Shown here: positions 1 through 64,000 of the stretch, piece after piece
How the letters are laid out: every line of letters begins with the position of its first letter
Numbering within the stretch: the stretch's first letter is position 1
The notes under the pieces: model-generated
What the model saw: the letters and a program-made list of their open reading frames with translations, nothing else
Databases searched by the model: none
Told to the model about the DNA's origin: nothing
DNA from: an uncultured Pelagibacteraceae bacterium
GTDB lineage: Bacteria; Pseudomonadota; Alphaproteobacteria; Pelagibacterales; Pelagibacteraceae
Direction: 5' to 3'
Length of the DNA: 64,000 nt
NCBI GenBank assembly: GCA_902570425.1
Contig: CACFYB010000001.1
Location: forward strand, 186,001-250,000
Made by a program: the position numbers and the translations under genes

Positions 1-915
1 TTAGAATCTGCTGCTTCCAATGATATAAAGATTGTTAATACAGAATCTAGTTTTACTCAAAATAAATCAAATTTTATTTTAGCCAATAGTGGAGGTTTTT
101 GTGCTGGCTACAAAACATCTTCATTTACAGCTTCGAGCGTCACAGTTGCAAAAGATGAAAAAAGTATGGAGAGAGATTATGAATATTCTAGTAAATGTTT
201 TCTTAAAGACTTGGATGACGCAGGAGAATTAGGTAAACAAGCTGCTGATCAAACAATTAGAAAATTAAGCCCTAAAAAAATAGGTAGTGAAAAAATTGCT
301 ATAATTTTTGACAAAAGAATAGCTAAGGGAATACTAAGTACCTTTGCAAGTGCGATTTCATCATCAGCGATATCAAGAGGAACCTCTTTTTTAAAAGATA
401 AAGTTAACCAAAAAATATTTTCTGATACAATTAATGTTTTAGATAGACCGGATATACTCAAAGGTTTAGGCTCAAGAAATTTTGATAGCGAGGGGGTTAA
501 AACTGATACTCTTAAATTAGTAGACCAGGGAATTTTAAAACATTATTTGATTGATACTTACAATGGAAAAAAATTAAACCTTAAATCAAATGGAAGATGT
601 GGAGGGACAAGTAATCTTTATTTTGAAAATGGAAATATTAGTTTTAAAGATTTATTGAATTCAAAATCAAAAAGTCTCTATATTACAGAAACTATAGGAC
701 ACGGAAGTAATATTGTAACTGGTGATTATTCTGTAGGTGCAACAGGGTTTTTAGTAGAAAACGGACAGTTTAAGTATCCTATAAATGAAATTACTATTGC
801 AGGTAATTTTAAAGACATGTTTAAAAATATTACCCTCGCAAATGATTTAGAGTTTAAATATGCAACTAATTCACCTACCATGATGGTTGAGGGAATGGTT
901 GTTGCTGGTAAATGA
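1..915 (+). CDS. pmbA: PmbA/TldE-type metalloprotease-associated protein, 3' part only
   Basis: The frame is open from base 1, so the gene begins upstream of the window and only about 304 C-terminal residues are present. PmbA (TldE) is the non-catalytic partner of TldD in a cytosolic metalloprotease that degrades unfolded or modified peptides. The family's C-terminal core is visible: a glycine-rich GRCGGTSN segment (about 510 bases before the internal Met-rich tail), then ETIGHGSNIVTGDYSVGATGF, where the substrate-channel beta structure lies, and the closing NSPTMMVEGMVVAGK. An internal ATG at 166 is not the start, because the coding signal and family similarity continue upstream of it. The stop overlaps the next ORF in an ATGA, so the two are probably co-transcribed and translationally coupled. 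Confidence 0.9.
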   Translation, partial: LESAASNDIKIVNTESSFTQNKSNFILANSGGFCAGYKTSSFTASSVTVAKDEKSMERDYEYSSKCFLKDLDDAGELGKQAADQTIRKLSPKKIGSEKIAIIFDKRIAKGILSTFASAISSSAISRGTSFLKDKVNQKIFSDTINVLDRPDILKGLGSRNFDSEGVKTDTLKLVDQGILKHYLIDTYNGKKLNLKSNGRCGGTSNLYFENGNISFKDLLNSKSKSLYITETIGHGSNIVTGDYSVGATGFLVENGQFKYPINEITIAGNFKDMFKNITLANDLEFKYATNSPTMMVEGMVVAGK

Positions 916-1883
916 GTGAATTTTGCGTAATCGGCTCAGGTATTTCCGGAGCTACAATTGCGAATCTTCTTAATAAAAAAAATTCAGTAATCCTATTTGA
1001 CAAAGCGAGAGGTCCAGGAGGTCGTGCATCTTTCAAAAGAGTGAAAGGCAATATAGGCTTTGATCATGGCACTCAATACTTTTCGCCAAAAACCCCAGAA
1101 TTTAAAAAATTTACTAAAGATTTAATTAAAAAAAGAATTTTAAAGGTTTGGGGAGGCAAACACGTTTTTCTTAACTCCAAAAAAAAAGAAAATAAAAAAC
1201 ATCTGAAAATTATAGGTAAAAATGGAAACAATGATATTATCAAGTACTTACTAAAAAAAATTAAGTGCAACTATCAAAGTGAATTAAAAAAAATTCATTA
1301 TAAAAACAAACTTTGGCATTTATCATTTGCTGATGGAAAATTGAAATCTTTTAAAAGTATTATTTTAACTTGTCCTTTTCCACAATTAAAAAAACTCTCT
1401 AAAAGATTTATAAATAATTCTTTTTTAAAAAAATCAATAAAAATGGATGCAAATATAACTACTATGATTGCTATAAAAAAAAACAAGAAATCAAATAGTA
1501 GCTATCTTTTCGAAGATCCAATTCTTGGTTGGGCGGGTAATGAAAACTCGAAAAAAAGATTTAAATCAAAATATGATTTATGGACCCTTCAAAGTACTTT
1601 TAACTGGGCAAATAAAAAGATTAATCAAAATAAAAATAATAAGAAAGAGAATTCAAAAATTATGATTGATAAGTTTTTTCAACTTTCAAATATAAAAAAA
1701 ACAAAAATTAATTTTTCTTTTAATCATGGTTGGAAATATTCTTCCAATTCAAAACCTTTCAAAATTAAAAGTTATTGGGATCCAAAGAAAAAAATAGGCG
1801 TTTGTGCTGATTGGTTTGTAGGGCCAAGACTAGAGTCAGGGTGGATAAGTGCACAGGACTTATTTAAAAAAATTTCAAGATAA
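912..1883 (+). CDS. Renalase-like NAD/FAD-dependent oxidoreductase
   Basis: 323 residues. The N-terminus carries a Rossmann FAD-binding motif (GSGISGATIANLL, residues about 8-20), then FDKARGPGGRASFKR and a FDHGTQYFSP segment. This order is characteristic of the renalase/COG3380 branch of the flavin amine oxidase superfamily. The C-terminus has the second FAD-contact region (DWFVGPRLESGWISAQDL). Bacterial renalases oxidise 2- or 6-dihydro-NAD(P) isomers, but this substrate is not proven here. It starts inside the pmbA stop codon (ATGA), which suggests coupling. It converges on the next gene with a 1-base gap. The middle is very lysine-rich, typical of this A+T-rich genome. Confidence 0.8.
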   Translation: MSEFCVIGSGISGATIANLLNKKNSVILFDKARGPGGRASFKRVKGNIGFDHGTQYFSPKTPEFKKFTKDLIKKRILKVWGGKHVFLNSKKKENKKHLKIIGKNGNNDIIKYLLKKIKCNYQSELKKIHYKNKLWHLSFADGKLKSFKSIILTCPFPQLKKLSKRFINNSFLKKSIKMDANITTMIAIKKNKKSNSSYLFEDPILGWAGNENSKKRFKSKYDLWTLQSTFNWANKKINQNKNNKKENSKIMIDKFFQLSNIKKTKINFSFNHGWKYSSNSKPFKIKSYWDPKKKIGVCADWFVGPRLESGWISAQDLFKKISR

Positions 1884-1884
1884 A

Positions 1885-2565
1885 TTATTCAAAGCTTTTC
1901 AATCTGTATTCCCAATTACCCATCCTCGAGTAAGTCACTTTTAAAATTCTTAAATTTTGTTGATCGTACCAAATATTAAAGTCTAATCGTTTATCTTTAG
2001 GAATGCTCATATCTTTAGATTTAAGTGTAAAATGATCAGCATCATAAATTTTTCCATAAAGATCAATTTTTTCTTTTCCTATAAAAGTAACAACCTGTTC
2101 TTTAATACTTCCAGATATTGGGCTTATTTGAGACCCTGCCTGTAAAATTTTATGATTCCACCAATTTCCAATAACGTTATTAAGGTTCGCCTCGCCATTG
2201 AATGAGGAGCCTTTAATATCAAATTTTTTACTATTTTTATTTAAATTTAAATTTACAAATTTTTCTTTATCATTTTGAAGGGTTTTAGAATTATATGATA
2301 TCAACTGATCTTTGATATATTTTTCTTCACCATAAGATTCGACCTCAAAAATTTTTGCTCCTAAGATAACAACAGAAAATTTAAATTGATTTGTAATAAT
2401 GGTTTCCTCACCATTTCTCTCAAAAAAATAATAATTGTATCCAATTAATTCACCATTTCTAAAAATCTCCATTTCAATTTTGTTATATTTATTGTAGTGA
2501 CCTATATGTGCCATGGAAATAATTGGAAAAATTACAATAAATAAAATGGCTATAAATTTTTTCAT
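1885..2565 (-). CDS. Exported DUF6134-like protein of unknown function
   Basis: 226 residues. An N-terminal signal peptide is clear (MKKFIAILFIVIFPIISMA, cleavage likely near residue 19), so the protein is probably periplasmic. The rest is predicted to be beta-rich, with a phrase resembling DUF6134 proteins: an early G-x-x-I-G pattern, a hydrophobic VVILGAKIFEVESYGEEKY block, and a C-terminal IWYDQQNLRILKVTYSRMGNWEYRL. No catalytic motif is recognisable. The gene stands alone between a convergent FAD oxidoreductase and a divergent membrane-protein gene 50 bases away. Family assignment is by remembered pattern and is moderate; function is unknown. Confidence 0.65.
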   Translation of the reverse strand: MKKFIAILFIVIFPIISMAHIGHYNKYNKIEMEIFRNGELIGYNYYFFERNGEETIITNQFKFSVVILGAKIFEVESYGEEKYIKDQLISYNSKTLQNDKEKFVNLNLNKNSKKFDIKGSSFNGEANLNNVIGNWWNHKILQAGSQISPISGSIKEQVVTFIGKEKIDLYGKIYDADHFTLKSKDMSIPKDKRLDFNIWYDQQNLRILKVTYSRMGNWEYRLKSFE

Positions 2566-2615
2566 TTGGCTATTACATTAGTGGACTTTATCTATAATAG
2601 AAATAACTTATTAAG

Positions 2616-3263
2616 ATGTTTTTAAAAATAAAGAAAATACCAAAAGTAAATTGGAGCTCAGAAAAGCCATATAATTTTAAACCAAAATTTTCCACTTTCT
2701 TTTTTTTATGTTTTGGTCTGACATTATTTGGTTTTGGTGAGGGTTTATTAATTGTTTCCTTTACAGGTGCTTCTCCTTGGAGTGTTTTAGCTCAAGGTAT
2801 ATCATTAAATGTCAATTTAAGTATTGGAACAATTACTCTCTTAATAAGTATTGCTGTATTAATTTTATGGATACCTTTGGGCCAAAAACCAGGAATGGGT
2901 ACTATATTTAATGCCTTAATAATAGCTTTTATGATTGATCTTTGTATAAAGTTTGTACCAACCCCATCTAATTATTTTTATCAATTAATCTTAGCAGTAA
3001 TTTCTGTAATGATGGTTGGAATAGGAGGGGGCATCTATCTAGTTTCAAACCTTGGCGCAGGACCAAGAGATGGATTAATGATTGGTTTACAAAAAGTAAC
3101 TAATTTACCAGTAGCAGCTGTTAGAGCTTTTTTAGAAATTTCTGTTGTAAGTATTGGTTGGTATTTAGGTGGAACTGTAGGTGTTGGAACACTCTTATTC
3201 GCTTTTGGGATTGGTCCTTGCGTTGCTCTAGGTTTGTCTTTAGTTGATAAAATTTTTGATTAG
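2616..3263 (+). CDS. YczE/YitT-like integral membrane protein
   Basis: 215 residues with about five transmembrane segments (roughly residues 28-48, 60-85, 95-115, 128-150 and 185-210). The sequence SFTGASPWSVLAQGISLN and the later NLGAGPRDGLMIGLQ are typical of the YczE family (DUF6198-like), whose members are often next to transporters but whose function is unknown. The start at 2616 follows a possible -10 box TATAAT at 2593-2598 with no convincing -35, so the leader would be very short. Its 3' end overlaps the convergent typA gene by 4 bases. Confidence 0.8.
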   Translation: MFLKIKKIPKVNWSSEKPYNFKPKFSTFFFLCFGLTLFGFGEGLLIVSFTGASPWSVLAQGISLNVNLSIGTITLLISIAVLILWIPLGQKPGMGTIFNALIIAFMIDLCIKFVPTPSNYFYQLILAVISVMMVGIGGGIYLVSNLGAGPRDGLMIGLQKVTNLPVAAVRAFLEISVVSIGWYLGGTVGVGTLLFAFGIGPCVALGLSLVDKIFD

Positions 3264-5086
3264 GCGGCAGCGCCCGATTTTTCACTTCTTTTTCTTTCAT
3301 GAGGATCAAGAATAGCTTTTCTCAATCTACAAGACTCTGGAGTAATTTCTAAAGCTTCATCTATATTTAACATACTTAATTGTTCAGCAATTGACATTTT
3401 TCTTACTGGAGTTAAGACAACATTTTCATCAGTACCTTGCGTTCTCATGTTAGTTAATTTTTTGCCTTTCATAACATTAATGATCATATCCCCTGGCTTA
3501 GGTGATAAGCCTACAATCATTCCTGGATAAACAGGATCGTTATGAGTTACAAACATTTCTCCTCTAGCCTGTAAATTAAAGATTGCAAAAGCAACAGCCT
3601 TTCCTTGTTCCATAGAAATTAAAGCACCATTTCTTCTGCCCTCCATTTCGCCCTCAAATGGACCATATTCATAAAAAATTCTATTGATCACACCATTTCC
3701 TTTTGTGAGAGTTAAAAATCTACTTGTATATCCCATCAAACCTCTTGTCGGTGCATGAAATATAAGTCTTTTTTTATTTTTACCAGTATCTTTTAATTCT
3801 ATTAATTTACCTTTTCTTCTATTCATTGAATCAATTATTTTTGATGAATGCTCTTCATCAAGATCCATCGTAATTTCTTCAATTGGCTCAAGCTTGTTTC
3901 CATTTTCATCTTTTTTATAAAGAACTTTTGGAGGGCTCACTGTCATTTCAAAACCTTCTCTTCTCATTTGAGTAAGTAAAATTTCCAACATTAATTCACC
4001 TCGACCACTAACCACAAATGAGTCATTTCCCTTATTTTCAGTAAATGTAATTCCAACGTTATTTTGTGCCTCTTGAACTAATCGATCTCTAATCTGTGTA
4101 CTTGTAAGTTTTTTACCTTCTGTACCAGCTAAAGGTGATGTATTTACAGTTATTGTAATTGACATAGTTGGAGGATCTATAGGAGTAGCCTTTATTGGTT
4201 CGCTAACTTCGAGATCACAAATAGTATCTGCAACGTTGGCCTTTTCTAAACCTGCAACTACTACAATATCTCCAGCTTCACCAACCTCAATTGGAACTTT
4301 TTTGGTTCCTTCGTATCTAAAAATTTTAGTTAATCTACCTTCATCAACTTTTTCTCCTTTCAAGTTGATTGCCTTAATTGCTTGATTAGCTTTTGCTGTT
4401 CCTTGAGAAATTCGACCTACTAAACTTCTTCCCAAAAAACTATCAGCATAAAGAAGTGTAGAAAGCATAGCAAAAGGTTTTGATTTATCTAATTCAGCAG
4501 GTTTAACATGCTCTATAATTTTATCTAAAAGAGGATTAAGATTTTCTCTTGGACCATCAATTTCATGATCAGCCCATCCAGATCTTCCACTGGCATATAA
4601 TACTGGGAAATCTAGCTGTTCCTCATTTGCATCTAAACTTACAAATAAATCAAATGTTTCATCTAGAACTTCGTTAGCTCTTTGATCTGCTTTGTCTAAT
4701 TTATTTATAACCACAATTGGCTTTAAACCTTGTTTTAATGCCTTTGCTAAGACAAATTTTGTTTGAGGCATTACACCTTCAGCAGAGTCTATTAGTAATA
4801 AAGCTCCGTCAGCCATGCTAAGTACTCTTTCAACTTCAGCAGCAAAGTCTCTATGGCCGGGTGTATCAATTATGTTTATTCTTGAATCTTTCCAATTAAT
4901 TGAGGCAGGCTTAGCCAATATTGTTATTCCTCTCTCTTTTTCCAATTCTCCAGAGTCCATTAATCTTTCATCTACAACCTCGTTCTCCCTGAATGAACCA
5001 CTTTGCTTCATTAAGTTATCAATTAAGGTTGTTTTGCCATGATCAACATGGGCTATTATGGTGATATTCCTGATAGTATTATTCAT
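3260..5086 (-). CDS. typA: Ribosome-associated GTPase TypA/BipA
   Basis: 608 residues, full family length. G1 motif AHVDHGKTT at residues about 12-20, a switch region with RGITI, G3 DTPGHRDF, and G4 NKLDKAD are all present. They are followed by domain II, an EF-G-like domain and the BipA-specific C-terminal domain (RAKGEMF-type RGEMFVTHNDPVYPGMIVG). TypA binds the 70S ribosome at the EF-G site and is needed for late 50S assembly and growth under stress or low temperature. A possible promoter lies at 5098-5125 on the minus strand (TATAAG and TTTTCA with a 16-base spacer), which would give a leader of only a few bases. It overlaps the convergent YczE-like gene by 4 bases. Confidence 0.97.
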   Translation of the reverse strand: MNNTIRNITIIAHVDHGKTTLIDNLMKQSGSFRENEVVDERLMDSGELEKERGITILAKPASINWKDSRINIIDTPGHRDFAAEVERVLSMADGALLLIDSAEGVMPQTKFVLAKALKQGLKPIVVINKLDKADQRANEVLDETFDLFVSLDANEEQLDFPVLYASGRSGWADHEIDGPRENLNPLLDKIIEHVKPAELDKSKPFAMLSTLLYADSFLGRSLVGRISQGTAKANQAIKAINLKGEKVDEGRLTKIFRYEGTKKVPIEVGEAGDIVVVAGLEKANVADTICDLEVSEPIKATPIDPPTMSITITVNTSPLAGTEGKKLTSTQIRDRLVQEAQNNVGITFTENKGNDSFVVSGRGELMLEILLTQMRREGFEMTVSPPKVLYKKDENGNKLEPIEEITMDLDEEHSSKIIDSMNRRKGKLIELKDTGKNKKRLIFHAPTRGLMGYTSRFLTLTKGNGVINRIFYEYGPFEGEMEGRRNGALISMEQGKAVAFAIFNLQARGEMFVTHNDPVYPGMIVGLSPKPGDMIINVMKGKKLTNMRTQGTDENVVLTPVRKMSIAEQLSMLNIDEALEITPESCRLRKAILDPHERKRSEKSGAAA

Positions 5087-5126
5087 AAATCTGGGTTCTT
5101 ATACATATTTAAATACTTTTGAAAAC

Positions 5127-5149
5127 TTAAAAAAACCCATGCTGGGCTT
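5127..5149 (-). terminator. Rho-independent terminator of the 38-residue ORF
   Basis: Read on the minus strand, AGCCCA-GCA-TGGGTT forms a six-pair stem (one G:U) with a 3-base loop, followed directly by a run of T (complement of the A run at 5127-5135). It lies 23 bases past the stop of the small ORF at 5172-5288 and upstream of typA. It would therefore end that short transcript and separate it from typA. Confidence 0.55.
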
Positions 5150-5171
5150 GAAAAAAATAGGTATTTTTTTT

Positions 5172-5288
5172 CTAATTTGTATTTTTTCGCTTTTCGCGTT
5201 TAAGTTTTCTTTTTTCTTTAAAACTTAATTTAGGTTTTTTTTTAACACTCGAATCTTTAAATGATTTTCCACTATATCTTTTTGACAT
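5172..5288 (-). CDS. Small, very basic 38-residue protein (hypothetical)
   Basis: An ATG at 5286-5288 opens a 38-codon frame ending with TAG at 5172-5174. The product begins MSKRYSGKSFKDSS and ends KLKREKRKNTN, with roughly half Lys/Arg and no hydrophobic segment. This suggests an RNA-, ribosome- or DNA-binding tail-like peptide. Support comes from composition, an apparently dedicated terminator at 5127-5149, and the fact that the divergent methylase gene fits a start at 5330 rather than overlapping this ORF. I do not recognise a named family; the possibility of a chance frame in A-rich DNA remains. Confidence 0.5.
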   Translation of the reverse strand: MSKRYSGKSFKDSSVKKKPKLSFKEKRKLKREKRKNTN

Positions 5289-5329
5289 TATCGCAAGTTT
5301 TTATAAACAATGATGTGTTATATTTATAT

Positions 5330-6310
5330 ATGCAGAATCAGCAACTAAAATTATTTAATAAAAATAGCTCGCTAAATTTAAAAGAAAAAAAAGAAATTTT
5401 TTTAAGATCTATTATTAGTAAAAATACCAAAAGTCAGAATAAATACAAAAGAGTTGCTTTATCAACGATCAGATATGCAGGTGGAAAATCTTTAGCTGTA
5501 GGACACGTTTTTGAATTATTACCAAACAATGTCAAAAAAGTAGTCTCTCCATTTTTTGGTGGTGGATCTATTGAAATAGCAATGAGTAAAGTTTTAGGAC
5601 TTAATGTAGTTGGTTATGATATTTTTGATATTCTTTGTAATTATTGGAATTTTCAAATTAAAAAACCTGAAATACTTTTTAAAAGATTAAATAAACTTAA
5701 GCCTACTTTTTCAGAATTTGAGAGAATACGAAAAATCTTAAATAAAGTTTGGAAAAAAGAAGTTAAATTAGATCCACTTACTTTAGCAGTTTATTACGTG
5801 TATAATTTTAATTTATCTTACGGTCCAGGGTTTATGGGATGGACATCAGAAATTTATTTAAGTAAAAAAAAATATCAGGCAATGTTAGAAAAAATAAGAA
5901 ATTTTAAACCCGGAAAATTATCTGTGAAACATGGTGATTTTGAAAAAGTTTTAAAAAAACATAAAAATGATTTTTTGTATTGCGATCCTCCTTATTATAT
6001 AGGTTCAGACTCTAAAATGTTTAAAGGGGTTTACCCAATGAGAAATATTCCAGTCCATCATAAAGATTTCCAGCATGAAAAATTAAGAGATATGTTAAAA
6101 AAACATAAAGGTGGTTTTATATTATCTTACAACGATTGCCCAACAATAAGAAAATACTACAAAGGATTTAAACAATATTTTCCAAGCTGGCAATATACGA
6201 TGGGTCAAGGTGAGACCAGAATTGGAAAAAACAGGATTGAAAAAGGTGACAATCACGTTAAAAAATCACACGAGATTATAGTTTTTGCATCTCCTAAAAT
6301 GAGAAATTAG
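5330..6310 (+). CDS. D12-class DNA adenine (N6) methyltransferase
   Basis: 326 residues from the ATG at 5330. The frame is open back to 5261, but that extension (MIFHYIFLTLS...) has no family similarity and overlaps the divergent small ORF. Motif X is RYAGGKS (residues 48-54), motif I is SPFFGGGS (73-80), and motif IV is YCDPPYY (217-223), the alpha-class amino-methylase order shared with Dam, DpnII and phage methylases. The DPPY tetrad is intact, so it is probably active; the target sequence cannot be read from the protein. It lies tail to tail, with a 45-base overlap, against a candidate GIY-YIG-like nuclease, which suggests the modification half of a restriction-modification pair. A TTGACA hexamer at 5282-5287 lies within the small ORF start region. 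Confidence 0.88.
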   Translation: MQNQQLKLFNKNSSLNLKEKKEIFLRSIISKNTKSQNKYKRVALSTIRYAGGKSLAVGHVFELLPNNVKKVVSPFFGGGSIEIAMSKVLGLNVVGYDIFDILCNYWNFQIKKPEILFKRLNKLKPTFSEFERIRKILNKVWKKEVKLDPLTLAVYYVYNFNLSYGPGFMGWTSEIYLSKKKYQAMLEKIRNFKPGKLSVKHGDFEKVLKKHKNDFLYCDPPYYIGSDSKMFKGVYPMRNIPVHHKDFQHEKLRDMLKKHKGGFILSYNDCPTIRKYYKGFKQYFPSWQYTMGQGETRIGKNRIEKGDNHVKKSHEIIVFASPKMRN

Positions 6311-6925
6311 TAGATGATTGTTAAGTAAAGCTTTGGATTTTTTTTTATCTCTAAGAGTTTTGTAATTAGTCATAAGATTATACATTTTTACATCTGATGA
6401 ATATTCTTTTTTGTTTTCTTGGTAATTCCATTCTGGATATTTTTGTTCTTTCTTGAAATAAATATCTTTTAAAATTCCCTCTATAGACCTTGAATCTAAA
6501 CCTACAATATGTGAATCTGTTTTATTTAGCTCCTTAATATTCGCTTTAACGTCATCGTACGTAATCGCATGAGCTGAAAGTTTATATCCATTTTTAAGAT
6601 AAGCGTAAATTTTTATGTGACATAAAAATCTACTATTGGAGAATCCTCCTGAGATTGCTTGATTTATATAAAATTTTTCCAGGTTATCTTCTATTGAGCT
6701 ATTTGATCCTCCAATTTTAAAAATTTTATCGTTACAGCAAAAAAAATATACATGGCAAATTTTTTTGCTTAAAATATCTTTATTTAATGTAAATCTCAGA
6801 TTTATTAAATTTGTTTGAAAAAGAATTTCTTTTGGTTTTTTTTTATATTCTCTAGGTTTTAAGAATTTTTTATTGATTTCAAAATCCCCGACTTTGATTG
6901 CGTTTGTTACATAGGATATATTCAT
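6266..6925 (-). CDS. Hypothetical protein, candidate GIY-YIG-like restriction nuclease
   Basis: 219 residues; no confident family name. The pattern VYFF (59-62) ... FKIGGS (69-74) resembles the two halves of a diverged GIY-YIG motif. It is followed by R99-x3-H103 in SNSRFLCHI, an isolated E149 in SRSIEGILKDIY, and N167 in PEWN. The spacing and residue types (Tyr, Lys-Ile-Gly, Arg-x3-His, Glu, Asn) recall the Eco29kI/Hpy188I group of GIY-YIG restriction enzymes, in which Arg, His/Tyr and the metal-binding Glu act. The position beside an adenine methylase fits a type II restriction enzyme. This is inference from a few residues; a different function is possible. The gene's 3' end is antisense to 45 bases of the methylase gene. 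Confidence 0.5.
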   Translation of the reverse strand: MNISYVTNAIKVGDFEINKKFLKPREYKKKPKEILFQTNLINLRFTLNKDILSKKICHVYFFCCNDKIFKIGGSNSSIEDNLEKFYINQAISGGFSNSRFLCHIKIYAYLKNGYKLSAHAITYDDVKANIKELNKTDSHIVGLDSRSIEGILKDIYFKKEQKYPEWNYQENKKEYSSDVKMYNLMTNYKTLRDKKKSKALLNNHLLISHFRRCKNYNLV

Positions 6926-7040
6926 GGTAATTGATTATTAACTTATAAATTTTCGAGTAAACAAAAAAAAATGTTGTAATAACTGAGTTTTTGATTTTTT
7001 TTTGAGCACAACTTGGGTTACATATTCATACTGCGAGAAA
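6926..7040. other. 115-base gap, no gene seen
   Basis: This gap separates two minus-strand genes. It is rich in T and A runs, and I see no ORF, RNA gene or strong hairpin in it. It should hold the promoter of the nuclease-like gene and the 3' end of the sulfotransferase transcript's upstream neighbour, but no clear boxes stand out. Confidence 0.6.
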
Positions 7041-7991
7041 TCATTTATTTATACTTTTATAAATATCTATAGATTTTTGATAAATCTCATTATCAAAGCT
7101 TATATCAATTGTTTTATTTAAATTTTTAAAATAATTTAAATTTAAATTATTATTTTTGTCCAAATTTATTTTTTTTAATATGTTTCTTATGTAATTTGGA
7201 TTAGATAAATTTTCGTAAATTATGAATATACAATTTTTATTTGCTTGGTATTTTTTGTAAATTTTTGAGTAAAATAAATACCACTGCTCTAACCAATAAT
7301 TAATATCATTTAAGTCTTGAAAATTAATTGGATTATTCCATGGTTTATGATCAAGACCAAATTCATTATGACCTAGATAATTCATATATCTTCTTATGAA
7401 ATCATTTTTTTTTTGCAGATTACAAAAATGTTTATGTTGAATACTTAATGAGAAGCATTGTTGGAGTGGTTCTCTAATTGGAATTATAAAATTTGAATTA
7501 GGTAATAATGAAGTTAGTAAATCAATTCTTTTATAATTGAGATTATTTTTGCTAACATATTTAAATTTATTTTCTGAAATCAATATAAGTTTCAAGTAAT
7601 TTGATAATTCATCTTTAATAAATTGTATTTTATTACTTAAAAATACTTCATCAAAAGCCTCTGGGCTATTGAGGTCATATGTTATTTTATCTAGATGAAG
7701 TCTTTCTTTTTTTTCAAAGGACTTTTTATTAAATATTTTTGAAATATTTGGAGAAAGAATAAAAGGCATATTAGAGTATTTTAAAGAAGCAAATTCACCA
7801 GATGAATATATAAAATTTAAAATACTAGTTGTACCAGATCTGGGTAGACCAGTAATAAAGATTTGTGAATGGTTAATTAATTTTTTTTTTAAAAAAAATA
7901 ATTTTTCTATTTCAAATAATGATTTGTTGATAAATTTTCGAGAAAATAATAAATCATGTAAAAATTTTTGAATAAAATTATAATTTTGCAT
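7041..7991 (-). CDS. Sulfotransferase-family protein (PAPS-binding)
   Basis: 316 residues. The 5'-phosphosulfate-binding loop is FITGLPRSGTTS (residues 45-56), the classic P-loop-like motif of PAPS-dependent sulfotransferases. A later FIIPIREPLQQCFSLSIQH (about 147-165) supplies the 3'-phosphate-binding Arg/Ser region. No signal peptide is seen, so it is probably cytosolic or peripherally membrane-bound. It is the last gene of a minus-strand run with two small membrane proteins and an arylsulfotransferase-like protein, overlapping the upstream gene by 14 bases. This suggests sulfation of a glycan, lipid or other surface compound. The acceptor is unknown. Confidence 0.8.
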   Translation of the reverse strand: MQNYNFIQKFLHDLLFSRKFINKSLFEIEKLFFLKKKLINHSQIFITGLPRSGTTSILNFIYSSGEFASLKYSNMPFILSPNISKIFNKKSFEKKERLHLDKITYDLNSPEAFDEVFLSNKIQFIKDELSNYLKLILISENKFKYVSKNNLNYKRIDLLTSLLPNSNFIIPIREPLQQCFSLSIQHKHFCNLQKKNDFIRRYMNYLGHNEFGLDHKPWNNPINFQDLNDINYWLEQWYLFYSKIYKKYQANKNCIFIIYENLSNPNYIRNILKKINLDKNNNLNLNYFKNLNKTIDISFDNEIYQKSIDIYKSINK

Positions 7992-8343
7992 TAATTCTTT
8001 TTCGTATTGAGTGATAAATTATTATGATAATTACAGTTTCGATAATACCGGTGTTTGAAAATAGAAAACTATAAAAAGAACTGAATAAATTATTTATAAT
8101 AAATATTAAAAATATGATAACTAAAATTATAAGAAATATTTTAATAGATGAAGTAAATAAAGATTTTGAATAATCCATAATTAATTTTTCCTTAATAGAG
8201 TCAGAGTTTTTCTTATTACTAAATAAATCGATTATTTTTTTAAGAATTTTAAAATTCGTTTCAATAATTTTAAAAAATTTTAAAAAGATTATTAATTCAT
8301 AAACGCATATTGATACAAAGAAAGTAAGTAAATAATTAATCAA
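7978..8343 (-). CDS. Small membrane protein of unknown function
   Basis: 121 residues, starting with TTG at 8343; no earlier or nearby ATG gives the N-terminal helix. Hydrophobic segments lie at about residues 3-24, 69-92 and 98-112, separated by a lysine-rich cytosolic loop (FSNKKNSDSIKEK). The start lies 8 bases inside the upstream 67-residue gene, and the stop lies inside the downstream sulfotransferase gene. Translation is therefore probably coupled along the cassette. I recognise no domain; by position it belongs with the sulfotransferase/arylsulfotransferase-like genes. Confidence 0.65.
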   Translation of the reverse strand: MINYLLTFFVSICVYELIIFLKFFKIIETNFKILKKIIDLFSNKKNSDSIKEKLIMDYSKSLFTSSIKIFLIILVIIFLIFIINNLFSSFYSFLFSNTGIIETVIIIIIYHSIRKRINAKL

Positions 8344-8539
8344 TTTTTTTTTTTATCTTTTTTTTTTTTAGATATTTTTTTAATGGGAACCATATTAAAC
8401 CAAAAATAGCAGCAAAAATTGCAATAACCACACCCAATGTTGCTGCTAAAACACCTGCACCAATTCCAGGCCCAAGGTAGGCATACGCTGATGTAGATGT
8501 AAAAAAAAACAGGATTGAGAAAATAAATATTTTAATCAT
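8336..8539 (-). CDS. 67-residue YLGPG-motif membrane protein
   Basis: A signal-peptide-like N-terminus ends in TSAYAYLGPGIGAG (around residues 16-29), followed by a second hydrophobic helix (AATLGVVIAIFAAIFGLIW) and a very basic tail (KKYLKKKKIKKKID). Small proteins with the AYAYLGPGxGxG pattern occur in many bacteria, often near surface-polymer or arylsulfotransferase-like genes, with no known role. The first helix may be cleaved after AYA, leaving a single-span protein. It sits between the arylsulfotransferase-like gene (17 bases) and the 121-residue membrane protein (8-base overlap). Confidence 0.75.
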   Translation of the reverse strand: MIKIFIFSILFFFTSTSAYAYLGPGIGAGVLAATLGVVIAIFAAIFGLIWFPLKKYLKKKKIKKKID

Positions 8540-8556
8540 GATTTATTAAATAGTTT

Positions 8557-9960
8557 TCATTTATTAAATAGTTTTCTTAATTTTTTAGATTTTTCTGAGA
8601 CAATTATTCTTGCCCAACTTAAAAAATAAGGATCATTTTTTGAATTGATGTTATTAAATTCCCACACAACTTCTTCATTCGAATTGATATATAAAATTCT
8701 GTTGTTATTAGTATCTTCAACTATTATAGATCCGTCCTCTAAAAAATCTGATAAGCCAGCCGTATGGGTATTAACTTTATTTTCTATAAAAGTATCTTGG
8801 AATTTTATAGAGAAACCATCTGTTTCAAAATTATATATTAACAATTGGTTATAAGTCCTATCCTCTGTTTTACTATTAACATCTAAGATTACATTATTAT
8901 TGTAAATAGAAATTCTTCTATCATCTATGATATCAACATCATGTTGGTTTTTAAAAAAACCTCGAATAACTTTAATTATCTTATTATTAGACGGTCTATA
9001 AAGAATTATAGCACTTAAACTTCTTGAACTTAAAAATAAATCTCCTTTTTTGAAAAAAGGCGTATCCTCTAAAACTGGTTGAATGTCATTAAGATGTATT
9101 GGATCAAAATTTAGCATATTTTTTTCAGTAAATACTTCGTCTGAATAACCATTTTCAACCAAAATATCTGAAACAGATTTTGAGAATATTAAATTTCCAT
9201 CTTTATCTAATATAGATATGGCATCATTATTGAATTCTCTCTGGGGGTTTAATTTTTTGAAAGGCTGAATATATTTTTTCAATTCATCCGAAAGGTCTAC
9301 AACTGAGCAAACATAAATATTTCCTTCTAAGTCTGTATTAATTGAATGATGATAATTTTGTTCAAAGTTAATCCATATAACTTTGCCATTTTGATCTACT
9401 TTGACTAGGGGTCCATTTGCAATGAAAATTAACCCACCATCTGAATTTATTTCAGGATGAGACATTTGTATTCTATTTATTCCAAATTCAGATTTTAATT
9501 GTTTTGACTTAGATTTTGTCATATCGATATTGTTGTAAATTTGATTCATATCAGGCAAATATGAATGTAATATTTTGAATGTATTAACATCTCTTAGTTC
9601 AACGACTGATCTACCCAAATTACCATCGTGGCGAGCAACTAATATCAATTCATCCTTTTTAATATTGTCATTTATTTTTTTTTTAAAGAATTTTTCTTTA
9701 TCGAAAATAATCGTATTTTCTTGATTAAGATCTTCATTTTGTTTTGAGGGCTTTATGACATCTCCATCTAATGTCTTATATGTAATCATAAATTTAACAT
9801 TTGAAGGTATCTCAGCAAAAAAAACTGCAACTTTTTGTATAGATGGAAATTTTTTTCCACCTATGTAATGGTGTCTTAGAATAGATCCATATAAAATAAA
9901 AAAAATAAGTGATAAAACGATAATAAAATAGACAGAGTAGCTAAAAGGTTTATTTTTCAC
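8557..9960 (-). CDS. Arylsulfotransferase-like (ASST family) membrane-anchored propeller protein
   Basis: 467 residues with a single N-terminal membrane anchor (about residues 7-26), so the body is likely periplasmic. Beta-propeller-like repeats follow, with the ASST-family phrases NYHHSINTDLEGNIYV (about 207-222), NQHDVDIIDDRRISIYNNN, and NTHTAGLSDFLEDGSIIVEDTNNNRILYINSNEEVVWEF with runs broken here for length. The conserved histidines of these phrases match the arylsulfotransferase fold, which moves sulfate between phenolic compounds. Whether this copy is catalytic is not certain. The start codon is GTG at 9960. It heads the four-gene cassette that includes a PAPS-type sulfotransferase. Confidence 0.75.
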   Translation of the reverse strand: MKNKPFSYSVYFIIVLSLIFFILYGSILRHHYIGGKKFPSIQKVAVFFAEIPSNVKFMITYKTLDGDVIKPSKQNEDLNQENTIIFDKEKFFKKKINDNIKKDELILVARHDGNLGRSVVELRDVNTFKILHSYLPDMNQIYNNIDMTKSKSKQLKSEFGINRIQMSHPEINSDGGLIFIANGPLVKVDQNGKVIWINFEQNYHHSINTDLEGNIYVCSVVDLSDELKKYIQPFKKLNPQREFNNDAISILDKDGNLIFSKSVSDILVENGYSDEVFTEKNMLNFDPIHLNDIQPVLEDTPFFKKGDLFLSSRSLSAIILYRPSNNKIIKVIRGFFKNQHDVDIIDDRRISIYNNNVILDVNSKTEDRTYNQLLIYNFETDGFSIKFQDTFIENKVNTHTAGLSDFLEDGSIIVEDTNNNRILYINSNEEVVWEFNNINSKNDPYFLSWARIIVSEKSKKLRKLFNK

Positions 9961-10010
9961 TGATAAATACTACATCTAAATATTTCCATGAAAAGTAAAA
10001 AAAATGTAAG

Positions 10011-10042
10011 ATAAAAAAAAAGGGCAGATTGGACTGCCCTTT
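10011..10042 (-). terminator. Strong rho-independent terminator after groEL
   Basis: On the minus strand AAAGGGCAG-TCCAAT-CTGCCCTTT forms a perfect nine-pair stem with a 6-base loop, followed by a T run (complement of the A run at 10013-10020). It lies 28 bases beyond the groEL stop and ends the groES-groEL transcript before the arylsulfotransferase-like cassette. It is the clearest GC-rich hairpin in the window. Confidence 0.92.
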
Positions 10043-10070
10043 CTGAATTTTTGTTTAAGTGTAGTGGGGA

Positions 10071-11744
<1,674 letters not shown>

Positions 11745-11754
11745 TTAAATTAAA

Positions 11755-12045
11755 TTACTTACTAGAAATACCCATAATGTCTGATTCTTTCATTATGCTG
11801 TATTCTTTACCATCAATTTTGACTTCAGTTCCTGACCATTTGCCAAATAAAACTTTATCACCAACTTTAACATCCATTGGAATTTTTTTCCCATCCTCTG
11901 TTTTCGCGCCACCACCAACAGCAACAACTTTGCCCTCTTGTGGTTTTTCTTGAGCTGTATCTGGTATGATTATTCCACCAGCAGTTTTTTCACTGCTATC
12001 TAAAACTTCAATAAGAACACGATCGTGTAATGGTTTAAATTTCAT
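11755..12045 (-). CDS. groES: Co-chaperonin GroES (10 kDa)
   Basis: 96 residues from the ATG at 12043-12045. The frame is open further upstream to 12147, but the extension would be a hydrophobic non-family segment. This start has an AAAGGAG ribosome-binding site at 12051-12057. The family signature [16 protein letters not shown] and the mobile loop ([20 protein letters not shown], residues about 17-36) are intact. GroES caps the GroEL ring. A heat-shock-type promoter candidate lies at 12071-12100. Confidence 0.98.
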
Positions 12046-12070
12046 AATAACTCCTTTATAAATATGGATG

Positions 12071-12100
12071 TCATATAGATATTGGCCATACATTTTCAAG
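12071..12100 (-). promoter_or_regulatory. RpoH (sigma-32)-like promoter candidate for groES-groEL
   Basis: On the minus strand CTTGAAA (12094-12100) is followed, 15 bases later, by CTATATGA (12071-12078). Counted from CTTG the spacer is 18 bases, which fits the alphaproteobacterial heat-shock consensus (CTTG, 17-18 bases, CYTATnT) with one missing base in the -10. The predicted start of transcription is about 20 bases before the groES ATG. No CIRCE inverted repeat (HrcA site) is seen in the 125-base gap. Confidence 0.5.
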
Positions 12101-12170
12101 ACCAATATGCAAATTAAGATAAGCAAAAAAGATAGGAATTTCCTCATTTTATGGTTTATAGATTAATTTT

Positions 12171-12989
12171 ATGACCAAAAATTTAGATAATGAAGGTTTG
12201 AGTTCGATTGTAGATAATTATCAATTATTTTATGTTGACCTGTGGGGTGTAATCCATAATGGAGTCTCTCTTCATAAAGAAGCGATAAAAACTCTTAAAG
12301 AAATCAAAAATAAAAATAAAGAATATGTTTTGCTCACTAATGCGCCAAGACCAAATAATGCAGTAAAAAAATTTTTAGAAAAATTGGGCATGGAAGAAGA
12401 AATTAGGGAGCATGTTTTTACCTCTGGTGAAGCTGCTTTGATATATTTAAAAAAAAATTTTTTTTATAAAAAATTCTTTCATATCGGTCCTCCAAGAGAT
12501 TTTGATTTATTTAAGGATTTTGAGAAAAATAAGTCTGAAAAAATTGAAGAAAGTGAATATTTTTTGTGCACAGGCTTATTTGATGAGCACGATGAAGATT
12601 TGGTTTATTACAAAGATCTACTTGAAAAAAATACAAAAAAAAAGATGATTTGCACTAACCCAGATTTAATTGTGGACAGAGGTAATATTAGAGAATTGTG
12701 TGCAGGTTCTGTAGCAATGATTTTTGAAAAAATTGGTGGAGAGGTAGTTTATTTTGGCAAACCTTATCCAGAGGTTTATAATCAATCTATTGATAACAAA
12801 AATAAAAAGATATTATCTATAGGAGATAACTTAAATACAGATATAAAAGGAGCAAATTTATTAAATTACGATTCCTTATTAATTTCAAATGGAATTCACA
12901 AAAATGAAATTGAGGAAAAAGGTATTGAAAAAGTTTCTAAATCATATGAAGCAATTTGTAATTATATTCAATCAGAATTAAAATGGTAA
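12171..12989 (+). CDS. HAD-superfamily (class IIA) sugar-phosphatase-like hydrolase
   Basis: 272 residues. The nucleophile motif appears as FYVDLWGVIHNG (residues about 20-31), with the second Asp replaced as in the TIGR01459 subgroup of HAD-IIA proteins. Motif II is LLTNAPRP, and the C-terminal acid motif is ILSIGDNLNTDIKGANLLNY. The family dephosphorylates small phosphorylated metabolites, but the substrate is unknown. The gene overlaps ribF by 7 bases, and ribF overlaps ileS, so the three are probably one operon. It is divergent from groES across 125 bases. Confidence 0.85.
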   Translation: MTKNLDNEGLSSIVDNYQLFYVDLWGVIHNGVSLHKEAIKTLKEIKNKNKEYVLLTNAPRPNNAVKKFLEKLGMEEEIREHVFTSGEAALIYLKKNFFYKKFFHIGPPRDFDLFKDFEKNKSEKIEESEYFLCTGLFDEHDEDLVYYKDLLEKNTKKKMICTNPDLIVDRGNIRELCAGSVAMIFEKIGGEVVYFGKPYPEVYNQSIDNKNKKILSIGDNLNTDIKGANLLNYDSLLISNGIHKNEIEEKGIEKVSKSYEAICNYIQSELKW

Positions 12990-13915
12990 AATCATTTAAA
13001 GTTTACAAAAATTTTAAAATAGAACCTAAAGATAAAAGGTCAATAGTTTTAATAGGGAACTTTGATGGATTGCATTTAGGGCATCAAAAATTATTTACTC
13101 AAGCTCAAAAATATAAAAAAAGATATAAATCTAAAATTGGTGTGCTGACTTTTGAACCAATGCCAAAAATGTTTTTTAACAAGAAATTAAAAAATTTTAG
13201 AATTTCTGATAAAAAACAAAAATTAAATCTATTCAAAAAATTTAAAGTAGATTTTGTAATTTTAAAAAAATTTACAAGAAAATTATCAAGAATGAAATCA
13301 GATAAATTTATAAAGGGTATATTGGGTAAAAATCTAGCAGCAAGATTTATTTTTGTGAGTGATAATTTTAGATTTGGAAATAAAAGAGAGGGAGATGTTA
13401 AACAATTAAAAACTTTTGAAAACATTCTGAATTATAAAATTATTAAACCAAATCCGTTAATCTTAAATAAGAATATAGTGTCATCCTCTTTAATTCGAAG
13501 AAATTTGCAAATTGGTAACTTATCGAAAGCAAATAATCTTTTGAATAGAAAATGGTCTATATTTGGTAAAGTTCAAAAAGGTAAACAATTAGGAAAAAAA
13601 ATTGGTTTTCCAACTGCAAATATTGACATCAAAGATTATATATTAGCAAAACCAGGTGTTTATGCTGTGAGAATTAAAAAACAAAAAAGTAATAAATTTA
13701 TAAAAGGTATAGCTAATTTAGGGTATCGCCCAACATTTAATGGGAAAAAAATATTATTAGAAGTTCACTTATTTAATTTTTCTGGAAATTTATATAATAA
13801 GTATTTAACAGTTGAATTTTTAAAATTTATAAGAAAAGAAAAAAAGTTTAAGAATGTGGATCATTTAAAAAAACAAATTAAAAATGATTTGTTGGTAGCA
13901 AAAAAAACAAAATGA
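12983..13915 (+). CDS. ribF: Bifunctional riboflavin kinase / FAD synthetase
   Basis: 310 residues, normal family length. The N-terminal FMN adenylyltransferase domain has the GNFDGLHLGHQKL nucleotide-binding motif (residues about 26-38) and an SSSLIRRNL motif near residue 172. The C-terminal riboflavin kinase domain has GKQLGKKIGFPTANI (about 203-217) and ends in a lysine-rich helix. The enzyme converts riboflavin to FMN and then to FAD in the cytosol. It overlaps the HAD gene (7 bases) and ileS (4 bases, ATGA), which implies coupled translation. Confidence 0.96.
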   Translation: MVKSFKVYKNFKIEPKDKRSIVLIGNFDGLHLGHQKLFTQAQKYKKRYKSKIGVLTFEPMPKMFFNKKLKNFRISDKKQKLNLFKKFKVDFVILKKFTRKLSRMKSDKFIKGILGKNLAARFIFVSDNFRFGNKREGDVKQLKTFENILNYKIIKPNPLILNKNIVSSSLIRRNLQIGNLSKANNLLNRKWSIFGKVQKGKQLGKKIGFPTANIDIKDYILAKPGVYAVRIKKQKSNKFIKGIANLGYRPTFNGKKILLEVHLFNFSGNLYNKYLTVEFLKFIRKEKKFKNVDHLKKQIKNDLLVAKKTK

Positions 13916-16900
13916 CTAAATCTCAAATTAATCTCCCCAAAACAACTTTTTCTATGAAGGCAAATTTACCTGTTAAAGAACCTGAGATTCTAAAGATTTG
14001 GGAAAAAATTAATCTTTATAAAGAACTTAGAAAATCTAGAGAAGGTGAGGAGAAATTTGTTCTACATGATGGACCACCTTACGCTAATGGCAATATACAT
14101 ATGGGTACAGCTTTAAATAAAATTTTAAAAGATATTATTGTTAGATTTCATCAAATGAGTGGTCAGGACTCAGTTTATGTTCCAGGATGGGATTGTCATG
14201 GATTGCCAATTGAATGGAAAATTGAAGAGCAATATAAAAAAAATAAAAAGAATAAGAATGAAATTCCTGTAATTGAGTTTAGAAAAGAATGCAGGACATT
14301 TGCAGAAAAATGGATTGAAATACATAAAAGTCAATTTAAGAGATTGGGTGTCGTTGGTGATTGGGAAAATTATTACTCTACAATGAGTTATGAGGCAGAA
14401 GCACAAATTGTCAGAGAGCTAGGTAAGTTTTTAAAAGAGGGGAGCTTGTATAGAGGCTTTAAACCTGTTTTGTGGTCAACTGTTGAAAAAACAGCATTAG
14501 CTGATGCAGAAGTAGAATATCAAGATCACAAATCTGACACTATCTATGCGTCTTTTTTAATAAAATCATCTTTACTTAAAGAATTAAATAATTGTCATGT
14601 AATCATTTGGACTACTACTCCTTGGACTATACCTGCTAATAAAGCTTTAGCTTATAATGAAAATTTGGATTATTTGATTATTAAAATTTTAGATGATGGT
14701 GATTTTAAAGATCAAAAAATTGTTATTGCTGAAGCTCTATTGGAGTCTGTAATTAAAGATTGTAAAATTGAAAAATTTACAAAAATTCAAAAGTTTAAAG
14801 GTAAAGAATTTAAAAATACTATTTGTCAGCACCCCTTTTTTGATCTGGGATATAAATTAGATATTCCTATGTTAGAAGCAAGATTTGTTACAACAGAGCA
14901 AGGGACTGGTATTGTTCACTGCGCTCCAAGTCATGGTCCAGATGATTTTAATTTATGTTTAAAAAATGGAATTAAAGCGATAGAGACAGTTGATGGAGAC
15001 GGAAAATATACTAAAGTTGTTCCTTTGTTTGAGGGAATGCATATTTTTAAGTCCAATACTTTAGTTATTGAAAAATTAAAGGAACAAAAAAAACTTTTAT
15101 CAAATGGTCAATTAATTCACTCTTATCCTCATTCTTGGAGGTCTAAGGCTCCTTTAGTTCACAGGGCAACACCACAGTGGTTTATTTCAATGGATAGTCA
15201 TAATTTAAGAAAAAAAGCTCTGAAAGCAATTGATGAAACAAGTTTTTATCCAAGCAAAGGAAAAGAAAGATTAAGATCAATGATTGAAACAAGGCCAGAT
15301 TGGTGTGTATCAAGACAAAGAGTATGGGGCGTTCCACTTCCTATTTTTGTGAACAAAAAAAATAATGAAATTTTGATTGATGACAAAGTGTTTGAAAATA
15401 TTGCCAATATTTATGAGAAAGAGGGTTCAGATTGTTGGTTTTCCGACGATCCTCAAAAGTTTTTAGGAAACAATTATAGGGCAGATGATTATGAGAAATT
15501 AAGTGATATAGTTGAAGTATGGTTTGATAGTGGATCAACTCATTCATTTGTCTTAGAAAAAAGAGAAGATTTGAAATGGCCTGCATCAATGTATTTAGAA
15601 GGTTCAGATCAACATCGAGGCTGGTTTCATTCATCACTTTTGGAATCTTGTGGAACACGAGGAAGAGCTCCTTTTGAATCAATTTTATCTCATGGATTTG
15701 TCGTAGATGGAAAAGGTTTTAAAATGTCAAAGTCTCTTGGCAATGTAATAGCACCTGATGATATTTTGAAAAAATATGGTGCTGATATATTAAGAATTTG
15801 GGTTGCCTCCTCTAATTATGCAGAAGATTTAAGAATTGACTATTCTATTTTAGATCAACATTCTGAGTCATATCGAAAAATAAGAAATACATTCAGATAT
15901 TTGCTTGGAAATCTAAATGATAAATTTGAAAATATTGATTTAGAAAAAATCAATTATGATAATTTGCCTGAATTAGAAAAATTTATGTTAAATAGAGTTT
16001 ATTCACTTAATGAAAAATTCAACGAATATTTTAAAATTTATGATTTTCATAATCTTTATAAAGAATTATTAAATTTTTGTACAGTCGATTTATCTGCATT
16101 TTATTTTGATATAAGAAAAGATACTCTTTATTGTGATCCTTTAAATTCTAATAAAAGAAAATCATGTATTATTATTTTGAATATTTTATTGAACTCTTTA
16201 CTTAAGTGGTTTGCACCAATTCTGACTTTTACAACAGAGGAAATATATCAATTAGTCTCAAAAAAATACAAAAGTATTCATTTAGAAAAATTTCAAATTT
16301 ATCCAAAAAAATTTAAAGATGAAAAGCTTGAAAAAAAATGGCTAGAGTTAATAAAGTTAAGAAATACTTGCAATGTTAGTATTGAGGAAAAAAGAGCAAA
16401 TAAAGTAATAGGTTCAAGTTTAGAAGCCGAATTAAATCTTAAATTAAATAGTAGCTATAAAAAAGTTATTTCAAATATTGATTTAGCTGAATTATGTATA
16501 ACCTCAAAAGCAGAAGTCACTTATGATGATAAAATTGATGTTATTGTAAGCACAAAAAAATCTTTAGGAGAAAAATGTTCTATATGTTGGAAAATAAAAG
16601 ACGATCCATGTACTAGAAATAATTGTGGTCTTCAAAAAATGATTAATTCTTTAAAGAAAAATTTTATTATTAATTTTTTATTTGTTTTTACAATTTTCTT
16701 TTTAGATAGAATTACCAAATTATATGTAATTAATTTTAATGAAAATTATGGTGTCGATTTAATAAATTCAAAATTTCTTAACATTAGCTTAATTTGGAAT
16801 CAGGGAATAGCATTTGGTCTTTTTTCATTTAATGAAAAATATTTTTATAATATTTTAACATTCATTATTCTAATAGTTATTTTAATAATCCTTTTTATGA

Positions 16901-17124
16901 TAAAAAATAGCGAGGGTTTAAAAAAATACTCATTACTAATGATATTTGGTGGAGCTTTAGGTAATCTTTATGATAGAATTGTCTTTTCTGCGGTTCCAGA
17001 TTTTATAGATATCCATATTAATAATTTTCACTGGTTTATATTTAATGTAGCTGATATTTTCATTACTTTAGGAGTATTAATCATGATTATGACAGAATTT
17101 ATTGGTATAGACAAAAATAAATAA
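13912..17124 (+). CDS. ileS-lspA: In-frame fusion: isoleucyl-tRNA synthetase (IleRS) + lipoprotein signal peptidase (LspA)
   Basis: 1070 residues in one open frame. Residues 1-909 are IleRS: HIGH-equivalent HMGT (63-66), the editing-domain phrase TTPWTIPANKAL, KMSKS at 604-608, and a C-terminal zinc site with C889, C892, C900 and C905. Residues 910-1070 are a complete 161-residue LspA, with four membrane helices, NQGIAFGLF, and the two catalytic-Asp motifs GNLYDRI and FNVADIF. Met910 (16639) is the natural LspA start. No stop codon separates the parts. At the junction, CAAAAAATGA, losing one A would give a canonical TGA/ATG (ATGA) overlap. The arrangement could be a true fusion, an indel or sequencing error, or frameshifting. 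IleRS charges tRNA-Ile in the cytosol; LspA cleaves lipoprotein signal peptides in the inner membrane. A lipoprotein gene follows. Confidence 0.93.
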   Translation: MTKSQINLPKTTFSMKANLPVKEPEILKIWEKINLYKELRKSREGEEKFVLHDGPPYANGNIHMGTALNKILKDIIVRFHQMSGQDSVYVPGWDCHGLPIEWKIEEQYKKNKKNKNEIPVIEFRKECRTFAEKWIEIHKSQFKRLGVVGDWENYYSTMSYEAEAQIVRELGKFLKEGSLYRGFKPVLWSTVEKTALADAEVEYQDHKSDTIYASFLIKSSLLKELNNCHVIIWTTTPWTIPANKALAYNENLDYLIIKILDDGDFKDQKIVIAEALLESVIKDCKIEKFTKIQKFKGKEFKNTICQHPFFDLGYKLDIPMLEARFVTTEQGTGIVHCAPSHGPDDFNLCLKNGIKAIETVDGDGKYTKVVPLFEGMHIFKSNTLVIEKLKEQKKLLSNGQLIHSYPHSWRSKAPLVHRATPQWFISMDSHNLRKKALKAIDETSFYPSKGKERLRSMIETRPDWCVSRQRVWGVPLPIFVNKKNNEILIDDKVFENIANIYEKEGSDCWFSDDPQKFLGNNYRADDYEKLSDIVEVWFDSGSTHSFVLEKREDLKWPASMYLEGSDQHRGWFHSSLLESCGTRGRAPFESILSHGFVVDGKGFKMSKSLGNVIAPDDILKKYGADILRIWVASSNYAEDLRIDYSILDQHSESYRKIRNTFRYLLGNLNDKFENIDLEKINYDNLPELEKFMLNRVYSLNEKFNEYFKIYDFHNLYKELLNFCTVDLSAFYFDIRKDTLYCDPLNSNKRKSCIIILNILLNSLLKWFAPILTFTTEEIYQLVSKKYKSIHLEKFQIYPKKFKDEKLEKKWLELIKLRNTCNVSIEEKRANKVIGSSLEAELNLKLNSSYKKVISNIDLAELCITSKAEVTYDDKIDVIVSTKKSLGEKCSICWKIKDDPCTRNNCGLQKMINSLKKNFIINFLFVFTIFFLDRITKLYVINFNENYGVDLINSKFLNISLIWNQGIAFGLFSFNEKYFYNILTFIILIVILIILFMIKNSEGLKKYSLLMIFGGALGNLYDRIVFSAVPDFIDIHINNFHWFIFNVADIFITLGVLIMIMTEFIGIDKNK

Positions 17125-17125
17125 T

Positions 17126-17449
17126 ATGTTGTCCTTAAATAAAATTTTAACTCTATTTCTTATTTTCATTTTTTTATTTATTTCTGCATGCAAATCTGCT
17201 CAAAAAGCTTTCGTTCCTGAAAAAAAAAAGGGTAGTGATGCTTTTTTAGTAAAAAAAAAATCACCATTGGTAATGCCACCTAGTTATGGTGAACTACCAA
17301 AACCAAATGAAAAAGTTGAGAATAAATATGAAAAAACAGATATTCAAGGTTTAATTTCAGGATCAGATAGCAAGGTTATCGAAAAAGAAAAAACTACAGA
17401 AAGTAGTTCAATTGAAAAATTAATTCTCAAAAAGATTAAAAAGAATTAA
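17126..17449 (+). CDS. DUF3035-type lipoprotein
   Basis: 107 residues. The N-terminal hydrophobic stretch ends in the lipobox FISAC (lipidated Cys22), so it is a lipoprotein. The central DAFLVKKKSPLVMPPSYGELPKP phrase matches the DUF3035 pattern (D-x-F-x-V ... P-L-x-x-P-P-x-x-x-L-P-x-P) found in alphaproteobacterial lipoproteins. The function is unknown. It begins 1 base after lspA, the enzyme that would process it, and its last base is the first base of pgi's start codon, so it is part of the same operon. The C-terminal half is charged and probably disordered. Confidence 0.75.
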   Translation: MLSLNKILTLFLIFIFLFISACKSAQKAFVPEKKKGSDAFLVKKKSPLVMPPSYGELPKPNEKVENKYEKTDIQGLISGSDSKVIEKEKTTESSSIEKLILKKIKKN

Positions 17450-18609
17450 TGTTTACAAAATCTTTTCATTTTAAAAATTTTGAAAAAAAAAAATTTTTTT
17501 TAAGAGATCAAAAAAATTTAAAACAACTTTTAAATAAAAAACAAGAAATTATTAAGTCTCTTAGCTCAAGTTATAAATCTGTTTATAATAAAAAAAAAAT
17601 ATCTAGTAATTATAAAAAATATAATGAGATAAGATTGATAGGAATGGGTGGTTCTATTCTGGGTGCAAAGGCAATACATGATTTTTTACGCCATAAAATT
17701 AAAAAAAATTTTCATTTCATTGACAATCTAGAACCAAATCTAAATCAACCTTTAAAAAAAAATTTTTTAAATATAGTAATATCTAAATCAGGCAATACTC
17801 TTGAAACTATCGCAAATTTTAATGTTCTTAGAAATAAAAGAGATAAAAATATTTTTATAACTGAAAATAAGAAAAGTAATTTAAGAGTTCTTGCTAAAAA
17901 ACTTAGATCAGAAATTATAGATCATAATAATTTCATTGGTGGAAGATATTCTGTATTATCTGAAGTTGGAATGTTGCCTGCTGAATTTATGGGCTTAAAC
18001 CCCTCAAGATTCAGACAATTAAATTATCTGATTAAAAATAAACTTTTTTTAAATTCCCTAATTTACAACGTAGGATCAATTTTATCTTTAATTAATAAAA
18101 AAAAAATGAATTCAATTTTTCTAAATTATGACTCAGATTTAACTAATTTACTTGAATGGTATAAACAACTTATGGGCGAGAGTTTAGGTAAAAAAAGTAA
18201 AGGCATTTTACCTTTAATTTCTAATATGCCTAAGGACAATCATAGTGTGATGCAGTATTATTTAGATGGGCCCAAAAAAAATTTTTTCACTTTTTTTTCA
18301 TCTAAAAATGACTCTTCGATGAAAATTAAGAATATAAAATTGGAAAAGGATTTAAACTATCTTAAAAATAAATCCTTGAGTCAAATAGTGAAATCTCAAA
18401 AAATAGCTACAGAAAAAGTTTTTAAATATAAGAAAATACCTTTTAGAAGTTTTGAAATTTTTAAAAAGAATGAAAAAACTTTAGGAGAATTGTTTATATT
18501 TTTTATATTAGAAACTATCCTTTTAGGTAAAGCTTTAAATGTAAATCCGTATGATCAACCTTCTGTAGAATTAATTAAGACTCAAACAAAAAAACTTTTG
18601 ATTAAATAA
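17449..18609 (+). CDS. pgi: Glucose-6-phosphate isomerase, short form
   Basis: 386 residues, shorter than the usual 450-550 of bacterial enzymes. Sugar-isomerase motifs are present: GMGGSILGAKAIHDF (about 64-78), ISKSGNTLETIANFN (about 109-123), GGRYSVLSEVGMLPAEF (about 164-180), the catalytic-Glu region MGESLGKK, the His region DNHSVMQYY, and the C-terminal lysine in SVELIKTQTKK. It interconverts glucose-6-phosphate and fructose-6-phosphate in the cytosol. Residues seen at each catalytic position suggest it is active. The 3' end overlaps the convergent rsmD by 8 bases. Confidence 0.88.
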   Translation: MFTKSFHFKNFEKKKFFLRDQKNLKQLLNKKQEIIKSLSSSYKSVYNKKKISSNYKKYNEIRLIGMGGSILGAKAIHDFLRHKIKKNFHFIDNLEPNLNQPLKKNFLNIVISKSGNTLETIANFNVLRNKRDKNIFITENKKSNLRVLAKKLRSEIIDHNNFIGGRYSVLSEVGMLPAEFMGLNPSRFRQLNYLIKNKLFLNSLIYNVGSILSLINKKKMNSIFLNYDSDLTNLLEWYKQLMGESLGKKSKGILPLISNMPKDNHSVMQYYLDGPKKNFFTFFSSKNDSSMKIKNIKLEKDLNYLKNKSLSQIVKSQKIATEKVFKYKKIPFRSFEIFKKNEKTLGELFIFFILETILLGKALNVNPYDQPSVELIKTQTKKLLIK

Positions 18610-19165
18610 TTTTTCCAAAATATATTTTAGATAGTCCTAAAATCTTTTCTCTTAAAACTACAAACTTTTTATTTATTTTTTCAGTTGTTTTTTTATTTCT
18701 GTGAATAATTACTTTTGTATTCTCTAAAGTCATTTTTAAATCCTCAATTTTATCGATTAATTCATTTATTTGGTCATTTCTGAATGGTGGATCGATAAAA
18801 ATTAAATCAAACTTGTCATCTGATGTTAAAAATTTATCTATATCAAAAACACTTTTATTAAAAATCTTTGTTTTATTTTCTAAATTAAATTTTTTGATAT
18901 TTTTACTCAGTATATTGAGAGAATTGTTATAGTTCTCCACAAAAAATACTTTTTTTGCTCCTCTGGACAAACATTCCAAACCAAATGATCCTGATCCGGA
19001 AAATAAATCTAAAATTCTAGCACCATTCAAATTTACCTCATTTTCTTTAGAGTGTTGAATTATATTAAAGATCGTTTCTTTTACTAAATCTCTTAATGGC
19101 CTTGTATTATTGTCAAGTGGTTGTAAAATTTTTTTTCCTTTAAGAAAACCGCTAATTATTCTCAT
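18602..19165 (-). CDS. rsmD: 16S rRNA (guanine966-N2)-methyltransferase
   Basis: 187 residues. The N-terminus MRIISGFLKGKKILQP...TRPLRDLVKETIFNII is the RsmD signature. The SAM-binding loop is LDLFSGSGSFGLE (about 49-61), and the catalytic motif is FIDPPFR. The enzyme methylates G966 of 16S rRNA during 30S assembly. It overlaps the upstream purD stop by 4 bases and is probably co-transcribed with it. Confidence 0.95.
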   Translation of the reverse strand: MRIISGFLKGKKILQPLDNNTRPLRDLVKETIFNIIQHSKENEVNLNGARILDLFSGSGSFGLECLSRGAKKVFFVENYNNSLNILSKNIKKFNLENKTKIFNKSVFDIDKFLTSDDKFDLIFIDPPFRNDQINELIDKIEDLKMTLENTKVIIHRNKKTTEKINKKFVVLREKILGLSKIYFGKII

Positions 19166-20430
19166 TTAGTTTCAATTACCCTGTGTCCAATATCTTTTCT
19201 AAAGTATCCTTTTTTCCAATCTAACTTTTTAATTTGTTTAAAAATATTTTTTCTAGAATGATAAAAATTATTTGAAATATTTACAAAGTTGAGAACTCTA
19301 CCTCCTGCAGAATAAATATTGTTTTGGTTTATCTTTGTTCCAGCATGAAATAAAAAATTAGACTCATCATCTCTAATTAATGGAAGATTCTCTATGATAA
19401 TATTCTTTTCATATCTATCTGGGTAACCTTGTGCACATAAAACTATGCACATACTTTTTTCATTTTTCCAACTTATTTTAAAATCTTTTAATTCTTTATT
19501 CATACAAGCCAAAATTAAATCTAAAAAATCTGTTTCTAATAAAGGAAGAATTGTTTGACACTCTGGATCTCCCATTCTCACATTATATTCTATTAAAAAT
19601 GGCTCATTGTCCTTAATCATTAAGCCAGCATATAAAAAACCAACGTATTCCTCTTTTATCTCCTTTAAAGCATTAAAAGTTGGATCAATTATCTTTTCTA
19701 AAATTTTTTTTTCTAATTTTTCATTGATTAATTTTGATGGACAATATGCACCCATACCACCAGTATTTTTTCCAGTATCACCTTCTCCAACTCTTTTATG
19801 ATCTTGCGCTGTTTGAAAACATTTATAATCTTTTCCATCTGAAATAACAAAAAAACTCATTTCTTCACCATCTAAGAATTCTTCAATCAAAATATTTTTT
19901 GCTACACCGAATTTTCCATCAAAAATTTCATTTATTGCATCAACAGCATCTTTTTTTTGATTACATATATAAACGCCTTTCCCTGCCGCAAGAACATCAG
20001 CCTTAACTACTATTGGCATTTTTGAATTTTCAATAAAATCTATTGCAAATTTTTTTGACTTAAAAATTCCAAAATTTGCTGTAGGAATCTTATATTTTTC
20101 ACATATCTTTTTTGTAAATATTTTTGATCCTTCAAGCATAGCTGAATTTTTTTTAGGCCCAAAAACCATAATTTTTTTTTTGATTAAATAATCTACTATT
20201 CCGTTAACCAAGGGATTTTCTGGACCAACAATTACTAAATCTATATTTTCCTTTTCTACAAATTCACTAATCGAATTAAAATTATTTATATCTAATTCAA
20301 GGTTTTCAGCTATTTTGGCAGTACCAGCATTTCCTGGAATACAAAATATTTTTTTAGTTTTTTTGGACTTAGATATTGCATATGTTAAAGCATGTTCTCT
20401 ACCACCGCTGCCTAAAATTGCAATTCTCAT
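19162..20430 (-). CDS. purD: Phosphoribosylamine-glycine ligase (GARS)
   Basis: 422 residues, full length. The N-terminal motif MRIAILGSGGREHALTYAI, the ATP-grasp core (MPIVVKADVLAAGKGVYIC) and the family signature YNVRMGDPECQTILPLL near residue 280 are all clear. It catalyses the second step of purine synthesis, joining glycine to phosphoribosylamine. Only 24 bases separate its start from the divergent DUF2093 gene, so the promoters must be short or overlapping. Confidence 0.98.
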   Translation of the reverse strand: MRIAILGSGGREHALTYAISKSKKTKKIFCIPGNAGTAKIAENLELDINNFNSISEFVEKENIDLVIVGPENPLVNGIVDYLIKKKIMVFGPKKNSAMLEGSKIFTKKICEKYKIPTANFGIFKSKKFAIDFIENSKMPIVVKADVLAAGKGVYICNQKKDAVDAINEIFDGKFGVAKNILIEEFLDGEEMSFFVISDGKDYKCFQTAQDHKRVGEGDTGKNTGGMGAYCPSKLINEKLEKKILEKIIDPTFNALKEIKEEYVGFLYAGLMIKDNEPFLIEYNVRMGDPECQTILPLLETDFLDLILACMNKELKDFKISWKNEKSMCIVLCAQGYPDRYEKNIIIENLPLIRDDESNFLFHAGTKINQNNIYSAGGRVLNFVNISNNFYHSRKNIFKQIKKLDWKKGYFRKDIGHRVIETK

Positions 20431-20454
20431 ATACTTAATTTATATATCTTAAAA

Positions 20455-20649
20455 ATGAAAAATAAGTTAGCTAAATTAAAATATTTGCCAAATAGCTTTA
20501 AAATTTTGGAAGACGGAGATCATGTTATTTGTGCAATTTCAAAAAAAAAAATCTTATTAGAAAATTTAAATTATTGGAATACAGAGAAACAGGAGGCTTA
20601 TTTTTCATATATAGAGGCCTCAAAGTTTAGAGAAAAAGATAATATATAA
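20455..20649 (+). CDS. DUF2093 family protein
   Basis: 64 residues. The sequence KLKYLPNSFKILEDGDHVICAISKKKILLENLNYWN matches DUF2093, a short alphaproteobacterial family with a conserved GDxVxCAVTG-like beta-hairpin and a following LxYW. The GD-H-VICAI and L-N-YWN residues are visible here. The function is unknown. It stands alone between divergent purD (24 bases) and the convergent lpxL-like gene (3 bases). Confidence 0.8.
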   Translation: MKNKLAKLKYLPNSFKILEDGDHVICAISKKKILLENLNYWNTEKQEAYFSYIEASKFREKDNI

Positions 20650-20652
20650 TTT

Positions 20653-21513
20653 TTATTTTTTCCACCTGTTATGGGTCCAAATCCATTGATCAATATTTCT
20701 TAAAATCATTTCTTCAAGTATTTGATTTAATTTAAGAGTGATATTTGCAACTGTATCATTTTTATCAAAAGTTAAAGATTTGGATATACTCATCTCAAAA
20801 AAAAATTTATTTTTTCTCTCAATATAAATTGGAACAATTTCGCAGCCATATTTTTTTACTAATTGTGCCGGTATAGTGGTCGTTGGTGCTAGTTTATTAA
20901 AAAAAGGTGACTCAATACCCTCTCTAACTCTTTGATCTATCATTAAGGCTATTGATGATCCATCATGAAAATTTTTTATCAATTCCCTGCTTCCTGATCT
21001 TCCTTTTTTAATTTGTTTTTTGCAAATATATTTTTTTCTAATGTGTTCCATTGTATTATTTAAATATTTATTATTAAGAGGTCTGTAAATTGCAGCTAAA
21101 TTTATACCAGCTTTTTCAAGTTGCATCGCCATTAACTCAAAATTATTAAAATGGCCAGATATAAATACAACTTTTTTATTTTTTTTTATTATTTCCTCTA
21201 AATACTCTTTTCCTTTAATTGAGATAAATTCATTTAATTTTCCATTTCTAAAATCTTCTAGAAAAATATATTCAGCAAAAATTCTTCCATAGTTTCCAAA
21301 AACATTCTGAGATATTTTATTAAGATCATTATTATTTACATAATCAATTTGTTTAAGATTATTAAAAATTTCTAATTTTGATCTAAAGAGAGGGCCTAAA
21401 TATTTTCCAATTATAAAACCAAAATTAGATGAATTTTTATATCCAATTATAGAGAATATAGAAAATAAAAATTTAATAATAATATACTCAATTAAATAGA
21501 TTATGTTCTTCAT
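20653..21513 (-). CDS. Lipid A biosynthesis acyltransferase (LpxL/HtrB-like)
   Basis: 286 residues with an N-terminal membrane anchor (about residues 8-24). The catalytic HFNNFE (H-x4-E, about 121-126) and the downstream MIDQRVREGIESPFF region (residues about 192-206) fit the Kdo-dependent late acyltransferases. These add secondary fatty acyl chains to lipid A at the cytosolic face of the inner membrane. LpxL and LpxM specificity cannot be told apart from sequence. It is the last gene of the lpxK-waaA-msbA cluster and overlaps lpxK by 4 bases. Confidence 0.9.
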   Translation of the reverse strand: MKNIIYLIEYIIIKFLFSIFSIIGYKNSSNFGFIIGKYLGPLFRSKLEIFNNLKQIDYVNNNDLNKISQNVFGNYGRIFAEYIFLEDFRNGKLNEFISIKGKEYLEEIIKKNKKVVFISGHFNNFELMAMQLEKAGINLAAIYRPLNNKYLNNTMEHIRKKYICKKQIKKGRSGSRELIKNFHDGSSIALMIDQRVREGIESPFFNKLAPTTTIPAQLVKKYGCEIVPIYIERKNKFFFEMSISKSLTFDKNDTVANITLKLNQILEEMILRNIDQWIWTHNRWKK

Positions 21514-22433
21514 AATTTTTTTAATAACATGTTTTTAAGTTTATTTTCATTCTCAATCTTTAATTTGATCTTAAGAAATTTAATATTTTTTCTCTGATTA
21601 TTTTCAAGTCTGTTAAAATCTTTTTCAGTTGTGATAATTTCTAATTTTTCTTTTTTTGCTATTTCTTTTAAATCATAAATTTCTTTATTATTGAATTTAT
21701 AATGATCTGGAAAAAATATTTTTTTTCTTATTTTAAATCTGTATTTTTCTAATGTTTGTTGAAATTCATGTGGATTTCCTATCCCTGAGAACATTAGATA
21801 TTCCCTATCTAGATTAAATTTTTTTAAGTTTGTTGGTTTGTACTTTGTTAGAAAGAAATTAGATTTTTTTTTGTGCAAATAAAGAATATTTTGTAAATCT
21901 AGATTTTTATTTTCTCCACTTATAATTATTAAATCATAATTTTGAATTTCACTTAATTTTTCTCTCAATGGTCCTGATGGAATAACAAAATTATTTCCAA
22001 TACCTTCTTTAGAATTAAAACATACGATCTTGATATCATAATTAATATCTTTTTGTTGCAGACCATCATCTAGGATAGCAATTTGAAATTTTTTTTTCTC
22101 GGCAGTGCTTAAAGCTTTCTTTCGACTTTGGTCAGCAATAACTATTCCATTTTTCTTTAGTTGTTTTATTTCATCAATTTGATTTGAATATTTTTTCTTT
22201 ATAAAGACTGTTCTATATTTTTTATTTAGCATTTTATAAATTTCTATTGCTAGAGAAGTTTTGCCAGTCCCACCGATATAAATATTACCAATACAAATTG
22301 TCTTTATATTAAAATTTTTTTTTGATGATAATTTTTTAATTTGGTTAATGAATAAAGTTATTAAACTTAGAGGAAATAAAATAAATGAAATTATTGATTT
22401 TTTTTCCCAAAATGTAGGCTTAAATAACTTCAT
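21510..22433 (-). CDS. lpxK: Tetraacyldisaccharide 4'-kinase
   Basis: 307 residues. An N-terminal membrane-associated helix precedes the P-loop GNIYIGGTGKTSLAIE (residues about 49-64), then LDDGLQQKDI and a C-terminal FPDHYKFNNKEI, which are LpxK signatures. It phosphorylates the 4' position of the lipid A disaccharide. It overlaps both neighbours by 4 bases and is part of a lipid A/Kdo operon, so this organism makes Kdo-lipid A. Confidence 0.95.
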   Translation of the reverse strand: MKLFKPTFWEKKSIISFILFPLSLITLFINQIKKLSSKKNFNIKTICIGNIYIGGTGKTSLAIEIYKMLNKKYRTVFIKKKYSNQIDEIKQLKKNGIVIADQSRKKALSTAEKKKFQIAILDDGLQQKDINYDIKIVCFNSKEGIGNNFVIPSGPLREKLSEIQNYDLIIISGENKNLDLQNILYLHKKKSNFFLTKYKPTNLKKFNLDREYLMFSGIGNPHEFQQTLEKYRFKIRKKIFFPDHYKFNNKEIYDLKEIAKKEKLEIITTEKDFNRLENNQRKNIKFLKIKLKIENENKLKNMLLKKL

Positions 22434-23668
22434 TTTATATAATTGTTTAATTCATGTAAATTTTTTTTTAAAATTTTTTCTCCAATAGTATTAATTTTTC
22501 TAATCATTGAATTTGGGACTTTTTGATTAATTTTTTTATAAAGTATTTTTTCTAAATTTAATAAATTATTTGTCATAAAAGAGATATTATTTTTCTTCAA
22601 AAAGGAATAAATTTCTCTAAAGTTTTTTATATATGAACCATGAATAATATAATTATTTTGTCTTGCTGGTTCTAAAGGATTTTGACCACCATGTGGAATT
22701 ATTGATCCACCCATAAAAGTTATATTTGATAACTGGTAAAAATTTTTACTAATACCGAAACTATCAACTAAATAAATATCTGTATTTTTTCTGATTACTT
22801 TATTTTGAGAATGAATTTCAACATCAAGATTTAGATTTTTTAATTCTGATGAAATTTCATTGGTTCTTCTAATATGTCTTGGAATTATAATTGTTAAAAG
22901 ATTGTTTATTTTTCTTTTAATTTTTTTATGAATTTTTCCTATCAATATTTCTTCATTATGGTGTGTACTTGCAGCACACCAAACTTTAAATCTTTTAAAT
23001 TTTTTTAACAATCTGTTTGTTTTATCTTTATTAGTTTTATCTCCAAAATATTTTAAATTTCCACAAATTTTTATTTTTTTAACACCTAAGTAGTTGAGAT
23101 ATTTTGCTGTTTCTTCATTCTGAGGTAATGCCAAACTAATTTTGCTAAAAATATTTTTAGCAAATTTTTTAGCTAAAAACCATTTTTTGAAGGTTTTTTT
23201 TGTTATTCTCGCATTTAAAAGTATTATTGGAATATTATTTAAATATAAATTTTTATAAGTATTCGGCCAAATTTCAGACTCAACAAAAATAGCTACTTTG
23301 GGTTTCCAAAGTTTTATAAACTTTTTTGAGTTTAAATTTGAGTCAATAGGGAAATATTTATGAATAATTTTCTTAAATTTAAATTTTAAAAATATATTAG
23401 CAGAACTGGTGGTAGTTGAAGTTACTAAAATTTTTTTTATATTTTTATTTTTTTCAAGTTTTTTTAAAACAGGAATAATACTCATCATTTCTCCCACACT
23501 AGCTGTATGAAACCAGATTAAAGGATTTTTTATATTTATTTTTTTATAAACACAAAATCTTTCAAGGAATCTTGATGAGTCTTCTTTTCCAATAATTATT
23601 CTGTAAATGATAATTATAGGCGACAGAAGAAGCAGTAAATATATTAAAAAATTATAAATTAAAAACAT
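22430..23668 (-). CDS. waaA: 3-deoxy-D-manno-octulosonic acid (Kdo) transferase
   Basis: 412 residues. The N-terminal hydrophobic anchor is followed by IWFHTASVGEMMSIIPVL (about 50-67), a classic WaaA motif with the catalytic Glu, then AIFVESEIWPN. The C-terminal nucleotide-sugar region FMGGSIIPHGGQNPLEPARQ is intact. It transfers Kdo from CMP-Kdo to lipid IVA at the inner membrane. The 3' end overlaps lpxK by 4 bases, and its start overlaps the msbA stop by 1 base. Confidence 0.96.
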   Translation of the reverse strand: MFLIYNFLIYLLLLLSPIIIIYRIIIGKEDSSRFLERFCVYKKINIKNPLIWFHTASVGEMMSIIPVLKKLEKNKNIKKILVTSTTTSSANIFLKFKFKKIIHKYFPIDSNLNSKKFIKLWKPKVAIFVESEIWPNTYKNLYLNNIPIILLNARITKKTFKKWFLAKKFAKNIFSKISLALPQNEETAKYLNYLGVKKIKICGNLKYFGDKTNKDKTNRLLKKFKRFKVWCAASTHHNEEILIGKIHKKIKRKINNLLTIIIPRHIRRTNEISSELKNLNLDVEIHSQNKVIRKNTDIYLVDSFGISKNFYQLSNITFMGGSIIPHGGQNPLEPARQNNYIIHGSYIKNFREIYSFLKKNNISFMTNNLLNLEKILYKKINQKVPNSMIRKINTIGEKILKKNLHELNNYIK

Positions 23669-25410
23669 TAACTTTGTTTAATTTGTCTATCGTAAAAATT
23701 TTTGTAAGACTCTGAATTTTGCAGCAATTCTTTATGATTACCTGTGCTAATCACTTTTCCTTTATCTATTACAAAAATTTTATGAGATTTAAGAATAGTG
23801 GATAATCTGTGAGCTATTACAATAGTCGTTTTATTATAAGTCAATTTTGATAGAGCTTCCTGAATTTGCTGTTCTGTTTCAGAGTCTAAGGAAGATGTTG
23901 CTTCATCTAGCAAAATTATTTTACTTTCCTTTAAAAAAGCTCTAGCGATTGATAATCTTTGTTTTTCACCACCAGATAATCTTGTTCCATTTTCTCCTAT
24001 AACTGTATTAAAACCATCAGGTAATTTGGTGATGAAGTTTTCACACATTGATAATTTTGCGGCATTATAAATTTCTTCATCTGATGCATTCGGATTAGCA
24101 TATTTAATATTATTAAATATTGTATCATCAAATAATGTAGTATTTTGGTCTACAATAGAAATTTGTTTTCTTAATGAGTCTAAGCTAACTTTTTTTAGAT
24201 CTTGATTGTCGATCTCTATCTTACCATCTATAGGATCATAAATTCTTGGTATCATGTTTAATAATGTTGATTTTCCAGAGCCACTATGACCAACTAAAGC
24301 TGTCATTTTTCCACCTTTAATTTCAATATTAATATTTTGTAGTACTTTGTTCTCTAAATTAGATTTATAAAAAAAACTGACATTTCTAAAAGATATATTT
24401 CCAGATACTAGTTTGATTTTTTTATCACTTTCTTTTGAAAAAATTTCATTTTTAGTATCGATTATTGGCAAAATTCTTTTTGCAGCAGATAATCCCTGAC
24501 TAAACATTATGTTTACTTTTGTAAGGGATTTAACTGGTTGATAAGCTAACATCATAGCCGCTAAAAAAGAGAAAAAATTATTGATTCCAAGTTGCTCGTT
24601 TATAATGAGTTTACCTGAATAAAAAATTAGTATTGCTATCATTATTCCTGTTAAAAATTCCATCACAGGAGTTGATCTAATGTATACAGCTGAAATTTTT
24701 AAGGTTTTATTTTTCAGATCATTAACAAACTTTTCTGAGCGAATTTTTTCAAAATTTTCTCTTTGAAAAATTTTTATAATTTTGTGATTTTTAAATAGAT
24801 CAATTAAATATCTATTTAGATCTCCAGATTTCTCTTGAGCTTCAGTAACAACTTTGCCCATTCTTTTCGCTAAAACTTTTGCAATTATGGAAGCTAATGG
24901 AATCATTATTATTGCAATCAAAGATAGCTTCCAATTCTGAATAAACATAACAATTAATAATCCAATTAGCGTTAGACCATCTTTAAATACGCTCAAGAAA
25001 GCCTCAGATAACATTCTTGTTATTTGGCTGACATCAAAGTTTAAGTTTGAAATATATTTTCCTGTATGTTTACTCTCAATATGTTGAGTATCAGCAACTA
25101 TAAATGAATTTAACATATTTGTTTGAAGTTGTTTTTTTACTTCCTCCCCGACAATAATCATTAAAAGTTTTGCAAGGTAAAGTGAGATTCCTTTTGCAGT
25201 AAAAGCTATAATTATTGCTAGGGGTATTATAATTATAAGTTTTTGATCTTTCTCAATAAAAATTTTTTCAATCGCCGGGTCTAGCAACCAAGCAATTGCC
25301 GATGTGCTCGAGGCTACAATTATAGAAAAAAATGCAGCTAATAAAATTTTATATATGTGTTTACTTGTATAGTCTTTAAATAATCTTTTATATATTTTTT
25401 TATTATCCAT
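23668..25410 (-). CDS. msbA: ABC lipid A flippase, MsbA family
   Basis: 580 residues from the ATG at 25408-25410. A TTG 21 bases upstream would lie inside ubiA and is less likely. Six transmembrane helices fill residues about 20-300. The ATPase domain has Walker A GHSGSGKST, Q-loop VDQNTTLF, signature LSGGEKQRLSIARAF, Walker B IILLDEATSSLD and the H-loop IAHRLS. MsbA homodimers flip lipid A-core across the inner membrane, and the location next to waaA and lpxK supports that role. It begins 4 bases after the ubiA stop. Confidence 0.93.
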   Translation of the reverse strand: MDNKKIYKRLFKDYTSKHIYKILLAAFFSIIVASSTSAIAWLLDPAIEKIFIEKDQKLIIIIPLAIIIAFTAKGISLYLAKLLMIIVGEEVKKQLQTNMLNSFIVADTQHIESKHTGKYISNLNFDVSQITRMLSEAFLSVFKDGLTLIGLLIVMFIQNWKLSLIAIIMIPLASIIAKVLAKRMGKVVTEAQEKSGDLNRYLIDLFKNHKIIKIFQRENFEKIRSEKFVNDLKNKTLKISAVYIRSTPVMEFLTGIMIAILIFYSGKLIINEQLGINNFFSFLAAMMLAYQPVKSLTKVNIMFSQGLSAAKRILPIIDTKNEIFSKESDKKIKLVSGNISFRNVSFFYKSNLENKVLQNINIEIKGGKMTALVGHSGSGKSTLLNMIPRIYDPIDGKIEIDNQDLKKVSLDSLRKQISIVDQNTTLFDDTIFNNIKYANPNASDEEIYNAAKLSMCENFITKLPDGFNTVIGENGTRLSGGEKQRLSIARAFLKESKIILLDEATSSLDSETEQQIQEALSKLTYNKTTIVIAHRLSTILKSHKIFVIDKGKVISTGNHKELLQNSESYKNFYDRQIKQS

Positions 25411-25414
25411 AAGT

Positions 25415-26281
25415 TTAAGCCAATTTACCAATCAAAATATTTATGAATATTAATAACCCTAAAAAATTATTACTTTTAAATTTTTCTAAGCACATTGTAG
25501 TTGATTTAAAATTTAAATTCTTAACTTGAAAAAAAAATAAATGAAAAAAAGGAATTATATTAAATAGATAATAATATATTTTAAATTTCATAAGTATTCC
25601 TACAAATATAAGTGACAACATAAGAAAAAAGTAACAAATGTATAAAAATTTTTTTGGTTCATCTTTAAATTTGATTGATGTTGATTTTACACCAATTATT
25701 TCATCATCTTTAATATCTTGAAATCCGTATATGGTGTCGTATCCAAGTGTCCAAAATATGGCTCCAATGTACAAAATTAGGGGAACTAAAGATAATTCAT
25801 TAGTGACAGATATCCAAGCCAATATAATTCCATAATTAAAAGTTATTCCTAAAAATAATTGAGGCCAATAAGTAACCCTTTTCATTAACGGATAAGAAAA
25901 AGCTAGAGGCATAGAGAGCATTGCCATTAAAATAGTAAAATTGTTAAAATTGATTAAGACTAAAAAAGCAATTAGACAAAGCACAGATGCATAAATTGAT
26001 GCACTAAATTTTGAAATTTTACCTGAAGCTAGTGGTCTATTTTTGGTTCTTTCAACTTTTTTATCAAAATTTATATCAGCTATATCGTTTACGATGCAGC
26101 CTGCAGATCTCATTAATATTGATCCAAGAAAGAATAATGTTAAGAAAAAAAAGTAATTTGATAAATCGAAGTTAAAATCATAAGCAAGTGTTAAACCCCA
26201 AAGACAAGGCCAAAATAAAAGCATAAAACCGATTGGTTTTTTAAGCCTAGTTAAATCTATGAATAAATTGATTTGCTCCAT
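25415..26281 (-). CDS. ubiA: 4-hydroxybenzoate polyprenyltransferase
   Basis: 288 residues with eight or nine membrane helices. The first prenyl-diphosphate motif is NDIADINFDKKVERTKNRPL with Asp-rich N-D-x-x-D (about 65-84), and the second is YDTIYGFQDIKDDEIIGVKS (about 180-199). Both are standard for UbiA. It joins the isoprenoid tail to 4-hydroxybenzoate in ubiquinone synthesis in the membrane. It precedes msbA by 4 bases and is divergent from the DUF2721 gene. Confidence 0.95.
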   Translation of the reverse strand: MEQINLFIDLTRLKKPIGFMLLFWPCLWGLTLAYDFNFDLSNYFFFLTLFFLGSILMRSAGCIVNDIADINFDKKVERTKNRPLASGKISKFSASIYASVLCLIAFLVLINFNNFTILMAMLSMPLAFSYPLMKRVTYWPQLFLGITFNYGIILAWISVTNELSLVPLILYIGAIFWTLGYDTIYGFQDIKDDEIIGVKSTSIKFKDEPKKFLYICYFFLMLSLIFVGILMKFKIYYYLFNIIPFFHLFFFQVKNLNFKSTTMCLEKFKSNNFLGLLIFINILIGKLA

Positions 26282-26333
26282 AATTATTTACTTGTAAATA
26301 ACAAAGCCAAGATTGATAATCAAACTGATTCGT

Positions 26334-26741
26334 ATGAATATAGATTACACTGTTACTGCCTTAATGTTTCCCGCAATCCCACTAATAATGGGGGTTTATT
26401 CTAATAGATTTCACACCTTAAGTTCTTTGATAAGAAAAATTCATGATGAGTACGTTTTTGAAAAACACACTCCTCCCGAATGGAAAGATCAATTAATAAA
26501 TCTGGAAAAAAGAATTGGTGTTTTGAAATTAAGTATATTATTTGCTGCTTTTGGTTTTTTATTTAATATGCTGACTGTTTTTGGGCTTTATTTAGAGGAA
26601 CTTTTTATTGCAAGAATAATTTTTGGTTCATGTTGTTTATCAATGATGATTTCAATCATATTCTTTATCATTGAAATTCAAATTTCAACTAAAGCTCTCA
26701 GACTTCATCTATCAGATATGGATATTCAATTTAGGGAATAA
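26334..26741 (+). CDS. DUF2721 family membrane protein
   Basis: 135 residues from the ATG at 26334; a TTG at 26313 would add seven residues but is less likely. The start MNIDYTVTALMFPAIPLIMGVYSNRF and the following LIRKIHDE match DUF2721, a small membrane family. Helices lie at about residues 6-22, 64-85 and 95-118, with an intervening helix of RIGVLK type. The function is unknown. Its 3' end overlaps the convergent oxidoreductase by 11 bases. Confidence 0.75.
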   Translation: MNIDYTVTALMFPAIPLIMGVYSNRFHTLSSLIRKIHDEYVFEKHTPPEWKDQLINLEKRIGVLKLSILFAAFGFLFNMLTVFGLYLEELFIARIIFGSCCLSMMISIIFFIIEIQISTKALRLHLSDMDIQFRE

Positions 26742-27702
26742 TTACTGCGGGTCCAGTTAATAATCTTGCTTCCAAGTCTTTATGTGCTTGATGAGCCTCT
26801 TTTAAAGGATATTTTTTTGAAATTTCTACTTTAAATTTTTTAGATAAAATAGCATCAAAAACTTTTTTTGCTGATTCAACAAGTTCCTCTCTGTTTATAG
26901 TATAATGTGCAATAGACGGTCTGGTAAAAAATAACCCCTTAGCATTAATATCTTTTTTGACATCAATTGTATCAACATATCCAGATGCATTTCCAAATGC
27001 TACCATCATTCCTCTTATCTTTAATGTTTCAATTGAACCTTTGAATGTTTCGATACCCACACCATCATAGACAACATCAATTCCATTTTTACCTACAATT
27101 TTTTCTACTTCATCAACAAAATTTTTTTCAGAGTAATTAATTACATGATGGCATCCGTTTTTTTTAGCTATTTCCTCTTTTGTTTTTGAACCAACAGTTC
27201 CAATTACTTCAGCCCCCAAAGCATTAGCCCAAGAACATAAAATTTGACCAAGACCACCAGCTGCTGCATGGTATAAAACTTTATCACCTTTTTTTAATGG
27301 ATATGCTCTATGTAATAAATATTCTGCGGTAATTCCTTTTAATGTAATACAAGATGCTACTTCATTAGAGATACCATCAGGGACAGAAACTAATTTATCT
27401 TCAGGCATTATTTGCTTTTCAGAGTACGCACCAATAGGCATTGAAGCGTGAGTTACTCTATCACCAACTTTAAATAATTTTACCTCAGATCCAATTTCTT
27501 CAACTACACCACAAGCTTCAAGCCCAATACCACTTGGTAATGGAATAGGGTAGAGACCTGTTCGATGATAGATATCTATAAAATTAAGACCGATTGATAG
27601 ATTTTTAATTAAAACTTCCTTTGGTCCAGGCTTAGCTATCTCAACATCCTTAATAACCAAAACTTCTGGTCCACCAAATTTATCTATTTGAATTGATTTC
27701 AT
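26731..27702 (-). CDS. Zinc-independent quinone oxidoreductase (MDR family)
   Basis: 323 residues, the length of Qor/zeta-crystallin-type enzymes. The N-terminal GroES-like domain (GLNFIDIYHRTGLYPIPLPS) lacks the zinc cysteines, as expected for this branch. The nucleotide-binding motif is AAAGGLGQILCSWANALG (residues about 149-166), followed by GSKTKEE, which suggests NADPH. It reduces quinones or enones in the cytosol. It follows the pirin gene by 3 bases and is probably in one transcript with it and the haloacid dehalogenase. Confidence 0.9.
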   Translation of the reverse strand: MKSIQIDKFGGPEVLVIKDVEIAKPGPKEVLIKNLSIGLNFIDIYHRTGLYPIPLPSGIGLEACGVVEEIGSEVKLFKVGDRVTHASMPIGAYSEKQIMPEDKLVSVPDGISNEVASCITLKGITAEYLLHRAYPLKKGDKVLYHAAAGGLGQILCSWANALGAEVIGTVGSKTKEEIAKKNGCHHVINYSEKNFVDEVEKIVGKNGIDVVYDGVGIETFKGSIETLKIRGMMVAFGNASGYVDTIDVKKDINAKGLFFTRPSIAHYTINREELVESAKKVFDAILSKKFKVEISKKYPLKEAHQAHKDLEARLLTGPAVIIP

Positions 27703-27705
27703 TAT

Positions 27706-28542
27706 TTATTTTACAAATGTACCATTATGATAATCTTGAACAGCCTGTAAGATCTCCGCTTTAGTATTCATTACAAATGGTCCACCTCTAGCTATTTCCT
27801 CATTTATAGGTTTCCCTGAAATAACTAAGAACTTTGCATTAGATTGCGCTTTAATATTTAAACTCTCACCTTTTGAGAGCAAGATTAAAGTGCTATCTTT
27901 GACTTTTTCATGTTTCCTTTCACCAATCTTTATTTCACCGTTTATTAAGTAAACAAATGTATTGTGTGTAGAGGGTAAATTAAAATTAAATTCTTTATCC
28001 TTCTTTAATTCAACATCAAAATAAATTGGTTCAACATTGTGCCCCTTAACTGGTCCTTCAGCCTCTTTAAATTTACCAGCTATAACTTTAATTTGTTTGT
28101 CGTTATCTTTGTGAAGACTCATTTTATTTGCATCAATATAGATATATTCTGGTTTACTCATCTTCAATTTTGCAGGCATATTAATCCATAATTGAAATCC
28201 ATGAAGTTTACCCTCTTTCATTGCTGGCATTTCAGAGTGAATAATTCCACTTCCTGTTTTCATCCATTGAACATCACCAGCAGTCATTTTTCCTTTCCCA
28301 CCAGTGCTGTCTTCATGCTCAAAGTCACCTGCAAGCATGTAAGTAACTGTTTCAATTCCTCTGTGAGGATGTGGCGGAAAACCAGCAACATAATCATCAC
28401 TATTTTCAGAACCAAATTCATCTAACATTAAAAAAGGATCAAAATAATTTGGTTCAACACCAATACTTCTTTTTAATTTAACTCCTGCACCATCAGAGGC
28501 TGGAATGGGATCAATAATTTTACTTACTTCAATATTTTTCAT
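27706..28542 (-). CDS. Pirin family cupin protein
   Basis: 278 residues, normal for pirins. The N-terminal cupin carries the metal ligands in FPPHPHRGIETVTYML (His residues about 55-60) and QWMKTGSGIIHSEMP. Bacterial pirins bind iron or other metals; some act as quercetin dioxygenases or interact with metabolic enzymes. The role here cannot be named. It lies 3 bases upstream of the quinone oxidoreductase gene, and that pairing suggests a redox or detoxification function. Confidence 0.9.
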   Translation of the reverse strand: MKNIEVSKIIDPIPASDGAGVKLKRSIGVEPNYFDPFLMLDEFGSENSDDYVAGFPPHPHRGIETVTYMLAGDFEHEDSTGGKGKMTAGDVQWMKTGSGIIHSEMPAMKEGKLHGFQLWINMPAKLKMSKPEYIYIDANKMSLHKDNDKQIKVIAGKFKEAEGPVKGHNVEPIYFDVELKKDKEFNFNLPSTHNTFVYLINGEIKIGERKHEKVKDSTLILLSKGESLNIKAQSNAKFLVISGKPINEEIARGGPFVMNTKAEILQAVQDYHNGTFVK

Positions 28543-28593
28543 TAATCTTTAATAGTCTTTATATTTTGATTTTCAATATTATTTTTTTATTTT

Positions 28594-29256
28594 TTAAATT
28601 AAATTTATAAGTTCACTTAAATTTTTAATTTGATTAATAGGTTTATAGTCAAGATTATCGAAGATATTATTATTTCGATTTACCCAAATAGCTTGATAAC
28701 CATAATTTCCTCCACCAGAAACATCCCAGGTATTTGCACTTAAGAATGCAATCTGGCTTTTTTCAATTTTATATTTTTTTATTGGTAGATCATAGACTTT
28801 TGAGTCTGGTTTATAAATTCCAACCTCTTCAATAGAAAACAAATCATCAAATAAATTATCTAAGTTACTACTCTTAACTAATCGATTTAAGAGAGAAGGG
28901 GTTCCATTTGAAAGTATAGCTAATTTAAAATTCTTTTTTTTTAATATCTTTAAAGTTTCTGGAACTTCTTGAAAGGGCGAGAGGACTTTATATAAATTCA
29001 ATAATTCATCTTTCATTTCGGGATCTATATTAAAAGCTTTCATGGATTTATCTAAGCTGTCCTCAGTAATTTGCCAAAAATCTTTATGTCTTTTCATTAA
29101 AGTTCTAAGCCAGGTATATTCTAACTGAGTAGTTCTCCAAAAATTTGCAAAAGGCTCCCACTTATCTCCAATTTTATCTTTACATTTTTCCGCAGCAGAA
29201 TTGACATCAAACAATGTGCCATAAGCATCGAAAATTATTGCTTTAATATTTTTCAT
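28594..29256 (-). CDS. Haloacid dehalogenase, type II-like HAD hydrolase
   Basis: 220 residues. The HAD nucleophile motif IIFDAYGTLFDVNSA (residues about 7-21), motif II LAILSNGTPSLL, the lysine/motif III region KPDSKVY, and the C-terminal SANTWDVSGGGNYGYQAIWVNR fit (S)-2-haloacid dehalogenases. The substrate specificity is inferred; it may act on other small acids. The start is 17 bases from the divergent rsmE start. Confidence 0.88.
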   Translation of the reverse strand: MKNIKAIIFDAYGTLFDVNSAAEKCKDKIGDKWEPFANFWRTTQLEYTWLRTLMKRHKDFWQITEDSLDKSMKAFNIDPEMKDELLNLYKVLSPFQEVPETLKILKKKNFKLAILSNGTPSLLNRLVKSSNLDNLFDDLFSIEEVGIYKPDSKVYDLPIKKYKIEKSQIAFLSANTWDVSGGGNYGYQAIWVNRNNNIFDNLDYKPINQIKNLSELINLI

Positions 29257-29273
29257 AAACTAACTTAACATAA

Positions 29274-29975
29274 ATGAGTAATATTAGATTATTTTTTTCA
29301 AATTCATTATCAGCTAACTTGACTGATAAATTAGATAAATCTCAATCACATTACTTAACTAAAGTAATGAGAATTAAGGAAAATGAAGTTTTTTCTTTAT
29401 TCAATAAAGAAGGAGAATGGGAAGCAAAAATTTTAGGAATATCAAAAAATATTGTTGAATTTAAAACCACAAAGCAATTAAGGCAAAAAGAAAATACTAA
29501 AGAATTATGGTTGGCATTTTCTCCAATCAAATCAAACTATCAGAATTTTATGATACAAAAAGCAACTGAATTAGGAGTGACTAAGTTTTTGCCAATTATT
29601 TTTGATAGAACAGTTGTAAGAAAGATTAACAAAGAACGTTTAGAAAAAATAGTTATTGAAGCAAGTGAACAATCAAATCGTATTAATGTACCCTTTATTG
29701 AAAGTCCCCAAACCTTGGATATTCTTCTAAAAGAAAACTCAATGAATTTAATCTTCACAGATTTAAATTCAGATAACAATAAAGTTGATAAATCAAAGTT
29801 TACAGACAAACCAGTATGTATAATTATAGGTCCTGAGGGTGATTTTTCAGAAGTTGAAAGAGACAGGATTCTTTCTTTCGGAGGAGTTCAATCTGTCAAA
29901 ATTAGTGAGAATATATTGAGATCAGAAACAGCCGTCATTTCAGCAATTTCGATCGTAAATTATGTGATTAATTGA
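29274..29975 (+). CDS. rsmE: 16S rRNA (uracil1498-N3)-methyltransferase
   Basis: 233 residues. The N-terminal PUA-like domain (HYLTKVMRIKENEVF) is followed by the SPOUT knot: SPIKSNYQNFMIQKATELGV, ERTV-type FDRTVVRK, and the SAM-binding IIGPEGDFSEVE with ISENILRSETAVISAIS at the C-terminus. These are RsmE signatures. It methylates U1498 in the 16S rRNA decoding region. It is single and divergent from the haloacid dehalogenase gene. Confidence 0.96.
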   Translation: MSNIRLFFSNSLSANLTDKLDKSQSHYLTKVMRIKENEVFSLFNKEGEWEAKILGISKNIVEFKTTKQLRQKENTKELWLAFSPIKSNYQNFMIQKATELGVTKFLPIIFDRTVVRKINKERLEKIVIEASEQSNRINVPFIESPQTLDILLKENSMNLIFTDLNSDNNKVDKSKFTDKPVCIIIGPEGDFSEVERDRILSFGGVQSVKISENILRSETAVISAISIVNYVIN

Positions 29976-30035
29976 TAAATTGTCGCGAAAAGTAAAGTGT
30001 AATTTTCATAAAAGAGCTTTATATAGCTATTAAAA

Positions 30036-32481
<2,446 letters not shown>

Positions 32482-32501
32482 AATAAAAGCTAAAAAGATT
32501 A

Positions 32502-33413
32502 ATGGATAATTCAAAGCTAAAAAAAAGAAGTTTATCTCAAGAAGATTTATTTAATTTCTCTGAGCTATTTAAATTAATGAAGCCAAGAGTTATGTCTTTA
32601 GTGATTTTTACATGTGCAGTTGGTCTGCTGACAGCACCAAATCTAGTTTCAACAAAAGACGCAATTATTGGTATCTTATTAGTTTCATTAGGAGCTGGTG
32701 CAGCTGGAGCATTGAATATGTGGTATGAGTCTGATCTTGATGCTTTGATGACTAGAACTTGTTTAAGACCTATACCAACAGGAAAAGTGAACAAAAATCA
32801 GGCTTTTATATTTGGAGTTACTCTATCGATTGTTTCAGTAGTAGCACTCGATTATTTTACGAATAGAATTTCAGCTGCAATATTACTTCTAACAATATTG
32901 TTTTATGTTTTTATTTATACAATTTGGCTAAAAAGACGAACACCACAAAATATTGTTATCGGCGGAGCTGCTGGAGCATTCCCACCTGTGATTGGATGGA
33001 CAATTGCAACTGGCTCACTTTCAATTGAACCAATAGCCTTTTTTTTAATTATATTTTTTTGGACACCTTCACATTTTTGGGCATTGAGTTTGTACAAATC
33101 GGATGATTATAAAAAAGCTAATATACCAATGCTCCCTTTAACGAATGGAGTTGAGAGCACAAAAATAAATATATTTGTTTATTCCTTGCTGATGTTACCA
33201 GTTATAATTTTCCCATACTTAATAAATTTTGTTGGATTAACTTTTTTAGTTCCATCATTACTGTTAACATTTTATTATAACTTTTTATGCTACGAATTAT
33301 ACAATTATAAGAAAAATAAGTTCAATCCGAAAAAGGCTAAATCAATATTTGGATATTCAATACTTTACTTATTTTTGGTTTTTGTGCTTTTTTTGATAGA
33401 TAAAATAATATGA
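32502..33413 (+). CDS. ctaB: Protoheme IX farnesyltransferase (haem O synthase)
   Basis: 303 residues with about nine membrane helices. The prenyl-diphosphate motif is NMWYESDLDALMTRTCLRPIPTG (about 72-94, with NxxxDxxxD as N-x-x-x-E-S-D-x-D), plus the second-site LYKSDDYKKANIPMLP. It attaches farnesyl to haem b to make haem O for the aa3 oxidase. Its stop codon overlaps the start of the small CoxF-like ORF in ATGA at 33410-33413. Confidence 0.96.
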   Translation: MDNSKLKKRSLSQEDLFNFSELFKLMKPRVMSLVIFTCAVGLLTAPNLVSTKDAIIGILLVSLGAGAAGALNMWYESDLDALMTRTCLRPIPTGKVNKNQAFIFGVTLSIVSVVALDYFTNRISAAILLLTILFYVFIYTIWLKRRTPQNIVIGGAAGAFPPVIGWTIATGSLSIEPIAFFLIIFFWTPSHFWALSLYKSDDYKKANIPMLPLTNGVESTKINIFVYSLLMLPVIIFPYLINFVGLTFLVPSLLLTFYYNFLCYELYNYKKNKFNPKKAKSIFGYSILYLFLVFVLFLIDKII

Positions 33414-33535
33414 TAACACCAGATAAAAAAACAAAAAGAAAAAATATTTTTACAGCAATAGCAATAATTGCCTTCATGATATTTCTTTTCTTTTTTACAC
33501 TATATAACACTGGAGTATTTGATAGAGCTATATGA
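33410..33535 (+). CDS. CoxF-like small membrane protein, 41 residues
   Basis: A 41-codon frame fills the space between ctaB and ctaG, overlapping each by 4 bases (ATGA at 33410 and at 33532). The product has a basic N-terminus (MITPDKKTKRKN), one membrane helix (IFTAIAIIAFMIFLFFFTL, about 13-31) and a short NTGVFDRAI tail. This is the layout of CoxF-type proteins found between ctaB and ctaG in alphaproteobacterial oxidase operons, thought to help oxidase assembly. The double ATGA overlap is strong evidence that it is translated. Confidence 0.8.
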   Translation: MITPDKKTKRKNIFTAIAIIAFMIFLFFFTLYNTGVFDRAI

Positions 33536-34065
33536 TTGAAAAAAAAAAATTAACTCCATTAGTTTTAGCCGGAATTTTTGTTCTAATGTTAGGTTTATCT
33601 TATGCGGCAGTGCCTTTGTATGATCTTTTTTGTAGAGTTACTGGTTTTGGAGGGACTACTCAAGTATCTGATAATGCTCCAAAAGTAGTATTAGAAAAAG
33701 TAGTAAGTGTGAGATTTGATACTAATGTAAATAATTTACCATGGGATTTTAAAGCAAAATCAAATGTGATCGATGTTAAAGTTGGCCAGGTTAATAAAAT
33801 AGAGTTCGAGGTTACAAATTATAGCGATGAACCGACAGCCGGAGTGGCAAGTTTCAATGTTTCGCCTGCTAGTTTTGGGAAATATTATAGTAAACTTGGA
33901 TGTTTTTGTTTTGAAAAGCAAGAGTTAAAAGCTGGAGAAAAAGCAACTTATGTTATGACTTTTTATCTAGACCCTGAAATGGTTAATGACCCGACTGTAA
34001 AAAACTTAGAGGATGTAACTATGTCGTATACTTTTTTCTCGACAGATTACTATAAACAATCATAA
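33532..34065 (+). CDS. ctaG: Cytochrome c oxidase assembly protein CtaG/Cox11
   Basis: 177 residues with a single N-terminal helix (about 6-26) and a periplasmic immunoglobulin-like domain. Copper-binding features are PLYDLFCRVTGFGG (about 25-38) and the CXC pair KLGCFCFEKQEL (about 124-135), followed by MTFYLDPEM. Cox11 delivers copper to the CuB site of subunit I. It overlaps the CoxF-like ORF by 4 bases and precedes ctaE by 9 bases. Confidence 0.97.
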   Translation: MIEKKKLTPLVLAGIFVLMLGLSYAAVPLYDLFCRVTGFGGTTQVSDNAPKVVLEKVVSVRFDTNVNNLPWDFKAKSNVIDVKVGQVNKIEFEVTNYSDEPTAGVASFNVSPASFGKYYSKLGCFCFEKQELKAGEKATYVMTFYLDPEMVNDPTVKNLEDVTMSYTFFSTDYYKQS

Positions 34066-34074
34066 TCCAAAAAA

Positions 34075-34863
34075 ATGTCAGCTGAAAAAAAACATGATTA
34101 TCATTTAGTAGACCCAAGTCCCTGGCCAATCTACGTTTCTTTCTCGTGCTTAGTTTTAGCACTGGGAGCAGTTTATTACATGCACGCAGATGTTTCATGG
34201 GGAATGTATTTAGGTTTTGCTCTACTAATTTACGGAGCATATATGTGGTTTAGAGACGTAGTGATTGAAGCTGAACATCAAGGTCATCACACTCCAGTAG
34301 TTCAAATACACCATCGTTATGGAATGACATTATTTATTGCTTCAGAGGTAATGTTTTTTGTTGCTTGGTTTTGGGCTTACTTTGATGTGAGTCTTTTTCC
34401 AAATGAATTCGTCGGTAACGTATGGCCACCAAAAGATATTGAAACTTTTGATCCTTGGGATATTCCATTGATAAATACTTTAGTGCTATTACTTTCAGGA
34501 ACAACTGTTACCTGGTCTCATCATGCTCTTTTAGAAAATGATAGGAAAGGTTTTATAAATGGCTTGATCTTAACAGTAGTTCTTGGAGTTTGTTTTACAG
34601 CTTTACAGGCATACGAGTATCATCATGCAACATTTGCTTTTTCAGATCATATTTATGGATCAGTATTTTATATGGCAACAGGATTTCACGGATTCCATGT
34701 TATTGTTGGCACAATTTTCTTAGCAGTATGTTTATGGCGAGGAAAATTAGGTCATTTCAATAAAGATCATCACTTTGGTTTTGAGGCCGCAGCTTGGTAT
34801 TGGCACTTTGTTGATGTGGTATGGTTATTTTTATTTGCAGCCATTTATATTTGGGGAAGCTAA
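34075..34863 (+). CDS. ctaE: Cytochrome c oxidase subunit III
   Basis: 262 residues with seven membrane helices. Family phrases are HDYHLVDPSPWPIYVS near the N-terminus, MFFVAWFWAYFD (about 98-109), and the C-terminal FEAAAWYWHFVDVVWLFLF. Subunit III stabilises the proton-pumping aa3 core. It follows ctaG by 9 bases and is followed by a SURF1 gene, completing the oxidase operon. Confidence 0.98.
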   Translation: MSAEKKHDYHLVDPSPWPIYVSFSCLVLALGAVYYMHADVSWGMYLGFALLIYGAYMWFRDVVIEAEHQGHHTPVVQIHHRYGMTLFIASEVMFFVAWFWAYFDVSLFPNEFVGNVWPPKDIETFDPWDIPLINTLVLLLSGTTVTWSHHALLENDRKGFINGLILTVVLGVCFTALQAYEYHHATFAFSDHIYGSVFYMATGFHGFHVIVGTIFLAVCLWRGKLGHFNKDHHFGFEAAAWYWHFVDVVWLFLFAAIYIWGS

Positions 34864-34872
34864 TTTTGAATT

Positions 34873-35526
34873 TTGAAACATAAATTTTTATTTTCAGTTT
34901 TTATAATATTTTTTATATTAGTTTTTATTGCATTGGGTACTTGGCAGATAATTCGGTTGAATTGGAAGAATAATCTTATTTTAGAAATTGAAAATTCATT
35001 AAAAAAACCACCAGTCGAACTTACAAAATCAAATAAACAAAATTATCTAAAGATTAAAACATCAGGAAGTATAGATTTTGAGAAACAAATTTATCTATAT
35101 AATTTGAATGATACGGGAATACCTGGTTTTGAAGTATTAAATCCAATTTTGATTAATGGTGAAAACTATTTAATTAACAGAGGATGGATACCTTTTGAAA
35201 AAAAGGATATGCCAGAGATAAATATATTTGATCAAAATAATATAGTAGGCACTCTCAAAACTCAGGGAAGAAAAAATATATTCAAACCAGATAATGATAT
35301 TAAAGAAAATTACTGGTTTAGCTTAAATAGAGAGGATATTTCAAAATTTACTGGTAAAAAATTTTCTGAGTACATAATATATTTAGATGGAAATTATCAA
35401 CTTCCAAGACCAAAAAAAATTACTGCTAATATTTCTAATAATCATAAAAAATATGCAATGACATGGTTTTCGTTAGCGATTTCAATTCTTTTGCTATATC
35501 TATATTTTAGAAAAAAGAATTATTAA
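34873..35526 (+). CDS. SURF1 family oxidase assembly protein
   Basis: 217 residues starting with TTG at 34873; no ATG gives the N-terminal helix. Two membrane helices flank a periplasmic domain: helix one is followed by LGTWQIIRLNWK (about 18-30), and YLINRGWIPFEKKD is the SURF1 core. A C-terminal helix follows NNHKKYAMTWFSLAISIL. SURF1 helps insert haem a into subunit I. It begins 9 bases after ctaE and ends directly before thrC. Confidence 0.92.
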   Translation: MKHKFLFSVFIIFFILVFIALGTWQIIRLNWKNNLILEIENSLKKPPVELTKSNKQNYLKIKTSGSIDFEKQIYLYNLNDTGIPGFEVLNPILINGENYLINRGWIPFEKKDMPEINIFDQNNIVGTLKTQGRKNIFKPDNDIKENYWFSLNREDISKFTGKKFSEYIIYLDGNYQLPRPKKITANISNNHKKYAMTWFSLAISILLLYLYFRKKNY

Positions 35527-36900
35527 ATGAACTATATAAGCACAAGAAATAATAAGAAAAACTTTACTTTTAAAGATGTTTTCCTCAAAGGTTTGGCAGA
35601 TGATGGGGGGCTATTTGTTCCTAAATCAATTAAGCAATTTAAGAATTCGGAATTAGATAATTTAAAAAAACTTAACTACAATGATTTGGCAGCTGAAATA
35701 ATCTATCCATTTGTAGGAGATTTTATTTCTAAAGAGGGATTAATATCTATAATTTCTAAATCGTATTGTAATTTCAGATCAGATGATGTGGTAAAAATTT
35801 CTGAACTAGGAAATTTAAAAGTTTTAGAACTATTTCATGGCCCCACTCTTGCCTTTAAAGATATTGCAATGCAATTAATAGGTAATTTTTATCAACATCA
35901 ATTAGAAAATGATCAAAAAAAAATTAATATAATAGTAGCTACTTCAGGGGATACTGGAGCAGCTGCCATAGATGCGTTGAAAGGAAAAAGTAATTTAAAT
36001 ATTTTTGTATTACATCCAAATAACAAGATTTCACCAGTACAAAGAAGATTAATGACAATACATGAAGAGAACAACGTATTTAACATTGCAGTAGAGGGCA
36101 ATTTTGATGACTGCCAAAATTTAGTTAAAGCAATGTTCAATGACAAAAAATTTTCAAAAACAATTAATATGTCAGGTGTAAATTCAATTAACTGGGCAAG
36201 AATTATTGCTCAATCAGTCTATTATTTTTATGCTTATTTTAAAGTTGGAAATGGTCAACCTTTATCTTTCTCTGTTCCAACAGGAAACTTCGGTGACGTT
36301 TATGCAGGTTACTTAGCAAAAAAATTAGGCCTTCCGATTGATAAACTAATTGTAGCTACAAATAAAAATGACATACTACACAGAGCAATATCAGTTGGTG
36401 ACTATACCCAAAAGAAAGTTGAGGAAACAAATACTCCAAGCATGGATATACAAATAGCAAGTAATTTTGAAAGGCTTTTATATGATGTAAAAGATTGTAA
36501 TTCAGAAGTTACAAAAAATATAATGGCTGAAATAAAAAATAATACTTATAAAATTGATAAAAATGATTTAGATAAGATTAAAAAGAATTTTATATCTGAG
36601 ATGCTTGATGAAAACGAAACTACCAAAATGATAAAGACAATTAGTGATGAACATCAAATGGTGGTTGATCCGCACACTGCAGTAGGCATTGGTGCAGTCA
36701 GAAAATTAGGATTGGAAAAAAATTGTATTGTATTATCAACTGCACACCCTTGTAAGTTTCCAAATGCAATAGAGGAAGCAATATCAAAAACTGAAAATTT
36801 ACCAGATAGCCTGAAATATGTGAATGATAGAAAAGAAAAATTTGAAATTATTTCAAATGATTTTGAAAAAGTTAAAAAATATGTAATGAACTCTATATGA
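35527..36900 (+). CDS. thrC: Threonine synthase
   Basis: 457 residues. The pyridoxal-phosphate lysine lies in the FHGPTLAFKDIAMQ motif (about 101-115), and the phosphate-binding loop is ATSGDTGAAAIDAL (about 138-151), both typical of threonine synthase. It converts O-phospho-homoserine to threonine in the cytosol. Homoserine kinase (thrB) is close by on the other strand. It starts immediately after the SURF1 stop and overlaps the peroxiredoxin gene by 4 bases. Confidence 0.97.
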   Translation: MNYISTRNNKKNFTFKDVFLKGLADDGGLFVPKSIKQFKNSELDNLKKLNYNDLAAEIIYPFVGDFISKEGLISIISKSYCNFRSDDVVKISELGNLKVLELFHGPTLAFKDIAMQLIGNFYQHQLENDQKKINIIVATSGDTGAAAIDALKGKSNLNIFVLHPNNKISPVQRRLMTIHEENNVFNIAVEGNFDDCQNLVKAMFNDKKFSKTINMSGVNSINWARIIAQSVYYFYAYFKVGNGQPLSFSVPTGNFGDVYAGYLAKKLGLPIDKLIVATNKNDILHRAISVGDYTQKKVEETNTPSMDIQIASNFERLLYDVKDCNSEVTKNIMAEIKNNTYKIDKNDLDKIKKNFISEMLDENETTKMIKTISDEHQMVVDPHTAVGIGAVRKLGLEKNCIVLSTAHPCKFPNAIEEAISKTENLPDSLKYVNDRKEKFEIISNDFEKVKKYVMNSI

Positions 36901-37385
36901 AACTTAAAATAAAAGATAAAATACCAGATACAGAGATTTTTCAACTTATTGATGGAGAACCTCAAATAAGTAAATTAAGAGAAATTATAGGTAATGGAAA
37001 AATCATTTTGTTTGGATTACCTGGAGCATTTACGTCAACTTGTTCAAAACTTCATTTACCAGGTTTTGTAGAAAATGCAGACAAAATTAAAGCAAAAGGA
37101 ATAGAAAATATATTTTGTTTATCAGTAAATGATCCTTATGTAATGAATGCATGGGGAGAGATCAATAACACTGGTAATAAAATTAAAATGTTATGTGATC
37201 CTTATTTATTATTTACTAAAGCAATTGGTGCAGAAGTTGATCGAAATGCAAAAGGAATGGGAATTAGATCAAATCGTTATTTGATGGTTATTGAAAACTC
37301 CACAGTTGTTAATATTCATGTAGAAAAAGAAACTAAAGAATGTGGTTTAACTTCAGCAGAAAATTTACTAAATAATCTATTATAA
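36897..37385 (+). CDS. Peroxiredoxin (Prx5/AhpE-like)
   Basis: 162 residues. The peroxidatic Cys49 lies in LPGAFTSTCSKLHLPGF (a Ser replaces the usual Pro of FTPTCS). The chain has the Prx5 layout SVNDPYVMNAW and a late RSNRYLMVIENSTV. It reduces hydrogen and alkyl peroxides using glutaredoxin or thioredoxin. It overlaps the thrC stop (ATGA) and the convergent rnhA by 6 bases. Confidence 0.93.
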   Translation: MKLKIKDKIPDTEIFQLIDGEPQISKLREIIGNGKIILFGLPGAFTSTCSKLHLPGFVENADKIKAKGIENIFCLSVNDPYVMNAWGEINNTGNKIKMLCDPYLLFTKAIGAEVDRNAKGMGIRSNRYLMVIENSTVVNIHVEKETKECGLTSAENLLNNLL

Positions 37386-37802
37386 GTTGGCAGCATCTTT
37401 AGCAAGTAAATCTACTTCATTGTTTAATTTATCTGTTGAATGTGCTTTTACCCAATTCCAACTGATTTCAAATTCACTATTTAGTAGTTCTAATTCTGTC
37501 CAAAGTTCTTTGTTACTCACCTCTTTTTTGTTTGCAGTTTTCCATCCATTTTTTTTCCAATTATATATCCATTCTGTTATTCCAGACTTTACGTATTTAG
37601 AGTCTGTAAAAATTTGGACTTTGCTTCCTTTTGGAATTTTTTTAAGAGCTTCTATAGGTGCTAATAATTCCATCTGATTATTTGTAGTATTTTTTTTATT
37701 TCCTTTTATTTCAGTTTTTTTACCATCATTTAATATTATTGCAGCCCAACCTCCTTTGCCCGGATTTCCAATACACGAACCATCAGTATAAATTTTGATC
37801 AT
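37380..37802 (-). CDS. rnhA: Ribonuclease HI
   Basis: 140 residues. The active-site carboxylates are visible: D in IYTDGSCIGNPGKGGW (about 4-19), E in NNQMELLAPIEAL (about 41-53), D in VQIFTDSKYV and D in NNEVDLLAKDAA. It cuts RNA in RNA:DNA hybrids in the cytosol. Its start overlaps the upstream thrB stop by 1 base; the 3' end overlaps the peroxiredoxin by 6 bases. Confidence 0.98.
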   Translation of the reverse strand: MIKIYTDGSCIGNPGKGGWAAIILNDGKKTEIKGNKKNTTNNQMELLAPIEALKKIPKGSKVQIFTDSKYVKSGITEWIYNWKKNGWKTANKKEVSNKELWTELELLNSEFEISWNWVKAHSTDKLNNEVDLLAKDAANL

Positions 37803-38767
37803 TAAACTAAATAATCTTTATATTTTTTTAAATTATTGTGCACTATCAATTTTTGATAATATTCTCTTGGATCTTTAATTTTTATTAAGGCTGTTTTTGG
37901 GGTGTTGGTGTAGTCATAAAGTCTTGTGAGAAAATATCTCATTGCTGCAGCACGACATAAAACATTTAGTGATTTTTTTTCTTTTAGTGAAATTTTTCTT
38001 ATATTCTCATATCCTTTAATTAAATTTTTTACCTTCTTTTTATTCAATCTGAATTGGGGATTTTTTTTATCGAAACATAATGCGTTTATACATATTGCGA
38101 TTTCATACATAAAATAATCATTCGCAGCAAAATAAAAATCTATGATTCCAGAGATCTTATTTTTTTTGAAAAAAATATTATCTATGAATAAATCTCCGTG
38201 TATTATTCCACTAGGTAATTTTTTTGGCCATTTGTTTTTTATATCTAAAAAGTTTATTTTTAAAAATTTTTCTATATTAGTAAATTTTTTTGATTTAAAT
38301 CTAATACTATTTAAAAGAGGATTTAGGTTTTTTATACTCATTGAATTTTTTCTATAAAGTTTGATCTTTTTAGTAGATGAATGCATTTCACCAATAATTT
38401 TGCCAACATCATAACAATTTTTATTATTAAGTATTTTTTTATCTTTCCCCTTTAGAAATGAAACTATACATGCACTTTTATTTTTTAATTTGATTAAATA
38501 ATTACCCTCATCATTTCTTAAAGGTTTAGGACAATTTATTTTAAAATTATTTAATTGATCCATAAGTTTCATAAAAAAAGGCAATTCCTTTTTTGACACT
38601 CTTTTTTCAAAAATAGTCAAAATAAATTTTTCATTTTTTGTTCTTAGCAGATAGTTTGTATTTTCAATTCCTTGTTTAATTCCTTTAAAACTAATAAATC
38701 TTTTAGAACTAAATTTATTATTTATATAACTAAGATTTTTTTTATTTATTTTTGTATAAACAGCCAT
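37802..38767 (-). CDS. thrB: Homoserine kinase (ThrB, aminoglycoside-phosphotransferase fold)
   Basis: 321 residues of the APH-like ThrB branch common in Alphaproteobacteria, not the GHMP-type enzyme. Visible motifs are FKGIKQGIENTNYLL (about 27-41), GIIHGDLFIDNIFFKKNKISGIIDFYFAAND (the kinase Brenner and metal-binding motifs, near 187-217, quoted in part), and CINALCF. It phosphorylates homoserine to feed thrC, which lies opposite. It lies directly after ispH. Confidence 0.94.
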   Translation of the reverse strand: MAVYTKINKKNLSYINNKFSSKRFISFKGIKQGIENTNYLLRTKNEKFILTIFEKRVSKKELPFFMKLMDQLNNFKINCPKPLRNDEGNYLIKLKNKSACIVSFLKGKDKKILNNKNCYDVGKIIGEMHSSTKKIKLYRKNSMSIKNLNPLLNSIRFKSKKFTNIEKFLKINFLDIKNKWPKKLPSGIIHGDLFIDNIFFKKNKISGIIDFYFAANDYFMYEIAICINALCFDKKNPQFRLNKKKVKNLIKGYENIRKISLKEKKSLNVLCRAAAMRYFLTRLYDYTNTPKTALIKIKDPREYYQKLIVHNNLKKYKDYLV

Positions 38768-39712
38768 TTAATTTAATTTCTTTGGAATTTTAAAAACAAC
38801 GTTTTCTTTTATTGCCTCTACCTCATCTATATTGACTGTAAATCTTTTTTTTAAGCTATTTATAAAACTGTCCACTAAAATTTCAGGAGCTGAAGCACCA
38901 GATGAAATTCCGATTGTATTAGATTTTTCAATAAGTTCATATGGAATTTCACTTTGAGAATGGATTAATAAAGAATTTTGGCATCCTGATTTTTTAGCAA
39001 CCTCAACTAATCTAACTGAGTTTGATGAATTCCTACTTCCAATAACAAAAAACAAATCGCATTTTTTCGCAATATTTTTTACTGCCATTTGTCTATTTGT
39101 TGTAGCATAACAAATATCATCTTTTTGAGGTTCTTTAATATTTGGAAATCTTTCTTTTAAAATTTTAATGATTTCTTTTGTATCATCTACAGATAGAGTT
39201 GTTTGAGTAACATATGAAATTTTATTTTTATTTTTTAAATTATATTTTTTTGCCTCATCTTCATTTTGAATAAGATCTATTGATCCATTAGGTAATTGGC
39301 CCATTGTGCCAACGACTTCAGGATGATTTTGATGACCAATTAAAATTAAATGGTAACCAGATTTATGAAGATTTTCAGCCTCTCTATGAACTTTTGACAC
39401 TAAAGGGCAAGTAGCATCAACATAAGTCATATTATAATTTTTTGCATCATCTGGTATTTTCTTAGGAACACCGTGAGCAGAAAAAATTACTGGTCTTGAC
39501 TTATCTTCTATCTCCTCAAGTTCTTCGACAAAGATTGCTCCTTTATTTTTTAAATCATCAACTACATATTTGTTATGAACTATTTCATGTCTAACATAAA
39601 CAGGTGCTCCATATTTTTGAATTGATTTTTCTACAATCTCTATAGCTCTTTCAACTCCAGCACAAAAACCTCTAGGGGCAGATAATAATATTTTAATTTC
39701 TTTATTTTTCAT
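38768..39712 (-). CDS. ispH: 4-hydroxy-3-methylbut-2-enyl diphosphate reductase
   Basis: 314 residues. The three conserved cysteines of the [4Fe-4S] cluster appear in APRGFCAGVERAIE (about 13-26), DATCPLVSKVHRE (about 98-110) and the later DICYATTNRQ. IspH performs the last step of the MEP pathway, yielding IPP and DMAPP. It is at the 3' side of the blh-crt run and its start overlaps the blh stop by 11 bases, so precursor supply is probably co-expressed with carotenoid synthesis. Confidence 0.98.
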   Translation of the reverse strand: MKNKEIKILLSAPRGFCAGVERAIEIVEKSIQKYGAPVYVRHEIVHNKYVVDDLKNKGAIFVEELEEIEDKSRPVIFSAHGVPKKIPDDAKNYNMTYVDATCPLVSKVHREAENLHKSGYHLILIGHQNHPEVVGTMGQLPNGSIDLIQNEDEAKKYNLKNKNKISYVTQTTLSVDDTKEIIKILKERFPNIKEPQKDDICYATTNRQMAVKNIAKKCDLFFVIGSRNSSNSVRLVEVAKKSGCQNSLLIHSQSEIPYELIEKSNTIGISSGASAPEILVDSFINSLKKRFTVNIDEVEAIKENVVFKIPKKLN

Positions 39713-40670
39713 TTTTTTCTAAAAGATATTCCAGCAATATATGTGGAAAGGTTAAAGACGCCAAACCTATAAATATTACTTTAAATATAGCCTCATTTAA
39801 TTGATTTAGATCTAGTAAAAAATACAAAGCGATAATGAAAATAATAGCTGTAATTATAGAGAGCGGTAAAGCTTTATTTAAAAACATATTTAAACCTTTT
39901 TTTATATTTTCTTTATCGAGTTCCGAACTAAGCGAAATAATATGTCTAACAGAATGTAAGAAACAAAAATAAATAGTGAAAGCAAAAAAAGGTGAAAAAA
40001 AATAATTAATTGCTAATATTGATGGAACTTCAAAATAAAAAGAAGGAGACTCTTTACCAGAAATTAAATAAGAAGATAAAATAGTCAAACCAAGCATTAA
40101 TTCAAAAAAATAATATTTTTCTAAATTAAAAAGATTATCTATAAAAGCTGCACTGGAAATCATTCTAAAAATTTCAATTGTTTCATTAGTATGGAATGCC
40201 AGGGGTGCGAAAATAATAATAGAACCTCTTGAAAAATAATAAAGTAATTTAAAATTTGATTTTCTTACTTTCTCAAGACTGTCTTCTTTACCAAAATGGT
40301 AAGCTGCAATAATTAAAAAAATAAACAAAGTTGTTGTTGGTAAAACTTTCCATAGAATTATTATGAAAAGAGCAATCAATATATAACTTAAGTAAAAAAT
40401 AATTGAATTTTCCAAAGAGTAAAATTTTAAAAGTTTTCTACCTTTATGATTATCTAAAGATCCATGAGAAACACCAATCGTTGCGATTAAAAAAAAACAT
40501 ATCAGATTTGTTGTACTATTATTAATAATAGGATTCTCTTTAATTATTTTCAAATCGAGACTCTCAAATTCTTGATTAGGAAATATAAAAACTCCAAGCA
40601 AAATAATGACTAACACAGTAAACCAAATACTGTGGTAAAATTCTAATTCATCTAATTCCAACTTGTTCAT
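39702..40670 (-). CDS. blh: Beta-carotene 15,15'-dioxygenase, Brp/Blh family (retinal synthase)
   Basis: 322 residues with about nine membrane helices. The family histidines are visible in GVSHGSLDNHKGRKLL (about 67-82), AAYHFGKED (about 122-130), FCFLHSVRHII (about 227-237) and the C-terminal LTFPHILLEYLLEK. It cleaves beta-carotene into two all-trans retinal molecules, the chromophore of proteorhodopsin. It sits between ispH (11-base overlap) and crtY (1-base overlap). No opsin gene is in this window. Confidence 0.93.
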   Translation of the reverse strand: MNKLELDELEFYHSIWFTVLVIILLGVFIFPNQEFESLDLKIIKENPIINNSTTNLICFFLIATIGVSHGSLDNHKGRKLLKFYSLENSIIFYLSYILIALFIIILWKVLPTTTLFIFLIIAAYHFGKEDSLEKVRKSNFKLLYYFSRGSIIIFAPLAFHTNETIEIFRMISSAAFIDNLFNLEKYYFFELMLGLTILSSYLISGKESPSFYFEVPSILAINYFFSPFFAFTIYFCFLHSVRHIISLSSELDKENIKKGLNMFLNKALPLSIITAIIFIIALYFLLDLNQLNEAIFKVIFIGLASLTFPHILLEYLLEKNEK

Positions 40671-41737
40671 TAATAAAATAAAGCCTTAATAAAAGTCCAT
40701 TTTGGCATTTTTAAAATTATTTTTAAATCTTCAAAAAAATTACTTTTATTTGATAAAAATTTTATAACAGTCTTTGGCGATGTCCTAAACATGTTAAAGA
40801 ATATATTCGACATTTTTTCAGGATGTTTATTTAAGACTCTAAGAAAAATATCATCTAAAAATTGGTATTTTTTACTAATTTCAAATCTTTTAGAATTAGA
40901 AATATTTTCAATATTTTCTCTAATATATTTACTGTGTTCTTGAATATTTAAAAAAGTATAACCTGTACTTAATCTTGTCATACCTCCAGCAGTTCCAATA
41001 TTTATCTTATTTTTTTCTTTTTCATATAATGGATAGAAGAGGGGGATTGCACCTTCTTCTTTGTAAATAATTTCATAATCTTTTATTTTAAGATGATTTT
41101 TAATGTAATCTTTAATTTGTTGGTCATAGTCTTTTTGAGAATTATCATTCATTTTAGATAACCAAGTTGTCTCAATCAAAGCTTTATTTTTTGTGAAAGG
41201 AAGTGTATAGAAAAAATGGACACTATCTCTTTGCTCACAATCAAAATCCATAAGATTAAATATTTGCTCATCAAAAAAATTATTTTTAGTCTCAATTTCT
41301 ACGCCACAAAAATGTTGCCAAAGGTTTAGATGATTTTTTTTAATAATTGGAACGCTGTTAAAAATAAATGAATTTTTTGTATTAATTTCATCAATACTTT
41401 TAAAAAAAGAAATATTGCTATTTTCTTTTAATTTATTATTTATTTTTTCGTAAAACAAACCACTATCGATACTTTGATATGGATAATCTTTACATTCTAG
41501 ATGATTAGTTCTGCTAGGCACATTTATTGAAAAATTTTCCCAACTTTTTTTTATACAATCATCAAAATTATGGGGTGTTACTTTCCAGAAGGACCAAGTT
41601 TTATCTCTTTTATACTCTGGCCTAGGTTCAATAATAGCTAAAGTTTTATCTTTCAATTTCTCTTGAATCTCTAGTTCATATGCAAGTGATAAACCTGCAC
41701 ATCCACCTCCGATAATTACATAATCAAATTCTTTCAT
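40670..41737 (-). CDS. crtY: Lycopene beta-cyclase
   Basis: 355 residues. The dinucleotide motif DYVIIGGGCAGLSLAYEL (about 5-22), EPRPEYKRDKTWSFWK, and the C-terminal IGTAGGMTRLSTGYTF mark CrtY-type cyclases. It closes both beta rings of lycopene to give beta-carotene. The start overlaps the crtB stop by 14 bases, so translation is probably coupled within the blh-crtYBI run. Confidence 0.95.
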   Translation of the reverse strand: MKEFDYVIIGGGCAGLSLAYELEIQEKLKDKTLAIIEPRPEYKRDKTWSFWKVTPHNFDDCIKKSWENFSINVPSRTNHLECKDYPYQSIDSGLFYEKINNKLKENSNISFFKSIDEINTKNSFIFNSVPIIKKNHLNLWQHFCGVEIETKNNFFDEQIFNLMDFDCEQRDSVHFFYTLPFTKNKALIETTWLSKMNDNSQKDYDQQIKDYIKNHLKIKDYEIIYKEEGAIPLFYPLYEKEKNKINIGTAGGMTRLSTGYTFLNIQEHSKYIRENIENISNSKRFEISKKYQFLDDIFLRVLNKHPEKMSNIFFNMFRTSPKTVIKFLSNKSNFFEDLKIILKMPKWTFIKALFY

Positions 41738-42608
41738 CTAGATCTATTTCCTGACTAATAATAGCATGTTCTTTCGCTCTTTGATGAGATTCTATTTCTT
41801 TTAAATAAACTAATATCAAATCAAATATAGAAATAATTGTGTGATAAATTTTTTCAAAATTATTGACGTAAATCTTTCCTGATCTCTCATAATTTTCCAT
41901 GTTACTTTTTTGTAAAATTTTTCTTCCAATCTGCCTGTAAATTCGTCTGGCAACAATAATAGAAAATTTATATCTAAATGGAATTTTCTGAATCGAGCTA
42001 AATGAGCTTTCATAAAACATATCTGCTAGTTTTAAGGTTGCTTGAATATTTTCAAAATCTGGCTTGATATATTCTCTGTTCATTTTCTTATCTTCAATTA
42101 CGTCTCTAGCAATATTTGTCAATTGCATCGCAATACCCAAATCAATCGCTCCTTTGAAAGCTCTTCTATCATTCACCATTAAAATTTTTGACATCATTAA
42201 ACCAACTGTTCCAGCTACTCTATAAGAATAAACTAATAAATCTTTAATAGATCTAATATGAATTCTTTTTTTTAAATCTGAGGCAACACCATCAATTAAG
42301 TCCTCTAAAATTATTTTTTTTATATCATTATTTTTTGCAAGAGTGATTACATCATGAGCAATTTTTTCATTTTCGTTAGATGAATGTACTTCTATATTAT
42401 CTGCATTATAATATTTTTTAAGAAAATTTCTCATTTCGTCAATTCTTCTAATTTTAGAATCTAAATCAGTTTCTTTATCCGCTATGTCATCTAGAACCCT
42501 ACAAAATGCATAAAGTTTAGCAGAATCTTCATAAGTTTTTTTGGGTAAAAAAAAACCTGCCCAATTAAATGATTTAGCGAAAATAGCTAGATAGTTTTTT
42601 TTATTCAT
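41724..42608 (-). CDS. crtB: Phytoene synthase
   Basis: 294 residues. The first Asp-rich motif is CRVLDDIADKETD (about 33-45) and the second is NIARDVIEDKKMNREYI (about 166-182), both typical of squalene/phytoene synthases. It joins two geranylgeranyl diphosphates into phytoene. It sits between crtY and crtI with overlaps of 14 bases and 1 base. Confidence 0.96.
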   Translation of the reverse strand: MNKKNYLAIFAKSFNWAGFFLPKKTYEDSAKLYAFCRVLDDIADKETDLDSKIRRIDEMRNFLKKYYNADNIEVHSSNENEKIAHDVITLAKNNDIKKIILEDLIDGVASDLKKRIHIRSIKDLLVYSYRVAGTVGLMMSKILMVNDRRAFKGAIDLGIAMQLTNIARDVIEDKKMNREYIKPDFENIQATLKLADMFYESSFSSIQKIPFRYKFSIIVARRIYRQIGRKILQKSNMENYERSGKIYVNNFEKIYHTIISIFDLILVYLKEIESHQRAKEHAIISQEIDLDERI

Positions 42609-44068
42609 TAAATTATTTTATCTAATACTTTAGCTGACGATAAAACTCCTGGTACACCAGCACCAGGGTGTGTTCCCGCTCCAACAAAATATAAACCATC
42701 ATAAACTTCTGATTTATTGTGAAATCTAAAATAAGCAGATTGTGAAAATTTTGGCTGGATAGAAAAACCTGAACCATGTTTAGTATTTAAATCTTTTTCA
42801 AAGTAATCTGGAGTTAAATAAAAATCCTCAACAATATTTTCTTTTAGATTTGGCATTAAATCATTTTGCATTTTATCAATTACTAAATTTTTCATTTTTT
42901 CTCCCTCTATAGACCAATCAATATTTGATTGATTGTTTGGAACAGGTACAAGAACATAAAAACAATCGTTCCCTTCAGGAGCCATAGATTTGTCTGTTGA
43001 AGATGGTCTGTGAAGATAATAGCTAATATCATCATTTAACATTTTATTATTAAATATATCATCTAGATGTTCTTTATATTTATTACCAAACTTAATTGTA
43101 TGATGTTCTACATTTTCATATTTTTTTTTAGTACCAAAATAATAAACAAATAATCCCATTGAATATTCCATTCGATTTTTTTTCCATTTAAATAGAAAGG
43201 AATTATTTATATTTCCATTTAACATTTTTTCATAAACTGCAGGTGGGTCTGCATTACAAATAACATTATTAGAGTTTATGATAGTTTGATCATTAAGTTT
43301 AACACCAGTAATTTTTTTTTTATCTGAAATAATTTTTGTAACTTCATGACCTTTGATTACTTTAATTCCTTCTTCATTCATGAGCTTTTCAAGTCCTTTT
43401 ACTATATTTCCAGTCCCCCCCATCGAATAATGAATACCCCATTTTTTTTCTAAGTATAAAATGAGTCCATAAATCGAAGTTGTAGTGAAAGGATTGCCGC
43501 CTACTAGTAGTGGGTGCATACTGAACATTCTTCTTAATTTTTCATTTTTTACATAGGATGAGACTAATGAATAAACTGATTTGTAACTTTTAAGCTTTAA
43601 AAGAGCCGGTAATTGTTGCATCATCACAAATGGTTTGTCAAATGGAACATCAGCCAGTTCAGTAAAACCTTTATCAAATATTTTTTTTGTAAAATTTACT
43701 AATTTTTCATAACCCTCAACATCATCTTTACTTATTGTCTCAATTTGTCTTTTCATTTCATTCTCATCACCTGAGTAATTAAATTTAGTTTTATCTTCAA
43801 ATACAAATTGATACCAAATCTTAAGAGGAGAAAGCTTTATGTAATCTTTTGGATCTTTCTTGAATAATTCGAATAACTCATTAATTAAGTAGGGAGCAGT
43901 AATTACAGTTGGCCCACCATCATAAATAAAACCATTTTTTTTAAATACTCTAGCTCTACCACCTAGATCTGGATGTTTTTCTATCAAAGTTACATCATGT
44001 CCTTTTGCTTTTAGACGTAACGCAGCAGCTATACCTCCAAAACCAGAGCCAATTACAACAGAATTCAT
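42608..44068 (-). CDS. crtI: Phytoene desaturase
   Basis: 486 residues. The FAD-binding N-terminus (VVIGSGFGGIAAALRLKAKG, about 3-22) is followed by LIEKHPDLGGRARVF, and the C-terminus has LYFVGAGTHPGAGVPGVLSSAKV, the CrtI signature. It desaturates phytoene to lycopene in the membrane. It is the first gene of the crtI-crtB-crtY-blh-ispH run, 40 bases from the end of the ATP synthase operon. Confidence 0.97.
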   Translation of the reverse strand: MNSVVIGSGFGGIAAALRLKAKGHDVTLIEKHPDLGGRARVFKKNGFIYDGGPTVITAPYLINELFELFKKDPKDYIKLSPLKIWYQFVFEDKTKFNYSGDENEMKRQIETISKDDVEGYEKLVNFTKKIFDKGFTELADVPFDKPFVMMQQLPALLKLKSYKSVYSLVSSYVKNEKLRRMFSMHPLLVGGNPFTTTSIYGLILYLEKKWGIHYSMGGTGNIVKGLEKLMNEEGIKVIKGHEVTKIISDKKKITGVKLNDQTIINSNNVICNADPPAVYEKMLNGNINNSFLFKWKKNRMEYSMGLFVYYFGTKKKYENVEHHTIKFGNKYKEHLDDIFNNKMLNDDISYYLHRPSSTDKSMAPEGNDCFYVLVPVPNNQSNIDWSIEGEKMKNLVIDKMQNDLMPNLKENIVEDFYLTPDYFEKDLNTKHGSGFSIQPKFSQSAYFRFHNKSEVYDGLYFVGAGTHPGAGVPGVLSSAKVLDKII

Positions 44069-44092
44069 TGTGATAATTTATAGTTTTTTTTA

Positions 44093-44137
44093 AAAAATTG
44101 TAAGAGGATTATGAGTTAATTTTTTTTAACTCCTCTT
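44093..44137 (-). terminator. Terminator candidate at the end of the ATP synthase Fo operon
   Basis: On the minus strand AAGAGGA (44131-44137) pairs perfectly with TCCTCTT (44102-44108), enclosing an inner stem of GTTAA/TTAAC. A T run follows at about 44094-44099. The hairpin spans the last codons and stop of atpF. The AT-rich inner stem weakens it, but the T run directly after the outer stem fits rho-independent termination before crtI. Confidence 0.5.
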
Positions 44138-44606
44138 TAGTTTCCTCTAAATTTTTTTGGAATAGTGTATCTAATTTAGATTTATCTACAGATGTAGTAA
44201 TAATCTTTTTAACAGAGTCCACGGCAATATTAATTGAGGCATTTTTAATTTCTTTTATTGCTGTCTCTTTCATCTGTAAGATTTTGTTTTCAGCAGAATT
44301 TTTTTTTATTTCAGAGGATCTATGAAACTTATCATTTAATTCTATTATTAATCTATCGCTATCTTTTTTTGCTTGATCTAAAATTTCATTTCTTACAGCC
44401 TGAGCAGTATCCAATTTTTTTTGAGCTCTTTCCAGCAATATTTTTGCTTCAGTTCTTAATTTTTCACTTTCATCTATTTCATTTTTGATATCTAAAATTA
44501 ACTTATTCAGTATTTCATTAATTTTCTGAGGAACTTTAAGATATATCAGTCCTCCAAAGAATATAATAAAAGAAACTGCAACCCAGAAAGTAGAATCAAT
44601 CACCAT
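44109..44606 (-). CDS. atpF: ATP synthase Fo subunit b
   Basis: 165 residues from the ATG at 44604-44606. The frame extends upstream to 44645, but this start has a GGAGA ribosome-binding site about 9 bases before it and gives the usual short periplasmic tail MVIDSTFWVAVSF. One membrane helix (about 6-24) is followed by a long charged coiled coil (KIVEKNI-free here; runs of E, K and D through residue 160). It is part of the peripheral stalk. It overlaps the b' gene by 11 bases. Confidence 0.93.
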   Translation of the reverse strand: MVIDSTFWVAVSFIIFFGGLIYLKVPQKINEILNKLILDIKNEIDESEKLRTEAKILLERAQKKLDTAQAVRNEILDQAKKDSDRLIIELNDKFHRSSEIKKNSAENKILQMKETAIKEIKNASINIAVDSVKKIITTSVDKSKLDTLFQKNLEETKEELKKINS

Positions 44607-45186
44607 AATATTTTTCTCCACTTTTTTTTGAAAGATCGTCAACAATTGCTGAGATACTACTATTATTTACTTCTGCACCAATTAAAACTTTTAATATTTC
44701 TGATGATGTTTCAATTGCAATTTTATTAATTTTTTCAGGTGCATATTTTTTGAGTTGACTAATCTCATGCTCTGCTTTTTTTATCTCTTCGTCAATTTGA
44801 TTATCTAAATTTTCTTTTTTAGTATTGATTTCTTTTATAGTTTTTTCTTTTGTTTCCTTAAAGATATCTTTTGCATCTATTTTTGTTTTAAAAATAATAT
44901 TTTCATACTCTTTTAATTTAGTCTCACTATCTTCCCTTTGTTTCTCAGCGGCCTCAATATTTTCTTGTATTTGGGATTTTCTTAATTCTAGATTAGCACT
45001 TATTTTTGGTAATATTAGTTTTGATAAAACAATGTATAAAATACCAAAAGTTAATGTAAGCCAGAAAATTTGTGAAACCCAAAACTCAGGATCTAATTGA
45101 GGCATACCACCACTTTCAGCTGCAAAAACCTTTTTCGTTAAAAAAAGGTTAAAAAATATTAACTGAAAAAAATATTTCTTAATCAT
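44596..45186 (-). CDS. atpG: ATP synthase Fo subunit b' (AtpG/AtpX)
   Basis: 196 residues. An N-terminal signal-like segment (to about residue 22, KVFAAESGGMPQLDPEFW) precedes the helix FWVSQIFWLTLTFGILYIVL and a long coiled coil. The GMPQLDPE...QIFWL phrase is typical of b' subunits in photosynthetic and alphaproteobacterial ATP synthases. The b/b' heterodimer forms the outer stalk. It lies 5 bases downstream of atpE. Confidence 0.93.
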   Translation of the reverse strand: MIKKYFFQLIFFNLFLTKKVFAAESGGMPQLDPEFWVSQIFWLTLTFGILYIVLSKLILPKISANLELRKSQIQENIEAAEKQREDSETKLKEYENIIFKTKIDAKDIFKETKEKTIKEINTKKENLDNQIDEEIKKAEHEISQLKKYAPEKINKIAIETSSEILKVLIGAEVNNSSISAIVDDLSKKSGEKYYGD

Positions 45187-45191
45187 TAAAT

Positions 45192-45419
45192 TTAAAATGC
45201 AAAAAGAATGATTAACGCAACAACTAATCCAAATAATCCTGTTGCTTCTGCAAGCGCAAATCCTAAAAGTAAATTAGGAAATTGCTTCTGTGCTGCAGAA
45301 GGGTTTCTCATTGCTCCTGATAAATAATTTCCAAAAATTATTCCTATACCTACACCGGCACCAGCTAAAGCAATTGCTGCTAAGCCTGCCCCGATCATTT
45401 TTGCTGCTTCTAATTCCAT
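45192..45419 (-). CDS. atpE: ATP synthase Fo subunit c
   Basis: 75 residues with two hairpin helices. The polar loop carries MRNPSAAQKQFPNL (about 37-50), and the proton-carrying Glu is in GFALAEATGLFGL (about 53-65). The coupling ion is probably H+, because no Na+-binding Gln/Ser/Thr set stands out. It has the strongest ribosome-binding site in the window, AGGAGG, 5 bases before the ATG (45425-45430), which fits the high copy number of the c-ring. Confidence 0.98.
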   Translation of the reverse strand: MELEAAKMIGAGLAAIALAGAGVGIGIIFGNYLSGAMRNPSAAQKQFPNLLLGFALAEATGLFGLVVALIILFAF

Positions 45420-45424
45420 TATAT

Positions 45425-45430
45425 CCTCCT
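45425..45430 (-). promoter_or_regulatory. Perfect AGGAGG ribosome-binding site of atpE
   Basis: Complement of CCTCCT at 45425-45430; 5 bases to the atpE ATG. It is a full Shine-Dalgarno match in a genome where most genes show weak ones, and should raise translation of the multi-copy c subunit above its operon partners. Confidence 0.85.
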
Positions 45431-45437
45431 ATGTTAA

Positions 45438-46172
45438 TTAATGGTGTAAATTTAATGCATCATTTAAGTAGATGCATGTTAAGATTGCAAAAACATATGC
45501 TTGAAGAAAAGCAACTAAGATCTCCAAACCAGTTAGTGCAACCGAAAAACTCAGTGGAAGCCATCCACCGACTATTCCAAGACTTACTACAAAGCCTCCG
45601 AAAACTTTCATCATTGTGTGACCTGCCATCATATTTGCAAACAATCTTACCGAAAGACTTATAGGTCTACTTAAATACGAAATAATCTCAATAACCACAA
45701 TCAAAGGAAGCAACACAATTGGTACTCCACTTGGTACAAATAATTTTAAATAACCTAATCCATGTTTGATAAATCCTATAATTGTTACTCCTATAAAAAT
45801 AAAAGCGGCCAAAACAAATGTAACAATAATATGGCTAGTCACAGTAAACGTATAAGGTATCATGCCAAACATGTTACAAAATAGAACAAACATGAATAGT
45901 GAAAATATAAAAGCAAAATAAGGTTTTGCTTTAGAGCCTGCGGTATCACTGATCATTTTTGATACAAAAGTATAACTTAGTTCTGCTAAAAGTTGTATCT
46001 TGTTTGGCAACATTGAATTTTTTTTTGAGCCTAAATTAAAAATAAATAAAATTGTTAAAGAGCTTATAATCATAAACAAACTTGCATTTGTAAATGAAAT
46101 ATCAAAAGTACCTACTTTTATTTCTGGCCCAATTCTATAAACCTCAAATTGAGTCATTGGATTTGCTGCCAT
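45438..46172 (-). CDS. atpB: ATP synthase Fo subunit a
   Basis: 244 residues with five or six membrane helices. The essential arginine lies in PISLSVRLFANMMAGHTMMKVF (about 170-191; Arg near 176), followed by the C-terminal LEILVAFLQAYVFAILTCIYLNDALNLHH. It forms the proton half-channels against the c-ring. It lies 10 bases after atpI and 18 bases before atpE. Confidence 0.98.
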   Translation of the reverse strand: MAANPMTQFEVYRIGPEIKVGTFDISFTNASLFMIISSLTILFIFNLGSKKNSMLPNKIQLLAELSYTFVSKMISDTAGSKAKPYFAFIFSLFMFVLFCNMFGMIPYTFTVTSHIIVTFVLAAFIFIGVTIIGFIKHGLGYLKLFVPSGVPIVLLPLIVVIEIISYLSRPISLSVRLFANMMAGHTMMKVFGGFVVSLGIVGGWLPLSFSVALTGLEILVAFLQAYVFAILTCIYLNDALNLHH

Positions 46173-46182
46173 AAGTAATTAA

Positions 46183-46458
46183 CTATTTTTGCATATTCTT
46201 TGCAGATTTAATCACGTTTATTATACCCGCAATTACACCTACAAAAAAAAATATTAAAATTAACCAAGGTTTAGTATCAAAGGTCTTGTCTAAAATAAAC
46301 CCAATAATTGTCCCTACAGCTACAGCTGAGACCAGTTCTGTACTAAGCTTAAAAGCTGAGCCAATTGGGGATGGATTATGATTTTTTTCACTTAAATTTC
46401 GTTTAGAAACCTTTTTTTTTGCAATCTCTAAGCGAGTTTTAAATTGATCTTTACCCAT
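46183..46458 (-). CDS. atpI: ATP synthase assembly protein AtpI-like
   Basis: 91 residues from the ATG at 46456-46458; an upstream in-frame codon at 46512 would overlap smc and is unlikely. The N-terminus is highly basic, then two membrane helices (about 39-58 and 64-84) with the conserved GTIIGFILDKTFDTKPWLILI pattern, as in alphaproteobacterial AtpI (F0F1-ATPase subunit I). It helps c-ring assembly. It starts the Fo operon atpI-B-E-G-F, with F1 genes elsewhere, as expected in this group. Confidence 0.88.
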   Translation of the reverse strand: MGKDQFKTRLEIAKKKVSKRNLSEKNHNPSPIGSAFKLSTELVSAVAVGTIIGFILDKTFDTKPWLILIFFFVGVIAGIINVIKSAKNMQK

Positions 46459-46471
46459 TTTATTTATTTTT

Positions 46472-48868
46472 TTATGCGACCATACTTTCAGCTTTTTGTA
46501 AGTCAACCGCAACTAATTGGCTAATTCCTTTTTCAGGCATTGTAACTCCATAAAGTCTATTCATTTTTGACATTGTTAATGCATGATGTGTAACAATTAT
46601 AAACTTAGTATTAGTGATTTTAATAAGCTCCTCAAGCAAATTGCAAAATCTTGTCACGTTAGCATCATCCAGAGGTGCATCCACTTCATCTAGAACACAT
46701 ATTGGTGATGGATTAGTTAAAAATACCGCAAATATAAGTGATAAAGCAGTTAATGCTTGTTCTCCACCCGACAATAAGGTTATTGATTGAAGTCTTTTAC
46801 CTGGTGGGCTTACTAACATTTCTAGACCGGCCTCAAGAGGATCATCAGAGTCAACTAATTCAAGTTTTGCATTTCCACCATTAAACAATTTTGTATAAAC
46901 TTCGTTAAATTTTCTATTTACTTTGTCAAAAGCTTCAATAAGTCTCTCCCTTCCTTTTTGATTAAGTTCATTAATACTTTCTTTAAGCTTTACAATGGCT
47001 GTTACTAAGTCTGTTCTGTCCTTTTCCATTTTCTTAATTTCAGACTCAAATTTATTTGTTTCTTCATCAGCCTTTAAATTTACAGATCCTAATTTTTCTC
47101 GCTCTTGTTTTTTTTTGTCTAATAAATCCTCTTGATTAACTGCATCAGGTAATTCTTCTACTCCATATAGATTAGAGTTTTCTAAAATATTTTTTTCTTC
47201 TAAATTTAATTCAGAATTTATTCTGTCTATTAAGTCATTTTTTCTTTTTTTAAGTCCTTCAATAGTTGCACTTGAACTTGCTTTTCTCTCTCTAATTTGA
47301 ATTGATTGTTCCTGAATTTGATTTAATTGAATTCTTAAATTTTCTATTTTTTCATCTGTCTCATTGATTATTTTATCATTTTCAGATTTTTCTTTTTCAG
47401 AAATTCTAAGATTTTCTGAAATTTGACCTTTTTTTTCAGCTTGAATTTTAGGTTGTTTGTCTAATTTTTCTAATAGTAAATTGAATTTATTCTTTCTTTC
47501 TGTGAGTTCATTTACCATTTTTTCTGAATTTGAGAGTAAATTTTTCCAGCTTTCAATTTCAGTTTCAATAATATTTATTCTTTCATTTCTCTTAACTGAC
47601 TCTTTTTTAATATTCTGATTTTTACTAAAGCTATTAGCATATTTGTCTATATTATTTTCAAAATTTTCTAAAACGTTAATTGCCTCATCATTTTTTTTTG
47701 AGTAAATTAAATTTTTTATATTTTCTATCTCATTTCTCAATTCACTTTTCGACTGATCTAAATCTTCATTTGATTTTTTTTCTGTTTCATAATATTTTGA
47801 ATCAACTTCTATCAGCTCATTTTTTTCTTCCTTAAGTCTTTTTTCATTTGAATTTGCATCTATAATTATTCCTTTTTCTCTAGAAATATCCTCATCAAGA
47901 GTTTGTAAAGATTTTTTGATATTTTCTATTTCCTCTTGTGTTCTCGTATTTTCCTCATCTAAACTTTTAAGTTCTAAATTAAGTCTTTGAATTTTTGATA
48001 AATTTTCTATATTTTTTTCTCGAAGTGGGGAGACTTTTTCTGTTTCAGATTTAATTCTGGTATCTAACTCAGAAATTTGATTATTGTAACCACTGACTTC
48101 ATCCTCTGCCTCAGAATTTATTTCATTTTCAACTCTTATTTCTTTATCTATCTCTAATAACTTTAAGTAATAAAGTCCTGCTTCAATCTTTTTAATTTCA
48201 TCACTTATATTTTTATATTTTGTTGCTTCCTCAGCTTGCTTCTGCAAATTGGCTAATTGTCTCTCTTGTTGTCTTCGTAATTCATCAGCTCTTTTAAGAT
48301 TATTTTCAGCAGCGGTTAATCTTAATTCTGCTTCGTGTCTTCTAACATGAAGACCTGAAATTCCAGCAGCTTCCTCTAAAATTGCCCGCCTGTCTGTAGG
48401 TTTTGCTGTAACAAGCGCACCAATTCGCCCTTGGCTTATGATTGAGGGGGAGTGAGCACCAGTAGAAAGATCTGCAAAAAACATTTGTGCATCTCTGGCT
48501 CTTACTTCTTTGTTATTAATATAAAATTTAGAACCTTTGTCTTTTTCTATTTTTCTTCTCACATTAATTTCATCAATTTCTTTAAATTGAACAGGACCTT
48601 CATTTTTATCATTCTTTAGAGTTATTGAGACTTCAGCTATATTTTTTGAGGGTTTATTTGAGGTACCAGAAAATATTACATCTTCCATTCCAGATCCACG
48701 CATACTTTTTGCAGAAGTTTCTCCCATTGTCCATCTTAAAGACTCAACTATATTTGATTTTCCACATCCGTTTGGCCCAACTATTCCAGTTAAACCATCT
48801 TCTATCAAAAATTCAGTCTTATCAGCAAATGACTTAAAGCCATTGAGTTGAATTTTTTTAAACTCCAT
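46472..48868 (-). CDS. smc: Chromosome partition protein SMC, unusually short
   Basis: 798 residues, against 1150-1190 usual. The head domains are complete: Walker A GPNGCGKSNIVE (31-42), QGRIGALVTAKP and FEEA-equivalent RRAILEEAAGISG on the N-half, then LSGGEQALTALSL (699-711) and Walker B ICVLDEVDAPLDD (723-735). The LGSVNLKADEE junction is intact. Only about 480 residues of coiled coil link the heads, and I see no GVxGxxxxLhxV-type hinge in the middle. SMC organises and segregates the chromosome. It is followed 8 bases away by dsbA-like on its 5' side and by atpI 13 bases past the stop. Confidence 0.93.
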   Translation of the reverse strand: MEFKKIQLNGFKSFADKTEFLIEDGLTGIVGPNGCGKSNIVESLRWTMGETSAKSMRGSGMEDVIFSGTSNKPSKNIAEVSITLKNDKNEGPVQFKEIDEINVRRKIEKDKGSKFYINNKEVRARDAQMFFADLSTGAHSPSIISQGRIGALVTAKPTDRRAILEEAAGISGLHVRRHEAELRLTAAENNLKRADELRRQQERQLANLQKQAEEATKYKNISDEIKKIEAGLYYLKLLEIDKEIRVENEINSEAEDEVSGYNNQISELDTRIKSETEKVSPLREKNIENLSKIQRLNLELKSLDEENTRTQEEIENIKKSLQTLDEDISREKGIIIDANSNEKRLKEEKNELIEVDSKYYETEKKSNEDLDQSKSELRNEIENIKNLIYSKKNDEAINVLENFENNIDKYANSFSKNQNIKKESVKRNERINIIETEIESWKNLLSNSEKMVNELTERKNKFNLLLEKLDKQPKIQAEKKGQISENLRISEKEKSENDKIINETDEKIENLRIQLNQIQEQSIQIRERKASSSATIEGLKKRKNDLIDRINSELNLEEKNILENSNLYGVEELPDAVNQEDLLDKKKQEREKLGSVNLKADEETNKFESEIKKMEKDRTDLVTAIVKLKESINELNQKGRERLIEAFDKVNRKFNEVYTKLFNGGNAKLELVDSDDPLEAGLEMLVSPPGKRLQSITLLSGGEQALTALSLIFAVFLTNPSPICVLDEVDAPLDDANVTRFCNLLEELIKITNTKFIIVTHHALTMSKMNRLYGVTMPEKGISQLVAVDLQKAESMVA

Positions 48869-48876
48869 GAATTAAG

Positions 48877-49452
48877 TTATATCAGCTTTTCTAATATTTT
48901 TTTTAAATTTTTGTAATTGAGAGATTTTTCAAACTTTTTATTGTTAATTATTATCGTAGGAGTAGCATTTATCTTAAAGTTTTTAGTGCCTTCGATTCGA
49001 TCATTTAATACAAAATCTTCGATAGTTTTATTAGAAATGCATCTTTCAAAGTTTAAATCAAAACCTTCTTTTTGTATAAAAAATTTAAGGCTGTTATTTA
49101 TATCATCAATTGAGCTTCCTTTTACCCATTTTTGTTGATTTGAGTATAAGCTTTCTAAAATTTCTAAACCTTGATCACTTTTACATTGAGCAATCTTTGC
49201 AGCGTTTAAGGCTGCAATATCAAGAGGAAAATGTCTAAATTCTATCTTTGCCAATCCTGTATCTAAATAATCTTTTTTAAGTTGAGGATAAACATTTTTG
49301 TGAAAATCTGCACAATGGCTACAGGTTAAAGACTCATAAGCTATTATGCTTATCTTTGCATTTTCTTGTCCAGAAACTATACGATTAGTTTCAGCATTAG
49401 CATTTAATGTAAATCCCAAAAGAACTAATATAAATATGAAAATTCTTTTCAT
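48877..49452 (-). CDS. DsbA-like thiol-disulfide oxidoreductase
   Basis: 191 residues with a signal peptide (cleavage likely after ANA, about residue 20). The redox motif CSHC lies in AYESLTCSHCADFHKNVYP (about 38-56), with the cis-Pro region FKINATPTIIINNK near the C-terminus. It resembles DsbA-type periplasmic proteins of the COG1651 group. Which proteins it oxidises or whether it is an isomerase is unknown. Its start overlaps the DUF721 stop by 4 bases. Confidence 0.9.
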   Translation of the reverse strand: MKRIFIFILVLLGFTLNANAETNRIVSGQENAKISIIAYESLTCSHCADFHKNVYPQLKKDYLDTGLAKIEFRHFPLDIAALNAAKIAQCKSDQGLEILESLYSNQQKWVKGSSIDDINNSLKFFIQKEGFDLNFERCISNKTIEDFVLNDRIEGTKNFKINATPTIIINNKKFEKSLNYKNLKKILEKLI

Positions 49453-49937
49453 TTTTCTTTAAAAACTTTTGTTAATTCAATTAATGATTTTTTAATTTTT
49501 TCATTTTTAACATCAAAGATTTTCTTTTGATATCCGTTTTTTGTCACACTGTTCTTATGTGGTTTAAAATCTTTAAAAGTTTTTTGATCATCTTCAAAAC
49601 TTGTAAATTTTATTTTTTCTACTACTGTCTTTCCAAAAAAATTATTCATCCTATCCATAATTTCTTTCTTGGAATATTCTAAATCTACCTCATGTCCTCT
49701 TTTTACCATTATCAGTAAAGTACTTACTCCAAATTTATTTGAATTCTTAAATGATTTTGGATAGCAAACTTTAAAAAGACTCTCTCCCGCTATAATTTTC
49801 CAGTTATTCAATGTTTCCGAATAAACTTGACCTCTATTATTTATTATTTTTTTGATATTTTTTGGCAAAGTGTCTTTTAAGGATCTTAAACCTTGAATGG
49901 TGCTAAATCTCTGCTTAGTATTATTTTTATATTGCAT
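49449..49937 (-). CDS. DUF721/DciA-like protein
   Basis: 162 residues. The N-terminal half fits DUF721: residues about 14-45 of type LRSLKDTLPKNIKKIINNRG, then ETLNNWKIIAGESLFKVCYPKSFK with the W-x-x-I-x-G core and STLLIMVKRGHEVDLEYSKKEIMDRMN. DUF721/DciA proteins load the replicative helicase DnaB in bacteria lacking DnaC. The C-terminal 50 residues are a basic low-similarity tail. The ATG (49935-49937) directly abuts the divergent mutY ATG. Confidence 0.75.
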   Translation of the reverse strand: MQYKNNTKQRFSTIQGLRSLKDTLPKNIKKIINNRGQVYSETLNNWKIIAGESLFKVCYPKSFKNSNKFGVSTLLIMVKRGHEVDLEYSKKEIMDRMNNFFGKTVVEKIKFTSFEDDQKTFKDFKPHKNSVTKNGYQKKIFDVKNEKIKKSLIELTKVFKEK

Positions 49938-49940
49938 ATG
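49935..49940. other. Abutting divergent start codons (CATATG)
   Basis: CAT at 49935-49937 is the reversed start of the DUF721 gene, and ATG at 49938-49940 starts mutY. There is no base between them, so each promoter and any ribosome-binding site must lie inside the other gene, or the mRNAs begin at the start codon. Confidence 0.85.
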
Positions 49941-50918
49941 AAAGAAAAGATAATAACAAAAAAAGTTCTCAAATGGTATGATTTAAATAAAAGATCATTA
50001 CCATGGAGAAAGAAAGTTTCCTTAGAAAGGAAACAATATTATACACTAGTAAGTGAGTTTATGTTGCAACAAACTCAAGTTACAACTGTAATCCCTTTTT
50101 TTAACAGATTTATAAAATATTTACCTTCTATAAATTCTCTTTCAAAAGTTAATGATAAAAAATTAATAAAACTTTGGGAAGGTCTAGGATATTACTCTAG
50201 AGCGAGAAATCTAAAAAAAACTGCGCAAGCAATAATTCAAAATTTTAATGGAAAATTACCTAACAATTCCGAGGATTTATTAACGCTTCCTGGTGTAGGA
50301 AATTATACTGCAAACGCAATTTTAGCTATTGCGTTTAACGAACCTTATATTCCACTAGATGGAAATATAGAAAGAGTTTTAAAAAGATATCTTTATTTAA
50401 AAAAAAAAAAAGAAATTCAAAAAGATAATCTCGTTAAAAAAAAAAAAATATTTGGAACTTCTTTAAGATCGAGTGATTATGCTCAAGCATTAATGGAATT
50501 AGGAGCACTGATATGTAAGCCAATTAATCCAATATGTGATCAGTGTCCAATTAGAAAAAATTGCAAATCTTATAGAAAGAAAGATTTTACCTTAACTAAA
50601 AATGCAAAGAAAAATAGGGACAAATATTTTATCCTTAAAGTTTATAAAAAGGATCAAAAATATTTATTAATTAAAAACACTAAATTTAATTTTTTAAAAA
50701 ATTTATCTATTTTTCCCATGGAAGAATTATCTAATCCCAAAAATTTTAATGAAAATTTAAATTTTAAGATGTCAAATATGAATATGAATATAAAGATTCA
50801 ATATTCTAAAGATAATCAAAAATTTCCCTCGTCTTATTGGTTTGATAGAAAAAAATTAAATAGTTATATGTTACCTTCATTTACAAAAAAAGTTGTTAAA
50901 TATTTAGAGAAAAATTAA
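49938..50918 (+). CDS. mutY: A/G-specific adenine glycosylase
   Basis: 326 residues from the ATG at 49938; an upstream frame to 49893 is antisense to the DUF721 gene. The helix-hairpin-helix LPGVGNYTANAILAIAF and catalytic Asp in EPYIPLDGNIERVL are present. The [4Fe-4S] ligands are intact in CKPINPICDQCPIRKNC (C-x6-C-x2-C-x5-C). The C-terminal NUDIX-like 8-oxoG recognition domain is short but visible. MutY removes A opposite 8-oxoguanine. It shares its last base with the first base of the next gene's ATG. Confidence 0.95.
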   Translation: MKEKIITKKVLKWYDLNKRSLPWRKKVSLERKQYYTLVSEFMLQQTQVTTVIPFFNRFIKYLPSINSLSKVNDKKLIKLWEGLGYYSRARNLKKTAQAIIQNFNGKLPNNSEDLLTLPGVGNYTANAILAIAFNEPYIPLDGNIERVLKRYLYLKKKKEIQKDNLVKKKKIFGTSLRSSDYAQALMELGALICKPINPICDQCPIRKNCKSYRKKDFTLTKNAKKNRDKYFILKVYKKDQKYLLIKNTKFNFLKNLSIFPMEELSNPKNFNENLNFKMSNMNMNIKIQYSKDNQKFPSSYWFDRKKLNSYMLPSFTKKVVKYLEKN

Positions 50919-52057
50919 TGAAAAAAGTTGGTATTATTGGAGCAGGTATTTCAGGACTATTTATTGCTAATTTATTTAAAAGAAATTCAAATTATCAAAT
51001 TACAATTTTTGAAAAAAACAATGCGGTTGATTTAGATGAAAGTTATGGAATTCAGTTATCAGTTAATAGTGTGAAGCTTTTGAACCAAATTGGATTTGAT
51101 AAATTTAAAGATGATAAAAAGTTCAATCCAGATAAAATAAATTTCTATTCTGTTAAAAGCTTTAATAAGATATGTGATTTGGATATTTCTGAATTTAATT
51201 CTCAAGAATGTAAATATACAACTTTAAAAAGGTCTGACTTAGTCAATTTTTTAAAGATGGGTTTAGAGGAGTCAATTAAAAACAATCATAATATTTCGAA
51301 GATAGATCAAGAAAATAAAAAGATTAAACTTAATTTTGAAAACAACGAAATTTTTGAATGTGATTATTTGATAATTTCTGACGGAGTTTTTTCAAAAAGC
51401 AAAAGTCTAATCTTAAATAGTCAAACTCAACCAAGGTTCAATAAAATGTTGGCCATAAGAGGTAAAATACCTAATTCAAAAAAAATTGATTGTAAGAATA
51501 TTTCGATATTTTTAGGTCCTGATTTTCATCAGGTAATTTATCCTGTTAATCCTAGTGGGGATTTAAATTTTATAGCGATATTGAAATATAACCTTTCAAT
51601 AAATGAACAAAAAAACTATTCGTTATTCAATGATGATAACTTTATCAAAAAAATTTTAGATGATATTCCATTAGAGATGAGAGAATTTTTAAATGAAATT
51701 AAGCAATTAAAGATATTCCCAGTATTTATCAGCAATAATTTTTATAAATTAAAAAAAGACAATATTCATTTTATAGGTGATGCTCTTTTTGCCTTCCCCC
51801 CATCATTTGCCCAGGGTGCATCACAGTCAATAGAGGGGGCCTATGAATTATTCAAAAGTATAGAAAACAAAACTGAAAATAGTTTTTTTAAAAATAGAGT
51901 AAGTAAAATTAGAATGGTTAATAACAGATCAAAATTTAATCAATTTGTATTCCATTTATCAAATCCTTTAACTATATTTTTAAGAAACATTTTTTTGAGA
52001 AGATTAGTTAAAAATAAAAAATTTTTAGAAAGTTATCTTGGTAAAATTTATAGATAA
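50918..52057 (+). CDS. FAD-dependent aromatic-ring monooxygenase family protein
   Basis: 379 residues. The FAD motif GIIGAGISGLFIANLFKR (about 4-21), a mid-domain DYLIISDGVFSKSKS (the GD-type motif DxxxxxDGxxS), and the C-terminal IHFIGDALFAFPPSFAQGASQSIEG are the three fingerprints of UbiH/salicylate-hydroxylase-type flavin monooxygenases. The substrate is unknown; ubiquinone-ring hydroxylation is one possibility. It starts at the mutY stop (1-base overlap) and overlaps the convergent ccrM by 10 bases. Confidence 0.85.
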   Translation: MKKVGIIGAGISGLFIANLFKRNSNYQITIFEKNNAVDLDESYGIQLSVNSVKLLNQIGFDKFKDDKKFNPDKINFYSVKSFNKICDLDISEFNSQECKYTTLKRSDLVNFLKMGLEESIKNNHNISKIDQENKKIKLNFENNEIFECDYLIISDGVFSKSKSLILNSQTQPRFNKMLAIRGKIPNSKKIDCKNISIFLGPDFHQVIYPVNPSGDLNFIAILKYNLSINEQKNYSLFNDDNFIKKILDDIPLEMREFLNEIKQLKIFPVFISNNFYKLKKDNIHFIGDALFAFPPSFAQGASQSIEGAYELFKSIENKTENSFFKNRVSKIRMVNNRSKFNQFVFHLSNPLTIFLRNIFLRRLVKNKKFLESYLGKIYR

Positions 52058-53127
52058 TTTTTATGATGAAGAAATTTTTGTCTTAGATTGTCTATTGGCA
52101 CAAAAGAATTGCCTAATTTACAATGCCAATAAGTCCATCCATTACAACTTTCAGCACCCAAAATTGTTGCTGCCACTTTATGAATTGAGCCTTCTGTTTG
52201 AGCATGTTTAATACTGCCATCAGCCATTATTTTTGCACTAATTTTCCTCTTATTGTCAAAAATAGTAGTGCCTGGCTTGATAATTCCCATTTCTACTAAT
52301 GAGCCAAAAGGTATCCTTGGTTTAGATCTATTATTTTGAAGAGTATCTAAGTAATCATCTTCTATAATTATTGATTTTTTTATTCTTTGTTCTGCAGCTT
52401 TAAAATAGGTTTTTTCTTTTTCAATTCCAAAATAATTTCTTCCTAATTTTTTAGCAACTGCTGCCGTAGTTCCAGACCCTAAAAAAGGATCTAAAACTAA
52501 ATCATCTTTATGAGAGGTTGCTAATAAAATTCTGTGAAGTAGAGCCTCTGGTTTTTGTGTAGAATGAACTTTTTTACCATTCTTTTTAAGTCTCTCTGAA
52601 CCATTACAAATTGGCAATTCCCAGTTGGATCTCATTTGAAGATCATCATTTAAACATTTTAAAGATTGATAGTTAAATGTGTATTTCGATTTTTCAGATT
52701 TAGATGCCCAAATCAAAGTTTCATGAGCATTTGTAAAACGTGTTCCCCTGAAATTTGGCATAGGATTTTTTTTACTCCATATGACATCATTCAAAATCCA
52801 AAAACCTAAATTTTGAATTATCGTACCAACTCTGAAAATATTGTGATAACTTCCAATTACCCAAATAGCCCCATTTTTTTTTAAAACTCTTCTACATTCT
52901 CTTAACCATGAATAGGTGAAATCATCATATTTTTTAAAATTTTCAAATTGATCCCATTTATCTTTTACCGCACTTACTTTAGATCTATCAGGTCTGATTA
53001 ATTCACTTTTTAATTGTAAGTTGTAGGGAGGGTCAGCAAAAATTAAATCAAAAGTTTCGTCAGGAATTTTTTTAAGTTCCTTTAAATTATCCCCATTAAT
53101 TAATTTATTTTTAAAATTAAAATTCAT
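52048..53127 (-). CDS. ccrM: CcrM-type GANTC adenine-N6 methyltransferase
   Basis: 359 residues. Motif IV DPPYN is in DLIFADPPYNLQLKSELIRP (about 27-46), the FxGxG motif in LVLDPFLGSGTTAAVAKKLG (near 208-227), and a CcrM-specific C-terminal domain of about 85 residues (KISAKIMADGSIKHAQTEGS and the ILGAESCNGW phrase) is present. It methylates GANTC sites and links cell cycle, replication and transcription in Alphaproteobacteria. Two GANTC sites lie in its own leader (53146-53150 and 53157-53161). Confidence 0.96.
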   Translation of the reverse strand: MNFNFKNKLINGDNLKELKKIPDETFDLIFADPPYNLQLKSELIRPDRSKVSAVKDKWDQFENFKKYDDFTYSWLRECRRVLKKNGAIWVIGSYHNIFRVGTIIQNLGFWILNDVIWSKKNPMPNFRGTRFTNAHETLIWASKSEKSKYTFNYQSLKCLNDDLQMRSNWELPICNGSERLKKNGKKVHSTQKPEALLHRILLATSHKDDLVLDPFLGSGTTAAVAKKLGRNYFGIEKEKTYFKAAEQRIKKSIIIEDDYLDTLQNNRSKPRIPFGSLVEMGIIKPGTTIFDNKRKISAKIMADGSIKHAQTEGSIHKVAATILGAESCNGWTYWHCKLGNSFVPIDNLRQKFLHHKNYL

Positions 53128-53145
53128 TTTTCTAAAAATAAATTA

Positions 53146-53161
53146 GACTCCAAAAAGATTC
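53146..53161. promoter_or_regulatory. Two GANTC sites in the ccrM leader
   Basis: GACTC (53146-53150) and GATTC (53157-53161) are 11 bases apart, centre to centre, and 19-34 bases upstream of the ccrM ATG. In Caulobacter, methylation of GANTC sites in the ccrM leader/promoter affects its expression. Here a similar self-regulation is plausible, but the target's promoter boxes are not clear. Confidence 0.55.
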
Positions 53162-53164
53162 TAG

Positions 53165-53174
53165 GGTCAACCCA
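53165..53174. promoter_or_regulatory. Short palindromic operator-like site upstream of ccrM
   Basis: GGGTCAACCC is a 10-base near-palindrome (GGGT/ACCC arms with a central CA). It lies just upstream of the GANTC pair in the ccrM leader region. No regulator is recognised; it stands out because GC-rich symmetric sites are rare in this DNA. Confidence 0.3.
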
Positions 53175-53231
53175 GGATTGAATTTTTTAGTTTCAAATTG
53201 TGTTAAAATTTTTTATGATAACAATATATTG

Positions 53232-53247
53232 TGTTTCTACGTGAAAC
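53232..53247. other. parS-like inverted repeat with a one-base insertion
   Basis: TGTTTCTACGTGAAAC differs from the widespread parS consensus (TGTTTCACGTGAAACA) by an extra T in the left half and the last base; the right half, CGTGAAAC, is perfect. It starts one base after the rnhB stop. It may be a diverged ParB site or a small hairpin (GTTTC/GAAAC) at the end of the rnhB transcript. Confidence 0.35.
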
Positions 53248-53808
53248 TTACTTTTTTTTATTTATCGGTGAGAAAGACTTTCTATGGTGGATTGTAATAC
53301 CCAATTTTTTCATGGCTTTTAAGTGTTCTTTTGTACCATAACCAAAATTTTTATTCCAAAAATAACCTTTATATTTTTTTCCAAGATTTGAAATTTTATC
53401 ATCACGTGTAACCTTAGCTATAATTGATGCAGCTGAAATAGAGGGAATTTTTTGATCACCTTTAATTATAGATTTTAATTTATAATTTTTCATTTGAGGT
53501 GTTTTATTTCCATCAACTAATATAAGAGAGGGTTTTTTTTTTAATTTTATTATAGCTCTTTTCATCGCTAATAAACTTGCATGCAAGATATTAATTTTTT
53601 CAATTTCTTTAACTGATGCTTTACCGATAGCCCAAATAGAATTTTTTTTAATATATTTTGCTAATATCTCTCTTCTGTTCTTTGTTATTTTTTTTGAATC
53701 TCTTAATTTTTTTTTGTTTATCGTTTTTTTCAGAATGACAGCGGCAGCAAATACTGGCCCTACTAAACTACCTCTTCCAACTTCATCAACTCCAGCTATT
53801 ATTTTCAT
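53248..53808 (-). CDS. rnhB: Ribonuclease HII
   Basis: 186 residues from the ATG at 53806-53808, which overlaps the UDG stop as TAATG; a longer frame to 53865 lies inside the UDG gene. The catalytic motif GVDEVGRGSLVGPVFAAAVI (about 5-24) and the later ILVDGNKTPQ and SAASIIAKVTRD are family hallmarks. It removes ribonucleotides from DNA. It is translationally coupled to the UDG gene. Confidence 0.96.
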   Translation of the reverse strand: MKIIAGVDEVGRGSLVGPVFAAAVILKKTINKKKLRDSKKITKNRREILAKYIKKNSIWAIGKASVKEIEKINILHASLLAMKRAIIKLKKKPSLILVDGNKTPQMKNYKLKSIIKGDQKIPSISAASIIAKVTRDDKISNLGKKYKGYFWNKNFGYGTKEHLKAMKKLGITIHHRKSFSPINKKK

Positions 53809-54527
53809 TAAATCTTTATATTTAGCTCTTGGATTTTTTGTCTGATTTTTTTTAAATCTTCCCAAGAATATTTTTTGTTCTCAGGAAATCTTATTAGATA
53901 GGAGGGATTAAAAGTTATCATGATAGGATAAGTTTTACCTTTTAAAATTATTTCACTCCAACTCCCTCTTTTTTTGGAAATTTTATCATTTAATCCAGTA
54001 ATGGACTCCATCGCCGTACTTCCCATTAATACTATTATGCTGGGATCAATTATCGAAATGTGATCTTTTAAAAATTTTGAATAACGTTTTATTTCTTGAG
54101 TGGATGGTTTTCTGTCAGCTGGCGGTCTGTAATTAATTGAATAAGATAGATATACCTCTTCAATTTTTATATTTATTGCTAGTAACATTTTTTTTAAAAG
54201 CTCGCCATCATCTCCTTGAAAAGCTAAGCCCGTTAAATCTTCTTTATAGCCGGGTGTTTCGCCAACTAACATTATTGAGCTATTTATATTTCCTTTTCCT
54301 AAAACTAAATTTTTAGAGCTATCTTTTAAATTACAATTTACAATTGAATTAATCTTTTTTTTTAATTCCTCTAATTTTTCTTGCTTATCTGAGTAGAGTT
54401 GAGAATTATTTTTTTTTAAAATATTTACTCTATTTATTGGCTTGTTATCAAAAGTAAAATCAGGTTCAAAAGTGTTTATTAATTCCTGATTATATCTAGA
54501 ATTTTGATTTAAGCTCTTTTTAGACAT
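53808..54527 (-). CDS. Uracil-DNA glycosylase, family 4/5-like, lacking Fe-S cysteines
   Basis: 239 residues. Motif A GETPGYKED (89-97) and the downstream GLAFQGDDGELL, RPPADRKPSTQE and IVLMGSTAMESITG match family 4-type UDGs. Two features are unusual. The whole chain has a single cysteine (C65), so the [4Fe-4S] cluster of family 4 enzymes cannot be built. Motif B reads NPSYLIR (207-213) where HPxxL is usual. It may still remove uracil without the cluster or be specialised. It lies directly before rnhB and 5 bases from the divergent TPR gene. Confidence 0.88.
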   Translation of the reverse strand: MSKKSLNQNSRYNQELINTFEPDFTFDNKPINRVNILKKNNSQLYSDKQEKLEELKKKINSIVNCNLKDSSKNLVLGKGNINSSIMLVGETPGYKEDLTGLAFQGDDGELLKKMLLAINIKIEEVYLSYSINYRPPADRKPSTQEIKRYSKFLKDHISIIDPSIIVLMGSTAMESITGLNDKISKKRGSWSEIILKGKTYPIMITFNPSYLIRFPENKKYSWEDLKKIRQKIQELNIKI

Positions 54528-54532
54528 AAAAT

Positions 54533-56224
54533 ATGATTATGCTTTGTAAAATTTTCAAATTTCTTTTTATTTCATTATTATTCTATCAAACGACTGGATA
54601 TTCTAAAAGCAGAAGTTTAAATTATTTTAATTCTAAAGATTTATCAAATTATTTTTCAGGAATTGTGGCTTTGGAGAATAGAAATAATTCTGAAGCTTTG
54701 AAATTTTTTAATTCATCAAAAGTTCTCTTAAATAAACATAATCTTTTTTTAAAAAAATACACAACTTCTTTAGTTTTAGAAAAAAAAGTTTCCCAGGCCA
54801 TTAATGTCATTAAAAATAATAAAGGCAAAGAAAATATTAATTTTTTTGATGCTTACTTACTTCTTATTTTAGATAGTTTAAAAAAAAATGATATACATAA
54901 ATCATATCAATATGTAAATGACGCCTCAAATTTTATTGAGCAAGAAGGATTTGATGCAGCTATTTTAGAAATTTTAAAAGAATATGTTTATACCTTTAAA
55001 GAAAAAAAATTATCAAAAAATAAAAAAAATTTTGGGAATTTGTCTTTCATAGCCGAAACATTTCAAAGATGTTATCTTGATGATCCTAAAACTGGTAATT
55101 ATTTTTCAAATTTAATAAACAAAAATGAAACAGACTATACGAGATATATATATTTTTATTTAAGTTATTTAGTTCAAAAAGATAAATTAAGCGAAGCGTT
55201 AGAAATAGTATCTGAAATTGATTATATAAATTCTACATTATTACTTTCACAAGGCAAGAGTTGGCTTGAAAGTCAAAATTACGATAAATTTAAAAAGGTC
55301 TTTTCATGCCAAAATCATAATCAAATTATAGGTGAATTTTTATTTTTAATCTCAAATCTCTATTCATCCCAAGACGATTTTGAAAAATCAAATTACTATT
55401 TATTTTTGTCGAATTTTTCTAATCCAAATTTTACATACAATTTATCTTTAGTGGCAGAAAATTATTATTTTGATAAGGATTATAAAAAATCAAAAAAAAT
55501 TCTACAAAACTTTAAAGAGGTAGATAAATTTTATTTTTGGTACCGAAAAAAAAAAGAGGCACAAATTATCGCAAAAATAAAAAGTAAAAAAGATTCTTTA
55601 GAGTATTTAAGCTCTGAATTTAGAAAAATAGATAATCCTAATAACAAAATAATTTTTGATATAGCAAATTATTATAAAAATTCTAAAGATTATGAAACTG
55701 CAATTAAATATTACTCTAAATTGATAAAAAGTTTGAAAAAAAATCTACAAATTAGATCTGATATTCTTTACAGAAGAGGTGGAAGTTATGAGAGAAAAGG
55801 GGACTATGAAAATGCTGATAAAGATTTGTTAGAATCATTGGATATAAATCCTGATAACGCATATGTGTTAAATTATTTAGCATATTCCTGGTTAGAGAGA
55901 GATTACAAAATAGAAGAGGCTATTGAAATGTTAGAGAAGGCTTATGCTATTAAAAGTGATGATCCTTATATTATTGATTCAATTGGTTGGGCTTATTATC
56001 TTATCAAAGATTATAAAAAAGCTGAAAAATTATTGAAAAGGGCTGTACAACTGATGCCTTACGATCCAATAGTAAATGATCATTATGGAGATATTTTGTG
56101 GAAACTAGATCAAAAAATTCAAGCAAGGTATTTTTGGAAAAATGTACTTCAAATGGACGATGTAGAGAGTGATATGATTATAAAAATTAATGATAAATTA
56201 CTTAAAGGTCCTAAAAATTCTTAA
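54533..56224 (+). CDS. Exported TPR-repeat protein
   Basis: 563 residues with a signal-like N-terminus (hydrophobic core about residues 7-20). The start is either 54533 or the ATG at 54539; the first has only 5 bases to the divergent UDG start. The C-terminal 190 residues form at least four tetratricopeptide repeats (for example YRRGGSYERKGDYENADKDL and YIIDSIGWAYYLIKDYKKAEKLL). The rest is helical and less regular, and probably also repeat-like. Such proteins act as scaffolds, often at the outer membrane or periplasm. The next gene, ispE, begins 3 bases later. Confidence 0.75.
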   Translation: MIMLCKIFKFLFISLLFYQTTGYSKSRSLNYFNSKDLSNYFSGIVALENRNNSEALKFFNSSKVLLNKHNLFLKKYTTSLVLEKKVSQAINVIKNNKGKENINFFDAYLLLILDSLKKNDIHKSYQYVNDASNFIEQEGFDAAILEILKEYVYTFKEKKLSKNKKNFGNLSFIAETFQRCYLDDPKTGNYFSNLINKNETDYTRYIYFYLSYLVQKDKLSEALEIVSEIDYINSTLLLSQGKSWLESQNYDKFKKVFSCQNHNQIIGEFLFLISNLYSSQDDFEKSNYYLFLSNFSNPNFTYNLSLVAENYYFDKDYKKSKKILQNFKEVDKFYFWYRKKKEAQIIAKIKSKKDSLEYLSSEFRKIDNPNNKIIFDIANYYKNSKDYETAIKYYSKLIKSLKKNLQIRSDILYRRGGSYERKGDYENADKDLLESLDINPDNAYVLNYLAYSWLERDYKIEEAIEMLEKAYAIKSDDPYIIDSIGWAYYLIKDYKKAEKLLKRAVQLMPYDPIVNDHYGDILWKLDQKIQARYFWKNVLQMDDVESDMIIKINDKLLKGPKNS

Positions 56225-56227
56225 ATT

Positions 56228-57070
56228 ATGTATCTTTCCAAAATTAAATCTAATGGCAAAATTAATTTGGCTTTAAATATTACAGGTAAATCTAACAAAT
56301 TACACAAGATTGAGACAGTAGTTGCATTTATTAATTTATATGATGAGATTTTTATAAGAAAAATTAATTCTAAAAATCATCATATATCTTTTCATGGAAA
56401 TTTTTCAAAAAATATTAAGTCAAATAATACTGTTTCTAGATTATTAAAAATTTTGGACCAAAAAGAATTACTAAAACAAAAATTCTATGTAAAAATAATT
56501 AAGAACATACCTCAAAAAGCAGGTTTGGGTGGAGGGTCCATGAATGCTGCAAATATTCTAAAATATTTGATTAAAAAAAATATTATTAAAATTAACAAAA
56601 AACAAATTTTAGAAATTACAAACCTTATAGGCTCTGATGTAATTTTAGGCATGGAAACTACTAATACAATACTAACTTCAAAGAATAAAATAAAAAGATT
56701 TAAGAATTGTAAAAGATTGTATACTTTAATTGTTAAGCCAAGCTTTGGTTGCTCAACTAAAAAAATATATTCTGATGTAAGAAAATTCGATAAGGCAAAA
56801 TTTAATAAACCAAACAGAAAAATGTTTAATTTGAATTTTTTAAAAAAATCGAATAATTCTCTTGAAAAAATTGCATTAAATAGGCACCCAACTCTTAAAA
56901 AATTAAAGTTATATTTGTCACATTTAGAAAAACCAATTTTTGTGAGAATGACTGGCTCAGGTTCTGCTTTAGTTTCTTACTATAATTCAAAAAATCAATG
57001 TGATAATGCTCAAAAACGTTTTAACAAAGATTATAAAAAATACTGGTGTATAAGTTCAAAAACTATATAA
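56228..57070 (+). CDS. ispE: 4-diphosphocytidyl-2-C-methyl-D-erythritol kinase
   Basis: 280 residues of the GHMP kinase family. The ATP-binding motif PQKAGLGGGSMNAANIL (about 95-111) and the C-terminal VRMTGSGSALVSYY (about 240-253) are visible. IspE performs the fourth step of the MEP isoprenoid pathway; ispH lies elsewhere in the window. It starts 3 bases after the TPR gene and is followed by tRNA-Gln. Confidence 0.94.
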   Translation: MYLSKIKSNGKINLALNITGKSNKLHKIETVVAFINLYDEIFIRKINSKNHHISFHGNFSKNIKSNNTVSRLLKILDQKELLKQKFYVKIIKNIPQKAGLGGGSMNAANILKYLIKKNIIKINKKQILEITNLIGSDVILGMETTNTILTSKNKIKRFKNCKRLYTLIVKPSFGCSTKKIYSDVRKFDKAKFNKPNRKMFNLNFLKKSNNSLEKIALNRHPTLKKLKLYLSHLEKPIFVRMTGSGSALVSYYNSKNQCDNAQKRFNKDYKKYWCISSKTI

Positions 57071-57102
57071 ATTTCTTTTTTTGTGTTATACGGAATTATT
57101 AT

Positions 57103-57176
57103 TGGGGCGTAGCCAAGCGGTAAGGCACGGGTTTTTGGTACCTGCATCCTAGGTTCGAATCCTAGCGCCCCAGCCA
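57103..57176 (+). tRNA. tRNA-Gln (anticodon TTG), CCA encoded
   Basis: A full cloverleaf can be drawn. Acceptor TGGGGCG (57103-57109) pairs with CGCCCCA (57166-57172). The anticodon stem/loop is CGGGT-TTTTGGT-ACCTG with TTG at the anticodon, and the T arm is CTAGG-TTCGAAT-CCTAG. The discriminator base is G (57173) and CCA is encoded (57174-57176). It reads CAA glutamine codons. It ends 3 bases before the start of the CCA-adding enzyme gene. Confidence 0.97.
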
Positions 57177-57179
57177 AGT

Positions 57180-58451
57180 ATGAAAAATTTATTAGACAAG
57201 CTTTTTTTTAGAAGTAATAATTTAAATGAAATAAGAAATAGTATTAAAAATTTATCCTTAAAAACACCGGCACATAAAATTTTTCAAGCTATAAATTCTT
57301 TCTCCTCTTTAAGTGAAATTAGATTTGTTGGAGGATGCGTAAGAAAAGTTATTAGCAATGAAACGATTGATGATATTGATTTAGCAACAAATTTGGAACC
57401 TAGGGAGATTTGTGAAGCACTTAAAAAGAATAAAATAAATTTTTATGAGACTGGAATTAAACATGGAACGATTACTGCCATAATTAATGACTATAAGTTT
57501 GAAATAACAAGTTTGAGAGAGGATATTTCTACAGATGGTAGGCATGCTGAAGTAAATTTTTCAAAAGATTGGAAGAAGGACGCCTCTAGAAGAGATTTCA
57601 CTTTCAATTCGATTTATGCCGATAGTGAAGGGAATTTATTTGATCCTTATAATGGTAAACAGGATTTATACAATGGTGAAATAAATTTTATTGGTAAACC
57701 TGAACTTAGAATTAAAGAAGATTATTTAAGAATATTAAGATATATAAGATTTTTCTTAAAATACTCAAAACAAAAACATGATCCTGAAATAGTTAAGTTT
57801 TTAAAAATGAATTTAGACGGAATTTCAAAATTGTCTAAAGAGAGGTTAATAGATGAATTAAGAAAAATACTTGATGTTAAGATTTTAGTAAAATTATCAA
57901 ATGATAGAATAAGTTTAGAAATTTTAAAGATAATATTTCCACAACTTAAAAATTTCAAAATTTTTTTAAATTTAAACTCTTACGCCAAAGAAATTTTGAG
58001 CCGATCAGATTTTATTTTTGTAATTTCTTTATTAATTATTGATCAAACAGACAATGCAGATTATTTCTTGTATAAGTTCAATATTTCAAAAAAAGATCAA
58101 AAAAGAATTAAAATTATAGATGATTTCTATAAAGATAAATTAACTAATACAACATTCTCGGAAAGTAACTTAAATAGAATTTTTTACTTCAAAGGAAAAG
58201 AGGCCTTAATTGATATTTTAAACTTTAGGCTATTAACACAAAAAAAATTGGATAATAACTTAATCGGGTTAATAAAGTCATACAAAGAGATGAATATGCC
58301 AGTTATGCCAATTAAAGCGGATAACTTAATGAAAAGATATAAGATTTCAGGAAAAGCTTTAGGTGATAAATTAAAAATAATTGAAGAAGAGTGGGTAAAA
58401 AATAATTTTCAAATTTCTGAAAATCAATTGGAAAATATCTTTAAGAATTAA
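57180..58451 (+). CDS. cca: CCA tRNA nucleotidyltransferase / poly(A) polymerase
   Basis: 423 residues. The class II nucleotidyltransferase core is RFVGGCVRKVI (about 49-59) with the metal-binding DDIDLATN, then GIKHGTITAII, and the ASRRDFTFNSIYAD phrase that marks this superfamily. CCA-adding and poly(A)-adding forms cannot be separated by eye. It repairs or adds the 3' CCA of tRNAs. The ATG lies 3 bases after the tRNA-Gln CCA, with no purine-rich ribosome-binding site between. It overlaps the convergent greA by 4 bases. Confidence 0.92.
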   Translation: MKNLLDKLFFRSNNLNEIRNSIKNLSLKTPAHKIFQAINSFSSLSEIRFVGGCVRKVISNETIDDIDLATNLEPREICEALKKNKINFYETGIKHGTITAIINDYKFEITSLREDISTDGRHAEVNFSKDWKKDASRRDFTFNSIYADSEGNLFDPYNGKQDLYNGEINFIGKPELRIKEDYLRILRYIRFFLKYSKQKHDPEIVKFLKMNLDGISKLSKERLIDELRKILDVKILVKLSNDRISLEILKIIFPQLKNFKIFLNLNSYAKEILSRSDFIFVISLLIIDQTDNADYFLYKFNISKKDQKRIKIIDDFYKDKLTNTTFSESNLNRIFYFKGKEALIDILNFRLLTQKKLDNNLIGLIKSYKEMNMPVMPIKADNLMKRYKISGKALGDKLKIIEEEWVKNNFQISENQLENIFKN

Positions 58452-58924
58452 ATATATTTCACATCCTTAATTTCAAAGTTTTTAACTCCAGCCGGAGTAT
58501 TAATTTCTACAAGATCATTCTTGTTTTTTCCAATTAGACCTTTCCCGATTGGTGATTGGAAATATATTAATTTATTTTTTAAGTCTGCTTCATCTTTTCC
58601 AACAATCTTGTAATTTATTTTTTCTCCAGTATCTAAATTTTCTAAAAAAACTGTCGATCCAAAAATTACTTTGCCATTATTATTTATTTTTGTGACATCT
58701 ATAACATTAGCTCTAGCAATTATGTCGTTTATCTCAGTTATTCTTCCTTCATTATGTGATTGTTCTTCTTTAGCAGCATGGTACTCCGCATTTTCTTTAA
58801 GATCTCCATGTGATCTAGCTTCAGCAATAGCAGAAACTATTTCGGGTCTTTTTTTTTCTTTTAAAAAAATTAATTCTTTTTTAAGTTTATCTAAACCATT
58901 TTGAGTAATAGGCTCTTTATTCAT
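58448..58924 (-). CDS. greA: Transcript cleavage factor GreA
   Basis: 158 residues, full length. The N-terminal coiled coil has the GreA signature KKELIFLKEKKRPEIV and the acidic tip DLKENAEYHAAKEEQ (about 41-55), which reaches into the RNA polymerase secondary channel. The C-terminal FKBP-like domain ends in SPIGKGLIGKNKND. It rescues backtracked polymerase. It begins 1 base after hemF. Confidence 0.98.
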   Translation of the reverse strand: MNKEPITQNGLDKLKKELIFLKEKKRPEIVSAIAEARSHGDLKENAEYHAAKEEQSHNEGRITEINDIIARANVIDVTKINNNGKVIFGSTVFLENLDTGEKINYKIVGKDEADLKNKLIYFQSPIGKGLIGKNKNDLVEINTPAGVKNFEIKDVKYI

Positions 58925-58925
58925 G

Positions 58926-59753
58926 TTATCTCCATTTTGCTAAAGGAGGTAATGACATTAATATGCCCTCAACATTTCCTCCCGTTTGTAATCCAAATTT
59001 TGTTCCCCTATCATACAACAAATTAAATTCTGTATACCTTCCTCTTTTGACATATTGCATCTCTTTTTCTTTTGAAGTCCATTTTTTTTTTAATTTTTTT
59101 TTTATAATATTTTCAAATATCAATTCAAAAGTAACCCCTACGTCTCTTACAAATTTAAAATCTTTTTCAAAGTTATTTTTTTTGTAATCAAAAAAAATAC
59201 CACCAATACCTCTTGCTTCTTTTCTATGAGGTAAATAAAAATAATTATCACACCATTTTTTATATTTAGAATAATAATTTTTATTATGTCGATTACACAT
59301 ATTTTTTAAAACTTTATGAAATTCTTTTTTTTCATTTTCATCTCTTTTTGATGGTGTAACGTCGATACCTCCGCCAAACCAATCATGCGTTGTTACAATA
59401 TATCTCGTATTAAAATGCATCGCAGGAATCAAAGGATTTTTCATATGCATAACAATAGAAATTCCTGATGCCCAAAATCTTGGATCTTTCTCAGCACCTG
59501 GTATTTTTTTTTGAAATTGTTTTGGAAATTTTCCATGAACTTTTGAGAAATTGACACCAACCTTTTCAAAAATTTTTCCATTCTGTAAAATTCTATATTC
59601 TCCACCACCTTCATCTTTTTTTTGATTTCTTCTCCAAATTGTTGTTTTAAATCTTGAATTACTTTTTTCTAATTTATATATACGATTACAAATTGACTCC
59701 TGTAATAATTTAAACCAATTACTTGTGAGATCTTTTTTAATTTCTGAATTCAT
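58926..59753 (-). CDS. hemF: Oxygen-dependent coproporphyrinogen III oxidase
   Basis: 275 residues. HemF phrases include RNQKKDEGGGEYRIL, MHFNTRYIVTTHDWFGGGIDVTPS (about 117-140, quoted in part) and the C-terminal YNLLYDRGTKFGLQTGGNVEGILMSLPP. It makes protoporphyrinogen IX from coproporphyrinogen III using oxygen, feeding haem for the oxidase and bc1 complex. It sits between trmL and greA on one strand. Confidence 0.97.
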   Translation of the reverse strand: MNSEIKKDLTSNWFKLLQESICNRIYKLEKSNSRFKTTIWRRNQKKDEGGGEYRILQNGKIFEKVGVNFSKVHGKFPKQFQKKIPGAEKDPRFWASGISIVMHMKNPLIPAMHFNTRYIVTTHDWFGGGIDVTPSKRDENEKKEFHKVLKNMCNRHNKNYYSKYKKWCDNYFYLPHRKEARGIGGIFFDYKKNNFEKDFKFVRDVGVTFELIFENIIKKKLKKKWTSKEKEMQYVKRGRYTEFNLLYDRGTKFGLQTGGNVEGILMSLPPLAKWR

Positions 59754-59754
59754 T

Positions 59755-60228
59755 TTAAATTAATTTAGTTTGTTTTAAACTTTCTGCCAAGATTATTGCA
59801 ACAGATGAGGCAATATTAAGTGAACGTTTATTATTCTTCATTGGTATTTTTAATCTATAATTAACAATTTTATGTATTTTTTCTGGCACACCGGCACTTT
59901 CCCTCCCAAATAGAATTGTATCATCTTTTTCAAATTTGAATTTAGTGTATGACGAAGATGCTTTAGTGGTCATTAATATTATCCTTTGATTTTTTTTTGA
60001 TTCGAAAAAATCTTTTGAACTTTGATAAAATTTAATTTCTTTTTTGTTCATGTAATCCATTACTACCCGTTTAAACCTCTTATCACTCAGTAAAAAACCA
60101 CAGGGTTCTATGATCTCTAATTTTGCACCTAGACATGAGCAGGTTCTAATAATTGCCGCAGTATTTTGAGGTATTTCAGGTTCAAATAATGCAATTTTGG
60201 GGCCACGATAGGTTAAATTCTGTGTCAT
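59755..60228 (-). CDS. trmL: tRNA (cytidine(34)-2'-O)-methyltransferase
   Basis: 157 residues. The SPOUT knot motifs are ALFEPEIPQNTAAIIRTCSCLG (about 14-35, quoted in part), LFGRESAGVPEKI (about 108-120) and the closing RSLNIASSVAIILAESL. TrmL methylates the ribose of position 34 in certain leucine tRNAs. It is 1 base before hemF and divergent from petA across 93 bases. Confidence 0.94.
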   Translation of the reverse strand: MTQNLTYRGPKIALFEPEIPQNTAAIIRTCSCLGAKLEIIEPCGFLLSDKRFKRVVMDYMNKKEIKFYQSSKDFFESKKNQRIILMTTKASSSYTKFKFEKDDTILFGRESAGVPEKIHKIVNYRLKIPMKNNKRSLNIASSVAIILAESLKQTKLI

Positions 60229-60258
60229 TCTTTCAGTAGTAAATTTGATATTTTATAT

Positions 60259-60274
60259 TATATGAAATCATATA
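60259..60274. promoter_or_regulatory. Perfect inverted repeat upstream of petABC
   Basis: TATATGA-AA-TCATATA (7-base arms, 2-base spacer) lies 48 bases before the petA ATG in the trmL-petA gap. It has the size of a dimeric-regulator operator. AT-rich symmetry is common by chance in such DNA, so the role is tentative. Confidence 0.4.
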
Positions 60275-60321
60275 TTTAAGTAGAAAAAATCTATATTGAG
60301 TATATTTAATTAAATTAATTA

Positions 60322-60831
60322 ATGTCAGAAAAAAAAACTAATAGAAGAGACTTCTTGTTTACAGCTACTTATGCAGTTGGGGCTGTAGGAGTAGGAGCAA
60401 CTGTTTGGCCAATGATTGACCAGATGAATCCAGATGCTTCTGTAAAAGCACTTGCAAGTACAGAGGTGGATGTTAGCTCAGTTAATCCTGGAAAGACTAT
60501 AACTGTATTATGGAGAGGTAAACCAGTATTTATTCGAAGAAGAACTGAAGAAGAAATAAGTGAAGCAAGGTCAGTCAGCTTAAACGATTTAAAACATCCG
60601 GAGAAAGATGAAGATCGAGCTAAGGATCCACAGTGGTTAGTGATGTTAGGAGTATGTACGCATCTTGGCTGTGTTCCTTTAGATCAAAAGGGAGACTATA
60701 ACGGTTGGTTTTGTCCGTGTCATGGATCCCATTATGATACTTCAGGAAGAATTAGGAAAGGTCCAGCACCAACTAATATGGAAATTCCAAAATATGAATT
60801 TGTGGATGCTAAAACAATTAAAATTGGATAA
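60322..60831 (+). CDS. petA: Ubiquinol-cytochrome c reductase, Rieske iron-sulfur subunit
   Basis: 169 residues. An N-terminal twin-arginine-like sequence ([21 protein letters not shown]) precedes the membrane helix. The [2Fe-2S] site is CTHLGCVP (about 112-119) and CPCHGSHYD (about 131-139), each giving Cys/His ligands. It transfers electrons from quinol to cytochrome c1 at the periplasmic side. It starts the petABC operon, 5 bases before petB. Confidence 0.98.
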
Positions 60832-60836
60832 TTATT

Positions 60837-62099
60837 ATGAGTGATCACGAGTACACACCAAAATCTAAAGTCGGGAAATGGTTTAATGATCGTTTGCCTT
60901 TACTAACACTCGCCAATCATCTAACGGATTATCCTACACCAAAAAATTTAAATTATTGGTGGACATTTGGTGGAATTTTAACTTTTTGTTTAATTACTCA
61001 AATAGTAACAGGTTTAGTTTTAGCCATGCATTATATTGCTCATGCAGATATGGCTTTTGATAGTGTTGAGCATATTATGAGAGATGTTAATTATGGATGG
61101 TTGATTAGATATATTCATGCAAATGGTGCATCAATGTTTTTTTTAGCAGTTTATATTCACATATTTAGATCTTTATTTTATGGCTCTTACAAATCTCCAA
61201 GAGAAATAATTTGGATCATTGGTATCATTATCTATCTTCTAATGATGGCCGCTGCATTTATGGGTTATGTACTTCCTTGGGGACAAATGAGTTTCTGGGG
61301 CGCAACTGTAATTACAAATTTATTCAGCGCAATACCTTTAGTAGGAGAGGGTATTGTTACTTGGTTATGGGGTGGTTATTCTGTAGATAATCCTACTTTG
61401 ACAAGATTTTTTACACTTCATTATTTAATACCTTTTTTAATTTTAGGATTAGTGGTTCTTCATATTTGGGCTTTACATGTTCCAGGTAATAATAATCCAG
61501 TTGGTATAGATATAAAAAAACCATCCAAAGATACTGTTCCATTTCATCCTTATATTGTCATAAAAGATGGTTTTGCTTTATTAATGTTTATGATTGTTTT
61601 TGCATTTTTCGTTTTTTATACACCAAATATACTAGGTCATGCAGATAACTACATTGAGGCTGATCCATTAGTGACGCCTGCACATATCGTACCAGAATGG
61701 TATTTATTACCTTTTTATGCAATTTTAAGATCAGTGCCTGACAAACTTTTAGGAGTTATTGCTATGCTTTCTGCTATTTTAATTTTAGCTGCTCTTCCTT
61801 GGCTAGATACATCTAAAATCAGATCCGCAGTGTTTAGACCTTTATATAGACAATTTTATTGGATTTTAGTTGCCGATGTTTTGATCTTGGGTTATGTGGG
61901 AGCAATGCCAGCAGAGGGACTATATTTGTTAATTGCAAGAGTAGCTACTGCATACTATTTTTTACATTTTTTAGTGGTGTTACCAATATTAGGATTTAAA
62001 GAGAAAACTCTTCCGATTCCTCTAAGTATTACAGAACCAATCTTGGGCGGATCTCCAAATTTGGCTACAGTAAAAAATAAAGAAAGTTTAAACAAATAA
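60837..62099 (+). CDS. petB: Cytochrome b of the bc1 complex
   Basis: 420 residues, full length, with about eight membrane helices. Haem ligands lie in the paired histidines of helices B and D (for example [20 protein letters not shown] and [20 protein letters not shown], quoted in parts). The Qo-site PEWY motif is in [16 protein letters not shown]. It oxidises quinol and recycles electrons. The next gene starts directly after the stop. Confidence 0.98.
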
Positions 62100-62879
62100 G
62101 TGAAAAATTTTTTTAGAATATTATTCTTAGTCATAATAATTATTGGATTTCAACATCAGACAAATGCAGCTGAAAAAATAGAGTATTTGAAAACTGATTG
62201 GAGTTTTAAAGGTTTGTTTGGTAAGTTTGATAGAGCAGCACTGCAAAGAGGGTATCAAGTTTACACTGAAGTGTGTGCATCTTGTCACTCAATGAAGTAT
62301 TTAAGTTACAGGAATTTAGCTGAAAAAGGTGGACCTGAGTTTTCTGAGGAACAAGCTAAAGCTATAGCTGCATCTTTTGAAGTTAAAGATGGACCTAATG
62401 CAGATGGTGAAATGTTTATAAGACCAGGGAAATTATCTGATAAATTTGTCATGCCGTATGAAAACGTTAAAGCTGCTCAAGCTGCTAATGGTGGTGCTTA
62501 TCCTCCAGATATGTCTGTTTTGGTTAAAGCAAGAGGTGGTGGGGTAGATTATATTTATTCTTTACTTCAGGGGTATGAAGATCCACCAGCTGGATTTAAT
62601 TTAGATGATGGCGTTTATTATAATAAGTATATGTATGGTAATAAAATCAAGATGGCCAATCAACTTTCAGATGGTTTAGTTGAGTATTCTGATAGAACAA
62701 TTGCTAGTGTCGAACAGATGTCTAAAGATGTAACCACCTTTTTGATGTGGGCTGCTGAGCCTCATTTAGAAGCACGACATCAAATGGGCTTTAAAGCTAT
62801 AGTTTACTTAATAATACTTACTACTCTGGTTTATTTTAGTATGAAAAGAATATGGTCACGTGTTGAAACGGAAGTTTAA
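62100..62879 (+). CDS. petC: Cytochrome c1 of the bc1 complex
   Basis: 259 residues starting with GTG at 62100, adjacent to the petB stop. A signal peptide (cleavage near NAAEK, about residue 23) is followed by the haem motif CASCHSMKYLSYR (about 59-71) and the sixth-ligand Met region NKIKMANQLSDG. A C-terminal membrane anchor lies at about residues 231-250. It passes electrons from the Rieske protein to soluble cytochrome c. It overlaps the convergent ychF by 24 bases. Confidence 0.97.
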   Translation: MKNFFRILFLVIIIIGFQHQTNAAEKIEYLKTDWSFKGLFGKFDRAALQRGYQVYTEVCASCHSMKYLSYRNLAEKGGPEFSEEQAKAIAASFEVKDGPNADGEMFIRPGKLSDKFVMPYENVKAAQAANGGAYPPDMSVLVKARGGGVDYIYSLLQGYEDPPAGFNLDDGVYYNKYMYGNKIKMANQLSDGLVEYSDRTIASVEQMSKDVTTFLMWAAEPHLEARHQMGFKAIVYLIILTTLVYFSMKRIWSRVETEV

Positions 62880-63929
62880 CACATCACCATCTTTTACAAT
62901 ATAATCTTTACCTTCTAACCTCATTTTTCCATTATTTTTAGAATTCACCCAACCATTGTTTGCAACAAAATCGATATAAGAAATAGTTTCGGCTCTTATA
63001 AAGCCTTTCTCAAAATCAGTATGGATTTCACCAGCAGCTTTAGGAGCTGTGCAGTTTTTTTCTATAGTCCAAGCTCTAGTTTCTTCAGGTCCTGAGGTGA
63101 AATAAGTTTCCAATTCAAGTATTTTATAACCTCTTTGAATTAATAAATCTAATCCTGTTTCTTTTATACCAATCATTTTCATGTAATTTTTCTTTTCATT
63201 TAAATCTAATTCATTGATTTGATTTTCTATATCTGCAGATATAATAAGTGTATTTTCATTTCCATATTTATCTATAAATAATTTCGTATAATTGTTACCA
63301 TTCTGAATACTTTGTTCATCAACATTACAAACAAAAATTTTGGGTTTTATAGATAACAATCCACTTTGATTAAGTTGTTTTTTATCAAATTGAGATTGCA
63401 AAATTGAAATCTCTTTATTTTCATTAATACAATCTAAAGCCTTTTCTAGTATTTTCAATTGATCTTCCTCTAGGTTTTTTTTATTGGTTTTTTCAAGCCT
63501 TTTTTGAATAGACTCAAGGTCTGCAAGCATCATCTCAGTTTCAATGATTTCAAGATCTCTAATCGGATCTATTGTTGGATTAACATTTTGAATATCATTA
63601 GAGTCAAAACACCTTATTAAATGTATAATTGCGTCTACTTCTCTAATGTGTGATAGAAATTTATTTCCTAATCCTTCACCTTTTGATGCACCTTTTACTA
63701 AGCCAGCTATATCAACAAATGAAATTGTAGTATTAATAATTTTTTTCGATTTTGATATTTTGGCTAAATTTTCAAGTCTTATATCAGGTACACTAACAAC
63801 ACCAATATTTGGATCAATTGTACAAAATGGAAAATTTTCAGCTTGAGCTTTATTTGAATTTGTGAGTGCATTAAAAAGAGTAGATTTACCTACGTTTGGT
63901 AATCCAACTATTCCACACTTAAAGCTCAT
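62856..63929 (-). CDS. ychF: Redox-regulated ATPase/GTPase YchF
   Basis: 357 residues, near the usual 363. The P-loop is GLPNVGKSTLFNALT (about 8-22), the G3 motif FVDIAGLVKGASKGEGLGN, and the G4-like position reads NVDE, fitting the ATP-preferring YchF/OLA1 branch. The C-terminal TGS domain is complete (RAWTIEKNCTAPKAAGEIH). It binds ribosomes and affects the oxidative stress response. It overlaps the petC end by 24 bases. Confidence 0.97.
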   Translation of the reverse strand: MSFKCGIVGLPNVGKSTLFNALTNSNKAQAENFPFCTIDPNIGVVSVPDIRLENLAKISKSKKIINTTISFVDIAGLVKGASKGEGLGNKFLSHIREVDAIIHLIRCFDSNDIQNVNPTIDPIRDLEIIETEMMLADLESIQKRLEKTNKKNLEEDQLKILEKALDCINENKEISILQSQFDKKQLNQSGLLSIKPKIFVCNVDEQSIQNGNNYTKLFIDKYGNENTLIISADIENQINELDLNEKKNYMKMIGIKETGLDLLIQRGYKILELETYFTSGPEETRAWTIEKNCTAPKAAGEIHTDFEKGFIRAETISYIDFVANNGWVNSKNNGKMRLEGKDYIVKDGDVLNFRFNT

Positions 63930-64000
63930 TATCTGTTATTTACTGTACTTGAAAATAAATCTAATTTTTTTTCGATTAAAATTGAAATTGAATTAATAAT

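Follow-up and report, generated by a model that had tools for sequence, protein, structure and literature searches.

The window, the whole stretch of 64,000 nucleotides analysed here, lies in contig 1 of an uncultured Pelagibacteraceae genome of 922,378 bases in 23 contigs (80.5% complete). The nearest named relatives of this genome are also uncultured Pelagibacteraceae, many of which carry AG- or SAG names that we take to denote single-cell genomes (several titles say MAG). In the ORF reading of the window, a single forward-strand ORF of 1070 aa (13912-17124) runs without a stop through both ileS and lspA, and Pfam places tRNA-synt_1 (PF00133) at residues 26-643, Anticodon_1 (PF08264) at 690-841 and Peptidase_A8 (PF01252) at 925-1062 (108 bits, cut-off 25) in this one ORF. 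The initial annotation, which described the two genes as joined in frame at an A6 run, was therefore accurate in its reading of the sequence: one ORF spans both genes. Its upstream neighbour (12983-13915), presumably ribF-like, shares 4 nt (13912-13915) with the start of ileS, so that ileS itself stands within a chain of overlapping genes. Directly after lspA there is a small ORF (17126-17449) that matches DUF3035 weakly (25.1 bits against a cut-off of 23.2) and whose N-terminus looks lipoprotein-like by eye; its product could be a substrate of LspA. The features of the joined ORF are collected in Table 1.

Table 1. Features of the joined ileS-lspA ORF in the window
Feature	Position	Strand	Evidence
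ileS part: complete bacterial-type IleRS, residues 1-909	13912-16638	+	Pfam, motifs, solved relative
C-terminal cysteines of putative zinc site, residues 889, 892, 900, 905	16576-16626	+	sequence
A6 run at the join; stretch before the ATG one base shorter than in the sister genome	16634-16639	+	alignment
ATGATTAA: lspA start with kin-type overlapping TAA (16644-16646), out of the ileS frame	16639-16646	+	
lspA part: complete LspA, residues 910-1070	16639-17124	+	Peptidase_A8, GNLYDR 1017, FNVAD 1044

Both halves have the features of complete proteins, as had been claimed from the sequence. The class I catalytic domain of the IleRS half contains HMGT at residue 63 (HIGH-like) and KMSKS at 604, its anticodon-binding domain is followed by the C-terminal cysteines of a zinc site that is still putative, and its best solved relative is 8c9e (E 3e-237); the cysteine-rich tail is also found in the IleRS of relatives. 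The LspA half, which starts at Met910, scores above the family cut-off, has 6ryo and 5dir as solved relatives, and contains both GNLYDR and FNVAD, the motifs that we take to carry the LspA catalytic aspartates. Its hydropathy profile has three clear regions (919-940, 974-1004 and 1039-1068), the family criterion being four membrane helices. The genome, at 80.5% completeness, yielded no second LspA. Against the sister genome, dN and dS were 0.061 and 0.943 for ileS and 0.119 and 0.558 for lspA, which points to purifying selection on both halves, although such values cannot date so recent a loss as the one considered below. An AF2 model of residues 641-1070, built on an alignment of five read-through relatives and 13 IleRS tails, had a mean pLDDT of 71, with values below 50 at the joint and of 31-81 by blocks over LspA, and is too poor to describe the joint.

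The final A of the run is the first base of the lspA ATG. When run lengths from A3 to A10 were simulated, the fusion arose only with A3, A6 and A9, and the A4, A5, A7, A8 and A10 variants ended IleRS at 909-912 aa in every case. Removal of one A creates a TGA in an ATGA stop/start overlap, a point that the initial annotation had computed correctly, and addition of one A brings the TAA into frame in an 8-nt overlap and gives an IleRS of 911 aa. Inspection by eye revealed no Shine-Dalgarno-like stretch directly upstream of the lspA ATG. From Cys905 to the first membrane-like stretch (residue 919) there are 14 residues, with no added linker at the joint.

The gene pair resembles the overlapping ileS-lspA pair of SAR11 (Pelagibacterales) relatives, where lspA also follows directly after ileS and IleRS has a cysteine-rich tail. 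It differs from the pair of the sister clade, which has the module ATGNTTAA at the boundary, in being one base short, which puts the TAA out of frame and joins the ORFs. A tree was built from 37 rows, namely the window, 20 hand-picked of 81 relative loci, and 16 fetched sequences, several of them chosen for similarity. In it the window groups with its sister L003 (support 100/100) in a clade of six (99/98), and all five other members of this clade have the 8-nt overlap ATGNTTAA. The window as written has no stop/start overlap and yet retains ATGATTAA. Aligned to the sister, it is missing one base before the ATG, opposite a G of the sister; what was lost may thus be either one A of the run or this G. 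The sister IleRS is 911 aa long, the same length that one extra A would give the window. Since the window has one base fewer than the sister and its kin have the 8-nt overlap, the change would be the loss of one base and not the gain of an A, a direction that we infer from the kin. In another relative, L062 (AG-430-P08), the TAA that ends ileS in close kin reads TTA, IleRS is three codons longer, and its stop lies inside the lspA start, a natural stop shift without fusion.

The fusion was sought among relatives at several distances. LspA was matched in 149 of 201 genomes of a genus sample, our own included (in G003 and G038 a contig end truncates the match), and in the 148 others no long frame surrounds LspA, the longest being 192 aa. 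Among 82 loci with both genes, only our own is fused and none of the 81 from relatives is; the set contains some genomes twice (e.g. L003 and L032), and L001, a second copy of our own locus, was dropped. Searching with a query that covers the joint gave matches in 297 of 399 genomes from the genus (roughly half of them shared with the LspA sample) and in 276 of 297 from the order; among the matches listed for these two samples only our own genome reads across the joint without a stop. Same-frame pairs of the genus score at least 293 bits, well above the lowest match listed, so a fusion in the genus should show up. A rerun covered 29 genomes that had a single match and were absent from the spanning rows of both samples: in 18 of them, which all belong to a different family of the same order, the match crosses the joint and contains a single stop, and the remaining 11 matches are one-sided or break off near the joint. 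Among the matches listed, same-frame pairs with exactly one stop were thus seen in 66 genomes (30 from the genus, 18 from the order and 18 from the rerun) and a stop-free pair in none of these, which share ancestry and are not 66 independent tests. Three further genomes (G630, G970 and G929) have two stops at the joint; G665 and G852, with many stops and another frame, were left out of the count.

The search was extended to wider samples. In a class sample, PF01252 matched 377 of 385 genomes, and the matches listed include frames of 300-430 aa and one of more than 1000 aa, in G357; the latter was rejected as a fusion, being a GC-rich shadow frame and not IleRS. In a phylum sample 291 of 299 genomes were matched. 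Nine loci from these searches were opened, namely six with long frames (G467, G1139, G1070, G1246, G1121 and G1160), two read-through rows (G1097 and G1005) and one from the genus (G684), and none is fused, a stop lying between ileS and the LspA match in all nine; other long phylum frames, e.g. in G1169, G1153 and G226, have stops in the listed rows. A literature search of titles and abstract openings returned no description of an IleRS-LspA fusion. Within the genomes examined, the join is apparently private to this assembly. The initial annotation had offered a real fusion, two proteins made through internal initiation or slippage, or a homopolymer error. The comparison of junctions in relatives that it had called for favours an error, or a private mutation, since no relative examined is stop-free, and leaves a real fusion unsupported.

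How often bases are gained or lost elsewhere in this genome was assessed by comparing 543 kb of it with 742 kb of the sister, ignoring stops in the first 20 residues. The 334 orthologues (97,749 aligned aa) contain no internal stop and no frameshift that held up, three two-frame matches being due to TTG starts that lie further upstream in the relative. This places the indel rate at no more than ~1 per 98 kb (95% upper bound), in a test that indels near gene ends escape. A scan of ORFs found no two-frame splits whether or not shadow ORFs were counted; stop-bearing matches numbered 7 and 11 with them and 1 and 4 without them, and the latter, apart from the window ORF, are all confined to residues 1-20 and are probably start extensions. 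Pervasive indel errors in the genome were rejected on these grounds. Of the same-strand neighbour pairs of the nearest relative, 216 could be placed in the 543 kb, 153 of them close or overlapping, and ileS-lspA is the only one fused here, so that this join exceeds chance. The reverse comparison yielded one apparent fusion, in which two genes correspond to one 121-aa ORF near a contig start of the relative. A pattern scan of viral contigs for other copies of the species gave no matches, and the available part of PMC5519541 contains no usable indel rate. The clean genome weakens a story of general error and leaves room for one isolated error arising during amplification or assembly.

Taken together, these data are best explained by an ordinary overlapping SAR11 ileS-lspA pair that would lack one base in this assembly, immediately ahead of the lspA ATG, with the result that the IleRS frame continues past the overlapping TAA and into lspA. 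The normal state of the species, judged from its clade, would be two proteins: an IleRS of 911 aa ending at the TAA inside ATGATTAA, and an LspA whose translation begins at the overlapping ATG, probably through termination-reinitiation. Such coupling at overlapping genes (ATGA, TGATG) is the subject of PMC6728339, as far as its available part goes. The boundary in the kin, with its short stop/start overlap, comes close to the type examined in that paper, whereas the window has no boundary stop, so no coupling would take place in it unless a slip occurs. We consider it very probable that a one-base loss, technical or private, lies behind the join, and that the species normally makes IleRS and LspA separately.

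That the loss is technical, an artefact of sequencing or assembly, has in our estimation an even chance. Three observations speak against it. No other indel in the genome held up across the 334 orthologues; the indel sits exactly at a tolerant gene boundary, where real mutations would be expected to survive selection; and A6 is short as a run, the coding ORFs of contig 1 (GC 28.7%) containing 769 of them. We rank an artefact above a private mutation, and a private mutation above a functional fusion, the choice between the first two resting on judgement.

A tentative second explanation, to which we give appreciably less than an even chance, is that the base is truly absent from the DNA, through a recent and roughly tolerated mutation confined to the sequenced cell or its lineage. 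The product would then be mostly an IleRS-LspA fusion, with some free IleRS made by slippage in the A run and some free LspA by internal initiation: slippage by one base at the run, in either direction, would release a nearly normal IleRS, in keeping with the simulated run lengths, and initiation of LspA from its own ATG would still be possible. A genome otherwise clean of indels and the purifying selection on both halves fit this explanation, although dN/dS is unable to date the loss, and the 66 listed same-frame pairs, related as they are, all keep their stop. PMC5574713, in its available part, describes transcription insertions that rise with A/T run length. The window genome is likewise AT-rich with many A runs, and a slip could restore the stop; the window differs in that its frame change lies at a gene boundary and truncates nothing, and in that its run is only A6. 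The same part of PMC5574713 has no case of such an error restoring a frame, which counts against a private mutation.

A fixed, functional fusion, in which IleRS is tethered to the inner membrane via LspA, was raised by the initial annotation and is unlikely. The N-terminus of LspA faces the cytoplasm, so the joint is topologically possible; the stop-free ORF with both sets of motifs, and the failure to find another lspA in the 80.5%-complete genome, would suit it. It is, however, absent from every relative examined, including the nine opened loci of the wider searches, it has no added linker at the joint, and the tethered synthetase is thus left without comparative support among these relatives. 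More doubtful still is a one-base switch, in which the fusion would hold IleRS at the inner membrane and slippage at A6 in either direction would release a near-normal soluble IleRS. An ancestral A5 with an ATGA overlap that gained one A, as the initial annotation implied, is the least probable of all: A5 does give that overlap, and -4 overlaps exist elsewhere in the genus, but the five other clade members have the 8-nt overlap ATGNTTAA, which lies in another frame and needs one base more, and the sister is one base longer, not shorter.

On the preferred reading, a one-base loss in an ordinary gene pair, the organism probably does not have the fused protein as a trait, and an unchecked record might end up in databases as a bifunctional IleRS/LspA. 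For the group, the comparison yields a usable negative as well: dozens of SAR11 genomes keep a sole stop between an ileS and an lspA that lie in the same frame, and the 66 stops so kept suggest selection against fusion, or for separate proteins.
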